A DNA stretch of 34,849 nt, taken from the NCBI GenBank assembly GCA_021810625.1, contig JAJZIJ010000025.1, positions 1-34,849 of the forward strand, read 5' to 3'. Made by a program: the position numbers and the translations under genes. Source of the stretch: Acidobacteriota bacterium. GTDB lineage: Bacteria; Acidobacteriota; Terriglobia; Terriglobales; Acidobacteriaceae. The notes under the pieces were generated by a model, which saw only the letters and a program-made list of their open reading frames with translations, was not told the origin of the DNA and did not search any database. Shown here piece after piece: positions 1 to 34,849 of the stretch (the stretch's first letter is position 1; each line of letters opens with the position of its first letter).

Positions 1-345
1 TGGTGATGCAGCGTGAATCTACCGGAGCTCTGGTCCTCAACCTCTCGGCAATTCATGCGATGCAGCCGCACCGCACAGGATGACTGTGCCTTGACAAAGC
101 CTTCGTCCTTATCGAAGGGCACCCGGCTACGCTCCCCAGAATGACTCCATGTGGAAAAATGAAAGAGTCATTCTGAACGACCAACGGGAGTGAAGAATCC
201 AGAGAATGTTGGCTGAGAATTGAGTTTTCTTGCCCCCTGAATTCTTCATCGTGTGGGTGGATGCAAAGAAACGCAGCCCCTCTATCGCGTTCGTTCGGGA
301 GAACAGGATTTTTGTGGAGACAGGCGGGCACGACGATCCTTATTG
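1..345. other. Non-coding region with no recognisable gene
   Basis: I see no convincing coding sequence between the window edge and the stop codon of the NtrX-like gene. The open frames here have no family resemblance and no ribosome binding site. The stretch contains a 10-bp inverted repeat, listed separately, and text resembling the short dispersed intergenic repeats common in acidobacterial genomes (inference from memory). No clear T-tract terminator for the minus-strand genes was found. Confidence 0.5.
138..174. repeat. Inverted repeat, REP-like hairpin
   Basis: The arms AGAATGACTC (138-147) and GAGTCATTCT (165-174) are perfect reverse complements around a 17-nt loop. No T run follows on either strand, so an intrinsic terminator is unlikely. 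An extragenic palindromic repeat or mRNA-stabilising hairpin at the 3' side of the ntrYX unit is more likely. Only one copy is visible in the window. Confidence 0.55.
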
Positions 346-1710
346 TTACGTCTGCGTCTCTCTCACGGCAATGCCCAGCGCCTTCATCTTGCGATACAAA
401 TGGCTGCGCTCCAGACCCAGAGCTTCCGCAGCGCGGCTTACATTGCCATGACATTCTTCGAGCTTGCGCAGAATGTAGTCCCGCTCATACGCCTCGCGCG
501 CGTGCTGGAGCGAGGGAAACTCCTCGCCGCGTCGGTTGGCGCTGCGATAGACCAGAACGGGCAGATGCTTGCGCTCCAGCCGGGTCGCCTGCGGATTCAG
601 AATCAACATGCGCTCGACAATGTTTTTTAGCTCCCGTACATTGCCCGGCCAATGGTACTGCTGGAGCGCGGCCACGGCATCCTCGGCCATCTCCACGCGC
701 GGCCTGCCATATTGCCGCCCAAATTCGCGCAGCATCTCCCGCGCCAGCAGCGGAATGTCCTCCTTCCGCTCCCGCAGCGGCGGCACGTAAAACGGAATGA
801 CATTCAGCCGATAAAAAAAATCCTCGCGAAAATTTCCCTTCGCAATCTCCTCTTCCAGATTTTTATTGGTGGCGGCAATTACGCGAACATCCACACGCAC
901 CGGATGGGTCGCGCCCACGGGAGTGAACTCCTGCTCGTCGAGCGCGCGCAGCACCTTGGCCTGGGTCTTCAGGCTCATGTCGCCCACTTCGTCCAGAAAC
1001 AGCGTGCCGCCGTGCGCACGCTCAAAAGTGCCGCGCTTCTCTGGAAGATCGCCGGGCACGGCGCTGTGGCGATAGCCAAATAGCTCCGTCTCGATGAAGT
1101 CCTCTGGAATCGCAGCGCAGTTCAACTCCACAAAAACGTGATCCCGCCGCAGGCTCTCGCGGTGCATGGCGCGCGCGATCAATTCCTTTCCGGTGCCGGA
1201 TTCTCCGTAGATCAGCACGCGGCCATTGGTCGGAGCCATCAGGCGAATCTGCTGGCGCAGCGCCTTGACCGGAACACTGGCACCGGTGATGGAACCACGC
1301 GCTGGAAGCTGCCGCTGAAATTCCTGATTCTCGATGCGCAGCCGCCGCGCCTCCACCGCGTTCTTGACCACAATCAAAATGCGTTCGAGCGAGAGCGGCT
1401 TCTCCAGAAAATCGAACGCGCCCAGTTTTGTGGCGCGCACGGCGCTCTCAATTGATCCGTGGCCGGAGATGATGATGACCTCCGGCCCATTGGCGGCATC
1501 GGCCTTGCGTATCTCCTCCAGTGCCTCCAGGCCATCGCGATCCGGCAGCCAGATGTCCAGCAGCACGGCATCGTAGACCACATCGCGCACCAGTGCCACG
1601 GCCTCGGCTGCGGTTGAGGCTGTGGCCACGGCATAGCCTTCATCGGCAAGAATGGCTTGCAGCGTGGCGCGAATATCGGCCTCATCATCGACCACCAGAA
1701 TATGATTCAT
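346..1710 (-). CDS. ntrX: NtrX-like sigma-54-family response regulator
   Basis: This 454-residue protein has the three-part layout of NtrC/NtrX regulators. The receiver domain (about 1-120) carries acidic residues D8/D9, phosphoacceptor D52 and K104. The AAA+ domain (about 140-380) has Walker A GESGTGKE at 169-176 and a Walker B-like LFLDEVGD near 237-244. A Fis-type helix-turn-helix occupies the last 40 residues. The AAA+ domain lacks a recognisable GAFTGA sigma-54 contact loop: after ELFG the sequence reads YRHSAVPGD. It may therefore not activate sigma-54 in the standard way, as known for some family members. Its ATG overlaps the stop of the kinase gene in an ATGA, implying translational coupling. 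It is the probable partner of the upstream NtrY-like kinase. The exact signal is unknown. Confidence 0.9.
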   Translation of the reverse strand: MNHILVVDDEADIRATLQAILADEGYAVATASTAAEAVALVRDVVYDAVLLDIWLPDRDGLEALEEIRKADAANGPEVIIISGHGSIESAVRATKLGAFDFLEKPLSLERILIVVKNAVEARRLRIENQEFQRQLPARGSITGASVPVKALRQQIRLMAPTNGRVLIYGESGTGKELIARAMHRESLRRDHVFVELNCAAIPEDFIETELFGYRHSAVPGDLPEKRGTFERAHGGTLFLDEVGDMSLKTQAKVLRALDEQEFTPVGATHPVRVDVRVIAATNKNLEEEIAKGNFREDFFYRLNVIPFYVPPLRERKEDIPLLAREMLREFGRQYGRPRVEMAEDAVAALQQYHWPGNVRELKNIVERMLILNPQATRLERKHLPVLVYRSANRRGEEFPSLQHAREAYERDYILRKLEECHGNVSRAAEALGLERSHLYRKMKALGIAVRETQT

Positions 1711-4022
1711 CGCGTGGCCTCGCTATTTGCGACAGGCGGAGCCGCGTCGGGCTGTATGGCATCGGCCAAGGGCAGCTCCACGATGAAGCGCGCGCCCACG
1801 GGCTTGTTGTCCTCAGCCCGGATAGTTCCGTGATGCTCCTGAATGATCTTCGCCGCGATGGAAAGTCCCAGACCCGTTCCGCGTCGTCGCGTGGAGAAGA
1901 ACGGCAGAAACAGTCGTTCGCGAATATCCTCCGTCAATCCATGCCCTGTATCTGTCACTACAATTTCCGCCATCGTTTGCGATTCATTCAGGCCAGTCTG
2001 CACCGTCAACACGCGCACCAAGCTCTGCTGCATGGCCTCGGCGGCATTGTCCACCAGACTGGTCAGGGCGCGCTTGAGCGCCTCTGTATCCGCCATGACC
2101 AGGGGCAAATGCGGCTCCAGATGCAGCTTGATCTCCATGCCCTCCAGTCGTCCAGAAAAAACCTTCAACGCTTCCTGCACGATCTGATTGATCTCCACTG
2201 GGCGCGGCTGCGCCACGGGAAAATCCGCCAGCGCGGAAAACTGATCGACCAGCAGCCGCAGCGTCTCCACCGACGAGCGAATAACATCCGTTGCGCTGCG
2301 AATCATTTGTTTGGATTCATCGGGAATGGCTGCATCCACGCGATCCAGATGGCGCTGCACCCGCTCTGCGGAGAGCGCAATGGGCGTCAGCGGATTTTTG
2401 ATTTCATGCGCGACGCGCTGCGCCACTTCCTTCCATGCCGTCTGCTTTTGCACCAGCAGCAAATCCGTCACGTTGTCGAGCACCACCAGATAGCCGCGTC
2501 CGGTTTCCTTGTGCAGTGGAGCCACCGTAAAGGCCAGATGCAATGCGCCGTGCGCGGTGTTTGTCTCAATCTCCGTGGAAGCCGTCGATAGTCGAAGACT
2601 GCGGCGCATCGCGCGCTGCATCTCCTCGCCCGCCTCTGGAGAAAAAATCTCCAGCAGCGAAAGACCCTCAAAATTTCGCCCTCCCAGTGGATCGAGCATC
2701 TCGCAAAACGCCCGGTTCGCCTGCACAATACGCATTTCGCCGTCCAGAGCCGCGACCCCGCTGGGAATGGTTTCCAGCACCGTCTCCAACTCCTTGCGAC
2801 GCGCCTCCAGCGCCGCGTTGACCACGGAGAGTTGCTGCGTGGAAGACTCCAACTGCGCGCGACTGCTTTCCAGGTCAGCGGCCATGTGGTTGAAGGAGCG
2901 CACCAGCTCGCCCAGTTCCCCGGCTGCGGAGATGTCGGCGCGATGGCGATAATCGCCGCTGGCAATGGTGTCCATCGAGTCGGCCAGCATTTCCACGGGT
3001 CGCGTCACCTGCTTGGAGAGAAACAGCGCCAGCCAACTGCTGATAAAAAATGTCAACACCGAGAGCAGCAGCAACACCAGCAGATATGTGGCGCGGATGC
3101 GCCGCCGCGCATGAAACAGCGCCCAATATGTCTCCGTGGTGGCGCGGATGCCACGAATCACGATTCCCATATCCGGCGGCAAGGGCAGGCCGACAATCAC
3201 AATGGCGCCATTTTCCGTCGAGGCCGCGCCCAGCGCGTACTCCATGTTGCCGATTCTCAGAATGGGTTCATCTGTCCGTTGCGCTGCGTGGAGAATCGTC
3301 TCCGCAAGCGACTGGCCTGCTGGCACCGTCTCCGCGTCTCCGGGAGCAATCCAGGAATCAATCGCGATCGGCCCCGGCATCATGGGCACCTGATAGGCGC
3401 TCACAAATTGCCCCTCGGAAAACAGCAGGGCAAAGCCACCCTGCAATGTGATCTTGTGGTGGTGTACCTCGTCCAGCATTTTCTGGCTGGCCGCGCCATC
3501 TTCACTGTTTTGGGCCGCAGGAGAATTCGCAATCGACTCCGCCTCGGCGCGCGCATTTTCCGTTGCGTAATGCGCCATCTCCACCGTTACCTGCATCAGG
3601 CGATCGCGCAGAAAAACACCCGGCTGCGAGAACCACCGATCAATGGAGCGGTTCATCAGCAGGTAATTGAAGAAGACCATAAATATGGCTGGAACCAGAG
3701 AAAGCAACAATGCGCCCGCCAACATGCGCGTTCGCAGACGCGAACCCAGCACGCGGCTCTGCTCGCTGGCGTAGAGCTTCAGAATGTTGCGCAGCAGCAA
3801 CACCAGCACGATTAGAAACAGCAGAAAGCTCAGCGCGGAGATAGCCGTAAAAATCAGAATGGAGCCACTATTGCGTGGAGAGAGAAACTTCAGATTGAAG
3901 GCATTTTCCGTTAGCAGCAGCAGCAAAACCAGCAGCGACAGAATGCCGAGAATCCATGCCGCTGTCTTCCGATTCGCCTGATCGCCGGTTGCCACGGAGC
4001 GCGCCCTCCCTGTTGCCCACAT
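1707..4022 (-). CDS. ntrY: NtrY-like membrane sensor histidine kinase
   Basis: This is a 771-residue kinase. Three N-terminal membrane segments lie at about 22-38, 54-77 and 100-122. An extracytoplasmic region of roughly 190 residues follows, then a fourth segment at 311-334. A HAMP linker (about 335-390) and a PAS-like domain (about 410-520) come next. The dimerisation/phosphoacceptor helix has VAHEIKNPL with H539, and the C-terminal ATPase domain has an N box (VDNAAEAM) and glycine motifs (DTGHGL, GTGLGLS). This is the NtrY layout: several N-terminal TMs, HAMP, PAS, kinase. ATG 4022 follows GGGGAACA, a modest ribosome site, and a perfect TATAAT lies just upstream, so the mRNA may be leaderless. 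It overlaps ntrX by 4 bp. In other bacteria NtrYX responds to nitrogen or redox state; here only the pairing is supported. Confidence 0.9.
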   Translation of the reverse strand: MWATGRARSVATGDQANRKTAAWILGILSLLVLLLLLTENAFNLKFLSPRNSGSILIFTAISALSFLLFLIVLVLLLRNILKLYASEQSRVLGSRLRTRMLAGALLLSLVPAIFMVFFNYLLMNRSIDRWFSQPGVFLRDRLMQVTVEMAHYATENARAEAESIANSPAAQNSEDGAASQKMLDEVHHHKITLQGGFALLFSEGQFVSAYQVPMMPGPIAIDSWIAPGDAETVPAGQSLAETILHAAQRTDEPILRIGNMEYALGAASTENGAIVIVGLPLPPDMGIVIRGIRATTETYWALFHARRRIRATYLLVLLLLSVLTFFISSWLALFLSKQVTRPVEMLADSMDTIASGDYRHRADISAAGELGELVRSFNHMAADLESSRAQLESSTQQLSVVNAALEARRKELETVLETIPSGVAALDGEMRIVQANRAFCEMLDPLGGRNFEGLSLLEIFSPEAGEEMQRAMRRSLRLSTASTEIETNTAHGALHLAFTVAPLHKETGRGYLVVLDNVTDLLLVQKQTAWKEVAQRVAHEIKNPLTPIALSAERVQRHLDRVDAAIPDESKQMIRSATDVIRSSVETLRLLVDQFSALADFPVAQPRPVEINQIVQEALKVFSGRLEGMEIKLHLEPHLPLVMADTEALKRALTSLVDNAAEAMQQSLVRVLTVQTGLNESQTMAEIVVTDTGHGLTEDIRERLFLPFFSTRRRGTGLGLSIAAKIIQEHHGTIRAEDNKPVGARFIVELPLADAIQPDAAPPVANSEATR

Positions 4023-4030
4023 TGTTCCCC

Positions 4031-4036
4031 ATTATA
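4031..4036 (-). promoter_or_regulatory. Possible -10 element just upstream of ntrY
   Basis: The minus strand reads TATAAT followed by eight bases and then the ntrY ATG. Transcription from such a -10 would start at or next to the start codon. The -35 region is poor, so support is the -10 match and spacing alone. It lies in the 51-bp gap after ald, which would let ntrYX be expressed separately from ald. Confidence 0.3.
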
Positions 4037-4073
4037 GGTTCCATGCGCTGGTCGTTTGAGCGCACATACCGCG

Positions 4074-5186
4074 TCAGATCACTTCTGCGACTGGCTTCCA
4101 TGCCTTGCCTTGCGACTCGGCCACGGCCTTGCAGGTCAGCGCGCCTGCGTAGACATTCACGCCTTCGCGCAGCCCCGCATCGGATTGAATCGCGGCTCTG
4201 GCTCCATGCTGCGCCAGACGCATCACGTAGGGGAAGGTCGCATGGGTCAGCGCCAGCGTCGAAGTAGTTGGCACCGCAGCGGGCATGTTGGTCACGCAGT
4301 AATGCACCACTCCATCGACCACATACGCCGGATCGCTATGCGTGGTGGGCCGCGCTGTTTCGATGCAGCCTCCCTGGTCGATGGCGACATCGACAATCAC
4401 CGCGCCACGCTTCATCTTTGCGACCATCGCGCGGGTGACAATCTTTGGCGTAGCCGCGCCGGGAATCAGCACGCCGCCAATCACCAGGTCGGCCTGATGC
4501 ACCGCGTGCGCCACATTGTAGGCATTCGAGGCCAGCGTGGAGACGCGCCCGTTGAAGATGTCGTCCAGCTCGCGCAGCCGATCCAGATTGAGATCGACGA
4601 TGGTCACTTTGGCTCCCATGCCCATTGCGATCTTGGCGGCATTGATGCCCACGATGCCGCCGCCAATCACGCACACATGCGCCGGAGGAACTCCCGGCAC
4701 ACCGCCCAGCAGCACGCCGCGTCCGCCCCGTTCTTTTTCCAGATAGGCGGCTCCCACCTGCACAGACATGCGTCCAGCCACCTCGGACATGGGCGTCAGC
4801 AGCGGTAATGCGCCATGCTGGTCGCGGATGGTTTCATAGGCGATGCCGACAACTTTTTTCGCCAGCAACTTTTCCGTCAGCGCGGTCGCAGGCGCAAGAT
4901 GCAGATAGGTGAAGATAACTAATCCTTCGCGAAAGAAGTCGTACTCCTTTTCGAGTGGCTCTTTTACTTTGACGATCATCTCCGCCAGTCCCCAGACGTT
5001 GTGCGCCGAGCCGACGATCTCCGCGCCCGCAGATTGATAGTCGTCATCGGTCAACGCGGAGAGGTCTCCGGCTCCGGTCTCGACCAGCACTTTGTGGCCC
5101 GCATCGGCCAGCGCCTTGACTCCGGCGGGCGTAATGCCCACGCGGCTCTCGTGATCTTTTACTTCTTTGGGAACGCCGATAATCAT
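4074..5186 (-). CDS. ald: Alanine dehydrogenase
   Basis: This 370-residue protein matches L-alanine dehydrogenase over its full length. The enzyme performs NAD-dependent reversible deamination of L-alanine to pyruvate and ammonium. Visible marks are the N-terminal MIIGVPKE with R15, K75 in VKVKEP, catalytic H96 in YLHLAPA, the Rossmann loop GGGIVG at 175-180 with D198 ending the second strand, and D270 in VDVAIDQGG. The start is set by AGGAGATCAC directly before ATG 5186. It lies about 50 bp after the aldehyde dehydrogenase gene and about 50 bp before ntrY, on the same strand. The grouping suggests amino-acid or nitrogen metabolism beside an NtrYX pair, but a shared function is inference. Confidence 0.95.
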
Positions 5187-5237
5187 GTGATCTCCTACGG
5201 CAATCTTGTCATCTTGCGACCGGCGATACCTTACAGC

Positions 5238-6734
5238 TTAATCAATCTGCGCGCGCTGCAACTTGTCGGAATAATCCACGTACACCGACTTCCACGCCGT
5301 ATAAAAATCTATTGCGCCGGTGCCGCCTTCGCGATGTCCGTTGCCCGTCTGTTTGACGCCGCCAAAGGGCAAATGGACTTCCGCTCCAATGGTTGGCGCG
5401 TTCACGTAAGTAATGCCCGCCTCCAGATCGCGCATGGCAGCGTAGGCGCGATTCACGTCCCGCGTGTAGATGGAGGTCGAAAGCCCATATTCAATGCTGT
5501 TGGCGATCTCGATGGCCTGCTCAAAGCTGCCGCATTGCAGCAGGCTCAGCACTGGCCCAAAGACCTCCTCCTGCGCGATGCGCATCGTTGGCTTGACCTC
5601 GGAGAAGATCGTCGGCGCAAAGAAAAATCCTTTGGCGTAGGCTGCGCCGCGCAGGGTCTTGCCGCCAATCAGCAGCTTTGCGCCCTCGGCCAACGCAATC
5701 TTCACGTACCGCGCGCTGGTCTCCACCTGCTGTTGATTGACCTGCGGCCCCATCTGGATGCCCTTCTGAAGGCCATTGCCAACGCGCAGATTTTTCGCGC
5801 GCGCGACAAGCTGCTCGGTAAAGGCGCGCGCAATTTTCTTATGCAGCAGGATGCGACTGGTGGCCGTGCAGCGCTGTCCGGTGGTGCCAAAAGCTCCCCA
5901 CAACGCGCCTTCCACGGCCAGGTCGAGATTCGCGTCGTCCATCACGATCATGGCATTTTTGCCGCCCATCTCCAGCGAGCAGGGCTTGAAGTTTGCCGCA
6001 GCAACCTGCCCGACAATGCGGCCCACCTCGCTTGACCCGGTAAAACTGATGGCGCGAACATCGGGGTGCTCCACCAGCGGCGCGCCCGCGTCGGGGCCAA
6101 AGCCGTGGACGATATTCACCACGCCCGGCGGCAGCCCTGCATCCATCAGCGTCTGTACCAGATTGTGCGTGGAGAGTGGCGTGTCCTCCGCTGGTTTAAG
6201 GACGCAGGTGTTTCCCGCCACCAGAGCGGGGAAGAGCTTCCACGATGGGATGGCCATTGGGAAATTCCACGGCGCGATCATGCCGCAAACACCGACTGGC
6301 ATCCGCACGCTCATGGCGAATTTGTTGGGCAGCTCCGATGGCATGGTCTGGCCAAACAAGCGGCGACCTTCGCCAGCCATGTAGAAGGCCGTGTCGATGG
6401 CCTCCTGCACATCGCCGCGTGTTTCTTCAAGCACCTTGCCCATCTCGCGGGTCATCTCCCGCGCATAGACTTCCTTGCGCTGGGCGAGCAATTCTCCAGC
6501 GCGATAGAGGATCTCTGCGCGCTTGGGCGCGGGCACCAATCGCCAGGTTGCAAAGGCTTCTTTTGCGGCGGCGACGGCGGCGGCAACATCCGCTTTCCCC
6601 GATGCCGGAAAGGTGCCGAGCAGGTCATCGCGGTCAGCGGGATTGCGATTTTCAAAGGTTTTGCGGCTGCGCGCCGCCAGCCACTTGCCGCCAATCAGGT
6701 TTTTATAGTGCTTTTCCGCTTGTTTTGCCGCCAT
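5238..6734 (-). CDS. NAD(P)-dependent aldehyde dehydrogenase
   Basis: This is a 498-residue enzyme of the ALDH superfamily, oxidising an aldehyde to a carboxylate. Signatures include PWNF (156-159), K180 in VLKPAED, the cofactor loop FTGSSEVG (231-238), general base E255 in LEMGGK, and catalytic C289 in GQRCTATSR. The C-terminal [10 protein letters not shown] segment is most like alpha-ketoglutarate-semialdehyde and related sugar-acid pathway enzymes, but substrate cannot be decided from sequence. The frame is open to 6806, but ATG 6734 is chosen because GGGGGAGGAAG lies 7 nt before it and the protein then starts at the usual length. It heads the minus-strand group and is divergent from mreB. 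Confidence 0.9.
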
Positions 6735-6794
6735 AATACTTCCTCCCCCGGCAGGCTGCGCGTGGCAGCCCGGACGAATGAGGATACCGTATGC

Positions 6795-6838
6795 GACCTG
6801 CTCCATGCCTGCCCGTGACCTGCTTCATGCCTGCCCGT
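6795..6838. repeat. 22-bp tandem repeat in divergent promoter region
   Basis: Two adjacent 22-bp units (6795-6816 and 6817-6838) differ at one base, position 9 of the unit (C versus T). Each contains GACCTGCT/TTCATGCCTG-type sequence. They lie between the start of the aldehyde dehydrogenase gene and mreB. A period of two helical turns would place bound proteins on the same face of the DNA, so paired operator sites are possible. A recent slippage duplication is the simpler alternative. Confidence 0.6.
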
Positions 6839-6910
6839 AGCCAAAAGGGTTCATCCCGGCAAGAATTCTCTGTATCGACAACACACAAAACGCCTTCCCT
6901 GGCCTTACAA

Positions 6911-6939
6911 TGGACATTCATACCGTTCCTCAGGACAAT
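6911..6939 (+). promoter_or_regulatory. Candidate promoter of mreB
   Basis: TGGACA (6911-6916) matches 5 of 6 bases of the -35 consensus. A 17-bp spacer leads to GACAAT (6934-6939), which matches 4 of 6 at -10. The -10 ends 9 bases before the mreB ATG, so the transcript could be nearly leaderless. No good Shine-Dalgarno sequence precedes mreB, which agrees with this. Confidence 0.4.
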
Positions 6940-6948
6940 TGAACTTTC

Positions 6949-8013
6949 ATGTCTTCTAACGCTTTTCACTCTCGCTTTGCTCATGGGCACAATTTGCGCT
7001 CACTCTTCAGCCTGTTTTCGAGCGATCTCGCGATTGATCTCGGTACGGCGAACACGCTGGTCTACGCCGCCGGCAAAGGGATTGTTGTCAATGAACCTTC
7101 CATCGTCGCCATCAACAAAACAACGGGCGAGGTCGAAGCCGTCGGCAAGGAAGCCAAGGAGATGCTGGGCCGCACTCCGGGCAACATCGTCGCCATCAAG
7201 CCCATGAAGGACGGCGTCATCGCCGACTTCAAGGTGACGGAAAAAATGTTGAATTACTTCATCCAGAAGGCGCATGGCCGCAAGATGCTGGTGCATCCGC
7301 GCATTGTGATCGGCGTTCCGTCGGAGATCACGCAGGTGGAGAAGCGCGCGGTTGAGGATTCCGCCTATCGCGCCAAAGCCAGCGAGGTCTATTTGGTGGA
7401 GCAGGCGATGGTGGCCGCCATTGGCGCGGGTTTGCCCATTACTGAACCCGGCGGCAATATGGTCGTGGATATTGGCGGCGGAACGTCTGATATCGCGGTG
7501 ATCTCACTCTCTGGCATCGTCTACTCGCGCTCGGTTCGCATGGCGGGCAATCAGTTGGACGAGGCCATTATGAATTACCTCAAGCGCAAGTACAATCTGC
7601 TGATCGGCGAGCGCACAGCGGAACAGGTCAAAATTGAGATTGGTTCCGCCTTCCCGCTCGACAAACCCCTGACGATGGAAATCAAGGGCCGCAACCTAAT
7701 CGAAGGCGTGCCCAAGACTATCACCGTTGACGACAGCGAGATTCGCGAAGCGCTCACCGAGTGCATTTCCACCATGATGAATGCCATCCGCGTCGCGCTG
7801 GAACGCACACCGCCGGAGCTTTCTGCCGACATTAGTGACCGTGGCATCGTATTGACCGGCGGCGGCGCCCTGCTCAAGAATTTAGACAAACGCATCCGCG
7901 AAGAAACGGGCTTGCCCGTCTCCGTCGCGGACGATCCGCTGGCCTCCGTGGTGTTGGGCACCGGAAGGATGCTCTCGGACTTCGCCTTGCTGCGAAAGAT
8001 CAAGATCGATTAG
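6949..8013 (+). CDS. mreB: Rod shape-determining protein MreB
   Basis: This 354-residue bacterial actin polymerises under the inner membrane and guides the elongation machinery. The phosphate-1 loop DLGTANT lies near residues 30-36, phosphate-2 DIGGGTSD at 174-181, and a later LTGGGALL completes the actin/Hsp70 nucleotide fold. There are about 20 extra residues before the conserved SSDLAIDLG. ATG 6949 has only a distant AGGA, and a TTG 45 bp downstream is an alternative start. It heads mreBCD-mrdA-rodA on the plus strand. A hairpin with a T run directly after the stop could reduce read-through into mreC. Confidence 0.95.
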   Translation: MSSNAFHSRFAHGHNLRSLFSLFSSDLAIDLGTANTLVYAAGKGIVVNEPSIVAINKTTGEVEAVGKEAKEMLGRTPGNIVAIKPMKDGVIADFKVTEKMLNYFIQKAHGRKMLVHPRIVIGVPSEITQVEKRAVEDSAYRAKASEVYLVEQAMVAAIGAGLPITEPGGNMVVDIGGGTSDIAVISLSGIVYSRSVRMAGNQLDEAIMNYLKRKYNLLIGERTAEQVKIEIGSAFPLDKPLTMEIKGRNLIEGVPKTITVDDSEIREALTECISTMMNAIRVALERTPPELSADISDRGIVLTGGGALLKNLDKRIREETGLPVSVADDPLASVVLGTGRMLSDFALLRKIKID

Positions 8014-8019
8014 AGCCTG

Positions 8020-8054
8020 CGACCCGGCCTTTCCCGCGTCGGGTCGTACTTTTT
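8020..8054 (+). terminator. Intrinsic terminator or attenuator after mreB
   Basis: CGACCCG (8020-8026) and CGGGTCG (8040-8046) form a 7-bp GC-rich stem with a 13-nt loop, followed by TACTTTTT. It begins seven bases after the mreB stop codon. Since mreC follows only about 30 bp later with no obvious promoter, partial termination that favours MreB over MreCD is likely. Confidence 0.55.
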
Positions 8055-8080
8055 ATCCCGTCACACAGGCAGAAGCCAGC

Positions 8081-9409
8081 ATGGAATCGTTCTATAGCCG
8101 ATACCGCAATGTCCTGATGCTGATGGCCATTCTGCTCGTCCAGGTGATTGGCCTTGCCGTGCAGGTTCGCCGACCCGCCACCGCTGCGGGCCGGGACGGT
8201 ACGCAGGTTCGCCTGATCCGCTATTGGGTCGTCGGCAGCCTGACTCCCTTTGAAGAACTCTTCCTCTTTACAGGTCATGGCATCCGCGGAGCCTGGAATG
8301 GTTACATCGACCTACGCCATGTTCGCCAGCGCGATCAGAGTTTGCAGACAGAAGTGGATCGTTTGCGCCTGGAGCAGGCATCGTTGGTTGAAGATGTGCT
8401 CCAAAATCAGCGACTGCAAGCGCTGCTGGGTTTCAAGCAGCAGTACATCTATCAGACTGTGGCCGCGCAGGTGATTGGAACCAGCGGTACCGACCAATCC
8501 CGCGTTCTCTACATTGACAAAGGCTCGGCAGACGGCATTCATGCGGACATGCCCGTTATCACGCCCGATGGCGTTGTCGGAAAAATTCGTGATGTCTTCG
8601 CGCACGCCTCGCAGGTTTTGGAGATCAACGATCAGACCAGCGGTCTGGGCATCATTCTGGAGAAGACCCGGCTGCGCGGCATTCTGCGCGGGAATGCAAC
8701 TGGCCAGCCGGAGATCATCAACATTCCATCCGACGAGCGCGTCCAATCCGGCGAAGCCGTTATCACCAGCGGCGGAGATCAAATCTATCCGCGTGGTCTG
8801 CCCGTGGGAACGGTGGAGCGCGTGGTAAACGACCCGGAACGCGCGCCCTACGTCGCCATTTTGGTACAGCCCGCTGCCAAGCTCTCGCGGCTGGAGGAGG
8901 TGCTGGTCATCACGCAGATCGGTAGCGCCCTGCCTGCGACGGAAGAATCTGACATTGTGACCAGTGAGCAGAAAGCCGCCGATGTGCTGGCCCAGCGCCT
9001 GCCCGGAGCGGACACGGGCACAACGCAACCTGCAATTGGCCCGCATGGGAAGCTCCTTCCAGCCCAGAATCCCAACGCGCCTCCGCCGCCAGCACAACCC
9101 ACGCCATCTCTGCACCCGGATCGCTTCACGCCGGGAGCCACGCCTCCGGCAACGACTTTGAGACCGGGGGCCAGATATTCCAGGCAAATCTTCCCGGCGC
9201 AGAGCGCGTCTGGGGTGGCAAGCGCGCAGCCATTGGGACATCCAGCGCCGCTGGCCAGGAGAAAATATCCACCAAGGAAACCGGCGCAACCCGCGCCAGC
9301 CCCCACGCCAGCCGTTGCTGCGCCCGTAGCCCCCGTTGTTGTTCCACCTGTCATTCCGCTTGCGGCACCTGCTGCGCCGCCGCCAGCCAGCGAGGAGACC
9401 AAGCCCTAA
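8081..9409 (+). CDS. mreC: Rod shape-determining protein MreC with long proline-rich tail
   Basis: This 442-residue elongasome scaffold has an N-terminal membrane anchor (about 11-28), a periplasmic coiled coil (about 75-115) and the MreC double beta-barrel (about 125-285). The conserved text includes YIDKGSADGI, GVVGKI and ITSGGDQIYPRGLPVG. The last 150 or so residues are low-complexity proline/alanine-rich sequence not found in typical MreC of about 270-300 residues. The tail could span or contact peptidoglycan, but this is inference. The start ATG 8081 has a weak ribosome site. The stop is one base before the mreD start chosen here. Confidence 0.92.
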   Translation: MESFYSRYRNVLMLMAILLVQVIGLAVQVRRPATAAGRDGTQVRLIRYWVVGSLTPFEELFLFTGHGIRGAWNGYIDLRHVRQRDQSLQTEVDRLRLEQASLVEDVLQNQRLQALLGFKQQYIYQTVAAQVIGTSGTDQSRVLYIDKGSADGIHADMPVITPDGVVGKIRDVFAHASQVLEINDQTSGLGIILEKTRLRGILRGNATGQPEIINIPSDERVQSGEAVITSGGDQIYPRGLPVGTVERVVNDPERAPYVAILVQPAAKLSRLEEVLVITQIGSALPATEESDIVTSEQKAADVLAQRLPGADTGTTQPAIGPHGKLLPAQNPNAPPPPAQPTPSLHPDRFTPGATPPATTLRPGARYSRQIFPAQSASGVASAQPLGHPAPLARRKYPPRKPAQPAPAPTPAVAAPVAPVVVPPVIPLAAPAAPPPASEETKP

Positions 9410-9410
9410 T

Positions 9411-9932
9411 ATGGCACTGCTCCCCAATCATGCGCGCGAAGAGATGGATCGGCACCACTTCCATCCAGCGGTCTTTTTTCTGGTTCCTCTGGCTGCCATT
9501 TTTTTGCAGGCGTACCTGCCGCTGCGTTTCCCCCGCTTCGCGGTACTCGATCTGCCGCTGATCGTTACCGTCTATTTCGCCGTCTCGCGCCGCAATCCCA
9601 TCAGCGGAATGCTGCTGGGCACCGGCATTGGCCTTACGCAAGATGCGCTGACCCATCTGCCGATTGGCATCAACGGGATTCTCAAGGCCATCGTTGGCTA
9701 CCTGGCAGCCTCCATCGGCATGCGCATCGATGTGGACAATCCCGGCACGCGCCTGCTGCTGATCTTTTTCTTTATGCTGCTCGACAGCCTGTTCCATCTG
9801 GCCATCGTGCGGCTGCTGCTCGATATGCCAATGGAATGGCACGGTCTGCATGAGATACTTCGCGCCGTCGTCAACGCGCTGGCTGGCGTGATTCTCTTCG
9901 CCGTGCTGGACCGCCTGCGCAAGCAGGAATAA
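9411..9932 (+). CDS. mreD: Rod shape-determining membrane protein MreD
   Basis: This 173-residue hydrophobic protein has about five predicted membrane segments and the MreD-like pattern of a small integral membrane protein after MreC. The text GMLLGTGIGLTQDALT is typical of the family. The open frame extends upstream to 9336 inside mreC. ATG 9411, one base after the mreC stop, gives a sensible N terminus and suggests coupled translation, helped by GAGGAG at 9392-9397. An alternative is ATG 9444. It belongs to the elongasome with MreB, MreC, PBP2 and RodA. Confidence 0.88.
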   Translation: MALLPNHAREEMDRHHFHPAVFFLVPLAAIFLQAYLPLRFPRFAVLDLPLIVTVYFAVSRRNPISGMLLGTGIGLTQDALTHLPIGINGILKAIVGYLAASIGMRIDVDNPGTRLLLIFFFMLLDSLFHLAIVRLLLDMPMEWHGLHEILRAVVNALAGVILFAVLDRLRKQE

Positions 9933-9974
9933 TGCGGCAAAAAGCGGAGTATTCTGAGAACAAGCGCGGTTGTC

Positions 9975-12098
9975 ATGGCATCTTCCCATCATTCGGACGA
10001 AAAAATCCCGGCCATCAAGCTCACCGCGGTGCAATATCTGGTCGCGCTGGTTTTGGTCATATTGCTCTCCGGGCTGTGGCGCTTGCAGGTGTTGGGCGCG
10101 CAGAGCTATCGCGCCCTGGCGCAGGCCAACCGTGTCCGCAAGGTGCCCATCCTGGGCGCGCGCGGGAAAATCTATGATCGCGATGGCCGCCTGATTGTCG
10201 ATAACTATCCTTCCGTCACCTGCTTTTTGGTGCCGGAGCAGGCCCACGATCTCAAGGCCGATCTCCCCTTGATCGCCCGCGGCCTGCATCTCGATGTCGA
10301 GCAGTTGCAGAACACGCTCTATCATTTCCGCCATCAACCAAAGTACCAACCCATCCCGCTCAAAGAGGATATTACTCCCGACGAGTTGGCCTTTATCGCC
10401 GCGCATGGCAATGAGCTGCCGGAGCTGGAGACCATCGACGAGCAGCGCCGACTCTACCCCAGCAATGGATTTGCGGCGCACTTGATTGGCTATGTTGGCG
10501 AGGTTTCCGAGGAGATGCTCGACGATCCGCGCTATGCCTTCTATCAGCCGGGCGACATGGTGGGACGCTCCGGCATTGAGGAAGCCTACGATCCCATTCT
10601 GCGCGGTCAGGATGGTTCCCGCGACGTGATTGTTGACAGCCACGGACGCGAACTGGGCGTGCTGGGCACCGAACCCACCGTTCCCGGAACGCCACTCAAA
10701 CTGACCATCGACCTGGATGTGCAGGAGGCTGCGGAGAAGGCGCTTGGCCCGCGTAGTGGCGCGATTGTGGCCATCGACCCACGTACCGGCGAGGTGCTGG
10801 CAATGGTCAGCCATCCCACCTTTGACCCTAACGACTTTGCCACTCGCATCCACCGCGACGCATGGAACAAGCTGATTACCGACCCGGATCACCCGCTGCT
10901 GAATAAGGCTATTCAAGCGCAGTTGGCTCCTGGGTCAACGTTCAAGATCATCGAAGCCATTGCCGGATTGCAAGAGGGGATTGCGCAGGCGTTGACCGTG
11001 GATTGCCACGGAGGCGCAACCTTCTATGGTCGTTACTTCAAGTGCTGGATTTCGGCGCGGCACCAGAGTCACGGCATCACCGATATCAGCAAGGGCATCT
11101 ATCAATCCTGCGATGTGTACTTTTATACGCTGGCTGAAAAGCTCGGCATTGGAAAAATTGCCGAGTGGGCGCATAAATTTGGCCTGGGAGAAAAGACCGG
11201 CATTGATCTGCCGAACGAGGCCGCCGGCATTATGCCTTCAGAAGACTGGAAGATGCGCAACTACCATCAAAAATGGTTTGCCGGAGAGACCATCTCCGTC
11301 GGCATCGGACAGGGAGCCACGGCGGTCACACCCATCCAACTGGTGCGCGCCATTGCAGGCATTGCGTCGGGCGGCGTGCTCAAACGTCCGCATGTCGTCT
11401 TTCCTGATGAGATTCCCCCGGCCTATCGTGAATACTACAAGGAGCAGTTTCCCGGCTCCGGCGATAAAATTGTGCCCATCGATCCGGCCAACTGGGAGAT
11501 TGTCACCGACGCAATGGCACAGGTGACCACCTTTGCAGGCACGGCTGGCTTTGCGCATCTGAACGGAATTGACTTTGCCGGCAAGACGGGCACGGCGCAG
11601 ACCGTCAGCAATGAATACAAGAAAAATGCCGGGGGCGGAAGCGTGAAGCTCCGCGACAATGCTTGGTTTGTCGGGGTCTCGCCACGCAGAAATCCAGAGA
11701 TTGCCGTGGTCGTTCTCTGGGAGAACGGCGCGGAGGGATATCTGAGCGCGCGTCTGGCTGCCCAGGTGATCGAAGCGTATGTAGACAAGCAGCGCCGCAT
11801 GGACAACAACCTGCATCTCCCGACGGAGAACCGCACTGCGAATGGCGCTGCGTCGTCGGCCCCAATCGCCACGCGCGCGCAACCCGAAAAATCCGCCCAG
11901 AAACCGCTGGAGATGGCTGGCCTATGGAATGCTGCCGCAGGCAGTCCATCTTTGTATCCCGGCGCGCATGAAATTCCCTACGGCCCCGGAACCGTCCTGC
12001 GCGGAGCGCGCTTTCCCCTGCCCGCCTTTGATGCGTCCTCCATGCGCCAACGCAAAACTCGACGCAAGGCCGCCGCATCCGGCAGCGGGATGAGGTAA
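9975..12098 (+). CDS. mrdA: Penicillin-binding protein 2 (elongation transpeptidase)
   Basis: This 707-residue class B PBP cross-links side-wall peptidoglycan. One membrane anchor lies at about 19-36, followed by a pedestal domain. The transpeptidase domain has the active-site STFK at 321-324, SCD at 378-380 and KTGT at 537-540. SxD in place of SxN fits the PBP2 branch. After about residue 620 the protein continues into a poorly conserved, arginine/proline-rich tail. It lies 42 bp after mreD and 12 bp before rodA, its glycosyltransferase partner. The ribosome site before ATG 9975 is weak. Confidence 0.95.
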   Translation: MASSHHSDEKIPAIKLTAVQYLVALVLVILLSGLWRLQVLGAQSYRALAQANRVRKVPILGARGKIYDRDGRLIVDNYPSVTCFLVPEQAHDLKADLPLIARGLHLDVEQLQNTLYHFRHQPKYQPIPLKEDITPDELAFIAAHGNELPELETIDEQRRLYPSNGFAAHLIGYVGEVSEEMLDDPRYAFYQPGDMVGRSGIEEAYDPILRGQDGSRDVIVDSHGRELGVLGTEPTVPGTPLKLTIDLDVQEAAEKALGPRSGAIVAIDPRTGEVLAMVSHPTFDPNDFATRIHRDAWNKLITDPDHPLLNKAIQAQLAPGSTFKIIEAIAGLQEGIAQALTVDCHGGATFYGRYFKCWISARHQSHGITDISKGIYQSCDVYFYTLAEKLGIGKIAEWAHKFGLGEKTGIDLPNEAAGIMPSEDWKMRNYHQKWFAGETISVGIGQGATAVTPIQLVRAIAGIASGGVLKRPHVVFPDEIPPAYREYYKEQFPGSGDKIVPIDPANWEIVTDAMAQVTTFAGTAGFAHLNGIDFAGKTGTAQTVSNEYKKNAGGGSVKLRDNAWFVGVSPRRNPEIAVVVLWENGAEGYLSARLAAQVIEAYVDKQRRMDNNLHLPTENRTANGAASSAPIATRAQPEKSAQKPLEMAGLWNAAAGSPSLYPGAHEIPYGPGTVLRGARFPLPAFDASSMRQRKTRRKAAASGSGMR

Positions 12099-12110
12099 AA
12101 AGAAGACTGT

Positions 12111-13202
12111 ATGCGCCGACTGATCTCCTTCCGCGACTTTGATTGGGTTCTGCTCGGCTTTGTGCTGCTGCTCTCCGTGGTCAGCGTGCTGGAGATTTAC
12201 AGCGCCACGCTGCACACCAAATTCATCCACTTCGACCAAAAACAGATACTGTGGCTGCTGGGCAGTTTGGTCTGCATGTTTGCGTTCTCATTCATCGACT
12301 ATCATCTGCTGCTGGACGTCGCGCACTGGGCCTACGGATTTTGTATCGTCGCTCTGCTTGCAGTGCTGCTGGCAGGCCAGCGCGTTTTGGGCGCGCGGCG
12401 CTGGATTCGCCTGGGCAGTATCCACTTTCAGCCTTCGGAATGGGTCAAGCTGGTGCTGATTGTTGCTGTTGCCCGCTACTTTTCCCATCTGGCGGGCCGG
12501 AACCTTGGCTGGGGAGATATTTTCAAGGCGATGGCGATGGTGGGCGTGCCCATGCTGCTGGTTCTCAAACAGCCCGATCTGGGCACGGCGCTTACCTACG
12601 TTCCGATTCTGCTTTGTGGCCTGTTTCTGGGCGGCATCAGTTTCAAGAAAGCTGCCATTTTGGTGCTGGCAGGCGGGCTGGCCATCATTCCCGTCTGGCA
12701 TAAGGTTCTTAAACCATATCAGAAACAACGACTTGTAAGCTTTTTGCAGCCGGATAACGACCCGCGCGGCAGTGGCTACCAGATTCGTCAATCGCTGATT
12801 GCCGTCGGCTCTGGAGGCATCTGGGGCAAGGGCGCGACCAAAGGCACCCAAACCCAGGGCGACTTTTTGCCTATCCCATATACGGATTTTATCTTTGCCG
12901 CTTTTGGCGAAGAACATGGATTCGTTGGTGCTGCCCTGGTGCTGCTGCTATACTTTCTTATATTGATGCGTTTGATTCAAAACGCTCAAACCGCCGCTGA
13001 CCTTCCCGGCACGTTGATTATCATGGGGGTTGTGGCGGTGTTGATCTTTCAGATCGCGGTCAATGTGGGCATGGTCATTGGTTTGATGCCAGTTACCGGC
13101 ATCCCCCTGCCCCTGATGAGTTATGGCGGTTCATCGGTGCTGTTTACGTTTCTGGCGCTCGGCATCGTGATGAACATCCGCATGGGTCGCTTTGTGAATT
13201 AG
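12111..13202 (+). CDS. rodA: Peptidoglycan glycosyltransferase RodA
   Basis: This 363-residue SEDS-family membrane protein polymerises lipid II into glycan strands for side-wall growth with PBP2. It has about ten hydrophobic segments and the SEDS signatures GARRWIRLGSIHFQPSE (94-110), PIPYTDFIFA with the conserved catalytic Asp region, and TGIPLPLMSYGGSS near the C terminus. Gene order mrdA-rodA with a 12-bp gap is the classic pairing. GAAG lies a few bases before ATG 12111. It ends the rod cluster; a 7-bp hairpin follows 12 bp after the stop. Confidence 0.95.
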   Translation: MRRLISFRDFDWVLLGFVLLLSVVSVLEIYSATLHTKFIHFDQKQILWLLGSLVCMFAFSFIDYHLLLDVAHWAYGFCIVALLAVLLAGQRVLGARRWIRLGSIHFQPSEWVKLVLIVAVARYFSHLAGRNLGWGDIFKAMAMVGVPMLLVLKQPDLGTALTYVPILLCGLFLGGISFKKAAILVLAGGLAIIPVWHKVLKPYQKQRLVSFLQPDNDPRGSGYQIRQSLIAVGSGGIWGKGATKGTQTQGDFLPIPYTDFIFAAFGEEHGFVGAALVLLLYFLILMRLIQNAQTAADLPGTLIIMGVVAVLIFQIAVNVGMVIGLMPVTGIPLPLMSYGGSSVLFTFLALGIVMNIRMGRFVN

Positions 13203-13673
13203 GTTTCGCTGGCTGGCGCGCCCAGAAGCGCGCCGTTGGCAGAGAGTTTTCGAGATTTGCATTCGCTTGCGCGCGCCATTGGGCGTCGGATGCGGATGCG
13301 GTAGTTTTTCCTGGTCAGACAGCTTCCATGTTGACCGGGCAGGATATGCGGAGATGCATGTACAGGAAAGGGTAACGGCCCCACCTCCCTTCGAGGCAGT
13401 CGCGGTCACAATTTCCTCGTACTCGATTCTCTGGCGTTGCAGCCAGAATGGTTTGTTTTCCGTGCCCCTTTGTGGTCGCGGGGGAGTGCGGGTTCCACGA
13501 CTTCCGGCAAACACCTGGTTCGCAGCGTCCGCTGCATCGCATCTTCATACTCCCGCCACAGTCTTGACCGCCTGCCGTTGCTGAATGCAACCATGCAGCG
13601 GATGGAATCTGTCTCGCCATTACCCCGGACACCCTGGGCAAACGCCCCGGTATCCGGTTGATTATGAGGCAGC
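13203..13673 (+). other. Long non-coding leader between rodA and the RNase gene
   Basis: These 471 bases have no credible gene on either strand; the short open frames lack family resemblance. A perfect hairpin GGCGCGC/GCGCGCC (13215-13221 and 13228-13234, 6-nt loop) lies just after rodA, but no strong T run follows. Several further partial complementarities suggest a structured 5' leader for the RNase E/G gene. In enterobacteria the rne leader mediates autoregulation; a similar role here is inference. Confidence 0.45.
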
Positions 13674-16600
13674 ATGACAAAAGAAATTTATATTTCCAGC
13701 ACTCCGCACGAAACTCGTCTGGCGCTTGTCGAAGACGATCAACTCGCGGAAATCTACTACGAACGCGAAAACGAATACACCCTTGCAGGCTCCATATATA
13801 AGGGCCGCGTCACGCGCGTCCTTCCCGGAATGCAGTCGGCTTTTGTGGACGTGGGATTGGAACGCGATGCCTTCCTGTATGTAACGGATTTCATTGAAGA
13901 AGCTGGGGAAGACGACGAGATCGTCGCGTTGCCGCAAGGCCATGCTCCGCAGGAAAATGCGCGCAACGAAAGCAGGAATGACAATCGGGAAGCCCATACC
14001 GACAACCGAAATGCTCCACGCGGCGAGAATCGCAATGCGGTTCGTCCGCCCACGCAGGAGACCACTCCGACGGAGGGAGTCGAGAGCGATGCGGAAGCCT
14101 CCGGGGAACAGGGGCAGGGCGCGCGCCGCTGGCGCGGACGCCGGGGTCGTCGTCGCGGCAATGACCGTGGCAACAACCAGCGGCAGCAAGCCCAGAACCC
14201 AGAGCGCACTCCAGATGGCGCGCCCGCCGCGTCCCTCGAAGCTTCTTTTTCCTCGGATACCGATCCACTGGAAGAACCGGACTTTGTCGAAGCGGAGATG
14301 CAGCAGGAATCCCGTCAGCCCTCGCATAGCTCTGGCCGCCCATCGCGCGGCGAACATCGCGCGGCGGATTCCCCCAGAGAATTCAGGAAATCCAAAGAAT
14401 CCAGCGCCGCCGCGCTGATTCTCCCCGGCGAATCGTTGTCCAAGTATCGCCGTGGCGGTGAACCAGCCCCGGCAGCCTCCGGCGCGATTGCTGGCACGAC
14501 ACACGCGCCCACCCCCGTAGTCTCCAGCGCTCGACCTTCCACCCTGGTCGAAGCGCCCCTGGCTTCCTGGGATGGCGGTCTGCAACTCCCCGGCGAATCT
14601 CTCTCTCGCCGCCGCAATCCTGCTCCAGCCAAAGCTGTTGCAGTCCCGCCGATTGAGGTTGCTGCGACTCCGGCCACTCCAACAGCGCCTGCGGTTGAAT
14701 TCGCGCATACGGAAGCCGCGCCGGAAACTGCCGTTGCGGAAATACCCGCCTCCGCAGTCGTCGAAGCAGTCGTCGAATATGAGCCGACCGAGGCCTCTGC
14801 CTCCCATCTGGTCGATCCCACCACGCCCAGCGCCTATCGCCAGAGCCATGTGGTCGAGCCGGAAGCAATCATCGCAGATGCCCCTGCATCCACCGTCCCC
14901 TCTACGCTCGAAGACGCTCCGCCCAGCGCAAACGCGCCTACGGAGATGCTCGAAGACGACGAGGAGTCTTCCTCCAACGCCAATTTTGACGAAGATATAA
15001 ACAACGATTCCAGCGAGGCCACGCTGCATGCCTTTGCTCCCGGCACCGGAGTGCTGGAAGAAGAATTGATTGACGAGGAAGAGGAAGAAGCTCCCGCTGT
15101 CTACGCGCTGTTGGACGAGAGCGGGCTGGACGAGTTGACCGAAGAGACTCTCGATGTCCAGATGGATGCCGACCTGCTGAGCGACATGGTGCGCGATGCC
15201 CAGGTCGAGAAGCGCACCCGTTTCCAGGAAGTTCCAAACGGCCAGACGCTCACGGAAGCAGACGAAGACGAATCCAACGCGGCTGCATCCGAAGAGGAAT
15301 CGGACGAGGACATCTCCGACGACATTGACGAAGAAGAAATCGGCGAAGAAGAATCCGACCTGAGCGAAGAGGAGGATTTTGCCTCCGAGGAGGCGGACGG
15401 CGACCGCGTCGAAGGCTCCCCCGAAGAAGCCAGCGGAACAAACAGCGCATCTCGCCCAGCGGCCTCGCGCTTTGGGAATCGCAATCGAGGACGGCAGCAG
15501 GGCAATCGCCGTCGCATGGGAGGAGGGCACAACGGAGGACAAGGCGGACGTGGCCGACGCGCCACCGCGCAGATGTCCAACCTGCCCGCCATTACGGAAC
15601 TGCTGAAATCCGGCCAGGAGATTCTGGTTCAGATTGCCAAGGAACCCATTGCCCGCAAGGGCGCGCGCATCACCAGCCACATCGCGCTGCCGGGACGTTT
15701 TCTGGTGTTCATGCCCACGGTGAACCACGTTGGCGTCTCGCGCAAAATCGCCTCCGACGAGGAGCGCCAGCGCCTAAAGCGCATTTTAGTCAGTGAAAAA
15801 GGCGATGTGGGCGGTGGATTTATCGTGCGCACAGCGGCGGCAACGGCCAGCGAAGAAGACCTGCGCGCCGACATTCGCTTTCTGCTGAATTTGTGGGCGG
15901 ATATTCGCCAGCGCTCGGAAAGCTGCAAGCCTCCGGCGCTGATCTATCACGATCTCAGTCTTGTGGAGCGGGTTCTGCGCGATCAGGTCAGCGAAAATTT
16001 CTCCACCATCTGGGTCGATACCGAGGCCGACTACGAGCGCGTACTTCGCTTCCTGCAACGCTTTCAGCCCTCGCTGATTCGCCGCGTCAAGCTCTACACC
16101 AAAGAGACGCCGCTCTTTGAGCAATTCGGCATTCAGGAGGAGATCAACAAGGCGCTGCGCTCGAAGGTCTGGCTCAAATCCGGCGGCTCCATCGTCATCA
16201 ACCAGACGGAAGCTCTTGTCGCCATCGACATCAACACCGGAAAATATGTCGGCAAGACGGCGCGGCTGGAAGACACCATTCTCAAAACCAACCTCGATGC
16301 CATCCCGGAGATTGTTCGTCAGATTCGCCTGCGCGATCTGGGCGGCATCATCGTCATCGACTTCATCGACATGGACGAGCGCAAGAATCGCAACCGCGTC
16401 ATGCAGGCGCTGGAAGAGGAATTGAAATCCGACCGCGCGCCTTCCAAGGTTCTCCAGTTCAACGATTTCGGATTGGTGGCCATCACGCGCAAGCGGGTCA
16501 AGCAATCGCTGGAGCGGACGCTCTCCACTCCATGCAACGTCTGCGCGGGCACGGGCATGGTGAAGAGTCCCGTGACGGTCTGCAACGAGATTTACATCGA

Positions 16601-16784
16601 GCTACGCAAGATGCATCGCCATCTGGAGCGCCAGGAAATTATGCTGCGCGTACATCCAGAGGTGGTCAAGCATCTCAAGTTGAACAACGCTCATTGGCTG
16701 GGCGAGATGGAAGAACTGTCCGGCAAGACGGTGATCGTCAAGAGCGATCCCAGCCTCCACCCGGAGCAATACGATATCCACTAA
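13674..16784 (+). CDS. rng: Ribonuclease E/G with giant insert in the S1 domain
   Basis: This 1036-residue endoribonuclease acts in mRNA decay and rRNA maturation. The N terminus (1-75) starts an RNase E/G S1 domain (SIYKGRVTRVLPGMQSAFVDVG). About 560 low-complexity residues follow, and the S1 domain resumes near 640 (SGQEILVQIAKEP). The catalytic part holds the Mg-binding aspartate regions VAIDINTG and IIVIDFIDMDERKNR, and the zinc-link CNVCAGTG. The insert has an arginine/glycine block (150-170), a two-copy LPGESLS motif (250-259 and 305-314), a strongly acidic stretch (about 425-575) and a second basic RG block (597-630). GAGG precedes ATG 13674. Residues 1-75 and 640-1036 fit an RNase G-sized core, so either name (rng or rne) is possible. 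Confidence 0.92.
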   Translation: MTKEIYISSTPHETRLALVEDDQLAEIYYERENEYTLAGSIYKGRVTRVLPGMQSAFVDVGLERDAFLYVTDFIEEAGEDDEIVALPQGHAPQENARNESRNDNREAHTDNRNAPRGENRNAVRPPTQETTPTEGVESDAEASGEQGQGARRWRGRRGRRRGNDRGNNQRQQAQNPERTPDGAPAASLEASFSSDTDPLEEPDFVEAEMQQESRQPSHSSGRPSRGEHRAADSPREFRKSKESSAAALILPGESLSKYRRGGEPAPAASGAIAGTTHAPTPVVSSARPSTLVEAPLASWDGGLQLPGESLSRRRNPAPAKAVAVPPIEVAATPATPTAPAVEFAHTEAAPETAVAEIPASAVVEAVVEYEPTEASASHLVDPTTPSAYRQSHVVEPEAIIADAPASTVPSTLEDAPPSANAPTEMLEDDEESSSNANFDEDINNDSSEATLHAFAPGTGVLEEELIDEEEEEAPAVYALLDESGLDELTEETLDVQMDADLLSDMVRDAQVEKRTRFQEVPNGQTLTEADEDESNAAASEEESDEDISDDIDEEEIGEEESDLSEEEDFASEEADGDRVEGSPEEASGTNSASRPAASRFGNRNRGRQQGNRRRMGGGHNGGQGGRGRRATAQMSNLPAITELLKSGQEILVQIAKEPIARKGARITSHIALPGRFLVFMPTVNHVGVSRKIASDEERQRLKRILVSEKGDVGGGFIVRTAAATASEEDLRADIRFLLNLWADIRQRSESCKPPALIYHDLSLVERVLRDQVSENFSTIWVDTEADYERVLRFLQRFQPSLIRRVKLYTKETPLFEQFGIQEEINKALRSKVWLKSGGSIVINQTEALVAIDINTGKYVGKTARLEDTILKTNLDAIPEIVRQIRLRDLGGIIVIDFIDMDERKNRNRVMQALEEELKSDRAPSKVLQFNDFGLVAITRKRVKQSLERTLSTPCNVCAGTGMVKSPVTVCNEIYIELRKMHRHLERQEIMLRVHPEVVKHLKLNNAHWLGEMEELSGKTVIVKSDPSLHPEQYDIH
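14421..14615 (+). repeat. Two-copy LPGESLS motif inside the RNase insert
   Basis: Bases 14421-14450 encode LPGESLSKYR and 14586-14615 encode LPGESLSRRR, 55 residues apart in otherwise unconserved sequence. The first 14 bases (CTCCCCGGCGAATC) are identical in both. A basic cluster follows each motif. It looks like a short linear binding motif, comparable in principle to the partner-binding microdomains in the disordered tail of E. coli RNase E. Confidence 0.6.
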
Positions 16785-16804
16785 CTCAACCTTGCCGCAT
16801 TCCT

Positions 16805-16845
16805 TCTGACCTTCCACGGGGAAATATCTTTGCTGGAAGGTCAGA
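16805..16845. terminator. Large hairpin between convergent genes
   Basis: A 12-bp perfect inverted repeat (TCTGACCTTCCA at 16805-16816, TGGAAGGTCAGA at 16834-16845) encloses a 17-nt loop. It lies between the end of the RNase gene and the end of the tonB gene, which converge. There is no clear T run on either side, so it may act as a bidirectional 3'-end or stability element, not a classical intrinsic terminator. Confidence 0.45.
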
Positions 16846-16961
16846 GGCGTTTACAAATCTTTCCGATGGGTGCTTTCCACCGTCCTGCGCGAGATACACT
16901 GCAACGGATGATCCTGCGGCACCCGCTGTTCCTCAGGCATTTATGCGATGGGTTCTACGCA

Positions 16962-17828
16962 TCAATATAAGTGGAACTCCACGTCGATCAATATCTGCAC
17001 AGGTACAGGGTGCCCCTGGTACATGGCTGGCCTGAATTTGTAATGCCTCACAGCCTCGATGGCCTTTTCGTCGAGTCCCATGCCGAGATGGCGAATGACG
17101 CGGAGGTCTTCCGGGTTTCCTTGTGGATCGACGATAATCTGGATCGAGACGATGCCCTGATACTTCGCCCGGCGCGCTGCGTCTGTAAACTCCGGCTCAG
17201 CGGTATGGATGATTTGTGGTGCCGTGACTCCTCCACCCACGGTCATAATGCCGCCCCCATAGCCACCAGCGCTGCCAGGCCCAACGCCAACACCATGATT
17301 CGATCCCATACCTCCACCTATACCCTGGCCAAAGCTGGAACCCTTGCCGCCCCCCTGAGAGATCAGCGTGACCTGCGCTGACTGCATATCCCCGATGTTG
17401 GGCATCTTACTATCGGGAAGCTTGATCTGCTGAGGGATTACCTCTGCTGGCATCACGGCCAGCTTGGGATGGCCAATCGTAAGAGTCGCGAGAGGAACGA
17501 TCTGCATTTTTGTAACTGGCGGTACTTGTCCCTTGCTGGTTTTGACTATTTCGCGCGCTCCACCACCACCACCGCCACCCATCGTCTGAATAGCAGGCAC
17601 GGTAATCGGGATATAGGGTTGGATATCAACAGGAGTTACTTCCACCTGCAACGGTAAGACGATCCGTTTATGTTCCTGGAGAGCAAACCAGAACAAAAAT
17701 GTAAGAATCGTTGCGTGCAGGACGAACGAGATCAAGCTCGACAGCGGGTCGCGTTTGCAGACCAGTGGGTTGAAAATCGCGATCGGTTGCGATGTCAATT
17801 GAGGATGGTTGAATGCTGGATTACCCAT
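16962..17828 (-). CDS. tonB: TonB-family energy transducer
   Basis: This 288-residue protein has a cytoplasmic N terminus, one membrane segment (about 31-51), a periplasmic linker and a C-terminal TonB domain (about 205-288). The typical text is AEPEFTDAARRAKYQGIV and AVRHYKFRPAMYQGHPVPV. TonB proteins transmit proton-motive force from ExbBD to outer-membrane transporters; no exbBD or receptor gene is in the window. The linker is glycine-rich (seven glycines at 84-90) instead of the usual proline-rich type. It is the last gene of a minus-strand run after the TPR and nucleotidyltransferase genes, 122 bp downstream. A hairpin lies between a good Shine-Dalgarno and ATG 17828. Confidence 0.88.
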   Translation of the reverse strand: MGNPAFNHPQLTSQPIAIFNPLVCKRDPLSSLISFVLHATILTFLFWFALQEHKRIVLPLQVEVTPVDIQPYIPITVPAIQTMGGGGGGGAREIVKTSKGQVPPVTKMQIVPLATLTIGHPKLAVMPAEVIPQQIKLPDSKMPNIGDMQSAQVTLISQGGGKGSSFGQGIGGGMGSNHGVGVGPGSAGGYGGGIMTVGGGVTAPQIIHTAEPEFTDAARRAKYQGIVSIQIIVDPQGNPEDLRVIRHLGMGLDEKAIEAVRHYKFRPAMYQGHPVPVQILIDVEFHLY

Positions 17829-17868
17829 AATTGCTTGCCGGGAGGCAGAAATCCCGGCATCTCCTTTT
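17829..17868 (-). promoter_or_regulatory. Hairpin between Shine-Dalgarno and tonB start
   Basis: On the minus strand AAAAGGAG is followed by two bases. A hairpin of GCCGGGA and TCCCGGC with an 8-nt loop (17837-17858) comes next, then eight bases and the tonB ATG. Linear spacing from AGGAG to ATG is 32 nt, too long for initiation. Folded, it becomes about 10 nt. An ATG directly behind AGGAG would open an out-of-frame 21-codon reading frame overlapping the tonB start. Confidence 0.45.
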
Positions 17869-17950
17869 ATGATGCTCCACCGGTTATGTGTTAGTCGCAG
17901 TCACTGCCAGCAAGGTCTTGCGCTGGCTTTGTCGAATCTGTGATTGCCGA

Positions 17951-19078
17951 TTACCAAATACCTTTATCGCTCCCAGTGATTTTTTGTCCAACGGCAGCCG
18001 CTGTGGCAAGCCACGGCAGCAGACTAAGACGAGCGCTACTGTGCAATTCTCGCTTGCGCAGCAGCCCGGCAAGTTGGGTTCCATAGAGTCGCACAGATTG
18101 CGGCATAATGGGGACACGCAAGTAGCCTTGGCCAAAGTAGACCGCATCTCCGCCAAACTGCGCTGCATCCCAAACAAACTGGGGAAGATTGAGACCTGTT
18201 CCGCGGTATTTTTTTACGTAGTCCGAAACAATCGCAAGATACGTCGCCACGCCTTCCCATATACCAGACGCATTCGCTGAAGCGCGCATATCCTCATAGT
18301 CGATGGCACATGATTCCGATAGCGAGGATGTGTCTACAACATCGCACAACCGGAAATAGAAATGGCGATACATCCGTTGCAGTGTAGAGATCATCACGCG
18401 ATCCGAGGCTGCTGGCACGCGAAATTCTTTATCGTCAATACAAACCGATTGCGCGCGGCTCACCAGTCGCGAAGCAAGTGTAAGCTGTTCCCCTGTCTGG
18501 CCCAGACGGCCCATGTGAATCTCAACTGCTTCTGGTAATCCAGGAATAATAAAGTTCCATTTGTGCGCCAGACGATCTCCCCAGCTTCGGTATGCTATTT
18601 GCGCCTGGAATCGCCGCTTCATCAGTTGAGCGATCTTTTCTACATCCGAATCCGTATACATATCCAGATCGCTGCCAAGATCGGGCCAATGATCCAGCGA
18701 TTTAATCACCATCGTCTCCAAGCCTTCCTCTTTGAAGGCAGAGCAAATTGCAGACAGAAACGACATCGCATTTTTAATGCGCTCTCTCTCTGCTGCCAAA
18801 GCGGTAAGTACCCACTCTGTACGCGTGTTGTCCTGTACTTGGCGCAGAATGCCAAGGGCAACATCGAATCCACGCATTACTACATGGTTTGAACTTGCAA
18901 GTTTCAGTAAGTCTTCAAATTCCTCTTTATTGATATCTGTTATTCCTGTATTCAGACCGTACAGATAAAACCCACCAGCGATAGGCGCAGATTCTTCCTG
19001 GTAACGCGGAGAAAATAGCAGGCGAGAAAGAATCGTCAGAGACCTGGAGGAAATGGGTTGGGCAGTTGACTTAGACAT
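17951..19078 (-). CDS. Putative nucleotidyltransferase (NTP_transf_5-like)
   Basis: This 375-residue protein resembles the uncharacterised nucleotidyltransferase family often found in polysaccharide and peptide-modification loci. The key motif is KSLDHWPDLGSDLDMY, with GSDLD at 135-139 providing two metal-binding aspartates. A possible third acidic residue is E186 in AVEIHMG. The N-terminal 100 residues are helical, and the C-terminal half holds helical text (MYRHFYFRLCDVVD) like other members. The substrate is unknown. It starts 21 bp after the TPR gene stop, so the two are probably co-transcribed. The ribosome site is weak (GAGAGAAG). Base composition is clearly more AT-rich than the flanking housekeeping genes. 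Confidence 0.65.
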   Translation of the reverse strand: MSKSTAQPISSRSLTILSRLLFSPRYQEESAPIAGGFYLYGLNTGITDINKEEFEDLLKLASSNHVVMRGFDVALGILRQVQDNTRTEWVLTALAAERERIKNAMSFLSAICSAFKEEGLETMVIKSLDHWPDLGSDLDMYTDSDVEKIAQLMKRRFQAQIAYRSWGDRLAHKWNFIIPGLPEAVEIHMGRLGQTGEQLTLASRLVSRAQSVCIDDKEFRVPAASDRVMISTLQRMYRHFYFRLCDVVDTSSLSESCAIDYEDMRASANASGIWEGVATYLAIVSDYVKKYRGTGLNLPQFVWDAAQFGGDAVYFGQGYLRVPIMPQSVRLYGTQLAGLLRKRELHSSARLSLLPWLATAAAVGQKITGSDKGIW

Positions 19079-19099
19079 GTGGAAGCGCTTCTCTCGGTG

Positions 19100-20269
19100 T
19101 TAGTTGAGTGTCTGTGGCCAGGTTTTTAGCGAAATTGTGGCCGACGGCGGGTTGGGTGATACCCCAGTCTTTGCATGGGTATTGTCGCGATGTATCAATT
19201 GAACCGGCTCTGTTTGCATACGCTCTGTCTGGCTGTATTGATCGATTTCTCTGTCCACCCCAAGGTCACTTTTCCGGGCAACAGAAACAAGGTGCTTTCC
19301 TTCCGCTGAACGTTGCGTCGCCAGTCCAATGCGAGCATCTGCGTCGTTTGCCTTCCGCGCTTTGGCGTAATAAAAATGCGCCGTTTCCAGATCGCCATCC
19401 TTCTCTGCAACATAGCCAAGGTTGTTGAGCGAAAACGCATTGTTAGGATCGAGCGAGTACGCTTGGAGAAAGTCTTGCTTCGCGGCGCGCCAATCGTTTC
19501 GATTCGTCGCTGCCACTCCACGCAAGGTGAGCATCGTTGCACGCGCATCCGCAGCATTTACACCCTGCATTCGCTTTCTCAATTGCTGAGCACTGTTGGC
19601 GGCTCTCTCGCTGACGGGCTTCCCTCGCCAGGAGCGCTTCAACGTGACAACAATTGGCTCTGGAGAGTGCAAACCAGCAGCTTCATCGTAATACTCCAAA
19701 GCACGCTGAAAATCTCCGGCGGCTTCCTCGACAACCCCAAGATTATTCAAGGTGAATGGATTTTTTGGTTCTATAAGTAGCGCCTTCTGGAGGAGAGTAG
19801 TCGCTTCAAAATTTCTACTCTGTGCTACAAGCTCCATTGCTTGAATGTTTAAATGATTCACGCGCATAGGGGTATCCTTCAAACCCGTAAGAGCGTAGGT
19901 CATAGGTTTCCCCTCAAGCTGTTTTGAATTGCTGATGTCGATCAACGCATCGCAATTTTGTTCCGATGCCAACGCATAAAATTTTTGAGCGCGCGCAAGT
20001 TCTCCCTGTAGCTCAGAGATATAGCCAAGATTGTTTAAGGTGAAAGGATCAGTGGAATCGTAAAGATATGCCTTGTAGAAAATCGCTTCCGCCTTTTCAT
20101 ACTGCTGCTTCCGTATTGCATTCACGCCTTCGCGATTTAGTCGCTGAACAGGCGTCAGATGGCTACGCTTCGGAAACGTGACCCGAATATCGCCCGCCCA
20201 GGCGCACTGAAAGCCAAAAACAGTAATAACTGCAACCATCGCGAGCAATTTGATCCGCTTATTAAACAT
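19100..20269 (-). CDS. Secreted tetratricopeptide-repeat protein
   Basis: This 389-residue protein has a signal peptide (about 1-25, cut after CAWA), so it is probably periplasmic. It contains three long units of about 100 residues. Each unit has a TPR pair centred on (D/N)PFTLNNLGY-like text (74-83, 170-179, 277-286) and a closing segment ending in GK (about 120, 216, 324). TPR arrays bind protein partners. It is first in a minus-strand run with the nucleotidyltransferase and tonB. AAAAGG lies 7 nt before ATG 20269. A TACCC/GGGTA inverted repeat lies upstream in the intergenic region. Function is unknown. Confidence 0.75.
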   Translation of the reverse strand: MFNKRIKLLAMVAVITVFGFQCAWAGDIRVTFPKRSHLTPVQRLNREGVNAIRKQQYEKAEAIFYKAYLYDSTDPFTLNNLGYISELQGELARAQKFYALASEQNCDALIDISNSKQLEGKPMTYALTGLKDTPMRVNHLNIQAMELVAQSRNFEATTLLQKALLIEPKNPFTLNNLGVVEEAAGDFQRALEYYDEAAGLHSPEPIVVTLKRSWRGKPVSERAANSAQQLRKRMQGVNAADARATMLTLRGVAATNRNDWRAAKQDFLQAYSLDPNNAFSLNNLGYVAEKDGDLETAHFYYAKARKANDADARIGLATQRSAEGKHLVSVARKSDLGVDREIDQYSQTERMQTEPVQLIHRDNTHAKTGVSPNPPSATISLKTWPQTLN

Positions 20270-20484
20270 TTAATGCCTTTTACTTTCCCATATACCCGAA
20301 AATTCTCCGTTTGGGTACACGTTAGCTAGTAAGATGCGTAAAACAAGAATATGGTGCCGCGCAATTCTTGGTATTTACTTGTGATATTTATACAACGCGG
20401 AAATACTTCCAGACCACCTGGTTCCCATTAACTCCATCTAAGAGTGGATGCCGAGAAAATAATTGAGCGGCAATGGAGTGCCAA

Positions 20485-21408
20485 ATGGATCGTTTTCTTA
20501 CAGGGGTTGTACTTGGAATCGTAGCGATTTCCCACATATCCCTGGCAGGCACGCAATCAGAGAAGGGTATGGGAACGCAGTCCGTCGCAACGCTGGACAG
20601 TGCTCCCATGATTTTGCCCGCGTTGCCGCCACTGCCCACAGGGAAGAGCACAGTAATTGGCGGTTCTATTCGCGATGTAGACTTCGTGCGTGACCAATTT
20701 ACGCTGAAAGTCTTCGGCGGGCATTCGATGAAAATCCTTTTCGACGAGCGCACTCATATCTATCGAGACGGGATCAGAACTTCGCTGCGCGATCTTCACC
20801 CGGAGGATCACGCCTCCATCAAGACCACGCTGGATGGAACAAGTATCTTTGCTATAAACATTCATATTTTGTCGAAATCTCCCGAAGGGGAATGCCAAGG
20901 TCAGGTGCTTAGCTATGATCGAAAAACTCGTGTGTTAACCATAAGTTCTGTTCTTTCTCGTGAACAGATCGAACTCCGCGTGCCAAGAAATACGCCCATC
21001 GTCCGCATAGGTCAGGCTCGTCAGGATCAGGCTGCATCTTCTTCGTCTGGCTCTGCTTCGGCAGGATTCGACTCACTTGATTTTGTCAAAGGCACTCTGA
21101 TCTCGGCCAAATTTGTATCTGATAACAAGGGGCGAGGTGTTGTCAGCCAGATCGCGATCCTGGCTGCTCCAGGATCAGCATTTGTGTTTAGCGGGAATGT
21201 TATCTCCATCGACCTGCACTCCGAGTTATTAGTGCTGGTCGATCCCCGTGACGATAAAACATATCAGATATTCTTTGATCCATCGCTATTTCCTGTGAGC
21301 CGGGATATTCATGAAGGGGCGCATGTGACCGTAACCACGAAGTTTGATGGTGTTCGCTACGTGGCCAGAGCGATTACAGCCAACTACACGCACAGTCCAG
21401 GCAATTGA
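20485..21408 (+). CDS. Secreted protein with three DUF5666-like beta modules
   Basis: This 307-residue exported protein has a signal peptide (MDRFLTGVVLGIVAISHISLA). Three similar beta-rich modules lie at about 56-130, 136-230 and 232-302. Each has the pattern G-x-(V/I)-x-S/D-(V/I)-D, a strand such as FTLKV, LTISS or LLVLV, a charged loop, and a closing VxVxT/I segment. This resembles DUF5666-type OB-like repeats, but the assignment is tentative. ATG 20485 is preferred over ATG 20473 because GGAG lies about 5 nt upstream. It is divergent from the TPR gene across about 215 bp and shares its AT-rich composition, so the two may be functionally linked. Confidence 0.6.
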   Translation: MDRFLTGVVLGIVAISHISLAGTQSEKGMGTQSVATLDSAPMILPALPPLPTGKSTVIGGSIRDVDFVRDQFTLKVFGGHSMKILFDERTHIYRDGIRTSLRDLHPEDHASIKTTLDGTSIFAINIHILSKSPEGECQGQVLSYDRKTRVLTISSVLSREQIELRVPRNTPIVRIGQARQDQAASSSSGSASAGFDSLDFVKGTLISAKFVSDNKGRGVVSQIAILAAPGSAFVFSGNVISIDLHSELLVLVDPRDDKTYQIFFDPSLFPVSRDIHEGAHVTVTTKFDGVRYVARAITANYTHSPGN

Positions 21409-21494
21409 TGGCGCATGCTTTTCCAGCGAGTGGAAGGAGACACTACGGGACGGATTCCACACAGGATTCAGCGCTCAACGACACCAACGCCGCC

Positions 21495-22853
21495 TCAACG
21501 GTCATGGAGGCATGATCTTGCGTATTTTCTCTGGGTCGAATCCTGTAAATCGAATCCCGACTTCTGCATTCGCTTCCTATCGGCCTTGTTCATGGTTGCC
21601 TGCAATAACTGGATGGCATTCGTAAGATCGTTTGCCGTTACATCCCGCTCCTCTTCAAATGCCGTCTGTCCGGCGAGGATGTAGCTTTCCCGCAATTGTG
21701 CGAAGGACAGCCCTTCGCTGGCGATTGCACAGATGTCCAGAGCCTCCCCAACGAGCGCCGGACACATCTTCTGCAAATAGGTTGATCTCAATTCTTTCGT
21801 TGGATTGCCAAACTCGATGACTCGATCGAACCTTCCCGGACGGCGCAGGATGGCTGTATCCAGAACTTCCGGGTGATTGGCAGTCGCAACTACAATCATG
21901 CCGTCCTGCGTGCTCACTCCGTCGAGACAATTCAACAGTTGCTGTAGGCTGACGTTTGACTTTTCGTTCTTATCCAGTCCAAAGAAAAGTCTGTCGATAT
22001 CCTCCAGCACGACCAGCGCAGGCGTATTTTCCGTTGCATTCCTGAAAAATGCTTGCAGCCGATCATCGTCCATCTCCGACGTGACCAGATTGGCCGCAAA
22101 ACCGGAGATTCCCGGATGCGAGAGCATGGCGCGAATCACGCTTGTCTTGCCGTTGCCGGGCGGCCCATGCAGCAGGTAGCCGCGCCGAAACGGAAGTCGA
22201 TTGGCGCGAAACCATGCTCTGCGCTGAAAGAATGATTCAAAGTCATGCCGCAGCAGCCTGGTTGCCGTCTCGTCCAGCACCACATCGCTCCAGGTCGCAG
22301 GAGCAACGGCAGTAGGCTCCGACACGCCAAAATAGCGCATCGAGGGAAGGTGATACGATGCCTGACATTTTTCGATCAAAGCGAGCAGTTCCTCCACCGA
22401 GTCGCGGCGCACCAGCGTCACCTCACGCCAACTCGAACCTTCATAGATAGACTGGTGGGGCACGTTGATGAAGATTGCCGGATGCTGCATCCCTTCAAAG
22501 TGGAGAGCCACCGGGCAATCCTGCCACTTGGTTTTCCAGATGAACTCTGGCTCCCCCTGCGCCGCCAAATTGTTTGAGAGTTTTTGAATGGTTAAAGATG
22601 GCAGAACATTCGGCGGCGTGCTGACCCGCCGCACCTTCGCCGAGAATGCTGAATGGCCCAATTGGCATGTGTCCCAAGGCAGCGTCTTCGGCAGTACATG
22701 CGGCGCAGCCAATTTCACCAACTCCAGGCCTTTGATGCGTAGCTGCAACGCTTCCGATAATGGCAGTCTCAGGGTTGCTTCAATCCATTGTTGATGGCGG
22801 TACACATGCTCACGCGCTATTGCTGTCAGTGGTGCGAGTTGGATCAGACTCAT
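21495..22853 (-). CDS. BCS1-like AAA ATPase
   Basis: This 452-residue protein has an N-terminal region of about 190 residues without recognised domain and one AAA domain. The AAA domain has Walker A GPPGNGKT (230-237), Walker B-like LVVLEDID (280-287), sensor-1 N326 in VVATANHPE, and arginine fingers in RRPGRFDRV (337-345). The order and spacing match the BCS1/FtsH-like clade. No transmembrane helix is obvious. GAGGGG lies about 8 nt before ATG 22853. It is divergent from the WYL gene, and a copy of the shared 18-bp site lies 36 bp upstream of its start. BCS1-like ATPases occur in several bacterial defence loci, but this gene alone does not prove that role. It converges with the secreted-protein gene. 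Confidence 0.7.
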   Translation of the reverse strand: MSLIQLAPLTAIAREHVYRHQQWIEATLRLPLSEALQLRIKGLELVKLAAPHVLPKTLPWDTCQLGHSAFSAKVRRVSTPPNVLPSLTIQKLSNNLAAQGEPEFIWKTKWQDCPVALHFEGMQHPAIFINVPHQSIYEGSSWREVTLVRRDSVEELLALIEKCQASYHLPSMRYFGVSEPTAVAPATWSDVVLDETATRLLRHDFESFFQRRAWFRANRLPFRRGYLLHGPPGNGKTSVIRAMLSHPGISGFAANLVTSEMDDDRLQAFFRNATENTPALVVLEDIDRLFFGLDKNEKSNVSLQQLLNCLDGVSTQDGMIVVATANHPEVLDTAILRRPGRFDRVIEFGNPTKELRSTYLQKMCPALVGEALDICAIASEGLSFAQLRESYILAGQTAFEEERDVTANDLTNAIQLLQATMNKADRKRMQKSGFDLQDSTQRKYARSCLHDR

Positions 22854-22889
22854 TGGTTTTTCCCCTCTGCTGATATTTCCGCACAGTGG

Positions 22890-22958
22890 GTGGGACAGCC
22901 GGGGTCACATGTCTGTTGATTTCAAAAAAATTCTTTGCGATGACCTCGGTTGTCACAC
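22890..22958. promoter_or_regulatory. Paired 18-bp operator-like sites in divergent promoter
   Basis: Reading towards the AAA gene on the minus strand, 22907-22890 is TGACCCCGGCTGTCCCAC. Reading towards the WYL gene on the plus strand, 22941-22958 is TGACCTCGGTTGTCACAC. The two agree at 15 of 18 positions and face the same way relative to the gene each precedes (36 and 21 bp before the starts). The second site contains the palindrome TGAC-N7-GTCA. WYL regulators such as BrxR and CapW bind inverted repeats in their own promoters, so these are likely sites of the neighbouring regulator. Confidence 0.6.
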
Positions 22959-22979
22959 CGACTGCGGTACAGTTTTGAC

Positions 22980-23984
22980 ATGAGGGGCGGCCAGATTTCG
23001 CGTGTACTCAAGCTGCTGCATCTGCTGCAGGGGCGCGGACGCACGTTGCAGCAACTCCGCGCCGAGCTGGGCGTGGCCAAGCGAACCATTCAGCGCGATA
23101 TTCAGGTGCTGGAGCAGAACGGCTTTCCGGTTACTTCGGAGCAGCACCACCGCGCCATTCATTGGCGGCTTATGTATGACCCAGTTCTGGAAGGGCCGCT
23201 CGACCTGACCCAACAGGAGCGCATGGCGCTCTACTTTAGCCGTGGCCTGCTCAAGCCGCTGGCAGGCACGCCATTCTTTGAAGCCATCGAGTCGGCGCTT
23301 GCCAAAATTGGCGCGGGCATCTCCGCCCCTGGGCACACCCTGCTCCACAGCTTTGACAGTCAGATCGGCATCGGCGCCTTCGGCAGCAAAGACTTTACCC
23401 GCTCTCGCGAAGTCATCGCGGCGCTCACTCGCGCCATCCAGCACCATTTCACCGTTAAGATTACGCACGCAACCCCGCAGCATCGCAATGCGGTTGAGTA
23501 TCAACTGAACCCATACCGTCTCCACTACCATCAGGGCGGCTTGTATCTTATCGCGCTCGACCATGCGAAGGACGACCTCCGCACCTTCGCCGTGGAACGC
23601 ATCCGCGCCGTTGCAGTCACGCGGAGCCGCTTCACTCCACCACCCACAACCATGCTGGATGAGTTGCAATCGACTGCCTTTCAACTGATACACGGCGAAC
23701 CCCAACGGGTGCGCATCCGTTTCTCGCCGGAGCAGGCTCCGTACATTGCTGAACGAAAATGGCATGAATCGCAAACCCTCGAACCGCAGCCGGACGGCAG
23801 TGTGATACTCTCGCTCCGTGTCGCCAGTCTGTGGGAAGTCAAACGCTGGCTCATCGGCTGGGGTGCGGATGCAGAAGTTGTGGAACCAGCGGAGTTGCGG
23901 GATACGGTTCGTAATGAGTGTAGGCAGTTGCTTGAAATTGTTTGTGCCACTGGAGAGTACGAATGGGAACAAGGCATGCACTGA
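22980..23984 (+). CDS. WYL-domain transcriptional regulator
   Basis: This 334-residue protein has an N-terminal winged helix (about 5-60; AELGVAKRTIQRDIQVLEQ), a WYL domain (about 140-220; the signature reads GLYLIALD) and a C-terminal WCX-like domain (about 240-320; VRIRFSPEQAPYIAERKWH). Such regulators sense a nucleic-acid or nucleotide ligand and repress defence genes in several known systems. ATG 22980 is chosen over a TTG 30 bp upstream, although neither has a good ribosome site. Its 3' end overlaps the nuclease gene by 22 bp, implying one transcript and coupled translation. GC content is like the core genome, unlike the next gene. Confidence 0.8.
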   Translation: MRGGQISRVLKLLHLLQGRGRTLQQLRAELGVAKRTIQRDIQVLEQNGFPVTSEQHHRAIHWRLMYDPVLEGPLDLTQQERMALYFSRGLLKPLAGTPFFEAIESALAKIGAGISAPGHTLLHSFDSQIGIGAFGSKDFTRSREVIAALTRAIQHHFTVKITHATPQHRNAVEYQLNPYRLHYHQGGLYLIALDHAKDDLRTFAVERIRAVAVTRSRFTPPPTTMLDELQSTAFQLIHGEPQRVRIRFSPEQAPYIAERKWHESQTLEPQPDGSVILSLRVASLWEVKRWLIGWGADAEVVEPAELRDTVRNECRQLLEIVCATGEYEWEQGMH

Positions 23985-25018
23985 AGTGTTCAATCGATGG
24001 CTGTAAGCAGCCAACCGTCAAGTGCTGGGAGTGCGGCAACGAGTATCCGATTTGTCGCAAACATGCAGTGCCGAGCGGGAAACACACTGGGGCATATCTT
24101 TGCCCGCGCCCAGAGTGTGCGGAGAGCCATGCTGAGCCTGTTCTTTGGAGGGTAAATATGACCCATCACGCGGATGCAGTAGATGCGGCGTGGCGTGCCA
24201 GTGTGGTTGGCATAGGATGGCCGGTTTCTAATGGGCGTGATGACATGTCATGGAAGAGTTATGAAACTAGGGCGAAGAGAAAATACGCGGAAAGCTTGTC
24301 AAGATGGAAATCTCATTTAACAACGCTACGGGTCAAAATTGCCGCCGATGACTTGGTAATCACTGCCAACACTCGCAGAAAGTGTTTCTATCTCGGACGG
24401 GTCACAGGGGGCTGGCGCTATATTAGTTCAGGGTATCCGGGCAATGCTCAGCTCGTAAACACGCGCGCGTGTGATTGGGTTCGCGTGGAACTCGATGAAG
24501 TGCCAGGCTCCCTGATCTTCAAGAGGGGAACATTTAACGCGGTCAGCAACAATTTCATCCGCGATTACTGCAAACATCTATACAATACCCGTAATCGCAC
24601 AGGATTCAAGTATAAGGAATCAACTGGATCTGGCGATGGTGAGTCATTCTTCGACTGTTTGACATCTGATGCTTGTGAGGACATGGTCGCTCTCTACCTA
24701 CATCGTCGGCACAACTATTCGATTAGACCTAGTTCGTGCAAGACTTCGTCACAGGGTTGGGAGTTCGCCATTCTTGATGTGAGCGGAGCACGTGCTTTTG
24801 TCCAAGTCAAGAACGGCAAGATTGATTTGAAAGCTGAAGAATACAGACCGAGCAAAGGCTATCACGCTTTCTTATTCACGAGAGGCAATGTCATCGGAAA
24901 GATCCCCAATAATATGACGGTACTCAGCCCGGATGAGATGTTGGATTTTCTGAGGCGCGAAAGAACGAGATTTCCGAGCGAGCTCAGTTTTTGGGTTCAC
25001 CGCTTTTGGAGAGATTGA
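23963..25018 (+). CDS. Zinc-finger / reader / PD-(D/E)XK-like nuclease, putative
   Basis: This 351-residue protein has three parts. Residues 9-52 hold C9, C14, C21, C24, C31, H34, H41, C47 and C52, a likely zinc-binding module. Residues about 85-195 include DDLVITA, FYLGRVTGGWRYI and VNTRACDWVRVELDEV. This resembles the PUA-like segment that precedes the catalytic domain in some Mrr-like restriction proteins. Residues about 225-335 contain E239, then GWEFAILD (265-272) and FVQVKNG (279-285). Together these fit a PD-(D/E)XK core of the QxK type (Q281, K283). A modification-dependent nuclease is the best guess; the fold is inferred from motifs only. GGAGAG 5 nt before ATG 23963 fixes the start inside the WYL gene. 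Composition is markedly AT-richer, suggesting transfer. Confidence 0.55.
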   Translation: MGTRHALKCSIDGCKQPTVKCWECGNEYPICRKHAVPSGKHTGAYLCPRPECAESHAEPVLWRVNMTHHADAVDAAWRASVVGIGWPVSNGRDDMSWKSYETRAKRKYAESLSRWKSHLTTLRVKIAADDLVITANTRRKCFYLGRVTGGWRYISSGYPGNAQLVNTRACDWVRVELDEVPGSLIFKRGTFNAVSNNFIRDYCKHLYNTRNRTGFKYKESTGSGDGESFFDCLTSDACEDMVALYLHRRHNYSIRPSSCKTSSQGWEFAILDVSGARAFVQVKNGKIDLKAEEYRPSKGYHAFLFTRGNVIGKIPNNMTVLSPDEMLDFLRRERTRFPSELSFWVHRFWRD

Positions 25019-25244
25019 ATGCGTCCGCGTATTGCGCTGCCCATTGGGTTCATTAGAAGGGGATGCCAAGCAAAAATACTTTTCTTCCGCGAGGAGGGAA
25101 TGTTTTTTCGACATTCAGCCCCCATCTACAGTTGCACAAATCCTGGCCAGGGCGCAGTATGCAAAGCCACTCCCGCCACAGAGTCCGAACACGGACGGTT
25201 TGAAGAATGGATAGAATAGCTACTCTATGGGGAGGCATTCTGTC

Positions 25245-25532
25245 ATGGTCAAAGTCACATCCGTCGAGGCGCAAAACCGTTTTGGCCAGTTGATCGACAT
25301 AGCGCAACGGGAGATCATCACCGTGACGCGGCATGGACGGCCAGCAGCATTTATTGTCTCTCCGCGCGACATGGACGAACTGCTGGACGCGCGCAAACGG
25401 CGCAGCCGCGCCGTAGCCGAGTTGGAGGCATGGTCTGCCCAGGCGCGCAAGCGTCAATCCCCGGCACAGGCCGCCGCCGCTGCAAAGTTGACCGACGCTG
25501 AGGTAAATCGCTTGGTACATGCGGCGCGATGA
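25245..25532 (+). CDS. Phd/YefM-family antitoxin, apparently orphan
   Basis: This 95-residue protein begins KVTSVEAQNRFGQLIDIAQRE and continues TVTRHGRPAAFIVSPRDMDEL, the usual Phd/YefM N-terminal DNA-binding fold. The C-terminal part (about 55-95) is alanine/arginine-rich and helical, as expected for a toxin-binding tail. ATG 25245 is preferred over ATG 25227 because GGGGAGG lies about 9 nt upstream. No toxin of the PIN, RelE or Doc type is adjacent: the nuclease gene ends 226 bp before it and the next gene, prmC, converges. It may be a remnant or act on a toxin elsewhere. Confidence 0.8.
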   Translation: MVKVTSVEAQNRFGQLIDIAQREIITVTRHGRPAAFIVSPRDMDELLDARKRRSRAVAELEAWSAQARKRQSPAQAAAAAKLTDAEVNRLVHAAR

Positions 25533-25544
25533 CCCTGCGCCGGG

Positions 25545-25586
25545 TTCCCCATCCAAGCCTTCCTTTGGCTTGACTTGAATGGGGAA
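25545..25586. terminator. Two-part hairpin between antitoxin and prmC
   Basis: The outer arms TTCCCCAT (25545-25552) and ATGGGGAA (25579-25586) and the inner arms CAAGCC (25554-25559) and GGCTTG (25567-25572) stack into one long stem with an asymmetric bulge and a 7-nt loop. It lies 12 bp after the antitoxin stop and just before the prmC stop, as expected for a shared 3'-end structure. No strong T tract is visible. Confidence 0.5.
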
Positions 25587-25596
25587 GATTTGCGGC

Positions 25597-26442
25597 CTAC
25601 GCCTTATGAGCAACCACCACACGCGGGATGCCTTGCAGATCGGGGACAAACGCAATCTGCTGCCATCCAGCAAGCAGCTTCTCAATTGCGGGTTGTTGCG
25701 TGTGGCCCATCTCCAGAAGCAACCATCCGCCGGGAAGCAACACGCGACTGGCCTGCGGAATCAGGCGCTCGTAGATTTCCACTCCCGTTGGCCCGGCAAA
25801 GAGCGCGAGGGACGGTTCAAAGTTGCGCACCTCAGAGGAAAGCGTGGCGCGTTCTGCCTCCGCAATGTACGGCGGGTTGGAAATGACGGCATCGAAATTT
25901 TCTTGCAGCACGCCATTGAGCAAATCACTGTGCAGCCAGCGAATCCGCTCGGCCACGCGATTCCGCGCGGCGTTTTTTTTCGCGACCGACAGCGCGGCCT
26001 CACTAATGTCGAGAGCCGTGATCCTCGCCTGCGGCAGCGCATGGGCCAGAGCGACGGCGATAGCCCCGGAGCCAGTGCCGACATCCACAATGCGCGGCGC
26101 GGGATGGGCGCGAAGACGCTCAATGGCGGCCTCCACAAGATGCTCCGTCTCCGGGCGGGGAATCAGAACATCGGGCGTGACGGAAAACGGCAGCCCCCAG
26201 AACTCCTGCTCTCCGGTGATGTATTGGATGGGCCTGCCGCCAGCCCGCTCATGCAAATGCTCGCGATAGATGCGCTCTTCGTCGGGAAGCAAAATGCGCT
26301 CTGGCTGGGCAAGAAGCTGCGCGCGCGAGCATTGCAGCGCGTGCAGCAGTAGCAGCGTTGCATCGGCGCGGCTGCGCTGTTGCAGGTCAGGATTGCGACC
26401 AAGCCACGCGATGCCGAGTTCCCGCGCTTCTGTAACTGTCAT
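25597..26442 (-). CDS. prmC: Release factor glutamine methyltransferase
   Basis: This 281-residue SAM-dependent enzyme methylates the glutamine of the GGQ motif in release factors. The SAM loop VDVGTGSGAIA lies at about 119-129. The catalytic NPPY motif is at 189-192 in ISNPPYIAEAE. The substrate-binding N-terminal helical domain comprises about 80 residues, with the usual RPIQYITGEQEFWG at 70-83. The frame is open to 26529 inside prfA, but MTVTEAREL at ATG 26442 starts at the usual place, 34 bp after prfA ends. The prfA-prmC order is the standard pairing of target and modifying enzyme. Confidence 0.93.
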   Translation of the reverse strand: MTVTEARELGIAWLGRNPDLQQRSRADATLLLLHALQCSRAQLLAQPERILLPDEERIYREHLHERAGGRPIQYITGEQEFWGLPFSVTPDVLIPRPETEHLVEAAIERLRAHPAPRIVDVGTGSGAIAVALAHALPQARITALDISEAALSVAKKNAARNRVAERIRWLHSDLLNGVLQENFDAVISNPPYIAEAERATLSSEVRNFEPSLALFAGPTGVEIYERLIPQASRVLLPGGWLLLEMGHTQQPAIEKLLAGWQQIAFVPDLQGIPRVVVAHKA

Positions 26443-26476
26443 GGTTGCATATTCCAGGCCACAGGCTCCGAATGCG

Positions 26477-27553
26477 TCAGACGGACGCTTCCGATTCGGC
26501 CCTGAGGCGTTCGGCCTGGTCGTGAGCAATCAGCGCGTCCACGACCGATTGCAGCTTGCCTTCCATTACCTCGGAGAGTTGATGCAGCGTCAGGCCGATG
26601 CGATGATCCGTCAGGCGGTTCTGCGGAAAATTGTAGGTGCGAATTTTCTCGCTGCGGTCGCCGGAGCCAACCATCTGCTTGCGCTCTTTGGCCAAAGCCT
26701 GATGCTGCTTTTCCATCTCGACTTCATAGAGCCGCGAACGCAGAACGCGCATGGCCTTTTCGCGGTTCTTGATCTGCGATTTTTCGTCCTGGCAACTAAC
26801 AACCGTGTTGGTTGGAATGTGCGTGATGCGAATCGCAGAGTACGTTGTGTTGACGGATTGGCCGCCGGGGCCGGAGGAGCAGAAAGTATCCACGCGGATA
26901 TCTTTGGCTTCAATTTTTACATCGACATCTTCGGCCTCTGGCAGCACGGCGACGGTAATGGCCGAGGTATGCACGCGACCCTGGGTTTCCGTTGCGGGAA
27001 CGCGCTGAACGCGATGCACGCCGCCTTCATACTTCAACTGCGAAAAGACCCGGTCGCCTTCGATAATGGCGATAACTTCCTTCAGGCCGCCGATGCCGGA
27101 CTCTGACGCGGAGAGTACCTCGACACGCCAGTGATGCAACTCCGCAAAGCGCGTGTACATGCGATAAATCTCCGCCGCGAAGAGCGAAGCCTCATCGCCG
27201 CCCGTGCCGGCGCGAATCTCCAGCACCACGTTTTTATCGTCGTTGGGGTCTTTGGGCAGCAGCAGCAGCTTGAGACGTTCTTCCGCCGCAGGAAGCTGCG
27301 CCTGCAACTGCTCCAACTCCTCGGTGGCCATCTGGCGCAGGTCTGCATCCTGCTCGTGCAGCATGGCTTTGGCATCCTGGATGCCCTGCTCGACGCGCTT
27401 GTATTCGCGATAGGCTTCGACAAGAATTTCCAGATCACGATGCTGCTTGGCCAGCTTTTGATATTGCTGGTGATCCTGGATGACGGCGGGATCGGCCAAT
27501 TGACGGGAGATATCCTCGTATCGCTCGGTGACTTGGATGAGACGCTCAAACAT
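26477..27553 (-). CDS. prfA: Peptide chain release factor 1
   Basis: This 358-residue class I release factor recognises UAA and UAG. The codon-reading tripeptide PAT lies at 186-188 and identifies RF1 instead of RF2. The catalytic GGQ is at 230-232 in [15 protein letters not shown], and the N-terminal helical domain is complete. Length and order are normal. The ribosome site is weak (CCAGAGAAAATAAAAATG). Upstream, about 220 bp separate it from tRNA-Arg; that gap holds only a small TGGGT/ACCCA hairpin. prmC follows downstream. Confidence 0.95.
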
Positions 27554-27774
27554 TTTTATTTTCTCTGGAGTATTTGAATCTTGAAATGGCGAAATGGGTC
27601 AAACAACCCACAGGGCGAAGGGGTGAGCGCCGCTAATACAGCGCTGCAAATGTGACGCAGATGAAGATGCCGACGCGCATGGAAGAATACCCTGAAATGA
27701 TTTTAGCGCAGACGCGCGGCAGGCAAAGAAACTCTAGTTGTTACGTCCCGGTATTTGATGGGGAAATGGATGGA

Positions 27775-27851
27775 TGGTGCGCCCCGAGAGATTCGAACTC
27801 CCGACCTGCTGATTCGTAGTCAGCCGCTCTATCCAACTGAGCTAGGGGCGC
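27775..27851 (-). tRNA. tRNA-Arg(ACG) with encoded CCA
   Basis: The minus strand folds into a cloverleaf. The acceptor is GCGCCCC pairing with GGGGCGC, the D arm GCTC/GAGC. The anticodon arm GCTGA-CTACGAA-TCAGC gives anticodon ACG. The T arm is GGGAG-TTCGAAT-CTCTC, with discriminator A. The three bases that follow are CCA, so the 3' end is genomically encoded. The anticodon's first A is presumably converted to inosine to read CGU, CGC and CGA. Confidence 0.95.
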
Positions 27852-27879
27852 ATGTGTGGAGACACAGGCTGCTTTTCAA

Positions 27880-27908
27880 AAGATATCAGTTGCGGTGCTT
27901 ACGGGCAA
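27880..27908 (-). promoter_or_regulatory. Candidate promoter of tRNA-Arg
   Basis: On the minus strand TTGCCC (27908-27903) and TATCTT (27885-27880) are separated by exactly 17 bp, matching 4 of 6 bases at both -35 and -10. They lie about 30 bp before the mature tRNA 5' end. A TGTGT/ACACA hairpin (27853-27866) sits between them and the tRNA, in the precursor leader. Confidence 0.45.
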
Positions 27909-27926
27909 CCCGGCGGCGCAAATTTG

Positions 27927-28205
27927 TCATGCTGCGGGCGCGGGTGCCGGGGCAGGCGCTGCAATTGGCTCCGCAGGCGCGAGCAGTGAGATTTCCTCCA
28001 CCACATCCAGACCGCCGCTGCGCAGCAATTGGAGAACGAGGGGCGCGGTCAGTCGCGTGGCATCATATTCCACGCGCACGGTTCGAGCGGCCTCGTTAAA
28101 GCGAAGCTGGCGGATGCCGTAGACCTCGCGGAGACTGCCCAGGGCGCGCATGACATCTTCCTTGGGGTGCTGCGCGTAGCGATAAAGAACATCCACGGTC
28201 GTCAT
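27927..28205 (-). CDS. Small HMA-like domain protein without CxxC
   Basis: This 92-residue protein has the beta-alpha-beta-beta-alpha-beta pattern of heavy-metal-associated domains over residues 1-75 (text such as VYGIRQLRFNEAARTVRVEYDA and LLRSGGLDVV). The CxxC metal site is absent, so it probably does not bind copper. The last 16 residues are an alanine/proline tail. The open frame extends upstream to 28346, but MTTVDVLYRYAQHP at ATG 28205 is the natural start. No clear ribosome site is present. It lies between tRNA-Arg and hslU on the same strand. Function is unknown. Confidence 0.6.
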   Translation of the reverse strand: MTTVDVLYRYAQHPKEDVMRALGSLREVYGIRQLRFNEAARTVRVEYDATRLTAPLVLQLLRSGGLDVVEEISLLAPAEPIAAPAPAPAPAA

Positions 28206-28383
28206 GCTTTTTATGATATCAAGGCGGGAAGCCGCCGAATGATTTTGGATAGATTCAGTGAACTCGAAACAAGTCAGCGTTTTGAAGGGGTGCCTGTAGA
28301 TGATCAAGAGGTTGTACCGATTTCGGAGCGATTGATGGGCGGACAAGCACGGATTCTCTGCGACTCCAGCGGAAGAAAAGCAG

Positions 28384-29973
28384 TTACAAAATATACCGCG
28401 CCAGATCGTGATCCTTCACAATTGAGGCGACCTGCTTGCGGACATACTCCGGGTCGATCCGCGCCAGCATTTCTTTGCCATTCGGGCCGTCGCGTTCCGT
28501 TACCGGAAGCGTGTTGGGAATCTCCGCGCTGGCGGCCAGGCTGAGCGATTCACCACCTGCGGCATGGCCAGCACTGCCCGCTCCCTTGCTGGGCTTGCAG
28601 AGATCGGGAGCTTCAAAGCTGATCTCATCCAGCACGCGCTCCATAATGGTGTGCAGGCGGCGCGCGCCAATGTTCTCTGTCGATTCGTTGACGCGGAAAG
28701 CAAAGTTGGCAATCTCCGCCAGCGCTTCGGCAGTAAATTCCAGCTTCAACCCTTCGGTTTCCAGCAGCGCCGTATATTGCTTCACCAGCGAAGACTTTGG
28801 CTCCGTCAGGATGCGAACAAAATCCCCAACCGTCAGCGATTGCAACTCCACGCGAATGGGAAAGCGGCCCTGCAACTCCGGGATCAGATCGCTGGGCTTG
28901 GAAACATGGAAGGCTCCGGCGGCGATGAACAGGATGTGATCGGTGCGCACCATGCCATAGCGCGTGTTCACCGTGGTGCCTTCCACAATGGGGAGAATGT
29001 CGCGCTGCACGCCTTCACGGGAGACATCCGGCCCGTGGCCGCCCTCGCGTCCGGCAATTTTGTCGATCTCATCCAGAAAGATGATGCCGGAGTTCTCCAC
29101 GCGCTCAACGGCCATGCGTGTCACCTGATCCATGTCGATCAGCCGCTGCTCTTCCTCCTGCACCAGATATTCAAAGGCCTCGTTCACCTTCATCTTGCGC
29201 TTCTTGGTGCGCTGGCCGAAGAGGTTGGGCAAAATATCTTTCAAGTTGATGTCCATCTCCTCGACCCCCTGGTTGGAGATGACTTCAAATGACGGCATAT
29301 TGCGTTCGCGCACGTCGATCTCCACCATGCGGTCGTCGAGCTTGCCCTCGCGAAACTGCTGGCGCAATTTTTCCCGCGTGCGCTGCTGCGAATCCGAGGA
29401 CGGCGATGCAGCCGGAGATGGGAACAGCAGCGTATTATCCGCTGCTTCATTGGGTGAGGGCACCACCGTCGGGCTTGGCGCTGCGGGCGCTCCCATCGCT
29501 GCGGGCGCGTTCACCGGAGGAAGCAACAGATCGAGCAGTCGTTCCTCGGCATTCAACTCCGCCTTGTCTTCCACCTCGCCCAGTTTTTCCTCGCGCAGCA
29601 TGTCGATGGAAATCTCCACCAGATCGCGGATCATCGACTCCACGTCGCGCCCGACGTAGCCGACCTCGGTAAATTTCGATGCTTCCACCTTCAAAAATGG
29701 GGAGTTGGTCAGCTTGGCCAGACGTCGCGCAATCTCGGTTTTGCCCACGCCGGTCGGCCCAATCATGATGATGTTTTTGGGCATGATGTCATCAGCCAGC
29801 TCCGGCGACAGCTTCTGGCGTCTCATGCGATTGCGCAGCGCGATGGCCACGGCGCGTTTTGCCGCGTGCTGGCCGATAACGTGCTTGTCGAGTTCGGCAA
29901 CGATCTCGCGCGGAGTCATCTCATCCAGCGCAAGCTCCTGGTCGTCGTCGATTCCCGGAAGAAAAATGGCCAT
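28384..29973 (-). CDS. hslU: ATP-dependent protease ATPase subunit HslU
   Basis: This 529-residue AAA+ unfoldase feeds substrates to HslV. Walker A is GPTGVGKT (72-79), the pore loop region is [12 protein letters not shown], Walker B is IIFLDEIDK, and the C-terminal tail ends DLARYIL, which inserts into HslV. It is about 85 residues longer than E. coli HslU. One extra proline/alanine-rich segment lies in the intermediate domain (about 150-200), another in the C-terminal domain near residues 460-505 ([18 protein letters not shown]). AAGGAG is 5 nt before ATG 29973. It starts 48 bp after hslV, forming an operon. Confidence 0.94.
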
Positions 29974-30021
29974 CTATGCTCCTTGGCGTTCGCCGTGCGT
30001 GCCGCGTACCGGTGAACCGGC

Positions 30022-30663
30022 CTAAAGCTCTTCAATCGTAATGTGGTCGTTGGTAAAAATACAGATTTGTCCGGCAATGCGCAGGGATTTCTCCGCGATT
30101 TCGCGTGCAGAAAGCTCGGTATTTTCCATCAGCGCGCGCGCTGCCGCCAGCGCGTAGGATCCGCCGCTGCCAATGGCCGCAATGCCCTCATCGGGTTCAA
30201 TCACGTCGCCCGATCCGCTCAGCAGATACGTTTGGCTGGGATCGGCAACCACCAGCAGCGCTTCCAGATTGCGCAGCATCTTGTCCGTGCGCCAGTCTTT
30301 TGCCAACTCCACAGCAGCGCGGCCAAGATTGCCCGCATACTGCTCCAGCTTGGATTCAAACCTGCCAAAGAGCGAAAATGCGTCGGCGGTGGAACCGGCA
30401 AATCCTGCCAGAACCTTCTCCTGATACAAGCGCCGGATTTTCTTTGCCGAATGCTTGATTACGCTTTCGCCCAGCGTTACCTGTCCGTCGGCGGCCATGA
30501 CTACGCGCCCATTGCGCCGCACGCAGAGCACCGTCGTGGAGCGAATGCGTGGCGTGGCGGAGGAGCGCGCCTGCGGATCGGATGTGCTGGCGGATTTGCC
30601 TGCGGATGGCACGCCTACACGGAATCCCTGACCTGTATCGGGGCGCAAAAAATCGTTATTCAT
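30022..30663 (-). CDS. hslV: ATP-dependent protease peptidase subunit HslV with N-terminal extension
   Basis: This 213-residue threonine peptidase forms the proteolytic core of HslUV. The conserved mature start [19 protein letters not shown] is present, but it begins at residue 43. In E. coli the catalytic threonine follows the initiator methionine directly. The preceding 42 residues are polar and low in complexity ([19 protein letters not shown]). No ATG, GTG or TTG lies next to the threonine, so the extension must be cut off for activity, as in proteasome beta subunits. A GTG directly precedes ATG 30663. There is no Shine-Dalgarno, but TATACT lies upstream, fitting a leaderless start. Confidence 0.92.
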
Positions 30664-30674
30664 CACGGAATATC

Positions 30675-30680
30675 AGTATA
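30675..30680 (-). promoter_or_regulatory. Possible -10 element upstream of hslV
   Basis: The minus strand reads TATACT (5 of 6 matches to the -10 consensus), then eight bases to the GTG that directly precedes ATG 30663. Transcription would begin within a few bases of the start. The -35 region is weak, so confidence is limited. Confidence 0.35.
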
Positions 30681-30814
30681 TCGCATTGGATTCTGTATTA
30701 AATTTTGCTTTGACGATGGTTATCGCGTCAGAAAATTCTCCACAAAAAATAATCGTGCGCGTCGAAAAAATCGGCTATGCTCCAGATAGCCTGCAATCCA
30801 AGACGGGCGTTCGT

Positions 30815-31219
30815 ATGTTCAAGCTGAGTGTTCACGATTTTGCCTTGTATGGTTCTTGCTTCGCGGTTCTTGCGGCGATTCTCGCCCTGACGCTGTGGCT
30901 GCTGCTTCGTCGCAGAAAATCTCCCGATGAGATGGAGCGGCTGCGAAGGCAATATCTCGTCCAGCATGGGCGCATCATCGACGGCACCATTCTTGATCTG
31001 ACGGAACCGCAATCCCCGGAGGGTCTCCGCATTTTGCAGTATCAATATCAGATTGCTGGAATCGTCTATGAAAGCGGGCAGGACGTGACCCACCTACGCG
31101 AGCAGATGGACATCAACGGCTCCTGCTTTGGCCGAGCGGCCTCCGTGCGCTACGACGCGCAAAATCCGGCCAACAGCATCGTGGTCGCGGAAACGTGGAG
31201 CGGACTCCATAGTTGCTGA
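30815..31219 (+). CDS. Small single-pass membrane protein (DUF3592-like)
   Basis: This 134-residue protein has one membrane helix (about 9-31), a basic RRRK stop-transfer segment and a soluble domain. The soluble domain holds GRIIDGTILDL and a QYQYQIAGIVYESGQDV strand pair, as in DUF3592-like proteins. The frame extends upstream to 30686, overlapping the hslV promoter region. ATG 30815 is preferred because the hydrophobic helix then begins near the N terminus. The ribosome site is weak. Function is unknown. Confidence 0.6.
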   Translation: MFKLSVHDFALYGSCFAVLAAILALTLWLLLRRRKSPDEMERLRRQYLVQHGRIIDGTILDLTEPQSPEGLRILQYQYQIAGIVYESGQDVTHLREQMDINGSCFGRAASVRYDAQNPANSIVVAETWSGLHSC

Positions 31220-31394
31220 TCGCGCAAGGTCGCGCGTGAGAAGATTTCTGAAAATCCGGGGAGGGGTGCAATTTGAGCTTTCCTTGAAAGCCCCTGCCCT
31301 TTTCGAGCCAGGACTGGAATAGGGCTTCCTGGAATGGAAATCATTTTACGTGTCGCATACACATGCTTGCATGTTTTGTGGGAATATCGAAACA

Positions 31395-33626
31395 ATGCGT
31401 CGATTTCTTGCAATGGGGCTGCTGGCCAGCCTTTCCGGTCTGGCGTTGGCACAGCAAGCTGCTCCCCACGGCGGCGGCAGGCCGCTGTCGGTTGCGGAGA
31501 TCTTTCGGGGAAATGGCGAGCCTGTGGGCACGCCGCCGAAGGATTTCCTATGGAGTCCCGATGGAAGTACAGTCAGCTATCTTGCGGATGACAGCGAGCA
31601 CGGACATCCCGGCGATGTAATCGCAGTGCAATCGGCAACCGGAGCGGCGGCGGCGCTCGTCGATGGCGGCACAATCCGTTCCCGGTACGCGCAGGCGAAC
31701 GATGTGCGCGATCTGGATCATCGGGCGCGGTATGGGCAATCCATCTACTCCTGGACACCCGATGGCAAGCACTTGCTGTTTGATGCCACGGGAGAAATCT
31801 GGCTCCACAACCTAGCCACGCGCGAGGGCCGGAAATTGGCGAACACCGGAGCAGGCAGTGGAGATGATCCGAAATTTTCTCCCAACGGGCAGATGCTCTC
31901 GTTTGTGCGCCAGCACAATTTGCACGTTCTTCTCCTCGACAGCAAGCAGGAGATGGCGCTGACCACGACACAAAACCGCACGCTCCTGAATGGTGAGGTG
32001 GACTGGGTCTACGAAGAGGAATTGGACGTTCGCAGCAATTATTTCTGGTCGCCAGACTCACAACGCATCGCGTATTTGCAGATGGATGAATCGGCAGTGC
32101 CGGAGTACCCGCTAACCGACTGGATGCCCCGACACAGCACGGTCGAGGAACAACGTTATCCGCAACCCGGCGATCCGAATCCCACTGTGCGCGTGGGCGT
32201 TGTTGACCTCAAGAAAGGAACCACCGTCTGGTTGCGGCTGCCCATCGCTGTCGGCAACGATTACGTTCCGCGCTTTGGCTGGGTGGACAACCAGACGCTG
32301 TGGGTGGAGTTGCTCCGCCGCGATCACAGGCACCGCGAACTTTACTTTGCCGATATTGCGACAAGGCAGGCGCGGCGCGTGCTCGCAGAAACAGCCCATC
32401 GCTTTCTGGATGAATCCTACGATGTCGAATTTCTTCCGCAGGGAAGATTTTTGTGGACAAGTTGGCAGGACGGCCATACGCACATCTACGTGTACACCTA
32501 CGATCAGAAGCATCCGCTACAGAGCGATGCCCGACTGGAGCGACAATTGACTCGCGGGGACTGGGAGGTTCTAAGCGTCGCTGGAGTGGATGAAAAAAAT
32601 GGCGTGGTCTACTACACCTCCAACGAAACAGACCCCCGCGAAGAGATGTTGTGGCAGGTGCAACTGGATGGCACAAATCAGAAAATGCTCAGCACGATGC
32701 ACGGCGTCCATCAAATTACGTTTGATGCGAGTGGAACCCATTACGTCGATAGCGCCTCCAGCCTAATGCAGCCGCCGATGGTCAGCGTATGCACGATACA
32801 CGTTGGCTGTCATCCATTTTGGCGGGCGCGCGCGCTCGACGGCATTCCGGTGGTGGTGCCGAAGGAGATCATTGGCAAGGCAGCCGATGGAACAACGCTC
32901 TATGGAACGCTGCTTCTGCCGCCGGGTCGCGTCGGCGTAGCCAGCGTGCCGCTGATCGTGAATCCCTATGGTGGCCCCCATGCACAGATAGTTCGCAACG
33001 AATGGGGGAAGGATACGCTATTCGATCAATTGCTGATGCAGCATGGTTTCGGCGTTCTCCATGTAGACAATCGCGGAATGGGCAACCGTGGCCGCGCATT
33101 TGCCGAGGCGGCCTATCACAACTTTGGCCCGGTGCAGATGCAGGATCAACTTACGGTGCTTGATCAGGTGCTCGCGCAATATCCGCAGATCAATTCAAAG
33201 CGGCTGGGCTGGTGGGGCTGGAGCTGGGGTGGAACGTTTACGCTCTACACGCTGACACACTCGGATCGCTTTGCCGCAGGCGTTGCGGTGGCTCCGGTCA
33301 CAGACTGGCGATTGTATGACTCCATCTATACGGAGCGGTATCTGGGATTGCCGCAAAAGAATCCGCAGGTATATGGGGAAGACGCGGTTGTGAACAGCGC
33401 AAGCCATCTGCATGGGCATCTGCTGCTTGCGCATGGCACTGGAGATGACAACGTTCATTTGCAGAATTCCATGCAATTGATCCAAGCGCTAATTACCGCC
33501 GACAAGCAGTACGATCTGCTGCTGTATCCACAGTTGACGCATTCGCTGGATACCCCGGCGGCGCGGACGCAGTTGTATGAACGCATTCTGCTGCACTTTC
33601 AGACCTACCTGCAAGGTGGAAGATGA
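31395..33626 (+). CDS. Dipeptidyl peptidase IV-like S9B serine peptidase
   Basis: This 743-residue secreted peptidase has a signal peptide (1-19, ending GLALA). An N-terminal beta-propeller (about 45-480) carries the substrate-amine-binding glutamates in YEEE (206-209). The alpha/beta-hydrolase domain has the catalytic triad S610 in GWSWGG, D684 in GTGDDNVH and H716 in LTHSLD. It would release dipeptides from peptide N termini, commonly after proline. The frame extends upstream to GTG 31350, but ATG 31395 starts directly at the signal peptide. A GCTTTC/GAAAGC hairpin lies in the upstream gap. Confidence 0.92.
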   Translation: MRRFLAMGLLASLSGLALAQQAAPHGGGRPLSVAEIFRGNGEPVGTPPKDFLWSPDGSTVSYLADDSEHGHPGDVIAVQSATGAAAALVDGGTIRSRYAQANDVRDLDHRARYGQSIYSWTPDGKHLLFDATGEIWLHNLATREGRKLANTGAGSGDDPKFSPNGQMLSFVRQHNLHVLLLDSKQEMALTTTQNRTLLNGEVDWVYEEELDVRSNYFWSPDSQRIAYLQMDESAVPEYPLTDWMPRHSTVEEQRYPQPGDPNPTVRVGVVDLKKGTTVWLRLPIAVGNDYVPRFGWVDNQTLWVELLRRDHRHRELYFADIATRQARRVLAETAHRFLDESYDVEFLPQGRFLWTSWQDGHTHIYVYTYDQKHPLQSDARLERQLTRGDWEVLSVAGVDEKNGVVYYTSNETDPREEMLWQVQLDGTNQKMLSTMHGVHQITFDASGTHYVDSASSLMQPPMVSVCTIHVGCHPFWRARALDGIPVVVPKEIIGKAADGTTLYGTLLLPPGRVGVASVPLIVNPYGGPHAQIVRNEWGKDTLFDQLLMQHGFGVLHVDNRGMGNRGRAFAEAAYHNFGPVQMQDQLTVLDQVLAQYPQINSKRLGWWGWSWGGTFTLYTLTHSDRFAAGVAVAPVTDWRLYDSIYTERYLGLPQKNPQVYGEDAVVNSASHLHGHLLLAHGTGDDNVHLQNSMQLIQALITADKQYDLLLYPQLTHSLDTPAARTQLYERILLHFQTYLQGGR

Positions 33627-33733
33627 AGCTCCTGTGGGGGGGTGCAAACTGCGCCACGATCCAAATCTGACCAACAAAGCGTCCCCAGGAAGTTCGTTTG
33701 TCAGCGCCAATCGCGCATCGGTAGACTGAGAAC

Positions 33734-34675
33734 GTGCATGTACACGGCCCAGCCACGCGACAGATGCAGCGAGTGTTGCGTATTTCCCTCATCCTGACCT
33801 TTGCCTACATCCTGCTCACTTTATTTGTGGGGCTGCGCGCGCACAGTCTGGCTTTGATTTCAGAGGCAGGGCACAATGCCTCGGATTTTCTCGCGTTGCT
33901 GCTCTCCTCGGTTGCGGTGTATCTGCAATCGCGCCCGGCCAGCGACAGAAAAACCTATGGCTATCAGCGCGCCGGAGTTCTGGCAGCTTTCGTCAATGCA
34001 GGCACGCTGATGGGGATTGCCCTCTGGATTGCCGTCGTGGCGCTGGAGCGACTGGTCACGCCCGTTCCGGTTGCCTCGCGAATGATGATGATGGTTGCCG
34101 CCGTTGGCGTTTGCATGAATGGCGTTCTGGCTCTGATGCTGGCGCGTGTCAGCCAGGACGTGAATATGCGCAGCGCGTTCCTCCACATGCTGGGCGACAC
34201 GCTTTCCACCGCTGCGGTCATCGGTGGCGGCGCGATCATTTTTTTTACAGGCCGCCAGTGGGTGGACCCCGCGCTCTCGCTCCTCATTGCGGCGATGGTC
34301 TTCTGGTCTTCGCTCTCCATCGTTCGGGAGACGCTGAACATCCTGCTTGAAGGAACGCCGCGTGGGTTGTCGCTGGCCGATGTGCGCCGAACCATGCAGC
34401 AGGTCAGTGGAGTGTGCAGCGTTCACGATCTGCATGTCTGGAGCCTTGGCTCCAATCTGCACGCGCTCTCCTGCCATGTCACGATCCCCGATATTCCGCC
34501 CTCGGAGAGTGGCCGCATTCTGGAGCAGATCAATCAGGAGTTGCGCGATCACTTTCGTATTCTGCACACGACCATCCAGTTTGAAAATCTTGAAGGGGCC
34601 GAGTGCGCCGCTGCCCAGGGGTGCCTGCCCGTGGAAGAATCTCTTCCCCATTCCCGCGCTGGTCACGCCCACTAA
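33734..34675 (+). CDS. Cation diffusion facilitator (zinc/cobalt exporter)
   Basis: This 313-residue CDF transporter has six membrane segments and a cytoplasmic ferredoxin-like C-terminal domain. Metal ligands are H47 and D51 in EAGHNASD and H151 and D155 in HMLGDTLS, the two-site pattern of CzcD/ZitB-type zinc exporters. The C-terminal domain contains VHDLHVWSLGSNLHALSCHV, and histidines cluster at both ends. The start is GTG 33734; an ATG 30 bp downstream is possible. A palindrome and a strong terminator follow. Confidence 0.92.
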   Translation: MHVHGPATRQMQRVLRISLILTFAYILLTLFVGLRAHSLALISEAGHNASDFLALLLSSVAVYLQSRPASDRKTYGYQRAGVLAAFVNAGTLMGIALWIAVVALERLVTPVPVASRMMMMVAAVGVCMNGVLALMLARVSQDVNMRSAFLHMLGDTLSTAAVIGGGAIIFFTGRQWVDPALSLLIAAMVFWSSLSIVRETLNILLEGTPRGLSLADVRRTMQQVSGVCSVHDLHVWSLGSNLHALSCHVTIPDIPPSESGRILEQINQELRDHFRILHTTIQFENLEGAECAAAQGCLPVEESLPHSRAGHAH

Positions 34676-34707
34676 GGAAGCTCTGCACAAGTCGGAACTT
34701 TGAAGGG

Positions 34708-34725
34708 GCGGGACTTTAGTCCCGC
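34708..34725. repeat. Perfect palindrome, REP-like
   Basis: GCGGGACT (34708-34715) and AGTCCCGC (34718-34725) form a perfect stem with a 2-nt centre. Short GGGACT/AGTCCC palindromes are frequent between genes in acidobacterial genomes (recalled, not checked). It lies 33 bp after the transporter stop codon. Confidence 0.5.
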
Positions 34726-34739
34726 TCAGATTGCTGACG

Positions 34740-34770
34740 AACCCCATCTTTTTTGGTGGGGTTTGTTTTT
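34740..34770 (+). terminator. Strong intrinsic terminator after CDF gene
   Basis: AACCCCA (34740-34746) pairs with TGGGGTT (34757-34763) around a T-rich loop, followed by TGTTTTT. The GC core and T tract are those of a Rho-independent terminator for the plus-strand transporter gene. Confidence 0.8.
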
Positions 34771-34849
34771 GCTCGTTCGTTTTCAGCATGGCTGATGGTG
34801 AGCCGGTGCAAGTTGCTGGTAGCGGCGCAGATGATCGATATATGCCGAA

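Follow-up and report, generated by a model that had tools for sequence, protein, structure and literature searches.

What does a WYL regulator govern when its gene runs into that of a putative nuclease, and do the two genes form a defence module of their own? The question is raised by a 34,849-nucleotide stretch of DNA (the window), in which the original prediction had picked out such a pair as its strongest candidate for an undescribed modification-dependent nuclease system.

The WYL regulator gene (22980-23984, + strand, 334 aa) and the nuclease gene (23963-25018, + strand, 351 aa) both begin with ATG, and both frames are open. Their overlap of 22 bp (23963-23984, + strand) is as originally described, and the ribosome site claimed for the second gene inside the first is also there, with GGAGAG ending 5 bases upstream of the nuclease-gene ATG. 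Upstream, the WYL gene faces a divergent AAA+ ATPase gene (21495-22853, - strand, 452 aa; Pfam AAA, 1.1e-21) across a 126-bp gap (22854-22979) that contains two operator-like sites. This AAA+ gene and the two conserved sites lie beyond the pair first described and are the novel part of the locus. A Phd/YefM-type gene is found 208 bp downstream of the nuclease gene.

The nuclease and its relatives

The PADLOC PDC-S02 model PDLC04816 covers residues 61-346 of the window nuclease (profile positions 3-292 of 299, E = 7.6e-58) and is matched by all 17 rows of our nuclease alignment. Up to E 1, zf-AN1 (E = 0.34, below the cut-off) was the one Pfam family listed for the nuclease; at the same limit Mrr_cat (PF04471) did not match the window nuclease and EVE matched none of the 17 rows. 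NCBIfam returned no family for it at E up to 0.01, and the 17-row profile, searched against PDB sequences, returned nothing up to E 1.

We drew the homologues from plasmids, IMG/VR and species genomes, with one phage record and one relative in addition. Merging near-identical rows (L009/L024/L026 and L013/L027/L028) leaves 13 distinct contexts for the 17 rows, which exclude L004, L005 and L016-L019 (partial, HNH-fused or broken), the truncated L025, the duplicates L011, L012 and L030 (identical to L028/L013) and L014 (identical to L002), while L001, L003 and L015 are the window locus itself. As a single query the window nuclease found no relatives in species-genome or viral contigs. Alignment A1 retrieved three near-identical loci from viral contigs and nothing else, and the three-row alignment A3 retrieved 10 loci from species genomes and no new viral loci. 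The family is rare nearby, occurring in 2 of 100 relatives, 3 of 396 genomes of the phylum and 4 of 399 of the class, each count including the window genome.

Seven residues of the C-terminal part, E239 (24677-24679, + strand), P256, E267 (24761-24763, + strand), Q281, V282 and K283 (24803-24811, + strand) and G285, are invariant in all 17 rows, as are G85, W86, D130, V180, P181 and G182 further upstream. Since E239, P256, E267 and Q281-V282-K283 never vary, this core is not a chance motif, and the E...VQVKN core originally proposed, with its Q281 and K283, was read correctly. Residue 133 is Ile in the window nuclease and Trp in the other 16 of the 17 rows; because of this replacement, the specificity of the window reader may be altered or lost.

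We then compared predicted structures with solved ones. The whole-protein model has a pLDDT of 67, and the nuclease domain modelled alone a pLDDT of 75.5 and a pTM of 0.75, which corresponds to moderate confidence. Foldseek with the whole model gave only weak matches (best E = 9.1e-3), with YTH domains, EVE domains and PD-(D/E)XK enzymes among them, but also unrelated chains. With VIA-align, for which Z values near 8 are modest by the tool's own note, the predicted reader (residues 59-216; 24137-24610, + strand) matched the EVE protein PH1033 (Z 8.7, rmsd 3.4 over 116) and VcaM4I (Z 8.2, rmsd 4.0 over 125). EVE and YTH domains are among the matches listed for these residues, in agreement with a PUA fold of the EVE/YTH type. 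The reader had originally been likened to that of Mrr, and this likeness was not borne out, the matches being EVE and YTH domains and the Mrr N-terminus being a proposed winged helix according to the available text of PMC3874153.

For the predicted nuclease domain (residues 220-351; 24620-25015, + strand), residues 222-343 in the whole model matched AspBHI (Z 8.7) and MspJI (Z 8.2) in VIA-align. The domain modelled alone gave AspBHI (Z 8.3, rmsd 3.7 over 121), MspJI (Z 8.2, rmsd 3.4 over 121) and LlaBIII (Z 7.8), and in Foldseek MspJI was both its best match (E = 5.9e-4) and the sole one at or below 0.001. A nuclease fold of the MspJI/AspBHI type is thus predicted, and the E...E...(D/E/Q)xK core of PD-(D/E)XK enzymes is conserved in the 17 rows, in line with the original expectation of such a core. 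We consider the reading as an MspJI-like nuclease good at the level of the predicted fold, because two programs agree and the E...QxK core fits the (D/E)..(D/E/Q)xK pattern of MspJI (PMC3874153).

The N-terminus of the protein (residues 1-60; 23963-24142, + strand) had been described as a cluster of seven Cys and two His. The first 62 residues do contain seven Cys (9, 14, 21, 24, 31, 47 and 52), but the His count was wrong, four being present (5, 34, 41 and 56). The cluster, zf-AN1-like at best with the E of 0.34 given above, is confined to the window protein among the 17 rows, which rules it out as a trait of the family. Searched alone, it matched nothing on plasmids up to E 1, and elsewhere only 5 of 99 other genomes, at E 0.0015-0.0084.

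The surroundings of the homologues bear on the proposed link of the nuclease with WYL and with defence. A WYL gene lies directly upstream of the nuclease gene in 3 of the 13 contexts, a count made by phmmer with the window WYL protein, record annotation and a few Pfam scans, which a divergent WYL gene could escape. The coupling of a WYL gene to a reader and PD-(D/E)XK nuclease, as originally claimed, is thus supported in the window and is also seen in two Bacillota loci, L008 (gap of 19 bp) and L023 (gap of 9 bp), where a WYL gene different from that of the window alone precedes the nuclease gene. Defence genes, whose presence near homologues was also part of the original expectation, were found in 5 of the 13 contexts as restriction-modification, Hachiman or retron-type genes. 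At L021 the nuclease gene sits between hsdR and hsdM (by Pfam), and at L020 the gene downstream of it begins like the hsdM of L021, judged by the start of the sequence alone. Annotated hsdRMS genes, SIR2 and HerA lie near the nuclease in a Lactobacillales group, Hachiman at L006 (record annotation), and an annotated retron-type HNH gene about 4.5 kb away at L007. Around L022 and L002, no known defence genes were seen in the stretch of sequence available. Elsewhere the nuclease gene comes after a 1756-aa helicase-nuclease (L029) or is followed, on an E. eligens plasmid, by an AAA gene of another subtype. Homologues also occur in phage, prophage and plasmids; L010 has an integrase gene as its neighbour in a phage, and prophages harbour the loci of the Levilactobacillus group.

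The AAA-WYL pair, its operator-like sites and its third gene

The window WYL protein has the HTH + WYL + WCX architecture of WYL transcription factors (HTH_11 2.6e-9, WYL 1.5e-16, WCX 3.6e-25, all exceeding the Pfam cut-offs). The nine solved structures that match it by sequence are WYL-domain chains, with PafBC and 8tp8 among them (E = 9.2e-14 for 8tp8, titled DeoR-family, and 4.4e-11 for 6sj9); 8tp8 we take to be DriD. None of these nine is titled BrxR or CapW, the titles being generic. In PafBC, ssDNA acts as an activator at the WYL domains (PMC11804915), and the WYL domain of DriD likewise binds ssDNA (PMC12340889). By analogy with related WYL proteins that respond to ssDNA, such as PafBC, the inducer in the window would most likely be ssDNA or damaged DNA. 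Next to the start of the WYL gene the promoter spacing looked similar to that of PafBC, but we base no claim on this, since the motif strings are absent from the available text of PMC11804915.

The AAA protein consists of about 190 N-terminal residues without a known fold followed by an AAA domain. Its N-terminal domain occurs in 14 of 398 family genomes, the window included. The 13 family genomes besides the window each hold a homologue; the 12 that were aligned, the truncated AAA of L112 being excluded, are 37-46% identical to the window protein. A WYL gene of the window type lies in the AAA locus in six of these 13 (G016, G900, G759, G983, G265 and G917), so that, with the window counted, the two occur together in seven genomes of five genera. 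A WYL search of 21 AAA-bearing genomes reached at least 315 bits in exactly these seven and at most 54 bits elsewhere; the six other WYL proteins are 49-55% identical to that of the window. In G016, for instance, a WYL gene whose product is 55% identical stands beside a divergent AAA gene and is overlapped by 8 bp by a different 335-aa gene. The AAA gene also lives without a window-type WYL, because none is nearby in the other 7 of the 13 family loci and none was found among the called genes of seven AAA-bearing genomes from a different family of that class, in two of which the AAA gene itself was uncalled.

More distant WYL relatives (136-159 bits) were found in five genomes of the set of 100 relatives, with no window-type AAA gene beside them. 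At these five loci, where identity is 30-33%, a large ATPase-like gene is adjacent in one, nearby in two and missing in two; we presume these ATPase-like genes to be SbcC/YhaN-like. We rejected these loci as instances of the AAA-WYL unit, there being no window-type AAA among their called genes and the operator matrix described below staying under 14 bits.

When the gaps between the AAA and WYL genes were aligned, a motif close to RTGACCTSATCTGTCRYACC emerged, present in two copies inverted relative to each other. A matrix built from 11 sites of the six other AAA-WYL loci, with the window sites left out, ranked the site beside the WYL gene (22939-22960, + strand, 19.76 bits) and that beside the AAA gene (22888-22909, - strand, 16.05 bits) first and second of the 69,656 22-mers in the window. 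The third-best 22-mer in the 34.8 kb scanned scored 9.06 bits. Maxima in ten Markov-resampled windows ranged from 10.5 to 15.9 bits, so that the weaker site is barely above them. The training sites had first been chosen from an alignment of the same gaps, and G016, G900 and G759 are mutually close. When each locus was left out in turn, both of its sites ranked first and second in four of the six (G016, G900, G759 and G265). In G917 one site ranked first and the other fell outside the top four. In G983, where the WYL gene lies about 5 kb beyond the AAA operon and both are preceded by operator-like sites, the top three comprised two sites ahead of the AAA operon and a single one ahead of the WYL gene. 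Across 16 loci without a window-type WYL, the matrix maximum was 13.9 bits. The pattern GACCNNNNNTGTCNYACC, fitted to the two window sites, has two matches in the whole 2.45-Mb genome, both of them within the AAA/WYL gap, and its reversed control has one. From the distribution of these sites in sequence, the WYL regulator therefore appears to be dedicated to the AAA-WYL locus.

Another nuclease-like gene is carried by five of the six other AAA-WYL genomes, two of the five assignments exceeding the Pfam cut-off and three resting on a sub-threshold match or on the eye. The third gene of G759 matches Mrr_cat (3.2e-5, above the cut-off), with weak PDC-S02 matches, and that of G983, located between the AAA and WYL genes, matches GmrSD_N (1.2e-25, above the cut-off). 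Both G016 (0.0034, with a weak match to PDC-S26) and G900 (0.043, in a gene that shares 4 bp with the WYL gene) have sub-cut-off matches to PDDEXK_4. The candidate in G265 is a 209-aa gene behind the AAA gene and not behind the WYL gene, without a Pfam match and recognized as PD-(D/E)XK by eye. No effector gene is evident at the AAA-WYL locus of G917. In blastp comparisons among the six third-gene proteins, no match fell below E 0.01; the window and G759 proteins, with 20 shared residues at E = 0.018, may be distantly related.

Proposed mechanism and rival readings

The reading that we favour, and hold to be probable with moderate confidence, is that of a three-gene, WYL-controlled AAA/effector defence cassette, equipped here with a modification-dependent endonuclease. 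Judging from the conserved sites and the gene overlap, both operators of the 126-bp gap would be bound by the WYL protein, which would thereby govern the divergent AAA+ gene on one side and, on the other, its own gene together with the effector gene that overlaps it. During infection, single-stranded or damaged DNA would most likely induce the WYL protein, both promoters would open, and the AAA protein and nuclease would then be produced. The EVE/YTH-like reader, if it acts as its predicted fold suggests, would hold a modified base in flipped form, and cleavage nearby would fall to the PD-(D/E)XK domain of the Mrr/MspJI type, by means of E239, E267, Q281 and K283. The AAA+ protein may license, load or restrain the effector, and this is the least certain step. 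In such a scheme the AAA-WYL pair and its operators would be a chassis, which related genomes retain while carrying other nucleases. Tentatively, we extend this to a modular immune system, which seems to us possible, in which a distinct AAA+ subfamily, a dedicated WYL regulator and a twin operator would be combined with exchanged nucleases of different families (EVE-PD(D/E)XK, Mrr_cat, GmrSD-like and PDDEXK_4-like), the ATPase serving as their common sensor or licensing partner.

The nuclease homologues, however, mostly occur without a window-type AAA gene, a WYL gene of another kind alone precedes the nuclease in the two Bacillota loci, and 7 of the 13 other family genomes have the AAA gene without a window-type WYL. 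All three observations would suit a two-gene system in which a WYL regulator accompanies a type IV nuclease (PDC-S02) that acts on its own, with the AAA gene a neighbour that shares the regulator and has its own function. We regard this as unlikely, given that AAA, WYL and two operator copies are kept together in seven genomes of five genera while the effector changes, that the AAA and WYL genes of G983 have operator-like sites at both despite standing apart, and that the nuclease gene of the E. eligens plasmid is also followed by an AAA gene, albeit of another subtype.

The solved WYL chains nearest to the window protein, which include PafBC and 8tp8, raise the prospect of a DNA-damage or stress regulon in which a PafBC/DriD-like WYL protein switches on an AAA remodeller and a nuclease that processes DNA which is damaged or of foreign origin, without any recognition of modified bases. 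Large ATPase-like genes beside or near the WYL relatives of about 30% identity, in three of five loci, would agree with it. Against such a regulon stand the EVE/YTH-like domain of the nuclease, the restriction or other defence genes near its family in 5 of 13 contexts, and the two type IV restriction domains, GmrSD_N and Mrr_cat, that are present among the effectors of the sister cassettes, and we regard it as unlikely too. The catalytic core of the window nuclease is intact and its frame open, which makes it very doubtful indeed that we are looking at a toxin-like or decayed enzyme, its reader broken by Ile133 (Trp in 16 of the 17 rows) and its activity restrained by the Phd/YefM-type neighbour 208 bp downstream.

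Known systems and significance

The novelty suggested for the nuclease finds no support, since the protein matches PDC-S02, and Bell et al. 2020 (PMC7641849) have already reported fusions of EVE with PD-(D/E)XK domains as putative restriction endonucleases of type IV. The abbreviation PDC means phage defence candidate (PMC11514479) and is absent from the available text of the PADLOC server paper, and PDC-S02 figures as a PADLOC prediction in the literature at hand. Its profile in PADLOC-DB 2.0 spans both reader and nuclease of the window protein; the model describes the reader-nuclease protein alone, whereas the window adds the Cys/His cluster and the AAA-WYL setting. The EVE-PD(D/E)XK enzymes share with the window an EVE-type reader and a PD-(D/E)XK nuclease. 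However, in the available passages of PMC7641849 the partners of YafY/WYL regulators, in putative operons of antibiotic response, are EVE proteins and not such nucleases, and an AAA-WYL unit goes unmentioned.

MspJI and AspBHI resemble the window enzyme in nuclease fold and (D/E)..(D/E/Q)xK core, but MspJI reads 5mC with an SRA-like domain (PMC3874153), whereas the matches listed for the window reader are EVE and YTH domains. VcaM4I has an EVE-type reader (Z 8.2 over window residues 59-216) joined to an HNH nuclease (PMC7897488), where the window has a PD-(D/E)XK domain. CMoRE (PMC12923530), considered as a match, was rejected as it is a GIY-YIG enzyme. BrxR and CapW are likewise WYL regulators beside defence genes (PMC9122601, PMC9122588), and type IV enzymes account for 37 of 210 BrxR-associated systems (PMC9122601); the whole word AAA is absent from the available text of that paper. 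The window AAA protein matches PADLOC IetA (E = 4.7e-16), but it reaches 51 bits against a cut-off of 510 for the NCBIfam antiphage ATPase NF042959, and the 10 window proteins scanned between 12111 and 25532 gave no match to a protease such as the serine protease of IetAS. We rejected identity with IetAS on account of this score far below the cut-off and the missing neighbouring protease.

As far as the accessible text of these sources goes, PDC-S02 and EVE-PD(D/E)XK enzymes are already known as predictions, and defence islands that contain type IV enzymes are known to be under the control of WYL proteins (PMC9122601). Titles and abstracts of the openly licensed literature yielded no description of an AAA-WYL unit with exchanged nucleases.

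If the proposed cassette is real, PDC-S02, which in the literature at hand is so far no more than a named candidate, would gain a concrete mechanism, an EVE/YTH-like reader joined to an MspJI-type nuclease, along with named catalytic residues and a hypothesis of ssDNA as inducer. A gene in a locus marked by the AAA-WYL pair and the twin operator would be a candidate nuclease, which would offer a route to finding further effectors. The chassis would then let bacteria swap restriction-type nucleases without rebuilding their control.

Gene neighborhoods of the cassette and its AAA relatives

A gene for a Phd/YefM-type antitoxin lies at positions 25227 to 25532 of the window, 208 bp past the end of the nuclease gene, with no toxin gene apparent next to it. 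The AAA+ ATPase, WYL regulator and nuclease of the window found no match to any of the three in the sole congeneric genome among those searched, G001, which is ∼90% complete. This genome also carries an 874-amino-acid gene flanking prmC-prfA (locus L079, 11783-16435), the product of which appears ClpB-like by eye.

Among loci in other genomes that carry a homologue of the window AAA+ gene without the WYL regulator, we could observe a calcineurin-like phosphoesterase gene immediately upstream of the AAA gene in three cases (L107, 5035-5691; L111, 5219-5944; L112, 5389-5877), and the phosphoesterase of L107 matches the PADLOC model PDC-S10 with an E value of 1.7e-72. An inositol monophosphatase and ADP-ribosylglycohydrolase fusion adjoins the AAA gene in two relatives (L128, 3240-5117; L131, 2757-4694), both of them in genomes from another family of the taxonomic class to which the window's genome belongs.

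PDC-S02 genes in other loci

Genes matching PDC-S02, the PADLOC phage defense candidate whose profile recognizes the window nuclease, are also found elsewhere. A type I restriction operon of a Flammeovirgaceae genome (L021, 5564-11821) contains one between hsdR and hsdM, and another, on a Eubacterium eligens plasmid (L008, 6938-11123), has a WYL gene directly before it and an AAA gene directly after it, the AAA gene being of a different subtype (AAA plus AAA_lid_6) from that of the window.

Divergent and broken PDC-S02 relatives

The PDC-S02 relative of genome G580 is split into two pieces, L016/L018 (G580:C1:652863-653713), one with an internal stop, and is probably broken. The protein encoded at L005 (1468-2385) matches PDC-S02 weakly (E value of 1.1e-4), and its C-terminal end resembles, as judged by eye, an HNH nuclease. 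The PDC-S02 reader may thus be common to other nuclease types as well.
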